Assembly (NCBI GenBank): GCA_017398335.1
Contig: JAFQGK010000044.1
Location: forward strand, 1 to 33,919
From: Bacteroidales bacterium
GTDB taxonomy: Bacteria; Bacteroidota; Bacteroidia; Bacteroidales; UBA932
DNA: 33,919 bases
Direction of reading: 5' to 3'
In this document: one piece after another, positions 1 through 33,919 of the stretch
How positions within the stretch are numbered: position 1 is the first letter of the stretch
Layout of the letters: the number at the start of each line of letters is the position of its first letter
Made by a program: the position numbers and the translations under genes
Notes under the pieces: model-generated
Database searches by the model: none
What the model saw: the letters and a program-made list of their open reading frames with translations, nothing else
Told to the model about the DNA's origin: nothing

Positions 1-756
1 CTCCGCATCGCTTCTGACTTCCTTAAGGCAGGTGACGAGGTTGAGGCACAGATCCTTACTCTCGACCGCGAGGAGAAGAAGATGTCTCTCGGTCTCAAGC
101 AGCTCGTTGCTAACCCTTGGGAGAACATCCGCGAGAAGTATGCTGTAGGTTCAAAGCACACTGCAACTGTACGCAATATCACTAACTTCGGCGTATTCGC
201 TGAGCTTGAGGAGGGAATTGAAGGTCTCGTACATATCAGCGACCTTTCATGGAACAAGATCAAGCATCCATCTGAACTCGTAGCTTCAGGAGATTCTATC
301 GAGGTTGTAGTTCTCGACTTCGATGAGGAGAACCACAAGCTTTCACTTGGCCACAAGCAGCTCCTTCCTAACCCATGGGATGAGGTTGAGGCTAAGTACA
401 GCGTCGGTACTGTAGTTGAGGCTAAGGTAGCATCTGTAAACGAGAAGGGTGCAGTTATCGAACTTGAAGGTGAGGTTGATGCATTCTGCTTCAACAGAGA
501 TCTCGTGAAGGAAGATGGCTCAATGCCTGCAGCAGGTGAGACCCTTACATTCAAGGTTACTGAGCTCAAGCGCAGTGCTAAGAAGGTAACTCTTTCTCAC
601 ACAAAGACTTACGCTGAGGCTAAGGCTGAGAAGGTAGCTACTGAGGCTGACAACACCAAGAAGGCTGTCAAGAAAATCAACTCAAGCGTAGAGAAGACTA
701 CTCTTGGTGACCTCGATGCTCTTGCAGCACTTAAGAGCCAGCTCGAGTCTAAATAA
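1..756 (+). CDS. rpsA: 30S ribosomal protein S1, C-terminal part (5' end outside window)
   Basis: The frame is open from base 1 with no start in the window, so this is the last 251 residues of a longer protein. S1-type OB-fold repeats are visible. The end of one repeat (L-T-L-D-R-E-E-K-K-M-S-L-G) is followed by a full repeat of the form VGSKHTATVRNITNFGVFAEL...GLVHISDLSW, and then a more diverged repeat in which the HISD box has become FCFNRDL. The tail (about residues 200-251) is Lys/Ala/Glu-rich and ends in a predicted helix. S1 binds mRNA and helps bring it to the 30S subunit. In Bacteroidota it works with little help from Shine-Dalgarno pairing, which fits the weak ribosome sites across this window. 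Codon use is strongly biased (CTC/CTT, AAG, GAG), as expected for a highly expressed gene. The stop overlaps the start of the RNase Z gene (TAATG). Confidence 0.96.
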   Translation, partial: LRIASDFLKAGDEVEAQILTLDREEKKMSLGLKQLVANPWENIREKYAVGSKHTATVRNITNFGVFAELEEGIEGLVHISDLSWNKIKHPSELVASGDSIEVVVLDFDEENHKLSLGHKQLLPNPWDEVEAKYSVGTVVEAKVASVNEKGAVIELEGEVDAFCFNRDLVKEDGSMPAAGETLTFKVTELKRSAKKVTLSHTKTYAEAKAEKVATEADNTKKAVKKINSSVEKTTLGDLDALAALKSQLESK

Positions 757-1697
757 TGAATTTCACTCTTAACGTACTGGGCACAGCTTCTGCCTTGCCC
801 ACTACTGAAAGATATCCAAGCGCCCAAGTACTGGATGTACGTGGGCGCTTGTTTATGATTGACTGCGGTGAAGGTGCGCAGATACAGATGCGCCGGGCAG
901 GAATATCCTTCCTCAAGGTAGAGCATATATGTCTGAGCCATATACATGGAGACCATATATTCGGGATATTCGGTCTGCTTTCGACAATGGGAATGCTTGG
1001 ACGCTCCTCAGTCCTGAATATTTATGCTCCCTTAGATTTTGAACCTGTACTCCATTTCTTTCTTGAGCATTTTGGAGAAGGTGTCAGATTTGAAATCAAT
1101 TTTGTGCCTTTGACAATGAAGTCTCCGGAGACTGTCTATGAAAACAAATCCGCCGAACTTCTTGCCTTTCCTCTGAACCATAGGGTGCCGACTTTCGGCT
1201 TTATTATACGCGAGAAGCGTCCCCAGTATAATGTCCGCAAGGAGGCTGTTTCGGAATATGGACTTACCCTTGCCGAAATCGGGGCTTTGAAACAAGGAAA
1301 GGATGTCTGCAGACCTCAGTCCGGAACGGATGAACCGCTGGTGATAAAGCTGTCGGACGCAGCTTATATGCCATATGAACCGAGAAGCTATGCTTATTGC
1401 AGCGACACTGCTCCTTTCCCGGAACTGGCTGATTGGGTAAGAGGTGTGGATCTGCTATATCATGAAGCCACATTCCCGTTCCATATGTCGGAGATGGCAG
1501 AAAAAACTTTCCATTCGACAACATTGCAGGCCGCTCAGACAGCATTGGAGGCTGGAGTCGGCCGCCTGCTGATAGGACATTATTCATCGCGTTTCCCTTC
1601 TCTGGATATCTTTCTGGATGAGGTCAGAAGTGTATTCCCGAACTCAGAACTCACTCATGATGGTGATGTATTTGAAATACCTCTTTCTGGAAAATGA
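756..1697 (+). CDS. rnz: Ribonuclease Z (tRNA 3'-processing endonuclease)
   Basis: A 313-residue metallo-beta-lactamase-fold protein of the usual length for short-form RNase Z (ElaC). It removes 3' trailers from tRNA precursors, especially those without an encoded CCA. The Zn-binding motif H62-I-H64-G-D66-H67 is intact and is preceded by the conserved LGTASALPT and the MIDCGEGAQ box. Further metal ligands expected for the family are present: a His in PLNHRVPTFGF, an Asp in CSDTAPF, and a C-terminal His in LLIGHYSSRF. The ATG shares its first base with the last base of the rpsA stop, so translation is probably coupled and the gene is transcribed with rpsA. Of the two tRNAs in this window, tRNA-Asp lacks an encoded CCA and would need this type of processing. 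Confidence 0.96.
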   Translation: MNFTLNVLGTASALPTTERYPSAQVLDVRGRLFMIDCGEGAQIQMRRAGISFLKVEHICLSHIHGDHIFGIFGLLSTMGMLGRSSVLNIYAPLDFEPVLHFFLEHFGEGVRFEINFVPLTMKSPETVYENKSAELLAFPLNHRVPTFGFIIREKRPQYNVRKEAVSEYGLTLAEIGALKQGKDVCRPQSGTDEPLVIKLSDAAYMPYEPRSYAYCSDTAPFPELADWVRGVDLLYHEATFPFHMSEMAEKTFHSTTLQAAQTALEAGVGRLLIGHYSSRFPSLDIFLDEVRSVFPNSELTHDGDVFEIPLSGK

Positions 1698-1715
1698 TCT
1701 CCTGTGAATCAAACA

Positions 1716-1748
1716 TTTGCCAGTCAATAAAATTAATTCGTATATTTA
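1716..1748 (+). promoter_or_regulatory. Predicted Bacteroidota-type promoter of the phosphatase/peptidoglycan operon
   Basis: TTTG at 1716-1719 is followed after 21 bp by TATATTTA (1741-1748), one mismatch from the -7 consensus TAnnTTTG. The predicted transcript would start about 20-25 bp before the ATG at 1777. This supports taking 1777, not the upstream in-frame ATG at 1717, as the start. Confidence 0.55.
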
Positions 1749-1776
1749 CATATCTTTTATAAATATGTCATATATA

Positions 1777-3075
1777 ATGAAAAAGTTGTTTCTTCTCATT
1801 TTCGCGGTACTCGCAGCGGCAGTGCTCAATGCGCAGACCATGCGCGAGGAAATCGCGGCCGACCCTGATCTGGCAGGCGGAATATATACAGCCTACAGAG
1901 TGACTGAAAATGCAGTTCCTGAACCTCCGCGTGGATATAAACCTTTCTATATATCACATTACGGACGTCACGGTTCACGTTATCAGACCGCAGGAGAAAA
2001 ATATGAACAGCCTCGCGTATTGTTCGAGCAGGCTGCAAAAGATGGCAAGCTGACACCTCTGGGACTCGATGCGTTACGTCGTGTACTGATAATAGCTGAC
2101 GATGCATATATGCGCTATGGTGACCTTTCAAAGCGTGGAGAGCGTGAACAGATGGGTATAGCTGAACGTATGGCAAAATCGTATCCCCAGGTTTTCAAAT
2201 CCAAGGATAGCCAGCATGTCACTTGTCTTGCGTCACCGTCAGTCCGTTGCGTGATGAGTATGGCTGCCTTCACTGAAAGACTGAAGGAATTATATCCTCA
2301 TCTCGAGTTGTCCCGCAGTGCAAGTGAACATGATATAGATATTACACGTCCGGAGAAGAATATGAATATCTTCTACGACAAAGCCCGTAAGATTGCAAAA
2401 GATTATCAGAAGCAGCATACAGAAGACAGACAATTCATATCAAGACTCTTCACTGACTATGATTATGCGGTAAAACTGATCTGTGATACGTATAAGGTTG
2501 ATAATACATATGCCTTTATGGGCAATATGCATGATCTGGCAATCATAGTCCAGAATTTTGATGACCTTCCTTCGCTGCACGATCTGTTTACTGAGGAAGA
2601 GCGCTATCAGATGTGGTCTTTCTTTAATATCCGAAGATATCTTTCATATGGACCGTCTCTGGATTTCGGTGACATCCGTAATCAGGATGGCAAACTGCTT
2701 TTGCGTGATATCGTGGAGCGCGCAGACAAGGTCATTGCCGGTGAAACTCCGGAGGAGGCTGCCACTCTTCGATTCGGACACGATTCGGCAGTCATTCCGC
2801 TTCTTGCGATACTCCATGCGGAGGGATGCGACGGACGTATCGCCTTCTCGGAAATAGAACGTCTTCCTGAGGTGTGGTGTGACAGCCGCGTGACATCAAT
2901 GTCAGTGAATGTTCAGTTCATTTTCTATCGTAACAGGAAGGGTGATGTTCTTGTAAGGTTGCTGCATAGCGAGCATGACATACGCGTGCCGGTAGAGACA
3001 TCACAGTACCCGTTCTACAGATGGGAGGATTTCCGCAGATATTGTGTCCAGCAGTGCAGGCCGGAAGCCCGCTGA
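1777..3075 (+). CDS. Secreted histidine-type phosphatase (MINPP/phytase-like)
   Basis: A 432-residue histidine phosphatase of branch 2 (histidine acid phosphatase clan), the group that includes bacterial multiple inositol polyphosphate phosphatases. A signal peptide occupies residues 1-20 (MKKLFLLIF...LNAQ). The catalytic phospho-acceptor motif R64-H65-G66-S67-R68 lies in YISHYGRHGSRYQ. The distal proton-donor motif appears as GHDSAVIPLLAIL, an H-D version rather than H-A-E. The likely role is hydrolysis of phosphomonoesters, possibly phytate, in the periplasm or on the cell surface. An in-frame ATG 60 bp upstream (1717) would put a non-signal extension in front of a clear signal peptide and lies within the promoter, so it was rejected. 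The gene is followed 19 bp later by a secreted metallophosphoesterase. Substrate is inferred only at family level. Confidence 0.88.
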   Translation: MKKLFLLIFAVLAAAVLNAQTMREEIAADPDLAGGIYTAYRVTENAVPEPPRGYKPFYISHYGRHGSRYQTAGEKYEQPRVLFEQAAKDGKLTPLGLDALRRVLIIADDAYMRYGDLSKRGEREQMGIAERMAKSYPQVFKSKDSQHVTCLASPSVRCVMSMAAFTERLKELYPHLELSRSASEHDIDITRPEKNMNIFYDKARKIAKDYQKQHTEDRQFISRLFTDYDYAVKLICDTYKVDNTYAFMGNMHDLAIIVQNFDDLPSLHDLFTEEERYQMWSFFNIRRYLSYGPSLDFGDIRNQDGKLLLRDIVERADKVIAGETPEEAATLRFGHDSAVIPLLAILHAEGCDGRIAFSEIERLPEVWCDSRVTSMSVNVQFIFYRNRKGDVLVRLLHSEHDIRVPVETSQYPFYRWEDFRRYCVQQCRPEAR

Positions 3076-3094
3076 TTTGTAATTTGAGCGATTT

Positions 3095-4213
3095 ATGAAA
3101 AGAATAATCTCAGCCATATCTGCACTTCTGATTTTATGTGCGATCTCGTCGGCTCAGCATCGTGCTGACCGTCAGACTCTTACAGACCCTGCTTCAGAGA
3201 CCTTCATACTCTTCGGTGATCCGCAGGGCTATGTCAAATATGACCTGAATCAACCTATTCTGGATCTTGTGGTAAAGTGGGTGGCCGATAATGTGGACCA
3301 GCTGAATATCAAGGCTGTTCTCTGTACCGGTGATCTTGTCGAGCAGAATGACAACAATGCTTTGAACAGGAATATGCTGAACCAGACCAGCAGGCAGATG
3401 TGGAATGCTGTATCAAACTCATTCTCTATCATAGATGGCGTTGTCCCTCACCTTCACAGTCCGGGAAATCACGATTACGGATTCAAGCATTCGGAAGACG
3501 AACATACATTCTTTCCAGATCATTTCCCTGCGGAGCGTCAGGGGAAGGCGATTCTTGACTGCCTTGTGGCTGAGTATCCTAATCGCGAAGGAAGGGCATC
3601 CCTTGAGAATGCGGCGTTTGAATTCGAAATCAACGGATGGAAGAAGATTCTTGTAATCACTTCAGAGTTCGCACCATCCGACGGAGCTGTTGAGTGGGCA
3701 AGAAAGCTCTGTCTGTCAGAAGATTACAGAGACCATTATGTTATATATCTGACACATTCCTATATGAAGTGTCACAAGTGCGGTAATGAAGTTACCGCTA
3801 CTGAAAAATATGCTCTAACCAAGAAGGAGGGAAACAACTCCGGAGTACAGCTATGGGAAAAACTTTTCAGCAAGGTACCTAACATCAGACTTGTCCTCTG
3901 CGGCCATCATGGTCATGGACCGGAGAAGGTTGATGGCAAGGTCGTGGACAGATATGACTGGAATACAGGCTGGAGGGTTGACAAGAATGATTCTGGTCAT
4001 AATGTATACCAGATGATGTTCAATGTACAGACCCTCGGTGGCGGATGGGAAGGTAATGGCGGAGACGGATGGCTGCGCATACTTGAATTCATGCCTGATG
4101 GAAAGACCGTCAAGGTTCGTACATATTCACCGCTGTTCGGTATTTCGCATCTTACCAAGCATCTCGCGCACAGAAATGCTGATTTTGACCGCTTTGATTT
4201 TGTAATAGAATAA
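3095..4213 (+). CDS. Secreted calcineurin-like metallophosphoesterase
   Basis: 372 residues with an N-terminal signal peptide (about 1-20, cut near ISSA-Q). The metallophosphoesterase motifs occur in order: D42-P-Q44 (a D-x-Q version of the usual D-x-H), G79-D80-LVEQND, G124-N125-H126-D127, T-H-S in YLTHSYM, and a C-terminal G-H-H-G-H. A C-x-x-C pair (CHKCGN) near residue 227 is unusual for a simple phosphoesterase and may form a disulfide or bind metal. The protein is expected in the periplasm, hydrolysing phosphomonoesters or phosphodiesters. The gene lies between the histidine phosphatase (19 bp upstream) and the GH73 protein (2 bp downstream), so all three are probably co-transcribed. Its substrate cannot be told from the sequence. 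Confidence 0.85.
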   Translation: MKRIISAISALLILCAISSAQHRADRQTLTDPASETFILFGDPQGYVKYDLNQPILDLVVKWVADNVDQLNIKAVLCTGDLVEQNDNNALNRNMLNQTSRQMWNAVSNSFSIIDGVVPHLHSPGNHDYGFKHSEDEHTFFPDHFPAERQGKAILDCLVAEYPNREGRASLENAAFEFEINGWKKILVITSEFAPSDGAVEWARKLCLSEDYRDHYVIYLTHSYMKCHKCGNEVTATEKYALTKKEGNNSGVQLWEKLFSKVPNIRLVLCGHHGHGPEKVDGKVVDRYDWNTGWRVDKNDSGHNVYQMMFNVQTLGGGWEGNGGDGWLRILEFMPDGKTVKVRTYSPLFGISHLTKHLAHRNADFDRFDFVIE

Positions 4214-4215
4214 AG

Positions 4216-5238
4216 ATGAGATATTTCTGCAATATATTGATTTCTTCTATCGTCCTGCTTTCCTCCTTGGATTCGGCAAAGGCTGTCACATCCCCGCAGA
4301 AGGCATACATTGAAAAATACTCCGTTCTTGCTGTCCAGGAAATGTATCGCAGCGGAATTCCAGCCAGCATCACTCTCGCTCAGGGAATGCTGGAGTCCGG
4401 CAATGGACTCTCTGAACTGGCTTTGAAGGGCAACAATCATTTCGGCATCAAATGTCATAATAACTGGAAGGGAGATAGGATATACCATGATGATGACAGG
4501 AAGGGAGAGTGCTTCAGAAAATATTCGGACGTTGAGTTATCTTATCGTGACCATTCTGATTTTCTCCGTTACAGAGACAGGTATAAGTTCCTTTTTGACC
4601 TGGAGATAACTGATTATCAGGGATGGGCACATGGCTTGAAAAAGGCAGGATATGCAACAGATCCCTCATATCCGAAGAAACTGATCAGGATAATCGAGGA
4701 GTATCAGTTATATGAATATGATGCAAAGCCGTATGATTATGTACGGCCTGTGCGTGCTGAAGACAGGCCTTCACGTAAGCATGACAGAAAAAATCAGGAT
4801 GATGTCATTCCTCATAAGCCTCCGCAGTCTCCTTCTCAGATAGAGCAATCCAGACCGGTAACGCATGCTCAGAAAGAATATTTCCATTTCCCTGTGTCAA
4901 GGGAAATGTATTCGCAGAATGGTGTTCCGTTCATCTATTCCGTTGAAGGTGAGACATACAAGAGCATAGCGCAGACATATGGACTGTTTTACAAGGAGAT
5001 ATTGAAAATCAATGATCTGGAGTATGATGCTCCGTTGCGTCCGGGTACGGTGGTATATCTTCAGGCGAAGAAAAAGAAGGCAGCTAAAGGTATCGACATG
5101 CATTTCATCGACGATGATGAGACTCTGAGAGACATAGCCCAGAGGTATGGCGTCCGTTTGTCCTCGATATATAAGATCAATAGATTGTCACCTGAATATG
5201 TGGCCAGAACAGGTGATTGTATCAGACTAAGAAAATAA
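4216..5238 (+). CDS. Glucosaminidase (GH73, FlgJ-type) with C-terminal LysM repeats
   Basis: 340 residues. A signal peptide (about 1-23) precedes a GH73/mannosyl-glycoprotein endo-beta-N-acetylglucosaminidase domain (about 28-170). The likely catalytic Glu60 sits in LAQGMLESGNGLSELA, and the family signature NNHFGIKC follows. After a basic and Pro-rich linker (about 175-220) come two LysM-like modules (about 232-285 and 293-340), with the pattern GETYKSIAQTYG...ILKINDL...G and DETLRDIAQRYGV...IYKINRL. The enzyme should cut the GlcNAc-MurNAc linkage of peptidoglycan, with the LysM repeats holding it on glycan strands. It is followed 2 bp later by mltG, another glycan-strand-cleaving enzyme, suggesting a joint role in septal or growth-related remodelling. 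Autolysin or cell-separation function is inference. Confidence 0.9.
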   Translation: MRYFCNILISSIVLLSSLDSAKAVTSPQKAYIEKYSVLAVQEMYRSGIPASITLAQGMLESGNGLSELALKGNNHFGIKCHNNWKGDRIYHDDDRKGECFRKYSDVELSYRDHSDFLRYRDRYKFLFDLEITDYQGWAHGLKKAGYATDPSYPKKLIRIIEEYQLYEYDAKPYDYVRPVRAEDRPSRKHDRKNQDDVIPHKPPQSPSQIEQSRPVTHAQKEYFHFPVSREMYSQNGVPFIYSVEGETYKSIAQTYGLFYKEILKINDLEYDAPLRPGTVVYLQAKKKKAAKGIDMHFIDDDETLRDIAQRYGVRLSSIYKINRLSPEYVARTGDCIRLRK

Positions 5239-5240
5239 CA

Positions 5241-6290
5241 ATGACAGGCAGACAGAAAATATATGTGGCGGCAGCAGTTCTGACCGTCTTGGCAGCAATC
5301 TGTGCTTTTGTGGCAGGACGTTATTATGTCGATAACAAGAAGACTAATTTCACTGAGAAATATGTTCTCTATGTTTATCCGGATATGACAGCGGATCAGG
5401 TGCTGGATTCATTGCAGGCTAATGCCGGTGTAATACGTCCGAAGAGTTTGAAAAGATGCTTTGATAAGATAGAGGTCGCCTCGGAGATGAAGCCGGGACG
5501 GTATGTTGTAGATGATTCATGTACAGGCATATATGTGGCCAGAATGCTCGCATTCGGATGGCAGACTCCGCAGAAGCTGACCTTGTCCGGCACTATGCGG
5601 TCCAAGGGACGTATAGCCCAGAAGATAGCTGCGCAGATGATGGTTGATTCGTCTGCCGTGGGTGCTGCGCTTAATGATGCGGCATTCTTGTCAGAGTATG
5701 GCTTTACTCCGGAAAACGTATTTGCCATGATTCTGCCGGATACATATGAGATGTATTGGACAGCATCGGTAAAGGAAATATTCGATCGTCTGAAGAAAGA
5801 GTATGATGCCTTCTGGACTGAGGAAAGACTTGCCAAGGCAAAGGCTCAGAAAATGACTCCGATGCAGGTCTCGATCATGGCTTCCATCGTAAGCGGTGAG
5901 ACCCTCAAGGCTTTTGAATATCCTGTAATAGCCGGGGTCTATCTTAATCGTTACCGCAAGGGAATGAAGCTCCAGGCTGACCCGACGATAGCATTCTGTT
6001 ATGACTATACTCTGGATAGAATTCTGAAGAAGCATCTGAAAGTGGATTCACCATATAATACATATATGCATATCGGACTTCCACCTGCTCCTATCAATGT
6101 GCCCCCTAAGGCTTGTCTGGATGCAGTCCTGAATCCGGAAAACCATAAGTATATTTATTTCTGTGCGTCACCGGCATTTGACGGAACCCACAGATTTGCA
6201 GTAACTTATAGTGAGCATCTGAAGAATGCCCGAGCATTTCAGCGTGAACTTACAGCACGTCGCAGAGCAAAGGCTGCAGCAGCAAAATAA
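5241..6290 (+). CDS. mltG: Endolytic transglycosylase MltG
   Basis: 349 residues with one N-terminal membrane helix (about 8-26), then the YceG-like domain. MltG cuts nascent glycan strands at the inner membrane and sets their length. Recognisable blocks are ILPDTYEMYW, ASIVSGET (214-221), VYLNRYRKGMKLQADPTI, SPYNTYMHIGLPPAPI and HRFAVTYSEHLKNARAFQ, matching the family in order and spacing. One oddity is that the usual A-S-I-V-E-x-E-T reads A-S-I-V-S218-G-E220-T, so the first of two conserved acidic residues is Ser. An in-frame ATG at 5217 lies inside the upstream gene and adds nothing conserved. The ATG at 5241 follows the GH73 stop by 2 bp and gives a normal short cytoplasmic N-terminus. 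The gene ends 22 bp from the convergent CoA-transferase. Confidence 0.93.
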   Translation: MTGRQKIYVAAAVLTVLAAICAFVAGRYYVDNKKTNFTEKYVLYVYPDMTADQVLDSLQANAGVIRPKSLKRCFDKIEVASEMKPGRYVVDDSCTGIYVARMLAFGWQTPQKLTLSGTMRSKGRIAQKIAAQMMVDSSAVGAALNDAAFLSEYGFTPENVFAMILPDTYEMYWTASVKEIFDRLKKEYDAFWTEERLAKAKAQKMTPMQVSIMASIVSGETLKAFEYPVIAGVYLNRYRKGMKLQADPTIAFCYDYTLDRILKKHLKVDSPYNTYMHIGLPPAPINVPPKACLDAVLNPENHKYIYFCASPAFDGTHRFAVTYSEHLKNARAFQRELTARRRAKAAAAK

Positions 6291-6312
6291 AACGAAAATC
6301 CTGCAGATGGCT

Positions 6313-7620
6313 TTAGATCTTTACGCCATGGTAGTGAGGGCCGAAGCGTTCGAAGGCTGCGCGGTCGAGCTCCTCCTGGTGGTCAGGATGGGCGATGCTG
6401 ATGAGAAGCTTTGCACGTTCCTGCATTGACTTGCCGTAGAGGTCTACAGCTCCGAATTCGGTCACAACGTAATGTACGTGCGGTCTTGTAGTCACGACTC
6501 CGCCACCCTCTATGATGGTAGGGGCAATCTTGCTTCCTCCCTTGTTGGTGCATGATGGCATGGCAATGATGGCCTTGCCCTGAGGGGCAAGTGAGGCTCC
6601 GTAGACGAAGTCGACCTGACCTCCGACTCCAGAGTAGAAGCGGGTGCCGATCGAGTCGGCGCAGACCTGACCGGTAAGGTCAATCTGTACTGCAGAATTG
6701 ATGGCTGTCATCTTAGGATTCTTCGAAATGACGAAAGGATCATTGGTGTATCCTACATCCATCATGGCGACCATCGGATTATCATCAATAAAGTCATATA
6801 CCTTCTGGGAACCCATGAGGAAGGTCGAGACTAGCTTTCCCTTGTCTGTCACTTTGTTTGAACCGTTGATGACGCCTTTCTCCACAAGCTCCAGGACTCC
6901 GTCTGCAAACATCTCGGTGTGGACTCCAAGATTCTTGTGATTGCCAAGCTGGGCCAGAACGGCGTTAGGAATAGCTCCGATGCCCATCTGAAGGCATGCA
7001 CCGTCATCAATAAGGGCAGCACAATGCTTTCCGATAGCGATTTCAACCTCGTTCGGATCGCTGAAGTGTGCAGGCTCCAATGGCTCGTTTCCTTCGACAA
7101 ATATATCGATCATATCCATAGGAATCATCGCCTGACCCCATGCGCGCGGAACGTTAGGATTCACAACGGCAATTACGGTCTTTGCGCATTCGATCGCTGC
7201 AAGAGTCGCATCGACAGATGTTCCCAGTGAAACATATCCATGCTTGTCAGGAGGACATACCTGAATCATTGCGACATCACAAGGCAGTGCTCCGCATCTG
7301 TAAAGTTTCTGTGTCTCGCTCAAGAAGACCGGAATATAGTCTGAATAGCCGGCCTGGACACTCTTCCTTACATTGGCTCCTACGAAGAATGCCTGATGGA
7401 AAAATATTCCGTCAAATTTCGGATCGGTGTATGGCGCCGGACCTTCCGTATGGAGATGATGGATGCGTACATCCTGCAGTTCTCCTGCTTCTCCTCTTCT
7501 GCAGAGGGCCTCTATGAGGATACGTGGCGCGCTTGCGACGCTGCTAAGGTGGATGTGGTCACCGGATTTTACGACCTTTACGGCCTCGTCAGCCGAAACG
7601 AAATGAATGTCCTTTTTCAT
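6313..7620 (-). CDS. Acetyl-CoA hydrolase/CoA-transferase family protein
   Basis: 435 residues of the Cat1/4-hydroxybutyrate CoA-transferase family (family I CoA-transferase fold). The catalytic Glu is probably E236 in LGVHTEMFADG, which forms the glutamyl-CoA thioester in this family. The oxyanion and CoA-binding glycine segment QMGIGAIPNAV lies just before it. Other conserved segments are VCPPDKHGYVSLGTS, FYSGVGGQVDF and the C-terminal VVTEFGAVDLYGKSMQERA. The reaction is transfer of CoA between acetyl- or acyl-CoA and a carboxylate (acetate, butyrate, 4-hydroxybutyrate, propionate or succinate); the exact acids cannot be read from the sequence. It is a plausible step in fermentative short-chain acid production. 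It starts 66 bp from the divergent mazG gene and has no partner genes of a butyrate or 4-hydroxybutyrate pathway nearby. Confidence 0.9.
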   Translation of the reverse strand: MKKDIHFVSADEAVKVVKSGDHIHLSSVASAPRILIEALCRRGEAGELQDVRIHHLHTEGPAPYTDPKFDGIFFHQAFFVGANVRKSVQAGYSDYIPVFLSETQKLYRCGALPCDVAMIQVCPPDKHGYVSLGTSVDATLAAIECAKTVIAVVNPNVPRAWGQAMIPMDMIDIFVEGNEPLEPAHFSDPNEVEIAIGKHCAALIDDGACLQMGIGAIPNAVLAQLGNHKNLGVHTEMFADGVLELVEKGVINGSNKVTDKGKLVSTFLMGSQKVYDFIDDNPMVAMMDVGYTNDPFVISKNPKMTAINSAVQIDLTGQVCADSIGTRFYSGVGGQVDFVYGASLAPQGKAIIAMPSCTNKGGSKIAPTIIEGGGVVTTRPHVHYVVTEFGAVDLYGKSMQERAKLLISIAHPDHQEELDRAAFERFGPHYHGVKI

Positions 7621-7639
7621 ATATATGTGGTTGAGGTCT

Positions 7640-7647
7640 CAAAGATA
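7640..7647 (-). promoter_or_regulatory. -7 element for the CoA-transferase gene
   Basis: Read on the minus strand this is TATCTTTG, an exact match to TAnnTTTG, ending 20 bp before the ATG at 7620. The nearest upstream TTTG lies 25 bp away, longer than the usual 19-21, so the -33 box is uncertain. Confidence 0.45.
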
Positions 7648-7658
7648 AGATTTTTTCT

Positions 7659-7666
7659 TATTTTTG
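7659..7666 (+). promoter_or_regulatory. -7 element for the mazG-tcdA-lipoprotein operon
   Basis: TATTTTTG matches TAnnTTTG exactly and lies 21 bp before the mazG ATG. It is back-to-back with the minus-strand -7 element at 7640-7647, leaving 11 bp between them. RNA polymerase could probably not occupy both at once. Confidence 0.45.
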
Positions 7667-7686
7667 TCACTTCAAACACATATAAT

Positions 7687-8505
7687 ATGCATACAAGAGA
7701 AGAGAAGCTTCAGGCTTTCGGACGCATCCTTGACGTTCTTGATGAATTGAGAGAGAAATGTCCGTGGGACAGGAAGCAGACAAACGAGTCGCTTCGCCCT
7801 CAGACCATAGAGGAAGTCTATGAACTTAGCGATGCCATCCTCAAAGGAGAGGAACACGAACTGTCAAAGGAACTAGGAGATGTGCTTCTACACGTTCTTT
7901 TCTATTCGAAGATAGGAGAGGAGAAGCAGCACTTCGATGTTGTGGATGTCATCAACTTCCTGTGTGATAAGCTGATCTATCGTCATCCGCACGTATTCTC
8001 TTCTGCTGAGGTGGGTAGTGCTGAGGATGTGGTGAAGCAATGGGAAATGCTCAAGACAAAGGAGAAGGACGGAAACAAGCGTGTACTTTCGGGCGTACCT
8101 GATACCCTCCCGCCGCTTCTGAAGGCATATCGTATGCAGGACAAGGCTCGTGGTGTCGGCTTTGACTGGGAGAAGAAGGAAGATGTCTGGGAGAAGGTGA
8201 AAGAGGAAATGGGTGAATATCAGGCAGAACTGGATGCCATGGCAGCCGCGCAGACGGAAGATGAAAAGAAGGCCGCATATGACCGGGCTGAGGATGAACT
8301 TGGTGATTTTCTTTTTGCAACAGTCAATGCAGCAAGACTCTACGGCCTGAATCCGGATACTGCCCTGGAACGTACGTGTGCCAAATTCAGACGTCGTTTC
8401 ACATATCTTGAAGAGCATACCATCAGGCAGGGACGGGATCTCAAGGATATGACCTTAGCGGAGATGGATGCAATCTGGGACGAGGGCAAGGCTAAAGGAC
8501 TATAA
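7687..8505 (+). CDS. mazG: Nucleoside triphosphate pyrophosphohydrolase MazG
   Basis: 272 residues with the two MazG domains of the full-length housekeeping enzyme. Domain 1 (about 10-115) begins with LREKCPWDRKQTNESL and carries the Mg-binding pattern E-E-V-Y-E-L...E-L-G-D. Domain 2 (about 140-260) has KARGVGFDW and EEMGEYQAEL...EDELGDFLFA. The enzyme hydrolyses NTPs and dNTPs to NMP and PPi and is thought to clear non-canonical nucleotides or affect ppGpp pools. The frame is open far upstream (to 7396), but that part is antisense to the CoA-transferase. The ATG at 7687 gives the standard family N-terminus and lies 21 bp after a good -7 element. tcdA starts 1 bp after its stop, so the two are co-translated. 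Confidence 0.95.
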   Translation: MHTREEKLQAFGRILDVLDELREKCPWDRKQTNESLRPQTIEEVYELSDAILKGEEHELSKELGDVLLHVLFYSKIGEEKQHFDVVDVINFLCDKLIYRHPHVFSSAEVGSAEDVVKQWEMLKTKEKDGNKRVLSGVPDTLPPLLKAYRMQDKARGVGFDWEKKEDVWEKVKEEMGEYQAELDAMAAAQTEDEKKAAYDRAEDELGDFLFATVNAARLYGLNPDTALERTCAKFRRRFTYLEEHTIRQGRDLKDMTLAEMDAIWDEGKAKGL

Positions 8506-8506
8506 T

Positions 8507-9229
8507 ATGTACGATTGGCAGGAAAGGACAGCTATGCTGGTAGGGGAGGAGATGCTTGAGCATTTCCGTAATTCTACCGTTGCTGTGATAGGTGTCGGAG
8601 GTGTCGGAGGATATGCAGCAGAAATGATAGTGCGTGCAGGTGTCGGTCACTTGATTATTCTGGATAGTGATGACGTATCTCTGACCAATAAGAACAGGCA
8701 GCTTCTTGCCTTGGATTCTACGATCGGAAGGTCTAAGTGCGATGTGCTTGCGGAAAGGCTCAAGGACATAAATCCTGAGCTGGATCTTATTGTCATAAAG
8801 GAATATCTCGAAGCCGAGAAAGCAGGAGATGTGCTGGGCAATTACAATATAGACTTTCTTGTGGATGCTATAGATACTTTGTCTCCGAAGCTCCATCTCA
8901 TAAAATATTGTATGGACAATTCGATTCCACTTGTGTCCTCCATGGGGGCAGGTGCCAAGTTTGATGCGACGAAGGTGAGGATTACCGATGTCTCCAAGTC
9001 GTTCAACTGCCCGCTCGCATATATTGTCCGTAAAAGGCTCAGGCATATGGGTATAAAGAGCGGGTTCAAGGTGGTCTTTTCGGAAGAGCTGCCTGACAAG
9101 GAGTCCATAGTGCCGTGCGAAGACCGTAACAAGAAGTCGCAGGTCGGTACCATATCATATATTCCGGCTGTTTTCGGATGTGCCTGTGCTCAGGCGGTCA
9201 TACAAGGATTGATGTCTAAAAAACAATAA
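8507..9229 (+). CDS. tcdA: tRNA threonylcarbamoyladenosine dehydratase TcdA
   Basis: 240 residues of the E1-like/ThiF superfamily. The nucleotide-binding glycine loop VIGVGGVGGYAAEMIVRAGVG is at about 25-45, followed by LIILDSDDVSLTNKNRQ. The adenylation Asp region is FLVDAIDTLSPKLHLI, and the ending has the TcdA/CsdL-type RNKKSQVGTISYIPAVFGC. The enzyme uses ATP to cyclise t6A to ct6A at position 37 of ANN-decoding tRNAs. The ATG at 8507 is used because the longer in-frame start at 8468 lies within mazG and precedes the conserved N-terminus MYDWQERTAMLVG. Its place between mazG and a lipoprotein, with 1- and 2-bp gaps, indicates an operon, though no functional link is evident. Confidence 0.93.
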   Translation: MYDWQERTAMLVGEEMLEHFRNSTVAVIGVGGVGGYAAEMIVRAGVGHLIILDSDDVSLTNKNRQLLALDSTIGRSKCDVLAERLKDINPELDLIVIKEYLEAEKAGDVLGNYNIDFLVDAIDTLSPKLHLIKYCMDNSIPLVSSMGAGAKFDATKVRITDVSKSFNCPLAYIVRKRLRHMGIKSGFKVVFSEELPDKESIVPCEDRNKKSQVGTISYIPAVFGCACAQAVIQGLMSKKQ

Positions 9230-9231
9230 CC

Positions 9232-10977
9232 ATGAATATTACCAAAATACTTTTCATGGCCGCAATGACATTCGCTATGCTGTCATGCGGCTCTTCTGAC
9301 TATGTTGCAGATACTTTTGCGGAGGCAGATGATCCTGTTGTCCTTACACCGGAGGAAGAGGCTGCATGGAACCATACAGGAAATAAGCTGAATGCCGCCT
9401 GGGGAAGTCCTGATTTCCATTACAGCAGAAGTCTCGTCCCTGAAGTGCAGGATACGGATGTGTGTCAATTGTCTGCCTGGAAGGGAGAACGAGTGTCTGC
9501 TCAGATGTTGCTCTGGAGTCCGGAGGCTAAGAATGGTGTCACCTGCACTGTCGCAAATTTCAAGTCAGATGCTTCTGTACTGCCTTCATCAATAGCGGAA
9601 TCCAGATTCGTGCGCTACACGCTTGCTGACAAAAAGATGAAGAAATATAAAAGAGGCGAGCAGCCGGTTCTTTCTCCGGATATGCTTGACTCTCTTTCAG
9701 TTTTCGATATGGATGCCCGCACGACTCGTCCGGTCTGGATTACGATAAATGTCCCTCAGGATGCTGAAGCAGGTGTATATCGAACAAAGGTTACGGTAAG
9801 CCATAGCGGATGGGGCAAGGTCGTTCTTCCCTTGGAAGTCGAAGTTGTAGACAGAGTGCTTCCGACTCCGGATAAGTGGAACTATCATCTGGATTTGTGG
9901 CAGCATCCGACATCAGTGGCCCGTACTCAAGGACTTGAAGTGTGGAGCGATGCACACTTCGAGGCGTTGAAACCAGTGATGAAACGTCTTGCCGATGCGG
10001 GACAGAAAGTCATTACCGCAACCTTGAACAAGGACCCTTGGAATCATCAGTGCTATGACGGCTACGAGCCTATGATTCTCTGGACAAAGCATAAAGACGG
10101 CAGCTGGAGCTATGATTACTCTGTGTTCGACCGTTGGGTGCAGCTGATGCTGGACCTTGGAATAAACCGATATATCAACTGCTATTCTATGGTTCCGTGG
10201 AATTGTGAACTTGAATACCTTGATGAGTCGGAAGGCAAGGTTGTTACAGTAAAGGCGGAACCAGGTACCCGTATCTTTACTGAAATCTGGAAACCTTTCC
10301 TTTTTGATTTCAAGAGGCATCTCGCTGAGAAAGGATGGCTTGAGATTACCAATATAGCGATGGATGAGCGCTCTCCGGAGGCAATGACAGCAGCAGCCGA
10401 CCTTCTGATGGAATGTGCTCCGGAAATGGGTTTTGCACTTGCCGACAACCACCGCTCATATAAGAAGTTCACCATAATGAGGGACGTATGCGTTGCGATA
10501 CATCATGCTATTGTGGATCCGGAGGATATAAGAGCCCGTCGTGAGAATGGTTTCGTTACCACTTTCTATGTCTGCTGCAACCCTATGTATCCTAATACTT
10601 TCACTTCATCGCATCCATATGAGGCTGCTCTGCTGGGATGGTATAATGTGGCTCACGATTATGACGGAATGCTCCGTTGGGCATATAACTCATGGGCTGA
10701 AGACCCTCAGTATGATTCAAGGTATCCGAGGTGGATGAGTGGTGATACATATCTCGTATATCCATATAACAGGTCATCAATACGTTTTGAACGCCTGATC
10801 GATGGAATCGAAGTGGCGGAAAAGGTGCGTCAGCTGAGAAAGGATGGTGTGGATATTCCGGAGGTTGAGGCTGTCCTGGAGAAAATGCGCTCGATGAATG
10901 CCCACGATCCTTCGCTTCCATGGCAGGAGGTTGTCGCTGAAGCGGAAGCAGCTCTCGCTGAGGCGTCGCGTAAGTAG
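9232..10977 (+). CDS. GH123-like (DUF4091) glycoside hydrolase lipoprotein
   Basis: 581 residues. The N-terminus is a lipoprotein signal with lipobox M-L-S-C19, so the protein is anchored to a membrane and probably reaches the outer membrane. Residues about 60-215 look like a beta-sandwich (SAWKGERVSAQMLLWSP, PVWITINVPQDAEAGVYRTKVTV). From about 220 onward the sequence resembles the DUF4091/GH123 (beta/alpha)8 domain: NYHLDLWQHP, INCYSMVPWN, NIAMDERSPEAM, NSWAEDP. GH123 enzymes are retaining beta-N-acetylgalactosaminidases that use a neighbouring Asp-Glu pair. D378-E379 in AMDER is at the expected place. A role in host glycan or glycolipid breakdown is inferred. The gene follows tcdA by 2 bp, which is an unusual setting since no SusCD pair, sulfatase or regulator of a polysaccharide locus is near. 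Confidence 0.8.
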   Translation: MNITKILFMAAMTFAMLSCGSSDYVADTFAEADDPVVLTPEEEAAWNHTGNKLNAAWGSPDFHYSRSLVPEVQDTDVCQLSAWKGERVSAQMLLWSPEAKNGVTCTVANFKSDASVLPSSIAESRFVRYTLADKKMKKYKRGEQPVLSPDMLDSLSVFDMDARTTRPVWITINVPQDAEAGVYRTKVTVSHSGWGKVVLPLEVEVVDRVLPTPDKWNYHLDLWQHPTSVARTQGLEVWSDAHFEALKPVMKRLADAGQKVITATLNKDPWNHQCYDGYEPMILWTKHKDGSWSYDYSVFDRWVQLMLDLGINRYINCYSMVPWNCELEYLDESEGKVVTVKAEPGTRIFTEIWKPFLFDFKRHLAEKGWLEITNIAMDERSPEAMTAAADLLMECAPEMGFALADNHRSYKKFTIMRDVCVAIHHAIVDPEDIRARRENGFVTTFYVCCNPMYPNTFTSSHPYEAALLGWYNVAHDYDGMLRWAYNSWAEDPQYDSRYPRWMSGDTYLVYPYNRSSIRFERLIDGIEVAEKVRQLRKDGVDIPEVEAVLEKMRSMNAHDPSLPWQEVVAEAEAALAEASRK

Positions 10978-10981
10978 ACTA

Positions 10982-11012
10982 TTTCATTTTAATGTACTAA
11001 TTTGTATATTTG
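10982..11012 (+). promoter_or_regulatory. Predicted promoter of the GNAT-prfA operon
   Basis: TATATTTG (11005-11012) matches the -7 consensus exactly. A TTTC at 10982-10985, 19 bp upstream, could serve as the -33 box. It lies in the 100-bp gap after the lipoprotein gene and 65 bp before the chosen start at 11078. The in-frame ATG at 11027 would leave a leader of only a few bases. Confidence 0.55.
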
Positions 11013-11077
11013 CAGGTTGTATCTATATGGTGCAGCCTGCATTGTTTATATTGCTGAGCAAAAAGCCCTTATTGAGT

Positions 11078-12202
11078 ATGAGTAATTATCGTATCATAGA
11101 AGTCTGTAATAAGAGAGACCTGAAGAGGTTCATCAGATTCATTGACGACCTTTATAAAGGTTGTGATATGTATGTGCCTCCTCTGCACAAGGGACAGGAA
11201 CGCGACCTGATGCATTCTCCTTCGTTGGAGTACTGCACCAGAAAGATGTGGATTGTCGAGGATGAGAAAGGAAAGGTTGTGGGAAGGATATGTGCAATGA
11301 TCAATCCACGTTACAATGAGAAATACGACAAGAAGAGAGTCCGTTTCGGATGGTTTGACCTTATCAACGATGTGGAGGTAGCCAGACTCCTTATCGGTAC
11401 GGCTGAAGCATGGGCAAAGGAAAACGGTATGGAAGAGATTCACGGACCTCTTTTCTACAACACCCTCGGACGTCAGGGAATGCTGATAGAAGGATTCGAC
11501 AAACTTCCTCCGTTCTCATGTCTTTATAACTATCCTTATTATGTTGACTTGATGCAGCAGCTCGGATTTGAGAAGGAGTGTGACTGGATACAGTATATGA
11601 TGCCTGCTGACCAGGGAGTTGATGACAGGATGAAGGCCATAGCAGACAGGTTGATGCAGAGGTATAAGCTCAAGGTAGCAGACTTCGACAAGCTGAAGAA
11701 GGATAAGGAGACCGTAAAGAAGTTCTTCAGGATGTATAATGCCAGCTTTGACGGAATGGTACACAATTTCATTCCTTTCACTGATGCAGAAATCGAGGAG
11801 GAATGCAGACAGATCATGAGTCAGTTGAACAGTAAACTCTGCTGTGTGCTCATGGATGAGGATGATGAAGTTGCAGCTTTCGGTATCTCTACGCCTTGTC
11901 TGTCGCGTGCGATGCAGAAGGCTAAGGGAAGTCTCTTTCCGTTCGGATGGTACCATGTGTTCAAGGCTCTGAGGAATTTCGAACGTGTAGACCTGATGAT
12001 CGAAGGTGCTGCTCCTAAGTGGCAGAATACGGGAATATCGTCGGTATTCCACGGAGTCATGGCCCAGCAGTATAAGGAGGCAGGATGTAAATGGGCCTTG
12101 GCAAATCCTCAGATAGAGACCAATAAGGCCGTTAATGTATGGGGACGATATGAGCACCAGTTCTGGCTCAGACGCAGATGCTGGATAAAGGAGATAAAAT
12201 AA
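11078..12202 (+). CDS. GNAT-like N-acetyltransferase of unknown substrate
   Basis: 374 residues. The N-terminal part (about 1-170) reads like an acyltransferase fold (RFIRFIDDLYKGCDMYVPPLHKGQERDLM, IVEDEKGKVVGRICAMINP, GTAEAWAKENGMEEIHGPL). The C-terminal part (about 190-374) has a second GNAT-like half with VLMDEDDEVAAFGI and ends WGRYEHQFWLRRRCWIKE. Proteins with this architecture are widespread in Bacteroidota and usually annotated only as hypothetical or GNAT family. No signal peptide or membrane helix is seen, so it should be cytoplasmic. The ATG at 11078 is preferred to upstream in-frame ATGs because those overlap the preceding gene or the promoter. It lies 13 bp upstream of prfA and is probably co-transcribed. 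The substrate is unknown. Confidence 0.7.
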   Translation: MSNYRIIEVCNKRDLKRFIRFIDDLYKGCDMYVPPLHKGQERDLMHSPSLEYCTRKMWIVEDEKGKVVGRICAMINPRYNEKYDKKRVRFGWFDLINDVEVARLLIGTAEAWAKENGMEEIHGPLFYNTLGRQGMLIEGFDKLPPFSCLYNYPYYVDLMQQLGFEKECDWIQYMMPADQGVDDRMKAIADRLMQRYKLKVADFDKLKKDKETVKKFFRMYNASFDGMVHNFIPFTDAEIEEECRQIMSQLNSKLCCVLMDEDDEVAAFGISTPCLSRAMQKAKGSLFPFGWYHVFKALRNFERVDLMIEGAAPKWQNTGISSVFHGVMAQQYKEAGCKWALANPQIETNKAVNVWGRYEHQFWLRRRCWIKEIK

Positions 12203-12215
12203 ATTATTAATATAT

Positions 12216-13298
12216 ATGGCAGATAATTCACTGTTGGAGAAGGTATTAGGCCTTCAGGAGAAATATGATGCGCTTCAGGCTCAGCTTGCAGATCCGGAAG
12301 TGATATCTGATATGAAGAGATTCGTGCAGCTCAATAAGGAGTACAAGGAACTGACTCCGATCATTGAGGCTGGAAATGAATTCAAGAAGGTTCTTGAGAA
12401 TTACGAGATGGCAAAGGAGATTCTTGCCACCGAGAAGGATGAGGACCTTAGAGAAATGGCAAAGGAAGAAATTGCAGAGATTGAACCTAAGCTTCCGGAT
12501 ATGGAGCAGAATATCAAGCTTCTCCTTATTCCTGCTGACCCTCAGGACAGCAAGAACGCTATCCTTGAGATCCGTGGTGGCTCAGGTGGAGATGAGGCTG
12601 CTATTTTTGCAGGTGACCTTTTCCGTATGTATTCCAAGTTCTGTGAAACCCGTGGTTGGAGACTTGAGGTTACCAATCAGGCTGAAGGAGCGGCAGGCGG
12701 ATTCAAGGAAATCGTATGCAAGGTATCAGGTGACGGCGTGTATGGTGTCCTGAAATATGAATCAGGTGTTCATCGTGTGCAGCGCGTACCCCAGACAGAA
12801 ACTCAGGGCCGCGTACATACATCAGCAGCGTCTGTAGCAGTACTTCCGGAAGCAGATGAGTTTGATATTGAATTGAATATGAACGACATCCGTAAGGATA
12901 CTTTCTGCTCTTCAGGTCCTGGAGGACAGTCGGTCAACACCACATATTCCGCTATCCGTCTTACACATATCCCATCTGGTCTCGTAGTTCAGTGCCAGGA
13001 TGAAAAGTCACAGCTGAAGAATTTCGACAAGGCTCTTGCCGAGCTTCGTACCCGTCTTTATAACATGGAGTATGAAAAATATCTGGCGGAGATCTCAGCA
13101 AAGCGTAAGACAATGGTTGCAGGTGGTGACCGTTCAGCAAAGATACGCACATATAACTATCCTCAGTCGCGCGTGACCGACCATCGTATCAATTATACGA
13201 TGTATAATCTTCCGGTATTTATGGATGGTGCGATTCAGGATGTGATTGATCAGCTTCAGATTGCCGAAAACGCAGAGCGCCTTAAGGCGGCAGAGTAG
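12216..13298 (+). CDS. prfA: Peptide chain release factor 1
   Basis: 360 residues, the usual RF1 length. The N-terminal helical domain is followed by the stop-codon recognition region with P192-Q193-T194 (RVPQTETQGRVHTSAA), the P-x-T motif that marks RF1 and its UAA/UAG specificity rather than RF2 (S-P-F). The catalytic G236-G237-Q238 lies in SSGPGGQSVN, where the Gln is normally methylated by PrmC. It ends translation at UAA and UAG in the ribosomal A site. It shares a predicted transcript with the GNAT-like gene upstream. The stop is UAG, one of its own codons. It is followed by the first copy of the double-hairpin repeat, which may end the transcript. Confidence 0.97.
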   Translation: MADNSLLEKVLGLQEKYDALQAQLADPEVISDMKRFVQLNKEYKELTPIIEAGNEFKKVLENYEMAKEILATEKDEDLREMAKEEIAEIEPKLPDMEQNIKLLLIPADPQDSKNAILEIRGGSGGDEAAIFAGDLFRMYSKFCETRGWRLEVTNQAEGAAGGFKEIVCKVSGDGVYGVLKYESGVHRVQRVPQTETQGRVHTSAASVAVLPEADEFDIELNMNDIRKDTFCSSGPGGQSVNTTYSAIRLTHIPSGLVVQCQDEKSQLKNFDKALAELRTRLYNMEYEKYLAEISAKRKTMVAGGDRSAKIRTYNYPQSRVTDHRINYTMYNLPVFMDGAIQDVIDQLQIAENAERLKAAE

Positions 13299-13317
13299 TC
13301 TAGGGACAATTCACATA

Positions 13318-13431
13318 CATTAGCGTGCACAGGAGGGATTTTCGTGACCCCTGTGCGCGCTAATCTGCTTTTGGTGGCTCTCAGTCCGGTTTGTCCGTAC
13401 ACGGGAGGTCCAGAAAATGCCCCCTGTGTAC
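13318..13431 (+). repeat. Double-hairpin REP/BIME-like element, copy A
   Basis: A 114-bp element repeated at 15688-15801 with 9 differences, all transitions (92% identity). Hairpin 1 pairs 13321-13333 with 13350-13362: 13 bp with one G-T pair, loop containing GATTTTC. Hairpin 2 pairs 13397-13405 with 13423-13431: 9 bp with one G-T pair. The reverse complement of hairpin 2 resembles hairpin 1 (GTRCACAGG-R-GG-S-ATTTTC...GACC), so the element is two REP-like units in inverted orientation, as in a BIME. It starts 19 bp after prfA and ends 1 bp before the RAYT stop codon, between two convergent genes. Such hairpins may stop transcription from both sides, protect mRNA ends, or be substrates of the neighbouring RAYT. 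Confidence 0.88.
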
Positions 13432-13432
13432 C

Positions 13433-14332
13433 TCAACTGCTTAATATTCGGGATATAATATCACGAGGAAGTCCTAGAACTCTGCTCAACTGTGGGATTG
13501 ATGTCTTGTTGTTGAAGAAGACAGTCTTTATAATAGAGCATTTCTGCTGATTCGTCAATTCGGCTATCTTCTTTCCGTTGAATCTGCTTGCAGCTATTTT
13601 CTCAGTAGATGATAAAAGGTCAGTGTCATTGACGCCAAGCAGTGGCTTGCACGCCATTTCATATTCCATTAAGGCATCATTACATGTGCCGAGATGAAAA
13701 AGGAATAGTCTGCCTGAATTTATAAATGCTTTCTCTACAATCTCATATGCAACGAATGATCTGGGCGATATCATGCCTTCCATATTGATTGTGAATGGAC
13801 AGTCTTCCAGGTCCGGCCTTGTTTTCAGTACTCTTCTTATCTCTCGTGGTCCCATTGAAGTTATGCTCCTGTAATCTTCGTCACAGTCTCTGAAATAGCA
13901 GAAGTAACTTGACCATGGATAGTCTTCTATCTTTCTGCAGACCTTTGCACTGATTGAGTTTCTCAATATGTAGGCTATGCAGTTTCGGAAGTATTGAATT
14001 GTGTCAATAAGCGAAATGCTGTCCTTTATTTTGTGTAGAGCCTTCCTCAAGCCATATTTCCTTTTAAGATAAGTTGAATATGACTGTTTGAAAAGCTTTA
14101 TGAATTGTTCGGCTTGTTCTCGACTCCGACATATGCACATTGTGTGTATATGATTGGACATAAGGCAGAAGGCAACGATGATGGTCTTAGTCTTCCATGA
14201 TGTAATGGCAAGATAGTTCAATGCTGTCCGGAAATCTTCTTCGTCTCTCATGATGATGGGACTTTCTTCTCCATTAGTGCAGATGTGATAGCAGTTGCCC
14301 TCGAAAAGTTCTTCAAGAATTATGGTTTTCAT
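13433..14332 (-). CDS. REP-associated tyrosine transposase (RAYT, Y1/HUH family)
   Basis: 299 residues. The IS200-like Y1 transposase domain covers about 1-160. The HUH metal-binding motif is H61-I-H63 in CLMSNHIHTMCI. The RAYT hallmarks Y121-I-L-R-N-S (family Y-I-x-x-N-P, Tyr121 the candidate nucleophile; Tyr85, Tyr88 and Tyr93 are alternatives) and DYPWSSYFCYF follow. The C-terminus (about 240-299) is a helix-turn-helix-like extension (STEKIAASRF..., ISIPQ-like QLSRVLGLPRDIISRIL). These enzymes nick and join single-stranded REP/BIME DNA and are thought to spread those repeats; they are usually single copy. Here the stop codon lies next to copy A of a REP-like element, with copy B 2.4 kb away. 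The gene appears intact. I found no clear promoter in front of it. Confidence 0.9.
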   Translation of the reverse strand: MKTIILEELFEGNCYHICTNGEESPIIMRDEEDFRTALNYLAITSWKTKTIIVAFCLMSNHIHTMCICRSREQAEQFIKLFKQSYSTYLKRKYGLRKALHKIKDSISLIDTIQYFRNCIAYILRNSISAKVCRKIEDYPWSSYFCYFRDCDEDYRSITSMGPREIRRVLKTRPDLEDCPFTINMEGMISPRSFVAYEIVEKAFINSGRLFLFHLGTCNDALMEYEMACKPLLGVNDTDLLSSTEKIAASRFNGKKIAELTNQQKCSIIKTVFFNNKTSIPQLSRVLGLPRDIISRILSS

Positions 14333-14471
14333 TATATGGGTTTTACCCTAAAATTAGGTTTATGGTAGGTCATTCCGGTTGTATTATAAAAAACATATGT
14401 CAGATTTTTCTTTTTTTTATGATTATAAATAAATTTTAGTATGGTAAGATTTACTTTTATATCAAATATAA

Positions 14472-14486
14472 TTAACTAATTGTTAA
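14472..14486 (+). promoter_or_regulatory. Candidate operator (inverted repeat TTAAC-5-GTTAA)
   Basis: A perfect 5-bp inverted repeat with a 5-bp centre, ending 6 bp before the -33 box. With a second repeat over the -7 box (14505-14521) that has the same 5-bp centre, it is a candidate site for the XRE regulator encoded last in the operon. In AT-rich DNA such a short repeat can occur by chance. Confidence 0.3.
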
Positions 14487-14492
14487 ATACGC

Positions 14493-14522
14493 TTGACAAA
14501 TAGAAAAGTTTATTTAACTTTG
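14493..14522 (+). promoter_or_regulatory. Promoter of the membrane-protein/XRE operon
   Basis: TTG (14493-14495, in CTTGAC) and TAACTTTG (14515-14522) are separated by 19 bp, an exact fit to the Bacteroidota sigma-ABfr pattern. It lies 42 bp before the ATG at 14565. A 6-bp inverted repeat, AAAGTT-TATTT-AACTTT (14505-14521), overlaps the -7 element, so a bound repressor would block it. Confidence 0.72.
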
Positions 14523-14564
14523 TGTCGAGAAATTCACAATATGTCTAATAAACGATGAGCTATT

Positions 14565-15038
14565 ATGAAAAAGAATTATCTCTTGCCAAACTTCTTTAAG
14601 AAAGTCGGTTTGGTGATGTTTCTGCCGTTCTGCATTGCTTGCGTGTGGCTTCTTCTTGGCCCCGGAGAATGTGATTTGATTCTTGTTGATGTGCCAGCTT
14701 TTTTGACTCTTGATCTGGATGGCGTGGATGACTGGTTCGAGATGACTAAGACGGATCCTATAAACGAAATCTGTATGCTCGGATTCATTGTTTCACTCGT
14801 ATTTGTGGCACTTTCAAGAGAAAAGGATGAGGATGAAATGACGGCAGTAGTAAGAATGCAGTCATTCGTGTGGAGCTTCTGGTGTACTGCAATAGTTGAG
14901 GCTGTAGCGGTTTTGCTGACCTATGAGCTGACATTCCTGAATTTCGCCTTTGTGTCAGTGTTTGTGTGCTTCCTGAGTTATATAATAAAGTTCAATTTCG
15001 AAATGGCTAAGATAAGGAGGATGGAAAATGAAAAATAG
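14565..15038 (+). CDS. Small four-helix membrane protein (paralogue 1)
   Basis: 157 residues, family not recognised by name. Four membrane segments are predicted (about 14-34, 67-85, 103-122, 125-142). It shares with the next gene the N-terminal pattern Y-x-L-P-x-x-x-K-K-V-G-x-x-M and a conserved acidic cytoplasmic motif after the second helix, L-S-x-E-K-x-E-D-E-M (here LSREKDEDEM). The two are therefore diverged tandem duplicates. Its reading frame overlaps the next by 11 bp. Membrane protein pairs like this, encoded with a very small XRE repressor, recur in Bacteroidota and Firmicutes genomes, usually without assigned function. The predicted loop between helices 1 and 2 is long and acidic (GPGECDLILVD...DDWFEM). 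Function is unknown. Confidence 0.82.
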   Translation: MKKNYLLPNFFKKVGLVMFLPFCIACVWLLLGPGECDLILVDVPAFLTLDLDGVDDWFEMTKTDPINEICMLGFIVSLVFVALSREKDEDEMTAVVRMQSFVWSFWCTAIVEAVAVLLTYELTFLNFAFVSVFVCFLSYIIKFNFEMAKIRRMENEK

Positions 15039-15483
15039 GTCTTATATGTTGCCTTATTACTATAAGAAGGTTGGTTGGATCATGTTGGTCTGTACTCCTG
15101 TCTTTTTTGTCTTGGGACTTCTGGCGTTCAGGTGGGAATTGATAGCAAATATGCATAGCAGATATCTTACTATGATATTGTATATGATGCTCTTTGCCGG
15201 CATGTTTATGGTTGTTCTCTCAGAAGAGAAAGAAGAAGATGAAATGATCATGTCTATTCGCCAAAATTCGGTTAGCCTTACAGCTTTGGTAGTATTTGTG
15301 CTCTATATTGCCGCATCATTGACTATTGCTTTTGCGGAAGGTTTCCGTAGCCTTCAGTTCGGCGGGATTTATAGATTTCATGCTATAATTTCCAACATAA
15401 TGACTCCTCTCCTGATTTATCTTGCGATATTTCGTTTTATGATCTGGAGACTTAGAAGACAATGTAAGGAGGATAATGCATGA
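15028..15483 (+). CDS. Small four-helix membrane protein (paralogue 2)
   Basis: 151 residues with four predicted membrane segments (about 15-34, 45-64, 83-103, 121-140). It begins MKNRSYMLPYYYKKVGWIM and carries the shared motif LSEEKEEDEM after the second helix, matching the upstream gene. The C-terminal tail is basic (MIWRLRRQ). It overlaps the upstream gene by 11 bp and overlaps the XRE gene by 4 bp (ATGA), so the three are translationally coupled. The tight coupling to a repressor suggests that level or ratio matters, as in sensor or stress-response membrane modules. No catalytic residues are visible, and no toxin hallmark is seen either. Confidence 0.82.
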   Translation: MKNRSYMLPYYYKKVGWIMLVCTPVFFVLGLLAFRWELIANMHSRYLTMILYMMLFAGMFMVVLSEEKEEDEMIMSIRQNSVSLTALVVFVLYIAASLTIAFAEGFRSLQFGGIYRFHAIISNIMTPLLIYLAIFRFMIWRLRRQCKEDNA

Positions 15484-15680
15484 GGAATACTGTAAAAGTC
15501 GAGAGGGCTATCAGAGATATCACGCAGCAGGAGTTGGCAGATCTGGTGGGGGTTTCACGTCAGACTATAAACTTCATTGAGACTGGGAGATATATGCCTT
15601 CAGCTATTGTTGCTCTGAAGATTGCGCGTTGCTTTGGAAAGCATGCAGACGAGATATTTATTCTTGAAGATGGTGACTGA
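15480..15680 (+). CDS. Small XRE/Cro-C1 family transcriptional regulator
   Basis: 66 residues, nearly all a HTH_3 domain. The helix-turn-helix is TQQELADLVGVSRQTINFIE (about 15-34), followed by TGRYMPSAIVALKIARCFGKHADEIF. This compact type typically dimerises and represses the operon it is encoded in, often beside small membrane proteins. Here it is the last gene of the three-gene operon, overlapping the previous stop (ATGA). Two inverted repeats at the operon promoter (14472-14486 and 14505-14521) are candidate binding sites. It is followed 7 bp later by copy B of the BIME-like element. Confidence 0.9.
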   Translation: MRNTVKVERAIRDITQQELADLVGVSRQTINFIETGRYMPSAIVALKIARCFGKHADEIFILEDGD

Positions 15681-15687
15681 TATTGCT

Positions 15688-15801
15688 CATTAGTGTGCAC
15701 AGGAGGAATTTTTGCGACCTCTGTGCACGCTAATCTGCTTTCGGTGGCTCTCAGCCCGGTTTGTCCGTACACGGGAGGTCCAGAAAATGCCCCCTGTGCA
15801 C
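15688..15801 (+). repeat. Double-hairpin REP/BIME-like element, copy B
   Basis: Second copy of the 13318-13431 element, same orientation, 9 transitions apart. Hairpin 1 pairs 15691-15703 with 15720-15732, 13 bp with two G-T pairs. All three stem differences from copy A keep pairing through G-T exchange (C-G to T-G, T-G to T-A, G-C to G-T). Hairpin 2 (15767-15775 with 15793-15801) is weaker because one A-T pair became A-C. It lies between convergent genes (XRE plus, LytTR minus), as copy A lies between prfA and the RAYT gene, which fits a bidirectional terminator or mRNA-protecting role. Confidence 0.88.
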
Positions 15802-15814
15802 ATTTGAGGTCAGT

Positions 15815-16696
15815 CTAGTCGATTGGATCGAGGAGTGGCTGCTTCTCAGTGAAGTAGGCAAGAACGATGTCTGTGTATGTCTTGGTTACAGGAAGCGTAG
15901 GAATTGCTTCGTTGTCAAGATCCAGTACATAGGCATCGCTTTCTTTTCTCAGGACCTTTACCTTTTCTATGTTCACGATGTACTTCCTGTTGCATCTGAC
16001 AAGGGCACTCCCTTTGAAACTCTCCTCTACAGTCTTCAGACGGCATCTGAGCATATATTGTTTAAGCTCTCCCTTACTGTCTGTATACCAGACCTTTATG
16101 TAATTATCATCTGATTCTATATAATAAAGACTGTCGAGGTTTAGAGAAAGTTTCAGAGCTCCGCTGTTGTCGAACAATGTGACCTTGTGCATGGGAACTC
16201 CGTTCGCTGGAACTTCGTCAGTAACGACATTCTCGTAGCTCATCAGACGGATCGTCTTGTTCTTGTCATTGATTGAAAAGTACATTCCGGAGATAAGGTA
16301 TGGTATTCCCAGAGCGATGCAACCGCGTAGGAACGCCCTGCCGAATACCATTATATTCGTTTCGTTGAGAATGTCTATGCCGACGGTAATCCATGTATAG
16401 ATGCCCGCTATGACGGCTATTTCAGCGATACACCACATTGTGTATCCGAGATATGTCATATCAAACAGCGGCTTTGATCTGTACATCGCCACCCTGCTGC
16501 CGATAAGAGCAAGAATTGATGATGCAATAAATATCAATGTACTCGTGAATGTCGCTGATTTACCTAAGCCGAACCAGGCTGTTTCAGAAAACGGTATATA
16601 TATGTTCAGGTATACTATGGCAAAGAGAACTGAGAATGTCACAGTGCCGATCAGCTGGTATTTACCCAGCAGGTATGATGGTAATTTCTTATTCAT
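15815..16696 (-). CDS. Membrane-tethered LytTR-family transcriptional regulator
   Basis: 293 residues from the ATG at 16696 (MNKKLPSYLLGKYQ). Four membrane helices (about 13-36, 48-71, 83-107, 119-142) are followed by a linker and a C-terminal LytTR DNA-binding domain (about 190-285: YYIESDDNYIKVWYT, YMLRCRLKTVEESF, ALVRCNRKYIVNIEKV, LPVTKTY). There is no response-regulator receiver domain, so this is a one-component, membrane-bound regulator of a kind common in Bacteroidota. The longer frame (ATG at 16735) is rejected because it lies inside a strong promoter. Its target is unknown; the divergent fabF or the nearby membrane-protein operon are candidates only by position. Its 3' end lies 13 bp from BIME copy B. 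Confidence 0.88.
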   Translation of the reverse strand: MNKKLPSYLLGKYQLIGTVTFSVLFAIVYLNIYIPFSETAWFGLGKSATFTSTLIFIASSILALIGSRVAMYRSKPLFDMTYLGYTMWCIAEIAVIAGIYTWITVGIDILNETNIMVFGRAFLRGCIALGIPYLISGMYFSINDKNKTIRLMSYENVVTDEVPANGVPMHKVTLFDNSGALKLSLNLDSLYYIESDDNYIKVWYTDSKGELKQYMLRCRLKTVEESFKGSALVRCNRKYIVNIEKVKVLRKESDAYVLDLDNEAIPTLPVTKTYTDIVLAYFTEKQPLLDPID

Positions 16697-16704
16697 TTCG
16701 AGGA

Positions 16705-16736
16705 CAAATGTAAAACTTTTTGCTTCAAAATACAAA
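16705..16736 (-). promoter_or_regulatory. Promoter of the LytTR gene (very short leader)
   Basis: On the minus strand TTTG (16733-16736), 20 bp, then TACATTTG (16705-16712), an exact consensus match. The -7 element ends 8 bp before the ATG at 16696, so the transcript leader would be only a few bases. Either the mRNA is nearly leaderless or an unseen start is used. Confidence 0.6.
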
Positions 16737-16866
16737 GCATGAACCTTGAATTCACCTGATCAGAAAATGCTTGTGCTTTGTAAGTGTTTGTCATATAGTG
16801 ATTTACCAAAAGGCGCATACTTTGGCCTAATTTTCTAAAACATTATGTTCTTTTAAAAACTATAAG

Positions 16867-16874
16867 TATCTTTG
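16867..16874 (+). promoter_or_regulatory. -7 element for fabF
   Basis: TATCTTTG matches TAnnTTTG exactly and lies 31 bp before the fabF ATG. No convincing TTTG at the right distance was seen. The rest of the 16737-16905 gap shows no open frame or clear hairpin. Confidence 0.5.
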
Positions 16875-16905
16875 TAAAGCGTGAATTGATAGAGGAAAAT
16901 AGCGT

Positions 16906-18156
16906 ATGGATAGAAGGGTCGTTGTGACAGGAATGGGAATCATCTCACCTGTAGGAAACAATATCGAGACTTATTGGAAGAACCTTATACAAGGATATTG
17001 CGGGATAGAAACAATAACTGATTTCCCGACAGATGACCTTCCGGTAAAGATAGCGGGACAGGTCAAGGATTTCAATCCTGCAGATTTCGGGATAGAAACT
17101 TCATTCTCGAGAAAGCAGGACAGGTATACTCTGTTTGCAGTTGCAGCTGCATGGCAGGCAATGAATCAGGCCGGCCTGAATGCTGGCGAGGACGGAAATA
17201 TAGACCCGTTCAGATTGGGAGTTTATGTCGGATCCGGTGTCGGAGGATTCACTACTCAGGTCAAGGAAACGGAAAAGATACTCAAGGATGGCCCCAAATG
17301 GGTGTCTCCTCTCTTTATTCCTACAATGATTGCAAATATAGCGGCAGGCAATATAGCCATAAGGCATAATGCGTGCGGTCCTTGTCTTCCTGTGGTAACG
17401 GCATGCGCGACATCCACACACGCTATAGGCGAGGCCTATCGTGCCATCAGACATGGTTATGCTGATGCGATCATTGCCGGTGGCTCCGAGTCGTGCGTCA
17501 TTCCTTTAGGTATCGCAGGATTTGCAAATGCAAGGGCCTTGTCAAGGTCTGAGGACCCTAAGTATGCATCCCTTCCGTTCAATAAGAACCGCGGCGGCTT
17601 TGTCATGGCCGAGGGTGCGGCTGTCCTTGTCCTTGAAGATTATGACCATGCTGTGGCTCGTGGCGCAGATATTATTGCCGAGATGTGCGGATATGGCAAT
17701 ACCTGTGATGCGCACCATGTTACTGCTCCGCGTCCGGATGGAAAGACTCAGGCTGCAGCAATGAATATGGCCCTTGAGGAAGCCGGATTTTCTTCTGATG
17801 ATGTACTGTATATCAATGCCCATGGAACAGGAACTGCCTTGAACGATGTTTCGGAAACTGCTGCTTTCAAGCTGGCTTTGGGCGAGGATGCCTACAAGGC
17901 GCATATAAGTTCGACAAAGGGTGCGATGGGACATCTTCTTGGTGCGGCTGGAGCTGCAGAAGCCATAGCGGCAGTACTTGCGCTTGTCAATTCAGAGATT
18001 CCTCCGACAATCAACCTTGATGAGCCGGATCCTGAATGTGATCTTGACTATACACCGAACAAAGCAGTAAAAGCCGATATTACGATTGCGATATCGGATT
18101 CATTGGGTTTCGGCGGTCATAACGGATGCGTGGCCTTCCGCAAGATCAACGGATAA
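16906..18156 (+). CDS. fabF: Beta-ketoacyl-ACP synthase II
   Basis: 416 residues, the full thiolase-fold condensing enzyme. The catalytic triad is intact: C167 in VVTACATSTHAIGEA, H306 in INAHGTGTALND, and H343 in SSTKGAMGHLLGAAGAAEA with K338. It starts with the family opening RRVVVTGMGIISPVGN. It condenses acyl-ACP with malonyl-ACP in type II fatty acid synthesis. There is no acpP, fabG or fabH nearby. It has its own promoter-like element and does not look like part of an aryl-polyene or polyketide cluster. The 3' end overlaps the convergent DUF4293 gene by 11 bp, so there is no room for a private terminator. Confidence 0.95.
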   Translation: MDRRVVVTGMGIISPVGNNIETYWKNLIQGYCGIETITDFPTDDLPVKIAGQVKDFNPADFGIETSFSRKQDRYTLFAVAAAWQAMNQAGLNAGEDGNIDPFRLGVYVGSGVGGFTTQVKETEKILKDGPKWVSPLFIPTMIANIAAGNIAIRHNACGPCLPVVTACATSTHAIGEAYRAIRHGYADAIIAGGSESCVIPLGIAGFANARALSRSEDPKYASLPFNKNRGGFVMAEGAAVLVLEDYDHAVARGADIIAEMCGYGNTCDAHHVTAPRPDGKTQAAAMNMALEEAGFSSDDVLYINAHGTGTALNDVSETAAFKLALGEDAYKAHISSTKGAMGHLLGAAGAAEAIAAVLALVNSEIPPTINLDEPDPECDLDYTPNKAVKADITIAISDSLGFGGHNGCVAFRKING

Positions 18157-18583
18157 ATTTCTTTTTTCTTGCTTTTTTTGCACTTTTAACGGCCTGCAGC
18201 GTCATCTCGTCGACGAGATTGCCGCGGGCTGCGATTGCATTCAGAATTGCGGAAACAATAGGGAAAAGCAGTGTGATGGAGAATACCATGTCGTTATGGT
18301 ATCTGATGAAGTCGATCCCCAGCCATATCTGGAAACCGATGAGCATCAATGCCGTAAGGATGCATACCCTTGCCTGAAGCAGTCTGCTTTTGTATGTGAA
18401 GACAGCGCATATGCCTGCTGTCAGGAGCATGATCAGCATCATCAGGTATGGTAGCTTTTCATAGTAACGGATGTCGATGTCATTACCTTCCGGACCGATT
18501 ATGGTAGCCATACGGCAGAAAAACATAGCGGCAGTCAGTGCCGTAGCTATGCCTATATATAATGTCTGAATTCTTTGCCACAT
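18146..18583 (-). CDS. DUF4293 family membrane protein
   Basis: 145 residues, four predicted membrane helices (about 7-24, 45-62, 70-90, 100-120) and a strongly basic C-terminus (KSAKKARKKKFIR). The opening MWQRIQTLYIGIA is characteristic of DUF4293, a family confined to Bacteroidota with no established function. The 3' end overlaps the end of fabF on the other strand by 11 bp. A -7 element (TACTTTTG, 18607-18614 on the minus strand) lies 23 bp before the start. It is divergent from the uridine phosphorylase-like gene, and the two share a 100-bp intergenic region. Confidence 0.85.
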   Translation of the reverse strand: MWQRIQTLYIGIATALTAAMFFCRMATIIGPEGNDIDIRYYEKLPYLMMLIMLLTAGICAVFTYKSRLLQARVCILTALMLIGFQIWLGIDFIRYHNDMVFSITLLFPIVSAILNAIAARGNLVDEMTLQAVKSAKKARKKKFIR

Positions 18584-18606
18584 ATTTTTACTGTCTCATA
18601 GGTTGG

Positions 18607-18643
18607 CAAAAGTAGGAAAATTCACTCTAAAAAACTATATTTG
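18607..18643. promoter_or_regulatory. Divergent -7 elements (DUF4293 minus; nucleoside phosphorylase plus)
   Basis: Minus strand: TACTTTTG at 18607-18614, serving the DUF4293 gene. Plus strand: TATATTTG at 18636-18643, 40 bp before the ATG at 18684. Both match TAnnTTTG exactly. Neither has a good TTTG at 19-21 bp. Confidence 0.45.
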
Positions 18644-18683
18644 AACGATTATTGATGTGTCATACTTCAAAATTGACAGTATT

Positions 18684-19553
18684 ATGAGAATCGCAGAATC
18701 AGAATTGATCATCAATGGAGACGGCTCAGTGTTCCATCTCCATCTTCGTCCGGAAGAACTTGCAGATAATGTAATCCTTGTCGGAGACCCTGGCAGAGTG
18801 GATATGATAGCGGAATATCTCGATGAAAGAGAATTCAGACATCAGTCCCGTGAATTCGTGTCTGTAACAGGTAAGTACAAGGGAGTGCGTATGACGGTGC
18901 TGTCTACCGGTATCGGCACCGATAACATCGATATAGTAATGAACGAACTCGATGCGCTTGCAAATATCGATTTCGAGACTCGTGAGGTAAAGCCGGAACA
19001 CAGGACCTTGAATATCCTTCGCATAGGTACTTCCGGAGCCATTCAGCCGGATATTCCGTTAGGTGCCTTCGTGTTCTCTCATATTTCCGTAGGCTGTGAC
19101 GGCCTGTTGAACTGGTATGCCGACAGAGACAAGATTGCGATGAAGGAGATCGAAGATGCGTTCAAGGCTCATACAGGCTGGAATGTACATCTTCCTGATC
19201 CATATTTCGTCAGGGCGGGAGAGAAGATGATAGAGAAGTTCAAGGATTGCACGGTCAAAGGTGTCACTGTCGCAGCTTCAGGCTTCTATGGCCCTCAGGG
19301 ACGTGTTCTCCGAATGTCTCTGGCTATGCCGGATATGCTTGATACCTTCGAATCGTTCAGGTTCGGAGATGAAAGAATCACAAATTTCGAGATGGAGGGT
19401 TCGGCAATAGCAGGTATGGCTGCTCATCTTGGTCATAATGCCGGAACTGTATGCTGCATCATCGCCCATAGACATCATAAGGATTCGAATCCGGACTACA
19501 AGCCTCAGGTTAGGAAACTGATAGAATTGTGCCTCGACCGTCTTGCGGAGTAA
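18684..19553 (+). CDS. Nucleoside phosphorylase (uridine phosphorylase-like)
   Basis: 289 residues from the ATG at 18684 (MRIAESELIINGDG). A GTG nine codons upstream is in frame but adds nothing conserved. The PNP/UDP fold is shown by the phosphate-binding LVGDPGRVDM, the STGIGTDNIDIVMNEL segment with the conserved T-G-I-G, ILRIGTSGAIQPDIPLG, and the ribose/substrate region TNFEMEGSAIAGMAAHLGH with the catalytic-site M-E-G. It reversibly splits a nucleoside with phosphate to a base and ribose-1-phosphate, supporting pyrimidine salvage or ribose use. The T-N-F-E-M-E-G context favours the uridine phosphorylase group, but purine specificity cannot be excluded. Confidence 0.88.
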   Translation: MRIAESELIINGDGSVFHLHLRPEELADNVILVGDPGRVDMIAEYLDEREFRHQSREFVSVTGKYKGVRMTVLSTGIGTDNIDIVMNELDALANIDFETREVKPEHRTLNILRIGTSGAIQPDIPLGAFVFSHISVGCDGLLNWYADRDKIAMKEIEDAFKAHTGWNVHLPDPYFVRAGEKMIEKFKDCTVKGVTVAASGFYGPQGRVLRMSLAMPDMLDTFESFRFGDERITNFEMEGSAIAGMAAHLGHNAGTVCCIIAHRHHKDSNPDYKPQVRKLIELCLDRLAE

Positions 19554-19565
19554 GTTTTTGATTCA

Positions 19566-19595
19566 TTGTGAGTTCCATAATTTTTGCTATATTTG
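19566..19595 (+). promoter_or_regulatory. Promoter of the small winged-helix gene
   Basis: TTG (19566-19568), 19 bp, then TATATTTG (19588-19595): an exact consensus promoter 39 bp before the ATG at 19635. Confidence 0.7.
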
Positions 19596-19634
19596 CACCC
19601 GAATTAAGTAGTGTAATATAAAGATTAATCAATT

Positions 19635-19844
19635 ATGGAAATCAACAACATTGGAAACAATGCAGGCATCATCTGGAATGCCCTTAATGCAAACGGTAAG
19701 ATGACTGAGACAAAGCTCAAGAAGGAGTCAGGTCTCGCAAGTGCAGACTTCTATGCAGCTCTCGGCTGGCTCGCTCGTGAAGGAAAGCTCAACATGATTA
19801 CTGAGACAAGGTGCGGTAAGGATTGCGAGTACTACACTCTCTAA
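19635..19844 (+). CDS. Small winged helix-turn-helix protein (DUF2582)
   Basis: 69 residues forming one winged-helix domain. It begins MEINNIGNNAGIIWNALNANGKM, has a recognition-helix region KLKKESGLASADFYAALGWLAREGKL, and a C-terminal wing with RCGKDCEYYTL. This matches the DUF2582 family, which is common in Bacteroidota as short stand-alone proteins presumed to bind DNA. Codon use is biased toward the set used by rpsA and ppdK, and the promoter is an exact consensus match, so it is probably highly expressed. Targets are unknown. It is followed by a strong hairpin at 19864-19889 and then the large palindrome. Confidence 0.87.
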   Translation: MEINNIGNNAGIIWNALNANGKMTETKLKKESGLASADFYAALGWLAREGKLNMITETRCGKDCEYYTL

Positions 19845-19863
19845 TCCTACCTCAATACAAACG

Positions 19864-19889
19864 GCGGCTGTCCCTTGCGGGGCAGCCGC
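19864..19889 (+). terminator. Hairpin after the winged-helix gene (probable terminator)
   Basis: An 11-bp GC-rich stem (19864-19874 with 19879-19889, one G-T pair) with a 4-base loop, 20 bp after the stop codon. No T-run follows, so it may act as a terminator needing help or as an mRNA-stabilising 3' end. Confidence 0.5.
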
Positions 19890-19895
19890 TTCGCG

Positions 19896-19995
19896 TTTAC
19901 CGGACATCCGGAGGCAAAGGTTCGTCTCGCGGAATACAATCCGCCTACGGCGGATCAACGCTTGACTCATCCTTTGCCTCCGGATGTCCGGTAAA
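19896..19995. repeat. 100-bp palindromic element with perfect 25-bp arms
   Basis: 19896-19920 and 19971-19995 are exact reverse complements (25 of 25). Each arm contains a smaller self-pairing unit, CCGGA-CA-TCCGG or its complement. The 50-bp core holds a 7-bp-stem hairpin ATCCGCC-TAC-GGCGGAT (19939-19955) and a competing pairing GCGGA/TCCGC (19929-19933 with 19940-19944). It contains no gene. It resembles a miniature palindromic repeat or MITE, or a structured RNA. It sits between the winged-helix gene and ppdK, just before a bidirectional terminator. Confidence 0.85.
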
Positions 19996-20011
19996 TGCAG
20001 GATATGCAAAA

Positions 20012-20042
20012 AAAGACTTCCGAGGTTATCCCGGAAGTCTTT
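20012..20042. terminator. Bidirectional intrinsic terminator (mainly for ppdK)
   Basis: A perfect 11-bp stem (20012-20022 with 20032-20042) and a 9-base loop. On the minus strand it follows the ppdK stop by about 20 bp and runs into seven T residues, a textbook terminator. On the plus strand it is followed by TTTCTTTTATATTTT. Confidence 0.85.
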
Positions 20043-20061
20043 CTTTTATATTTTGCCGATA

Positions 20062-22785
20062 TTACTTGCCAGCCTTGATTGCAGCCTGAGCAGCAGCGAG
20101 GCGAGCGATTGGAACTCGGAATGGAGAGCATGAAACATAGTTCAAGCCGATCTTGTAGCAGAACTCTACAGAAGCAGGATCACCACCGTGCTCACCGCAG
20201 ATACCGCACTTGAGACCTGGACGAGTCTCACGACCATCCTTGACAGCATAGTTCACAAGTTTACCTACAGCCTTCTGGTCAAGAGTCTTGAATGGATCAC
20301 CATCGAGAATCTTGTTGCCGATGTAGTCACCCATGAAAGTACCTACGTCATCACGAGAGAATCCGAAGGTCATCTGAGTAAGGTCATTTGTACCGAATGA
20401 GAAGAACTCGGCAGTACGAGCCATACGGTCAGCTGTAAGGGCAGCACGCGGAATCTCGATCATAGTACCGAACTTGTAGTCGATAGCGAAGCCGAACTCA
20501 GCCTCAACCTCAGCCTTGATCTTCTCGCAGATAGCCTTCTGGAAACGAAGCTCACGCTCAGAGATGGTAACAGGTACCATTATCTCAGGCATAGGGTTGT
20601 AACCCTTCTTCTTGAGCTCAGCAGTTGCGGTGAAGATAGCGCGGAACTGAGTCTCTGAAATCATAGGATATGTGATGTGGAGACGAACACCACGATGACC
20701 CATCATAGGGTTGACCTCGTGAAGTGACTCGCCACGCTTTTCGATCTCGCCTACAGAAATGTGAAGTTCCTCTGCAAGCTCTTCCTTCTTGACCTCAGTC
20801 TGAGGAACGAACTCGTGAAGAGGTGGGTCGAGGAGACGGAAAGTAACAGGCTTGCCGTCCATAACCTTCATTGTACCCTTGACTGCTGCCTTGATGAATG
20901 GCTCAAGCTCTGCAAGAGCAGCCTTTCTCTCTGCGTCAGTCTTAGCAAGGATCATCTTGCGGAGCTTTGAAAGAGGAGTCTCGGCATTCTGGCCGTAGAA
21001 CATATGCTCGATACGGAAGAGACCGATACCCTCGGCACCGAAGCTGATAGCGCGTGCAGCATCCTCCGGAGTATCAGCGTTAGTGCGTACGCCCATAGTA
21101 CGGAACTTGTCGACAATCTCCATGAACTTTACGAAACGTGGGTTGTCTGAAGCGTCCATTGTATCGATTGCAACGTCATAAACGTTACCCTTTGCACCGT
21201 TGAGCGAGAGAACGTCACCCTCGTGGTACTCCTTGTCAGAGCCCTTGAACCTGATGACCTTGTTCTCAAGGTCGATATTCATCGCCTCACAGCCTACGAT
21301 ACAGCACTTGCCCCATCCGCGTGCCACGAGAGCAGCGTGTGAAGTCATACCTCCGCGCTGAGTAAGGATACCTGAACATGCGCGCATACCCTCAACATCC
21401 TCCGGTGAAGTCTCCTCACGGACGAGGATAGTAGCGATGCCCTTGTCTGCAGCTTCCATGGCCGCCTCAGATGTGAAGGCAATCACACCTACAGCACCAC
21501 CTGGAGATGCAGGAAGACCGTGTGCAACAACGGTAGCCTTCTTCTCAGATGCAGGGTCAAGGATTGGGTGAAGAATTTCATCGAGCTGAGCTGGAGCGAT
21601 ACGTGTCACAGCTGTCTTCTCGTCGATCATTCCCTCTTCGAGCATATCCATTGCCATGTTGAGAGCAGCGAGACCGGTTCTCTTACCGATACGGCACTGG
21701 AGCATCCAGAGCTTGCCGTCCTGGATTGTGAACTCGATGTCCTGCATATCGTGGAAGTGGTTCTCAAGGTGGAGACGGATGCCGTCGAGCTCTGCGTAAA
21801 CCTCAGGCATTGCAGTCTCGAGAGATTCGAGGTGCTGGTTGTGAGGGTTCTTTGTAGCCTCGTTAAGCGGGTTAGGAGTACGGATACCTGCAACAACGTC
21901 CTCACCCTGAGCGTTGATAAGCCACTCACCGTAGAACTTGTTGTCACCGTTTGCAGGGTTACGTGAGAAAGCCACACCTGTTGCAGATGTAGAACCCATG
22001 TTACCGAATACCATTGACTGTACGTTTACAGCTGTACCCCACTCATCTGGAATACCCTCGATGCGGCGGTATGCGATAGCGCGCTTTCCGTTCCAAGACT
22101 TGAACACGCCACCGATCGATCCCCAAAGCTGAGCCTCTGCTGAATCAGGGAACTCGGTTCCGAGAACCTCCTTTACGCGAACCTTGAACTTCTCGCAAAG
22201 GTCCTGAAGCTCTTCTGCAGTGATGTCTGTGTCGGATGCATATCCCTTTGCAGTCTTTACCTCTTCCATCATTCTGTCGAGCTGCTGGCGGATACCCTGG
22301 CCATCTGCAGGCTCGATACCCTCAGCCTTCTCCATAACGACATCAGAGTACATCATGATGAGACGGCGGTATGCGTCATATACGAAACGTGGGTTGTTTG
22401 TCTTTGCAATCATGCCAGGGATAGTCTCTGAGCAGAGACCGATGTTGAGGATTGTATCCATCATACCAGGCATTGAACTGCGGGCACCTGAGCGGCAGCT
22501 TACAAGAAGAGGGTTCTCCTTGTCACCGAACTTCATACCCATGATAGCCTCAGTCTTCTTAAGAGCCTCGGCAACCTCGGTCTTGAGGGCCTCATTGTAG
22601 CCTCCACCGAGCTCGTAATACTCTGTACAGCATTCGGTTGTGATTGTGAAACCTGCTGGAACGGGAATGTTGAGAGTACACATCTCAGCAAGGTTTGCAC
22701 CCTTTCCGCCGAGGAGCTCACGCATTGTGCCGTTGCCTTCTGCAGTCTTGCCACCGAAGCAATACACTCTTTTTTTATCTGCCAT
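20062..22785 (-). CDS. ppdK: Pyruvate, phosphate dikinase
   Basis: 907 residues from the ATG at 22785 (MADKKRVYCF); a TTG two codons earlier was rejected. The N-terminal nucleotide-binding domain opens with GGKGANLAEMCTLNIPVPAGFTI. The swivelling phosphohistidine domain has GGMTSHAALVARGWGKCC with the phosphorylated His483. The C-terminal PEP/pyruvate TIM barrel ends with the catalytic region C860-G-I-C863-G-E-H-G-G-D. It interconverts pyruvate, ATP and Pi with PEP, AMP and PPi. In anaerobes this enzyme often works in the glycolytic direction or for gluconeogenesis. Codon use is heavily biased, pointing to high expression. Upstream (22786-22906) there are two hairpins; downstream is a strong terminator. 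Confidence 0.96.
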   Translation of the reverse strand: MADKKRVYCFGGKTAEGNGTMRELLGGKGANLAEMCTLNIPVPAGFTITTECCTEYYELGGGYNEALKTEVAEALKKTEAIMGMKFGDKENPLLVSCRSGARSSMPGMMDTILNIGLCSETIPGMIAKTNNPRFVYDAYRRLIMMYSDVVMEKAEGIEPADGQGIRQQLDRMMEEVKTAKGYASDTDITAEELQDLCEKFKVRVKEVLGTEFPDSAEAQLWGSIGGVFKSWNGKRAIAYRRIEGIPDEWGTAVNVQSMVFGNMGSTSATGVAFSRNPANGDNKFYGEWLINAQGEDVVAGIRTPNPLNEATKNPHNQHLESLETAMPEVYAELDGIRLHLENHFHDMQDIEFTIQDGKLWMLQCRIGKRTGLAALNMAMDMLEEGMIDEKTAVTRIAPAQLDEILHPILDPASEKKATVVAHGLPASPGGAVGVIAFTSEAAMEAADKGIATILVREETSPEDVEGMRACSGILTQRGGMTSHAALVARGWGKCCIVGCEAMNIDLENKVIRFKGSDKEYHEGDVLSLNGAKGNVYDVAIDTMDASDNPRFVKFMEIVDKFRTMGVRTNADTPEDAARAISFGAEGIGLFRIEHMFYGQNAETPLSKLRKMILAKTDAERKAALAELEPFIKAAVKGTMKVMDGKPVTFRLLDPPLHEFVPQTEVKKEELAEELHISVGEIEKRGESLHEVNPMMGHRGVRLHITYPMISETQFRAIFTATAELKKKGYNPMPEIMVPVTISERELRFQKAICEKIKAEVEAEFGFAIDYKFGTMIEIPRAALTADRMARTAEFFSFGTNDLTQMTFGFSRDDVGTFMGDYIGNKILDGDPFKTLDQKAVGKLVNYAVKDGRETRPGLKCGICGEHGGDPASVEFCYKIGLNYVSCSPFRVPIARLAAAQAAIKAGK

Positions 22786-22823
22786 AATCAATATTTATTA
22801 ATAGTTATTAATATCACTTATCA

Positions 22824-22866
22824 GACCCTCATGATGAGGGTCCTTCCGGAAAAATAAATTTTCCGG
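22824..22866 (-). promoter_or_regulatory. Two adjacent hairpins between the PurL-like gene and ppdK
   Basis: GACCCTCAT-G-ATGAGGGTC (22824-22842) and CCGGAAAA-ATAAA-TTTTCCGG (22846-22866, ends symmetric on both strands) are both perfect stems. They lie 40-80 bp upstream of the ppdK start and 40-80 bp downstream of the previous minus-strand stop. They could end the upstream transcript or form a structured ppdK leader. I found no exact TAnnTTTG in the 121-bp gap, so ppdK's promoter is not located. Confidence 0.5.
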
Positions 22867-22906
22867 CGCGAATTTAGTGAAAAATATTGATATAAAGAAA
22901 TCAAAA

Positions 22907-24055
22907 TCAGTCCTCGCCCTCAGTCGTCTGACTGAGCAGGGAAGCAAGGATGCCGGCAACTCCGTTTTTGCTGCCATTAGTTGTCCTGATGCCTTCGAAG
23001 GCCTTTGTCGGATGGCCGATAGGGTAGTAGGCAATGTCCTGGAGAATCAGCTGGGAGTCGACATAATCGTAGTCGGAATCGCTGATCTGTATGATGACAC
23101 CTGGTACTTCTCCGAAAAGGATTCTTATAGGGTCGTGTTCCCCGTATGATGAGATGATGCCGCTGAGGTCCAGTTCTGCACCAGTCTTCTCGCACATCTT
23201 ATGAGCAGCAGCTGCCATTCCTCCGTCAGCAACCGTGACTCCTGCCTTGATGATACCGTCCTCAGTGAGCTCCCTCACGACTTCATAACAGTCGATGAAG
23301 TAGTCAGGATCCTGGATCATAGGCATTCTTCCACCTGTCTTTCCACAAGTCTGGGACAGCAGGGAACCGCCGAGCCGATATGGACAAGTGTCGAATGGAA
23401 TGTAGATGAGCCAGCTTTGAGGATCGTCCTGCAATGTGGCAGGACATCTTCTGTTCTCTCCTATCCACGGATGCCTGCTTTCGTATGGTGCCTTGATATC
23501 CTCTTCTACATGAGCAGGGCTGTCTGAATCGTAGTCAGGCAGCCATGCGTAGAATTTTGCGCTGCAGCCCTCGTCGCCTTCAATGAAGATATAGTCGCTC
23601 ATCCTCACGCCGAGACCGTAGATGTATTCGTTTGCTGTCTGACAGCTTCTGTAGAATGATGCAAGGTTTCCCAAAGGGCGGGTGTTCCAGTCCCATTGGG
23701 CCCAGAGCCGCAGATTGCCAAGCTTGAAATGACCTTCGCTCCAAAGCCTGTCAATAAGCGCTTTGGCTATCTGCAGGCAAGTAAAATGTTCGGGATAAAG
23801 CAGATTGAACGGACGCTCGTGATGGGTAGCCTCAGCTGTGGCAATGATGTATTCGTTCATCTTGCCTGCGTCATATGTGACAGCTTCCAGAGGAGGCTCG
23901 GTGGATTCGTCTATTATATCTTCAAAGCCGGAATAATCCTCTGTGTCCAGTTCGGGATATTCCATACATTCATCCAGAAATTCGGCCGGAGTGGTCTCGT
24001 ATCGGCTTCCGTCAATGATGTAGTGAGAGTATAAAGCTGATTCCTTTTCCTTCAT
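22907..24055 (-). CDS. Orphan PurL-like (AIR synthase-related, C-terminal half) protein
   Basis: 382 residues from the ATG at 24055. Residues about 1-65 are acidic and unrecognised. From about 90 on, the order of segments follows the second AIRS half of large PurL (FGAM synthase): LGNLRLWAQWDW, SCQTANEYIYGLGV, YRLGGS (about 226-231), VADGGMAAAA (about 275-284), GAELDLSG, and DPIRILFGEVPGVIIQI (about 308-324). The family's S-x-H-D-x-S-D-G-G is changed to G-V-T-V-A-D-G-G, losing the His-Asp, and the G-K-D-S-like loop reads EGDEGC. There is no glutaminase domain and no N-terminal half. It is probably a non-catalytic relative rather than a working FGAM synthase. It is divergent from folC with overlapping promoters. 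ATGs at 24076 and 24178 are less likely starts, since the promoter at 24085-24115 leaves too little leader. Confidence 0.75.
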   Translation of the reverse strand: MKEKESALYSHYIIDGSRYETTPAEFLDECMEYPELDTEDYSGFEDIIDESTEPPLEAVTYDAGKMNEYIIATAEATHHERPFNLLYPEHFTCLQIAKALIDRLWSEGHFKLGNLRLWAQWDWNTRPLGNLASFYRSCQTANEYIYGLGVRMSDYIFIEGDEGCSAKFYAWLPDYDSDSPAHVEEDIKAPYESRHPWIGENRRCPATLQDDPQSWLIYIPFDTCPYRLGGSLLSQTCGKTGGRMPMIQDPDYFIDCYEVVRELTEDGIIKAGVTVADGGMAAAAHKMCEKTGAELDLSGIISSYGEHDPIRILFGEVPGVIIQISDSDYDYVDSQLILQDIAYYPIGHPTKAFEGIRTTNGSKNGVAGILASLLSQTTEGED

Positions 24056-24084
24056 AAATGTCCGTTCGTGTGTCATAAAGTCTG

Positions 24085-24115
24085 TAAAAATACATAATTT
24101 TGCAGTCAATTCAAA
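24085..24115. promoter_or_regulatory. Overlapping divergent promoters, PurL-like gene and folC
   Basis: Minus strand: TTTG (24112-24115), 19 bp, TATTTTTA (24085-24092, one mismatch), 29 bp before the start at 24055. Plus strand: TAATTTTG (24095-24102, exact) 20 bp before the folC ATG, lying inside the minus-strand spacer. Only one polymerase could bind at a time, so the two genes are probably reciprocally expressed. Confidence 0.55.
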
Positions 24116-24122
24116 CAATATT

Positions 24123-25523
24123 ATGGCAGAACATTTCTCAGAAGAAAGATATAAGGAGATGATAGACGCTCTTTTCATGCGTTTTCCGTCATTTCAGAAG
24201 GTCGGTGCCGGTGCATATAAGCCTGGTGTCGGAAATATGGAATTCATAGATCAGCTTCTTGGACATCCGCATCGTGCATATAAGATCATACATGTTGCAG
24301 GAACCAATGGAAAGGGATCTGTCTCAAATATGCTGGTCTCTGTCCTTGCAGCCTTGGGCTATAGGGTAGGTCTGTATACTTCTCCGCATATTCTTGATTT
24401 CAGGGAAAGAATAAGGGTCGTGAATGGAGGCCGTGATGCAGTCAGCCCCGATGTGCGGCTTATATCCAAGGAGAGCGTGTGGGATTTCATTGAATCCTGG
24501 CGTGAGACATTCGACCATCTGGATATGTCCTTCTTTGAGATAACTACGGCTATGGCTCTGCATTGGTTCGCTGTACAGGAAGTCGATTTTGTCGTTCTGG
24601 AAACTGGCTTGGGAGGCCGTCTGGACAGTACGAATATCGTGACACCGTTGCTTAGTGTCATTACCAATATCGGACTGGACCATTGCGATCTTCTCGGTGA
24701 TACCTTGCCTGAAATCGCTTTCGAAAAGGCCGGGATCATCAAGCCTGGAGTGCCTGTTGTCATAGGGGAGAGTAATGCTGAAACGGATCCTGTCTTTGAG
24801 CGTAAGGTCTTGTATACCAATCTTCCGGAACCGAAGTTCATGGGAAGCCGCTCTATGATTATGTCTCTTCTTTCGTTTGCAGACAAGACAGAACCGGTGC
24901 TTTGGGATAGACATGAGGATATTCTTGCGGCGATGGATCTTCAAGGAGCGTATCAGGAGAAGAATCTGAGGACCGTGCTGGCTGCTGTATCAACTTTGCT
25001 GGCATCTGTTCCGGAATTGTCCGAGGCGCTGGCAGTATCGGGGATGGAAAACGTTGTCTCTGCCATAGAGCAGACTGCAGTCCGTACCGGATTCAGGGGA
25101 AGGTGGGAGAAATTGTCGGATAATCCATTGATAATCTGCGATATAGGTCATAATGCCCACGGCCTGAAATATAATTTCGCCCAGCTTCAGCACATGAAAT
25201 CGGAAGGCAGATGTACTGATCTTGTAATCGTTTATGGGTCTGTAGCGGATAAGGATCTTGATTCAGTGCTCCCGCTCATGCCAGTTGATGCTTATTATGT
25301 GTTTACGCAGGCCAGAAGTCGGCGCGCTCTTCCTGCAGCGGATATTCTTGCAAGATTCATTCAAGCATATCCTGCAGGGAAGGCATGTGCCGTGGCGGAT
25401 GTAGCTGCCGCTGTCGCCAGGGCAAAAGAAATAGCCTCTGACCCAGCGATGTGCTCGGACAACCCTCTTGTATATATAGGGGGAAGCACATATGTCGTGT
25501 CAGAAGCTGTGGAGTGTATGTGA
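24123..25523 (+). CDS. folC: Dihydrofolate synthase/folylpolyglutamate synthase
   Basis: 466 residues, Mur-ligase-like fold. The ATP-binding P-loop G60-T-N-G-K64-G-S lies in HVAGTNGKGSVSNML. Other family blocks are LYTSPHILDFRERI, FFEITTAMALHWFA, LETGLGGRLDSTN, ITNIGLDHCDLLGDT, FEKAGIIKPGVPVV and the C-terminal ICDIGHNAHG. It adds glutamate to dihydropteroate and to folates so that they stay in the cell and work in one-carbon metabolism. It is divergent from the PurL-like gene, with overlapping promoters, and convergent with the acyltransferase gene 18 bp downstream. Confidence 0.95.
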   Translation: MAEHFSEERYKEMIDALFMRFPSFQKVGAGAYKPGVGNMEFIDQLLGHPHRAYKIIHVAGTNGKGSVSNMLVSVLAALGYRVGLYTSPHILDFRERIRVVNGGRDAVSPDVRLISKESVWDFIESWRETFDHLDMSFFEITTAMALHWFAVQEVDFVVLETGLGGRLDSTNIVTPLLSVITNIGLDHCDLLGDTLPEIAFEKAGIIKPGVPVVIGESNAETDPVFERKVLYTNLPEPKFMGSRSMIMSLLSFADKTEPVLWDRHEDILAAMDLQGAYQEKNLRTVLAAVSTLLASVPELSEALAVSGMENVVSAIEQTAVRTGFRGRWEKLSDNPLIICDIGHNAHGLKYNFAQLQHMKSEGRCTDLVIVYGSVADKDLDSVLPLMPVDAYYVFTQARSRRALPAADILARFIQAYPAGKACAVADVAAAVARAKEIASDPAMCSDNPLVYIGGSTYVVSEAVECM

Positions 25524-25541
25524 TTTATATCACCTTGATTG

Positions 25542-26720
25542 TCAGCCGATCAGATATTTTCCTACCTTAGGAATCTTTTGCATCACGACGGATACGGCGG
25601 CTGTGATGATGAATGCGGCAATACCTGAGGCCAATATTTCTACAGGAGTTGTCCAGAAGCCGAGCAGACCTTCCTCACCGCTGCCAAGCATGTTGCGGAT
25701 GGCTCCTGAAATAGGAACCAGTATCAGAAGGTGGATAAGGTAGATTCCATAGCTTGCCTTTGATACTGGGAGCAGTATTTTCTGGTAGAAGCATCCTTCG
25801 CTTTTGATTTTCTTGAACATGAGAATCCATGCTACGGCCATCAATGCTACTCCGACTGTGTCATTGCACCATGTAGTTTCCCACCATACTGCCTTTTCGA
25901 CAAGTCCTCCTGTCGGGAATATTCCGTCTGATGTCTCCATGACCCTGCGTATGAATCCGGCGAATGATACTGCAAAACCTGCAAGGAAAGACGGTATGGA
26001 AATGAACAGTGTCTTTTTCCAGGATATTTCTCCGACGAATTTTCTGAAATAAAGCCCGAGAAGCAGGTAACCTATGAAACCGCTGAAATAGTAGAATGTA
26101 CCATAGGCATTCCAGCTGGCTTCACCCCATAGCGGGAACAGAGCCTGTCTTGGGAGTCCTGAAGGTCCGTATATTACTGATACAGATCCTCCTGCGGCCC
26201 AGTCGCGTATAAGTGGAATCATAGTGGTGAATGCCCATATACCAAGATATATCTGGAGCTCCTTCTTTTCAACTTTTTCAGCCCATGGTGACAGTATCGG
26301 CATAAGGAGGTATATTCCTATGAGCATGTATACGAACCATAGATGTCCGGCGGAATAATTGAAGTTCAGAAGCAGGTTCTTGAAATTCTCTGCCGGTGCA
26401 CCCCAGACTAATGCATACACTGTTGTCCATATGATGAACGGAATCAGTATCCTGACGGCACGTCTGCGGAAGAATTCGCCTGTGGAATAGTGGATGGGGA
26501 ACTGAAGGTAGCTGGATGCGATGATGAACAGTGGCACGCAAGATCTTACGAACGAGTCGAAGAACGAAGACCAGAAAGCATCTGTTTCGGTCAGAATCAA
26601 AGCCCCGTCACCGCCTAGATAAAAAGGCTCTGTGCAATGAACAAGTATGACCATGAAGCAGGCTGCGACGCGCAACCAGTCTATCCAAATCTCTCTGGAA
26701 CTGCCAAGTTGAGTTTTCAT
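25542..26720 (-). CDS. Acyltransferase 3 family membrane protein
   Basis: 392 residues with about ten predicted membrane helices. The N-terminal family signature IDWLRVAACFMVILVHCTEPF contains the likely catalytic H28; RSCVPLFIIASSYLQFP and RRRAVRILIPFIIWTTVYAL follow. Members transfer acetyl or other acyl groups to sugars of polysaccharides, peptidoglycan or lipids across the inner membrane. The acceptor cannot be told from the sequence. It starts 7 bp after the stop of the Gfo/Idh/MocA gene, so both are on one transcript. Confidence 0.9.
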   Translation of the reverse strand: MKTQLGSSREIWIDWLRVAACFMVILVHCTEPFYLGGDGALILTETDAFWSSFFDSFVRSCVPLFIIASSYLQFPIHYSTGEFFRRRAVRILIPFIIWTTVYALVWGAPAENFKNLLLNFNYSAGHLWFVYMLIGIYLLMPILSPWAEKVEKKELQIYLGIWAFTTMIPLIRDWAAGGSVSVIYGPSGLPRQALFPLWGEASWNAYGTFYYFSGFIGYLLLGLYFRKFVGEISWKKTLFISIPSFLAGFAVSFAGFIRRVMETSDGIFPTGGLVEKAVWWETTWCNDTVGVALMAVAWILMFKKIKSEGCFYQKILLPVSKASYGIYLIHLLILVPISGAIRNMLGSGEEGLLGFWTTPVEILASGIAAFIITAAVSVVMQKIPKVGKYLIG

Positions 26721-26727
26721 ATGGTGT

Positions 26728-27738
26728 TTATTTCAGATTATTTTGTTTCAGGGCTTCTTCTATTATTTCAATGACTGTTACAGAAGCATCCAGACTATTG
26801 ATCTTTGATTCTGTCATCCCTGCTTCAAGCAGGTCTGCGAATTCCTTGAACTCGTAATAATACTCGTTGTGGTCGATTCCTTCAGCTATGATTGTCCTTT
26901 CAGGCTTCGGTCCCTGACCGGAAGATGGTGGATTGTGAGGGGCTATCTCTGCCCTACGTGCAATGCGTATGTCATCCAGGATGAGATTGCCGTCCTCGCC
27001 TGATAGTTCTGTTGGAACGAGACTGTCACATACTTTTGAATATGTTATAGATGCCTGCATCTGGCCATAGTCCAGCAGGAGGGAACCGTGAATATCTGTC
27101 GGACCGTCGGCTGTCTGGTAAGTGGTAAGGCTTGACAATGTCTTTTCAGGTCTTCCGAATAATGTGACAAGAGGATACAGCGCGTATATTCCGATGTCTC
27201 TGAGGGCTCCGGCTGTTCCAGACTGGAAGCAACTTGCAGTGATGCCTTTCTTCAATGATTCGTATTTTGATGAGTATTGACAATAATTGGAACTGTATTG
27301 TCTTAAAGGACCGATACTGTTGATCCGGTCGGCAAATGCACGGAAGTTAGGGTTGAATGTGGAAATCATTGCTTCCATGAGCAGACGACCGCTTGCTCTT
27401 GCCGCTTCTGCCATTTCACGGGCTTCCTGTCCGGATACCGAGAACGGTTTTTCACAAAGGACATGCTTTCCTGCTTTCAGGCATGCAAGCGTGTAGCTGT
27501 GGTGTGTCTGGTTGGGCGTTCCTATGTAGACGGCGTCAATGTCAGGATCTTCTGCAAGTTCCTGTACTGAAGTGTAGATCTTGGCTCCTGCCAATTCCGG
27601 ATGACGTGAGATGAAAGCATTTGCAGCATCTTCTGTGCGTGAGCATATTGCATTGACGCTGATGCGGGGTTCCTCCTGTATTCCTTTATATACCCAGTCG
27701 CTTATGCGTCCTGTACCTATTATTCCGAATTTTACCAT
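26728..27738 (-). CDS. Gfo/Idh/MocA family NAD(P)-dependent oxidoreductase
   Basis: 336 residues. An N-terminal Rossmann fold (FGIIGTGRISDW; the G-x-G-x-x-S-like loop at residues 8-13) is followed by the family hallmark C-E96-K97-P98 in HVLCEKPFSVSG, and then the C-terminal substrate domain (about 125-336). Members oxidise or reduce sugars, inositol or related polyols. The substrate is unknown. No signal peptide is present, so it is cytoplasmic. A -7 element TATTTTTG (27761-27768, minus strand) lies 22 bp before the start. The acyltransferase gene follows by 7 bp. Confidence 0.9.
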   Translation of the reverse strand: MVKFGIIGTGRISDWVYKGIQEEPRISVNAICSRTEDAANAFISRHPELAGAKIYTSVQELAEDPDIDAVYIGTPNQTHHSYTLACLKAGKHVLCEKPFSVSGQEAREMAEAARASGRLLMEAMISTFNPNFRAFADRINSIGPLRQYSSNYCQYSSKYESLKKGITASCFQSGTAGALRDIGIYALYPLVTLFGRPEKTLSSLTTYQTADGPTDIHGSLLLDYGQMQASITYSKVCDSLVPTELSGEDGNLILDDIRIARRAEIAPHNPPSSGQGPKPERTIIAEGIDHNEYYYEFKEFADLLEAGMTESKINSLDASVTVIEIIEEALKQNNLK

Positions 27739-27760
27739 CCTGTATGTTTATTGATGGCGA

Positions 27761-27768
27761 CAAAAATA
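27761..27768 (-). promoter_or_regulatory. -7 element for the Gfo/Idh/MocA-acyltransferase operon
   Basis: TATTTTTG on the minus strand, an exact match to TAnnTTTG, 22 bp before the ATG at 27738. No good TTTG at the right distance was seen; the tRNA terminator lies there instead. Confidence 0.45.
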
Positions 27769-27787
27769 GGATATTATTTAAAAAGAA

Positions 27788-27816
27788 AAAAGAGATCCGT
27801 AAAACGAATCTCTTTT
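27788..27816 (-). terminator. Terminator of the tRNA-Asp/tRNA-Val transcript
   Basis: A 12-bp stem (27788-27799 with 27805-27816, one G-T pair) and 5-base loop. On the minus strand it begins 2 bases after the tRNA-Val CCA and ends in a run of T residues. Confidence 0.8.
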
Positions 27817-27817
27817 C

Positions 27818-27895
27818 TGGTGGGAGCAGAGGGAGTCGAACCCCCGACCCTCTGCTTGTAAGGCAGATGCTCTAAACCAACTGAGCTATGCTCCC
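27818..27895 (-). tRNA. tRNA-Val (anticodon TAC), CCA encoded
   Basis: A full cloverleaf on the minus strand. The 7-bp acceptor stem GGGAGCA/TGCTCCC is followed by discriminator A and an encoded CCA. The D-arm is AGCTCAGTTGGTTTAGAGC, the anticodon loop is CTTACAA with TAC at 27860-27858, and the T-arm has GGGGGTTCGACTCCC. It lies second in a transcript with tRNA-Asp and just before a terminator. Confidence 0.96.
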
Positions 27896-28038
27896 GTTTC
27901 GTTTCTTTTGTCCGATTGCTGCGTTGGACTTCTTTCTTCGGTCGGTCATTACCGGAAGGTAACTCCCTCCCTCATCACTCGTCCGCCTTGCACTCGAACA
28001 AAATAAACTTCAACTTTTAAAAGAACTTGTCTTTTTTG
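27896..28038 (-). other. Spacer between tRNA-Asp and tRNA-Val, structured and purine-rich
   Basis: 143 bp with no open frame, unusually long for a tRNA spacer. On the minus strand it holds two copies of CGAGTG flanking CAAGGCGGA, a purine-rich tract GATGAGGGAGGGAG and a hairpin TTACC-TTCC-GGTAA (27949-27962). It is probably part of the tRNA precursor. Whether it is a processed small RNA cannot be decided. Confidence 0.45.
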
Positions 28039-28112
28039 CGGTGCGGACGGGACTCGAACCCGCGACCCCCGGCGTGACAGGCCGGTATTCTAACCAGCTG
28101 AACTACCGCACC
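28039..28112 (-). tRNA. tRNA-Asp (anticodon GTC), CCA not encoded
   Basis: A cloverleaf on the minus strand. The acceptor stem is GGTGCGG/CCGCACC with discriminator G. The D-arm is AGTTCAGCTGGTTAGAAT, the anticodon loop is CTGTCAC with GTC at 28078-28076, and the T-arm is CGCGGGTTCGAGTCCCG. The genomic bases after the discriminator are CAA, so CCA must be added after 3' trimming, a job for RNase Z such as that at 756-1697. Confidence 0.96.
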
Positions 28113-28150
28113 AATTGTTCAGTCTTATGCGTTTTTGTTTAACGCGGATG

Positions 28151-28181
28151 CAAAGGTACGCATTTTTTTATTATCTCCAAA
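28151..28181 (-). promoter_or_regulatory. Promoter of the tRNA-Asp/tRNA-Val operon
   Basis: On the minus strand TTTG (28178-28181), 19 bp, then TACCTTTG (28151-28158): an exact consensus, the strongest promoter match in the window, 38 bp before the tRNA-Asp 5' end. Confidence 0.78.
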
Positions 28182-28224
28182 TTTTTCTTTGATTTTTTTC
28201 GGTTTTTTTAGATTGTTGTTGCCT

Positions 28225-28258
28225 TTTGACTTGTCTGAGCGGAATTTTCGTATCTTTG
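28225..28258 (+). promoter_or_regulatory. Promoter of uvrA
   Basis: TATCTTTG (28251-28258) matches the -7 consensus, with TTTTGAC beginning at 28224 about 22 bp upstream as a possible -33 box. It lies 33 bp before the ATG at 28292 and is divergent from the tRNA promoter. No LexA-like palindrome was recognised. Confidence 0.5.
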
Positions 28259-28291
28259 TAGGCTTCGCTTTTATGTCGGGCGGATAAAGGT

Positions 28292-31174
28292 ATGATTGAT
28301 AGTATGAAGATGGCTGAACAGGATAATATAATTGTAAAAGGTGCAAAGGTAAATAACCTCAAGGATATCACAGTTGAGATTCCTAGAGGACGCTTTGTTG
28401 TTGTTACTGGTATATCCGGTTCGGGAAAGTCTTCACTTGCGTTTGATACTTTGTTCGCTGAAGGGCAGAGACGTTTCGCAGAAAGTCTTTCATCATATGC
28501 CAGACAGTTTCTGGGAAGGATGTCGAAGCCGGATGTGGAACTGATAGAAGGTATACCGCCTGCAATAGCGATCGAGCAGAAGGTCAATACAAGGAATCCG
28601 CGTTCTACAATAGCCACCAGTACCGAGATATATGATTATCTCAGAATGATTTTTGCCCGCATCGGACGTACATATTCTCCGATTTCAGGAGAAGAAGTGA
28701 AGTGCAGTACTGTCAATGATGTAATGGATTATGTGCTTGAAGGACAGTCGGATGCTGTGTATGTCCTGGCCGATCTTAACTGGAAGGCCCGTGAAGACAA
28801 GGTCGAACTCATGCTTCAACTGAAGGAGGAAGGATATTCAAGATTCTTTACAGATAACCGTATGGTCAGGATCGAGGATGTCATGATGATGGCGGAAAGC
28901 GGGGAATATCCTGACGAAGTATTTCTGCTTGTAGATCGTTTGCGATTGCCCAGGACTTCCGTGCATGAGGGCGGGCAGGAGTGGGATGACCTCAAGACCA
29001 GACTTCATTCATCAGTAGAAACTGCATTTGACAGAGGAAGCGGAACTTTGTATATAAGAAAGGAAGGCGCAGAGGATGGACAACCTCAGGTACGTCAGTT
29101 CATAAATCGCTTCGAGGCCGATGGTATTGTATTTACCAGACCAGATGAATATCTGTTCAGTTTCAACAGCCCTCTTGGAGCATGCCCGGTGTGTGGGGGC
29201 TTGGGACAGATCATCGGCATCAGCGAAGATCTTGTTGTGCCTGATAAGAGCCGTACAATATACGAAGGTGCGATAGCCTGCTGGAGGGGAGAAAAGATGG
29301 GATGGTTCAAGGATCAGCTTGTGCGCAATTCCGTCAGATATGGCATTCCGATCTTTGAACCCTACTGCAATCTCAGTCAGGAGGTCAAGGATAAGATATG
29401 GAAGGGCTGTCCGGCGGAAACGGAAGATGAATCCATAATAGGTCTAAATGAATTCTTCAGATGGGTTGAAGCCAACAGGTATAAGGTACAGTATAAATAT
29501 ATGCTCAGCCGGTATTCAGGCAAGACAGTATGCCATGATTGTGGCGGAAGCCGCTTGAGGAAGGAGGCTCTTTATGTGAAGGTAGGCGGCAAGACCATTC
29601 ATGAGATATTGTGCATGACTGTGGACAGCCTTCTGGATTTCTTTGAGAATATTGACCTTGAAAGCAACGACATGAAGATTGCAGAAAAGGCCATAGGGGA
29701 GATTACATCACGGCTCAAATATATTCAGGATGTAGGATTAGGATACCTTACTCTCAACAGGACGTCAAATACACTTTCAGGTGGAGAAAGCCAGAGAATA
29801 AACCTCGTGACAGCCCTGGGAAGTTCACTTGTAGGTTCCCTCTATATTCTGGATGAACCGAGTATAGGTCTGCATCCTCGTGATACTGAAAGACTTATAG
29901 CTGTGCTGAGGAAGCTGAGGGATATAGGCAATACTGTTGTGGTTGTGGAGCATGATGAAGAGATCATGAGGGCTGCAGATGTGCTGATAGACATGGGACC
30001 GAAGGCAGGAGTCGATGGCGGAGAGATAGTGTTCAACGGTCGTATCGAAGAGGATGCAGACCGGACGATTGCAGAAAGGTCCCTAACGATGCAGTATCTG
30101 CAGGGAATCCGTAAAAGGTATAAAAGAGTTAAGAGGACGTGGGATTATTCCATCACGGTAGAAGGGGCGATGGAGCATAATCTGAAGGATATAAATGTCA
30201 GATTCCCGTTAGGGGTTCTGACAGTAGTCACAGGAGTGAGCGGCAGCGGTAAGTCATCTCTTGTCGGAGACATACTCTATCCTGCCCTATATCGTCATAT
30301 CAATCAGGCTGGTCCTGTGCCGGGAACATTCAGAGGACTTTCAGGCAACCTTGACAGGATTACGCAGGTGGAATATGTAGATCAGAATCCTATAGGAAAG
30401 AGCTCGCGCTCCAATGCGGTCACATATCTCAAGGTATACGACGATATACGCAAGCTGCTTTCAGATCAGCAGTATGCAAAGCTGAACGGATATACGCCAT
30501 CTCATTTCTCCTTCAACATAGATGGCGGACGTTGTCCGGAATGTCAGGGTGAGGGCTTTGTCAAGATTGGTATGCAGTTCATGGCCGATGTGACAATGGT
30601 CTGCGAGGCCTGCTCAGGAAAGCGGTTCAAACCCGATATATTGGAAGTGAGATACAAGGGTATGAATATAGATGATATCCTTAACATGAGTGTTGAGGAA
30701 GCTATATCATTCTTTGGAAGTCAGAAGGATTCTATAGCTCAGAGAATTGCTGAAAGGCTTCAGCCTCTGGTCGATGTCGGGCTTTCTTATATAAAACTGG
30801 GTCAGAGCAGCAGCACGCTTTCAGGTGGAGAAAGCCAGCGTATCAAACTTGCATATTTCCTTTCGATGAATGATACCCTTTCCAAAGGTAAGCAGCAGAA
30901 GATTCTCTTCATATTCGATGAACCTACTACCGGACTTCATTTCTATGACGTGGAGAAACTGCTCAAGTCCTTTGATGCTCTTCTTGCAAAGGGACATACC
31001 ATTGTCGTTGTCGAACATAATCCGGACGTCATAAAAGCGGCAGACTGGATAATAGATCTTGGACCGGAAGCCGGTGATGCCGGTGGCAATATCGTATATG
31101 CGGGACAGCCGGAAAAGATAATTGACTGCACGGCTTCGCACACTGCATTCTATATCAGGAACCTGGCAGATTGA
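28292..31174 (+). CDS. uvrA: Excinuclease ABC subunit A
   Basis: 960 residues, the normal length. Two ABC ATPase halves: Walker A G40-I-S-G-S-G-K46-S, signature [14 protein letters not shown] and Walker [16 protein letters not shown] in the first; Walker A GVSGSGK654SS, signature [14 protein letters not shown] and Walker [16 protein letters not shown] in the second. Zinc ligands are C298/C301 with C414/C417 and C748-x2-C751-x19-C771-x2-C774. The insert between the first Walker A and signature includes a UvrB-binding-like region ([17 protein letters not shown]...FLLVDRL), so this is a canonical UvrA rather than the shortened UvrA2. It recognises bulky DNA damage in nucleotide excision repair. 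Starts at 28304 and 28310 are possible. The 3' end overlaps the convergent lipoprotein gene by 20 bp. Confidence 0.95.
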
Positions 31175-32435
31175 CCTCGATGATCCACATTGCGGCTTCA
31201 TTGACAGGCTCTCCGGCCTCCATATAGATGAGCCCTCTTCCTGGTCCTGTAAGTGTAAGAACTGCTCCGTGCCCGTCTTCGTCTATTTCAAAGTCATATA
31301 TGCCTTCTTTCTTATCATCCATCATATATTCCAGTCCGACATCAAATGGGGCATATGAAGGTGTGAAGGTACAGCCTATGTGTATCCTGTCCCCGATATC
31401 ACCCCTGATGTAACTTTCCGGCCAGCTTGTGAACGAGACAGGTTCTATCTTGACGATATCTTCCTTGTCAACTCTCCATCCGTCTCCTTTCAGCCCGTCA
31501 TCTTCCGGACAGACGGTTATCCTGTAATGGCAGTTCCTTTCCACATCCAGACTGTTCCTGTCTTCTCCAAGATAGAACCTGTAGATCAATCCCTTATCAA
31601 GACTTTTATGCTCAGATGATATATAATCCATACTGATTTCAATATATGAACACAGGTCTTTTCTAGGGTCATCCGGTGAGAAAACTTTTTCATCATCACT
31701 TCCTATCCCTGCTTCATTGAATCTTCCCTGAAGGTTTTCAAAAAGATATACGGAAATCTCCCTGCTTATCCCTTTCTCTGAATATTCATTCATTGGTGTA
31801 CATTCTTCCGGATTTCGGTAGAAACCGGTGCTGAAGCATTCATCAGGGTCAGTGACACGGCTTTGGCCGAACACTTTTACAGATCTGGGACAGTTGCACA
31901 CTTTAATGCTTCTTACCTTTATCTCGACATCGTCGGACAGCCGTCTCCTGTCCATTCTGATACTGACCTTGGCCATCAGTCTTGACAGTTCCAGATTGAG
32001 CCCGCTACCTTTTCCGATACGTATGAATCCGGAATCTGCAGTCATAGGTATGCCTGTATGGTACTCGTCCGGATATGCCATATGGAATCTGTGGTTTTCC
32101 AACTCAGTAATGCTTCCATATTCAACCGGATAGCCAAAATTGACGCAGGCAAAAATCCTGTATTCCTTTCCGAGCAGAAGGTCCAGGAAGCATTTGTCAT
32201 TTCTATAGTTCTCAAGCCATAAGGATTCCTCCAGCATACCATGTCTGTCATATGCCAGAATACTGACGTCGCTTATCCGGTCGTCTTCAGGATTCAGTGC
32301 CTTAGTTGCGTATTCTCCTCCTGTCAGGGATATCTCGACCCTGCAATAGTTTCCGACGTCAGGCCCCTTGCTGCATCCGGCAAGAATGCACATCAGCATC
32401 AGAATCCGATTTCGTACCAATCCTTTTCTTCCCAT
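31155..32435 (-). CDS. Fimbrillin-associated lipoprotein (DUF4906/Mfa-FimB-like)
   Basis: 426 residues. A lipoprotein signal with lipobox L-A-G-C21 is preceded by a basic start (MGRKGLVRNR). The body has the pattern of Bacteroidales type V pilus-associated proteins: an early beta-sandwich with a DVSILAYDRHGMLEES-type strand, an LLLGKEYRIFACVNFG segment, LSRLMAKVSIRMDRR, and a second half with SVYLFENLQGRFNEA, YRFYLGEDRNSLDVERNCHYRITV and a C-terminal Ig-like part (GPGRGLIYMEAGEPVNEAAMW). It is probably exported to the outer membrane as a pilus anchor, tip or accessory subunit. It overlaps the gene upstream by 37 bp, so translation is coupled. The DUF4906 label comes from memory of the pattern and was not confirmed by search. 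Confidence 0.68.
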   Translation of the reverse strand: MGRKGLVRNRILMLMCILAGCSKGPDVGNYCRVEISLTGGEYATKALNPEDDRISDVSILAYDRHGMLEESLWLENYRNDKCFLDLLLGKEYRIFACVNFGYPVEYGSITELENHRFHMAYPDEYHTGIPMTADSGFIRIGKGSGLNLELSRLMAKVSIRMDRRRLSDDVEIKVRSIKVCNCPRSVKVFGQSRVTDPDECFSTGFYRNPEECTPMNEYSEKGISREISVYLFENLQGRFNEAGIGSDDEKVFSPDDPRKDLCSYIEISMDYISSEHKSLDKGLIYRFYLGEDRNSLDVERNCHYRITVCPEDDGLKGDGWRVDKEDIVKIEPVSFTSWPESYIRGDIGDRIHIGCTFTPSYAPFDVGLEYMMDDKKEGIYDFEIDEDGHGAVLTLTGPGRGLIYMEAGEPVNEAAMWIIEVNLPGS

Positions 32436-33484
32436 TTCATTACCTCCATATTCATTTCCATATATGTGTCATCGATTATCCCGTCCGGATCTGTGAGTCC
32501 AGCTTTCCTTATTGTCAAGTCGTACGTGTAGCATCGCCCGCTCCTTATTCCGAAGCCGTCTGTGCCAGACCTGTTTACTGCAATAGGATAATAGTAGGTC
32601 TTACCTCTTATCCTGCCTTCAACGACCAGTCTCGTATATGGTGCCCCGACATGCTCTGCTGAGAGGCAACTGGGGTATGCGAGCAGTCTAATTCCGGGAA
32701 AGATCCTGTTTGCTCCGACGGCACCTTTGATTCTCTGGCATATTATCTCAGGGGCTGAGAATCTGCTGACGTCGTCTTCGTTAAGCATGCAGGAATTGAT
32801 GATTCTGATGGGTGCATTATTTTCTTCAGACAGGATTCTGCAACTTGCACTGACATTTGTAAGGTAAACCCTTACATCCTGCAGACTCTCACCTGCATAT
32901 GACTCGCCGGAAAAATCACATTTGATGGACCTCAATATAATTTCAGCACTCAGAGGCTTCAGTTCGCAGCTGAATGGAATACCGGCATCAAATATGTGAC
33001 AACCGGACATGACCGGATTATCATGAGTCTCCGATTCAAGGTCAAAGACTCTGGCCTCCAGACTTTTCCTGCAGTTTATGTCCGCCCATTCATAACGGTC
33101 AGTCCTGCTGTTAGCCAGAAGGATGACAGTCTTGTTTCCTGAGCATGAAGCTATATCATAAATCTTGCTTTCATAATCAGTATTCTCGAATCTCTGATAT
33201 GAGTCAAGTCTTTCCTGCCTGTCGTCGTTGAAGGTGAATATGTCGAGAGTTTCGATGTCCGTATATGAAGGGATCTTCATAGTCGCAATTTCTGCAGTTA
33301 TCGGAGGACTCTCTGGAGGAACTTCGGGTAAATACGTTTCCTCCAGAGCCGTGCATCCGTTTAGCAAAGCCGGGAGTATCAGAAAAAGCATGTAAAAGAA
33401 CGGCTCCCGAACGGGAGAGGCGATATGCCTGCAAGTATCAGAATAAACGAGAATGAGTTCCCGGCTTGATGATCTGTTTTTCAT
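32399..33484 (-). CDS. Fimbrillin/FimB-like lipoprotein
   Basis: 361 residues from the ATG at 33484. A hydrophobic stretch FFYMLFLILPALLNGC carries a lipobox L-N-G-C44. If translation starts at 33391 (Met32), the signal peptide is of normal length. The start at 33484 is favoured by its 4-bp distance from the previous stop, but leaves a long basic N-region. The body resembles FimB/Mfa2-type pilus anchors (ETLDIFTFNDDRQERLDSYQRF, KTVILLANSRTDRYEW, LKPLSAEIILRSIKCDFS, GRCYTYDLTIRKAGLTDPDG). It is probably an outer-membrane-anchored subunit in the same cluster as the flanking genes. The exact family was not established. Confidence 0.65.
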   Translation of the reverse strand: MKNRSSSRELILVYSDTCRHIASPVREPFFYMLFLILPALLNGCTALEETYLPEVPPESPPITAEIATMKIPSYTDIETLDIFTFNDDRQERLDSYQRFENTDYESKIYDIASCSGNKTVILLANSRTDRYEWADINCRKSLEARVFDLESETHDNPVMSGCHIFDAGIPFSCELKPLSAEIILRSIKCDFSGESYAGESLQDVRVYLTNVSASCRILSEENNAPIRIINSCMLNEDDVSRFSAPEIICQRIKGAVGANRIFPGIRLLAYPSCLSAEHVGAPYTRLVVEGRIRGKTYYYPIAVNRSGTDGFGIRSGRCYTYDLTIRKAGLTDPDGIIDDTYMEMNMEVMKWEEKDWYEIGF

Positions 33485-33488
33485 AATT

Positions 33489-33919
33489 TCAAAATCTGTA
33501 AGATAAGTTAATGCATATTTCTCCTGTCAAGACAGTGTCGGAGGATATGCTTTCCCTCAACCTTAAGTTGTAGCTTATGTCAGTTGAAAGACCTTTATAT
33601 ATAGTGAAGCTGTATCCTGTTCCGATCTGTCCGTCTGCTCCGTGATATTCCCTGTTTTCCCCGCCGATGGAAAAGAATAAACCGTCGTAGACTCCCTTCG
33701 GCCAGTATCTGAATGATATGCTTTCCTGATGCATTCCTTTGGAAATGCTGATTTCCGGTATGCTGCCCTCGAATTCCGTATTATGATTTCTGAACTCTTC
33801 TGCTTTGGAACCGATCAGTCTTCTGGCATTGAAACCGGCAACTGCGTGTAGTGACCAGTGCTCTGATATTCTGTAATCAATGACGAACTCAGACCATCCT
33901 TTCAGAGCGGATGTCACTC
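33489..33919 (-). CDS. Outer-membrane beta-barrel protein, C-terminal part (5' end outside window)
   Basis: The last 142-143 residues of a protein that continues beyond the window's right edge; the GTG at 33917 need not be its start. The sequence is rich in alternating amphipathic strands (WSEFVIDYRISEHWSLHAVAGF, GLFFSIGGENREYHG, GTGYSFTIYKGLSTDISYNLRL) and ends with a strand finishing in aromatic F (GEICINLSYRF), the usual C-terminal signal for BAM insertion. Bacteroidales pilus clusters often begin with a barrel protein (for example DUF3575), and its position 4 bp upstream of the fimbrillin-like lipoprotein fits that. Family membership cannot be confirmed from the fragment. Confidence 0.65.
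   Translation of the reverse strand, partial: VTSALKGWSEFVIDYRISEHWSLHAVAGFNARRLIGSKAEEFRNHNTEFEGSIPEISISKGMHQESISFRYWPKGVYDGLFFSIGGENREYHGADGQIGTGYSFTIYKGLSTDISYNLRLRESISSDTVLTGEICINLSYRF

Follow-up and report, generated by a model that had tools for sequence, protein, structure and literature searches.

How a gene for a REP-associated tyrosine transposase (RAYT) and an unrelated operon came to lie together between two copies of one double-hairpin element is the question raised by this locus. It lies in the window, that is, the whole stretch of DNA analysed, 33,919 nt of contig JAFQGK010000044.1 from a Bacteroidales bacterium (genome G000, 86% complete). A preliminary description had proposed either a mobile unit with passenger genes or an island built by BIME insertion. 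The gene order that it gave is confirmed by the coordinates, as is the position of the RAYT stop codon, 1 nt from the first repeat. The features are as follows.

12216–13298, + strand: prfA (release factor 1), left flank (NCBIfam PRK00591.1, 2e-152)
13318–13431, + strand: end repeat, copy A, made of a pair of inverted hairpins (repeat search, folding, compensatory changes)
13362–13368, + strand: AATCTGC motif, directly 3' of hairpin 1 of copy A
13433–14332, − strand: RAYT, 299 aa, with HUH and tyrosine motifs and a C-terminal helical domain
14333–14564, no strand assigned: divergent RAYT/operon intergenic region, putative promoter region
14565–15038, + strand: MP1, 157 aa, with four segments that are hydrophobic by hydropathy
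15028–15483, + strand: MP2, 151 aa, likewise with four segments that are hydrophobic by hydropathy
15480–15680, + strand: XRE-type HTH regulator, 66 aa (Pfam HTH_3, 3.3e-15)
15688–15801, + strand: end repeat, copy B, 92% identical to copy A and in the same direction
15732–15738, + strand: AATCTGC motif, directly 3' of hairpin 1 of copy B
15815–16735, − strand: LytTR-domain membrane regulator, right flank (Pfam LytTR, 2.9e-12)

Copy A begins 19 nt after the prfA stop codon and copy B 7 nt after that of the XRE gene. The MP2 ORF overlaps both of its neighbours, MP1 and XRE, and neither MP1 nor MP2 matched a Pfam or NCBIfam family. We consider it about an even chance that these ~2.5 kb form one genetic unit centred on the RAYT, with a matching BIME-like double hairpin at either end.

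The two 114-nt direct repeats, 92% identical as described, far exceed any other repeat in the window, the second-longest being only 35 nt. Compared with shuffled sequences their DNA folding gave z values of −3.60 (copy A), −3.71 (copy B) and −2.87 (other strand of A). The best fold of copy A consists of two hairpins; in that of copy B the outer arms pair with each other, an alternative made possible by the mutual complementarity of all four arms. A search of the 86% complete genome at E 0.001 for further copies, which the preliminary description had proposed as a sign of dispersal, returned only these two. That such repeats are private as a general rule was dropped, since diverged dispersed copies of a G106-type sister family exist in G381, G396, G106 and G026. 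No GTAG or GTGG was found at the hairpin foot in the window, where each copy has one GTRG word, in the spacer. An ATnTGC-like motif is present in most unit families and is missing or altered in G056, G286, G339B and G437; the AATCTGC motif of the window is a possible recognition tag. The motif GGGGWSAS, a mark of the flanking repeats of TIRtrons (subclass 2.1), occurs in only three of 26 elements (G000A, G432A and G432B).

The identification of the transposase as a RAYT with an HUH motif is supported by family matches, invariant residues and fold. It matches Pfam Y1_Tnp (4.9e-06), a domain found in 15/15 RAYTs, and residues N60, H61, H63 and Y121 are invariant in an alignment of 15 rows. The match to NCBIfam REP_Tyr_transpos has an E value of 4.9e-11, but at 42.7 bits falls below the curated cut-off of 80; judged by its sequence, the protein would be a distant member of that family. 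An AlphaFold model (pLDDT 80) has as its best PDB match 4er8 (E 2.6e-05), a RAYT-REP hairpin complex, and places helices at residues 236–298. No HTH family matched the window's RAYT at its cut-off.

In the genus, repeat pairs of this kind flank 26 of 37 RAYT loci, mostly top-scoring rather than random matches and some from near relatives, versus none of 102 control ORFs. No pair was found at the other 11 loci tested; of 47 RAYT places in all, the remaining 10 lay near contig ends and were excluded, and most genomes are incomplete. RAYT-only units are bracketed as well, among them those of G377, G223, G437 and G039, where relatives have cargo. Units of the same layout in G432, G339, G277 and G024 hold a second type of cargo, an ECF sigma factor with a membrane protein, and lie in two neighbourhoods, Lrp-AQP/GH43 and FBA-PPA. 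Sigma pairs also occur without a RAYT, and the sigma unit of G227 has apparently lost its own. A jump of the sigma cargo between Lrp and GH43 sites was dropped as a candidate, these being one neighbourhood with and without SLC13. The proposal of one origin for the RAYT-linked sigma operons was weakened: the one-clade test in the sigma tree gave an AU p of 0.211 (5 rows versus 10, with the short row of G282 omitted), and the partner-protein tree groups the RAYT-linked pairs at 84/83, which is not strong.

The two ends of a unit change together: they are matched inside units, diverged between units and have kept their pairing. End identity is 82–99% within the 12 paired-end units and averages 57% between units (range 46–77; 260 comparisons, the G106-G396 pair omitted), with shuffled ends at a mean of 50 and a maximum of 56; because the units were chosen by a detected pair the high internal identity is partly built in, while the low identity between units is not affected. 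Across the 12 units 87.5% of hairpin cells are paired, against 68.6 ± 1.8 after shuffling; covariation is 0.581 against 0.241 ± 0.024, and 22 of 26 base-pair positions have changes on both sides. At the level of sequence this shows predicted hairpin pairing to be preserved by compensatory changes while the sequence turns over. At the same FBA-PPA site, the close species G223 and G437 have ends which are only 55–58% identical; with both ends swapped beside RAYTs still 84% identical, they illustrate the co-evolution of RAYT and repeat with unusual clarity.

The MP1-MP2-XRE operon and RAYT, in conserved order and orientation, also lie 3' of prfA in G106, G396 and G227. Matching end repeats are 97% identical in G106 and 90% in G396; in G227, read by eye, copy A is still present and copy B is reduced to about 19 nt. 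Among 30 prfA 3' loci, the window included, four hold the block, two hold remnants and 24 are without it. A PaaI-like thioesterase gene follows prfA by 0–11 nt in 11 of the 30 loci and a LytTR gene by 8–46 nt in four. We infer that, at this site, presence of the block is derived. Losses of its parts have been piecemeal, not precise: by eye, G026 retains the final portion of copy B, with a CGAC microhomology at the junction, and G381 copy A alone, both imprecise, and no precise excision was found.

It had been argued beforehand that relatives with the operon at this locus and no RAYT or repeats, or with the RAYT alone elsewhere, would speak against a unit. At the prfA 3' end no operon without RAYT was seen, either in the 30 loci or in 11 more (about 0.7–4.6 kb each). 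Elsewhere there are MP1-XRE relatives with no RAYT found in the stretches of about 10 kb around them, the complete MP1-MP2-XRE set being seen at the prfA site only. Since MP1-XRE without RAYT and RAYT-only units both occur, RAYT and operon are separable.

One might picture an island assembled stepwise, in which a resident REPtron lay beside a host operon, later BIME copies settled at gene ends and bracketed both by accident, and the operon never moves with the RAYT. The BIMEs do sit directly after stop codons, the G106-type family is dispersed in the four genomes named above, RAYT-only units are bracketed too and parts are lost independently. We nevertheless hold this history to be rather unlikely. 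It would require four genes to assemble at one place in lineages split by block-free ones, it leaves a BIME wanting between RAYT and operon in the window, and it sits poorly with the lack of a RAYT-less operon at the 41 prfA 3' loci and with two ends which change together.

The unit with passengers raised in the preliminary description is supported as regards recurrence and matched ends, and not as regards present-day mobility. No target-site duplication emerged: the longest word shared by the flanks of 16 units is 3–7 nt, with no duplication beyond chance and P about 0.03 in two of the 16. The window's flanks share the 7-nt AGTCTAG (13297–13303 and 15812–15818; P 0.028 taken alone, one of 16 tests). 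Joined at this word they resemble a natural empty site in G032, the first 16 nt differing at three, a likeness which is suggestive only. Carriage by phage or plasmid was rejected, no copy of the block having been found in viral contigs or plasmids. The RAYT tree clusters mainly by site, as expected for resident genes. Taken with the lack of target duplication and of precise excision, this leaves present-day mobility unsupported. It is doubtful that the block is a RAYT-moved composite single-strand transposon, carrying a regulator and membrane-protein operon between direct double-hairpin ends, inserting repeatedly at the prfA 3' end, matching its ends by copying and switching both to a new hairpin sequence; the odds that RAYT moves cargo were lowered slightly because the trees do not establish that the RAYT-linked sigma operons go back to one origin.

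For RAYT, MP1 and MP2 the difference between G000 and G106/G227 is 2.9–4.8 times that between G106 and G227. The same ratio is 1.3–1.9 for XRE, 1.3–1.7 for prfA, 1.0–1.2 for LytTR and, with G396 replacing G106, 1.5–1.7 for KASII. On these sequence differences simple vertical descent does not seem to account for RAYT, MP1 and MP2 of G000, so that probably more than one gain of the block, or exchange of it as a whole, took place. The species-tree argument uses prfA alone, in a DNA tree with many open forks, where G000 is sister to the block-free G431 (98/94) and the other carriers fall in a clade (96/93, midpoint rooting) which does not include it.

The LytTR tree conflicts with that of prfA and places the G000 LytTR on a long branch (0.61), as if gene and block had arrived together from a distant donor. 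This would suit a block of single origin which spread between species by ordinary homologous recombination in the conserved prfA and LytTR flanking genes, not by RAYT, and which is a unit only through joint inheritance or exchange. Such spread would explain neither the matched but species-specific ends nor the sigma units of the same layout in two neighbourhoods, and we think it unlikely. Finally, although hairpins after stop codons could terminate transcription, the view that the repeats are ordinary terminators or unrelated intergenic repeats beside a RAYT by chance was rejected on the control ORFs and is most improbable given duplication of the entire 114-nt element and a two-hairpin architecture kept across 12 units.

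We favour, with a probability of roughly 0.5, a RAYT unit with matched ends and a passenger operon, whose ends are maintained and which is mostly resident. The RAYT would recognise its own end hairpins as single strands, as known RAYTs do their REPs. Copying or rejoining by RAYT, or gene conversion between the ends, may keep the ends matched during sequence turnover. The unit would mostly stay in place and be lost piecemeal; over longer times the whole block would have reached the 3' side of prfA on at least two occasions, through RAYT action or exchange between species. Movement of unit and cargo together is our inference.

Among known systems the block comes closest to REPtrons/TIRtrons, of which it is best seen as a variant holding cargo. 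Like a REPtron it has an HUH-Y1 transposase gene flanked by REP-type hairpins, REP-like double hairpins right after the stop codon and a repeat family of its own for each RAYT. It differs in that the window's ends are direct, near-identical and the sole two copies found in G000 (dispersed cognate repeats occur in G381, G396, G106 and G026), in the passenger operon inside, and in having no GTAG tag at the hairpin foot.

Elements of the IS200/IS605 family, where they hold accessory genes, are a further comparison; they likewise have a Y1 transposase and hairpin ends, and target duplication is not expected of them. Units of the window's type differ in being resident at conserved sites, in that no tnpB was seen in the unit, and in that both ends carry one double hairpin in direct orientation.

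TIRtrons (TIRYTs), as described in PMC3733652 and, as TnpA_Y1 subclass 2.1, in PMC6006769, have RAYT-like proteins lengthened by a further, HTH-like domain at the C terminus, and long matched repeats; assignment of the window's RAYT to this class would be based on length (299 aa) and layout. By the former account their repeats, like those here, vary from one gene to another and may be self-complementary, but they are terminal inverted repeats around the transposase gene, whereas here they are mostly direct double-hairpin copies, some with cargo. The account of subclass 2.1 in PMC6006769 reports no REP-like sequences nearby. In the REPIN/RAYT replicators of Bertels and Rainey (PMC8049555, in its description of them) two inverted REPs likewise form one element, with the RAYT resident and low-copy; REPINs form dispersed populations, unlike the two detectable end copies of G000.

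The premise that RAYTs are usually domesticated and single-copy agrees with what PMC8049555 and PMC8266576 say of them. The former describes them as vertically inherited, with their use to the cell unknown, and by the account in PMC6006769 REPtrons do not move as units. For uncultured gut Bacteroidales, the present analysis suggests that these transposases are able to hold passenger genes and perhaps to move them. A family of RAYT units whose ends match and whose passengers are regulatory raises the idea that RAYTs may be kept for carrying or insulating useful operons, and a second testable idea, that the enzyme may keep one end repeat identical to the other as their sequence turns over.

The block between prfA and the LytTR gene is most aptly seen as a RAYT unit whose two double-hairpin ends match and which encloses a small regulatory operon. 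Its features are:

Copy A, 13318–13431: left end repeat, 114 nt
Copy B, 15688–15801: right end repeat, 114 nt, in the same orientation as copy A and 92% identical to it
RAYT, minus strand: 299 aa, stop codon 1 nt from copy A
Operon, divergent from the RAYT: two membrane-type proteins (MP1, MP2), then XRE
XRE regulator: 66 aa, stop codon 7 nt before copy B

The two repeats of the preliminary description are real, and are by a wide margin the longest repeat pair found in the window. Each copy consists of two mutually inverted hairpins; because all four arms are mutually complementary, the best predicted fold of copy B has the outer arms paired. The RAYT is intact, as had been claimed, with a Y1_Tnp domain and a HUH motif and tyrosine that are invariant in the alignment. 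The closest solved structure to its model is the RAYT-REP hairpin complex 4er8, and it scores under the NCBIfam cut-off for REP-associated transposases, of which it is a distant member. The operon order was also confirmed; MP1 and MP2 have four hydrophobic segments apiece and match no known family. Elsewhere in the window, a 28-nt inverted repeat (19893–19998, arms 96% complementary and 50 nt apart) lies between ORFs and is unrelated to the block.

Three genomes of the same genus (G106, G396 and G227) carry these four genes between prfA and LytTR in identical order and orientation. The block is well supported as a unit of inheritance. A thioesterase gene lies between block and LytTR in G106 and G227. 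The ends are 113 nt and 97% identical in G106, with a start-to-start spacing of 2370 equal to that of the window, and 90% identical in G396; G227 retains copy A, copy B being reduced, by eye, to about 19 nt.

Across 30 prfA 3' loci, the window included, the block is present in four. The commonest state is a tight prfA-thioesterase junction, with a PaaI-like thioesterase 0–11 nt past prfA (11/30; 74 nt past in one more), and we infer that the block is the derived state. The preliminary description had raised the question of whether prfA and LytTR adjoin in block-free relatives. They do in four of the 30 loci (gap 8–46 nt) and in four of 11 further genomes (10–15 nt). Block genes were not found within 1.6–4.6 kb 3' of prfA in these 11, where the thioesterase lies 17 nt from prfA in one and about 3.1 kb away in another, and five have neither gene in that interval. 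Five of the 30 loci have instead an ORF of 461–474 aa, membrane-like by eye (L207–L211, from G282, G416, G338, G223 and G437), so that genes seem to turn over often at this site. Remnants occur at two loci: all that is left in G026 is the final portion of a copy B resembling that of G106, which by eye abuts the left flank at a CGAC microhomology, and G381 has copy A alone plus the RAYT stop region. These are imprecise losses, not excisions. Two loci were left unclassified, and one (G056) has a unit consisting of a RAYT alone, its neighbourhood being rearranged. The G056 unit (L076) sits at an inversion breakpoint, where KASII-LytTR is turned round with respect to prfA; the ends of RAYT units, being almost palindromes, may favour inversions.

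In the prfA DNA tree (midpoint root, many forks open) the window's genome, G000, is sister to the block-free G431 (98/94) and lies outside the clade with the other carriers (96/93). The genes compare as follows.

Percentage identity, G000 against G106 and G227; then G106 against G227
RAYT: 58–60; 86
MP1: 67–69; 92
MP2: 42–46; 88
XRE: 79–86; 89
prfA: 95–96; 97
KASII (G396 replaces G106): 80–82; 88
LytTR: 66–72; 72

The gap between the two comparisons is smaller for XRE, prfA, KASII and LytTR than for RAYT, MP1 and MP2, and the G000 ends share only 50–57% identity with the G106, G396 and G227 ends. Either the unit arrived at this site on two or more occasions, or G000 acquired it by exchange with a distant donor; the long LytTR branch of G000 fits the latter. 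An old presence of the block is possible, and would need many losses, each restoring a tight junction.

Among 48 fetched genus loci, mostly best-scoring matches and some of them near relatives, there were 47 RAYT places, 37 of them testable, being at a sufficient distance from contig ends. A flanking repeat pair (at least 60 nt, at least 68% identity) was found at 26 of the 37 (19 direct, 7 inverted) and not at 11, compared with 0/102 control ORFs of 200–450 aa. Eight of these 26 pairs take in over 1 kb in addition to the RAYT:

MP1-MP2-XRE operon: G106, G396
ECF sigma factor and membrane protein: G339, G432, G277; also G024, which lies close to the end of its contig and is not among the 37 tested loci
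DUF819 protein: G004
Putative lipoprotein, membrane protein and winged-helix regulator: G054
One ORF only, of doubtful reality: G038

In the MP1-MP2-XRE and sigma types operon and RAYT diverge, and the stop of each outer gene is no more than about 12 nt from a repeat. Long tandem arrays lie on either side of the RAYT in G039 (L088:5339–6177 and 7261–8115; period about 73 nt) and G350 (L156, L158). Similar-looking small ORFs (121–187 aa) directly precede RAYTs of another branch (L103:6345–6791, L106:7947–8510, L109:6101–6466) and are possibly RAYT companion genes; the one tested, from L103, had no Pfam match.

Within the 12 units with both copies, ends are 82–99% identical, a figure partly built in because these units were chosen for having a detected pair. 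Between units (260 comparisons, which exclude the closely related G106-G396 pair) the mean is 57% (range 46–77), against a shuffled mean of 50 and maximum of 56. Related RAYTs of one neighbourhood (G432, G339, G277 and G377; 68–75% over the five pairs computed) have differing ends. The sister species G223 and G437 (prfA tree), both with a unit at the FBA-PPA site, have RAYTs 84% identical and ends 55–58% identical, the ends within each unit being 94% and 91% identical. By these comparisons the ends of a unit change together. Pairing in the hairpins is preserved: with one copy taken from each of the 12 units, the structure being named from these same sequences, 87.5% of hairpin cells are paired (68.6 ± 1.8 in shuffled sets), both sides have changed in 22 of 26 pairs, and the covariation score is 0.581 against 0.241 ± 0.024, slid controls being far lower than the real value. 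RNAalifold found compensatory changes in 23/25 pairs of the outer-arm fold. An ATnTGC-like motif follows hairpin 1 in most unit families. In G396, hairpin 2 of copy B (L143:5235–5347) has the opposite orientation to that of copy A; 37 nt match copy A perfectly when inverted, so that only the loop looks inverted. This may record hairpin cutting or template switching.

The suggestion that the block is or was a unit, possibly mobile with passengers, stands as regards inheritance; movement of cargo by the RAYT is no more than possible. Neither a shared target word nor a target duplication stood out across 16 units. A 7-nt AGTCTAG occurs outside both block ends (13297–13303 and 15812–15818, 14 and 10 nt away), and joining the flanks at this word gives a sequence similar to the empty site of G032; in trials with random flank pairs, such a word is shared about 3% of the time. 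Sigma-type units occupy two neighbourhoods, Lrp-(SLC13)-unit-(AQP or GH43) and FBA-unit-PPA, as we take these genes to be from their sequences. The RAYTs of these neighbourhoods fall in one clade (100/100), which also includes RAYTs at other places. The RAYT-linked sigma pairs group in the partner-protein tree (84/83); the sigma tree neither groups nor separates them (AU p 0.211). One origin, if true, would mean that RAYT and operon moved together once. Against carriage count the RAYT-only units in both neighbourhoods in other species, in opposite orientation at the FBA-PPA site (L089 versus L149), the apparent loss of the RAYT from a G227 unit that keeps sigma operon and right repeat, and the MP1-XRE and sigma pairs seen elsewhere, in whose surroundings no RAYT was found. 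In G223 (contig C120, L281:4146–4403) a 3' remnant of an MP2-like gene, without repeats, lies beside a RAYT-free sigma operon, a vestige of the passenger operon at a different location.

Further copies of the 114-nt element were not detectable in the G000 assembly (2.2 Mb, 86% complete) beyond A and B, and the other 399 genus genomes gave a single weak match of 23 nt. G000 has three other RAYTs, distant from that of the block, one of them enclosed by 120-nt direct repeats. Diverged, dispersed copies of the G106-type element occur in relatives of G106 (matches: G106 9, G396 11, G227 1, G026 4, G381 20, G250 0, in some cases counting both strands of one place). MP1 has a relative in 10 of 120 other genus genomes searched, G106 included. 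The viral contigs and plasmids searched yielded no relative. The 15 named relative loci are from uncultured Bacteroidales MAGs, of ruminant gut where the title states a source. The window spans an entire contig of G000, which belongs to the genus of the G-numbered genomes compared here.

In the portions consulted, RAYTs are called single-copy, vertically inherited and domesticated (PMC8049555), TIRtrons are described (PMC3733652), and a RAYT with two flanking inverted REPs is likened, as a unit, to a transposable element, BIMEs accompanying one third of REP-flanked RAYTs (PMC2817692, Nunvar 2010). Judged by titles and abstract openings, no description of a RAYT with cargo or passenger genes was found in the open-access library searched. 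That the RAYT would act on its ends follows from the known RAYTs of E. coli and its relatives (PMC8266576, in the part consulted) together with the compensatory evolution of the hairpins, and it is possible that it may also move cargo.
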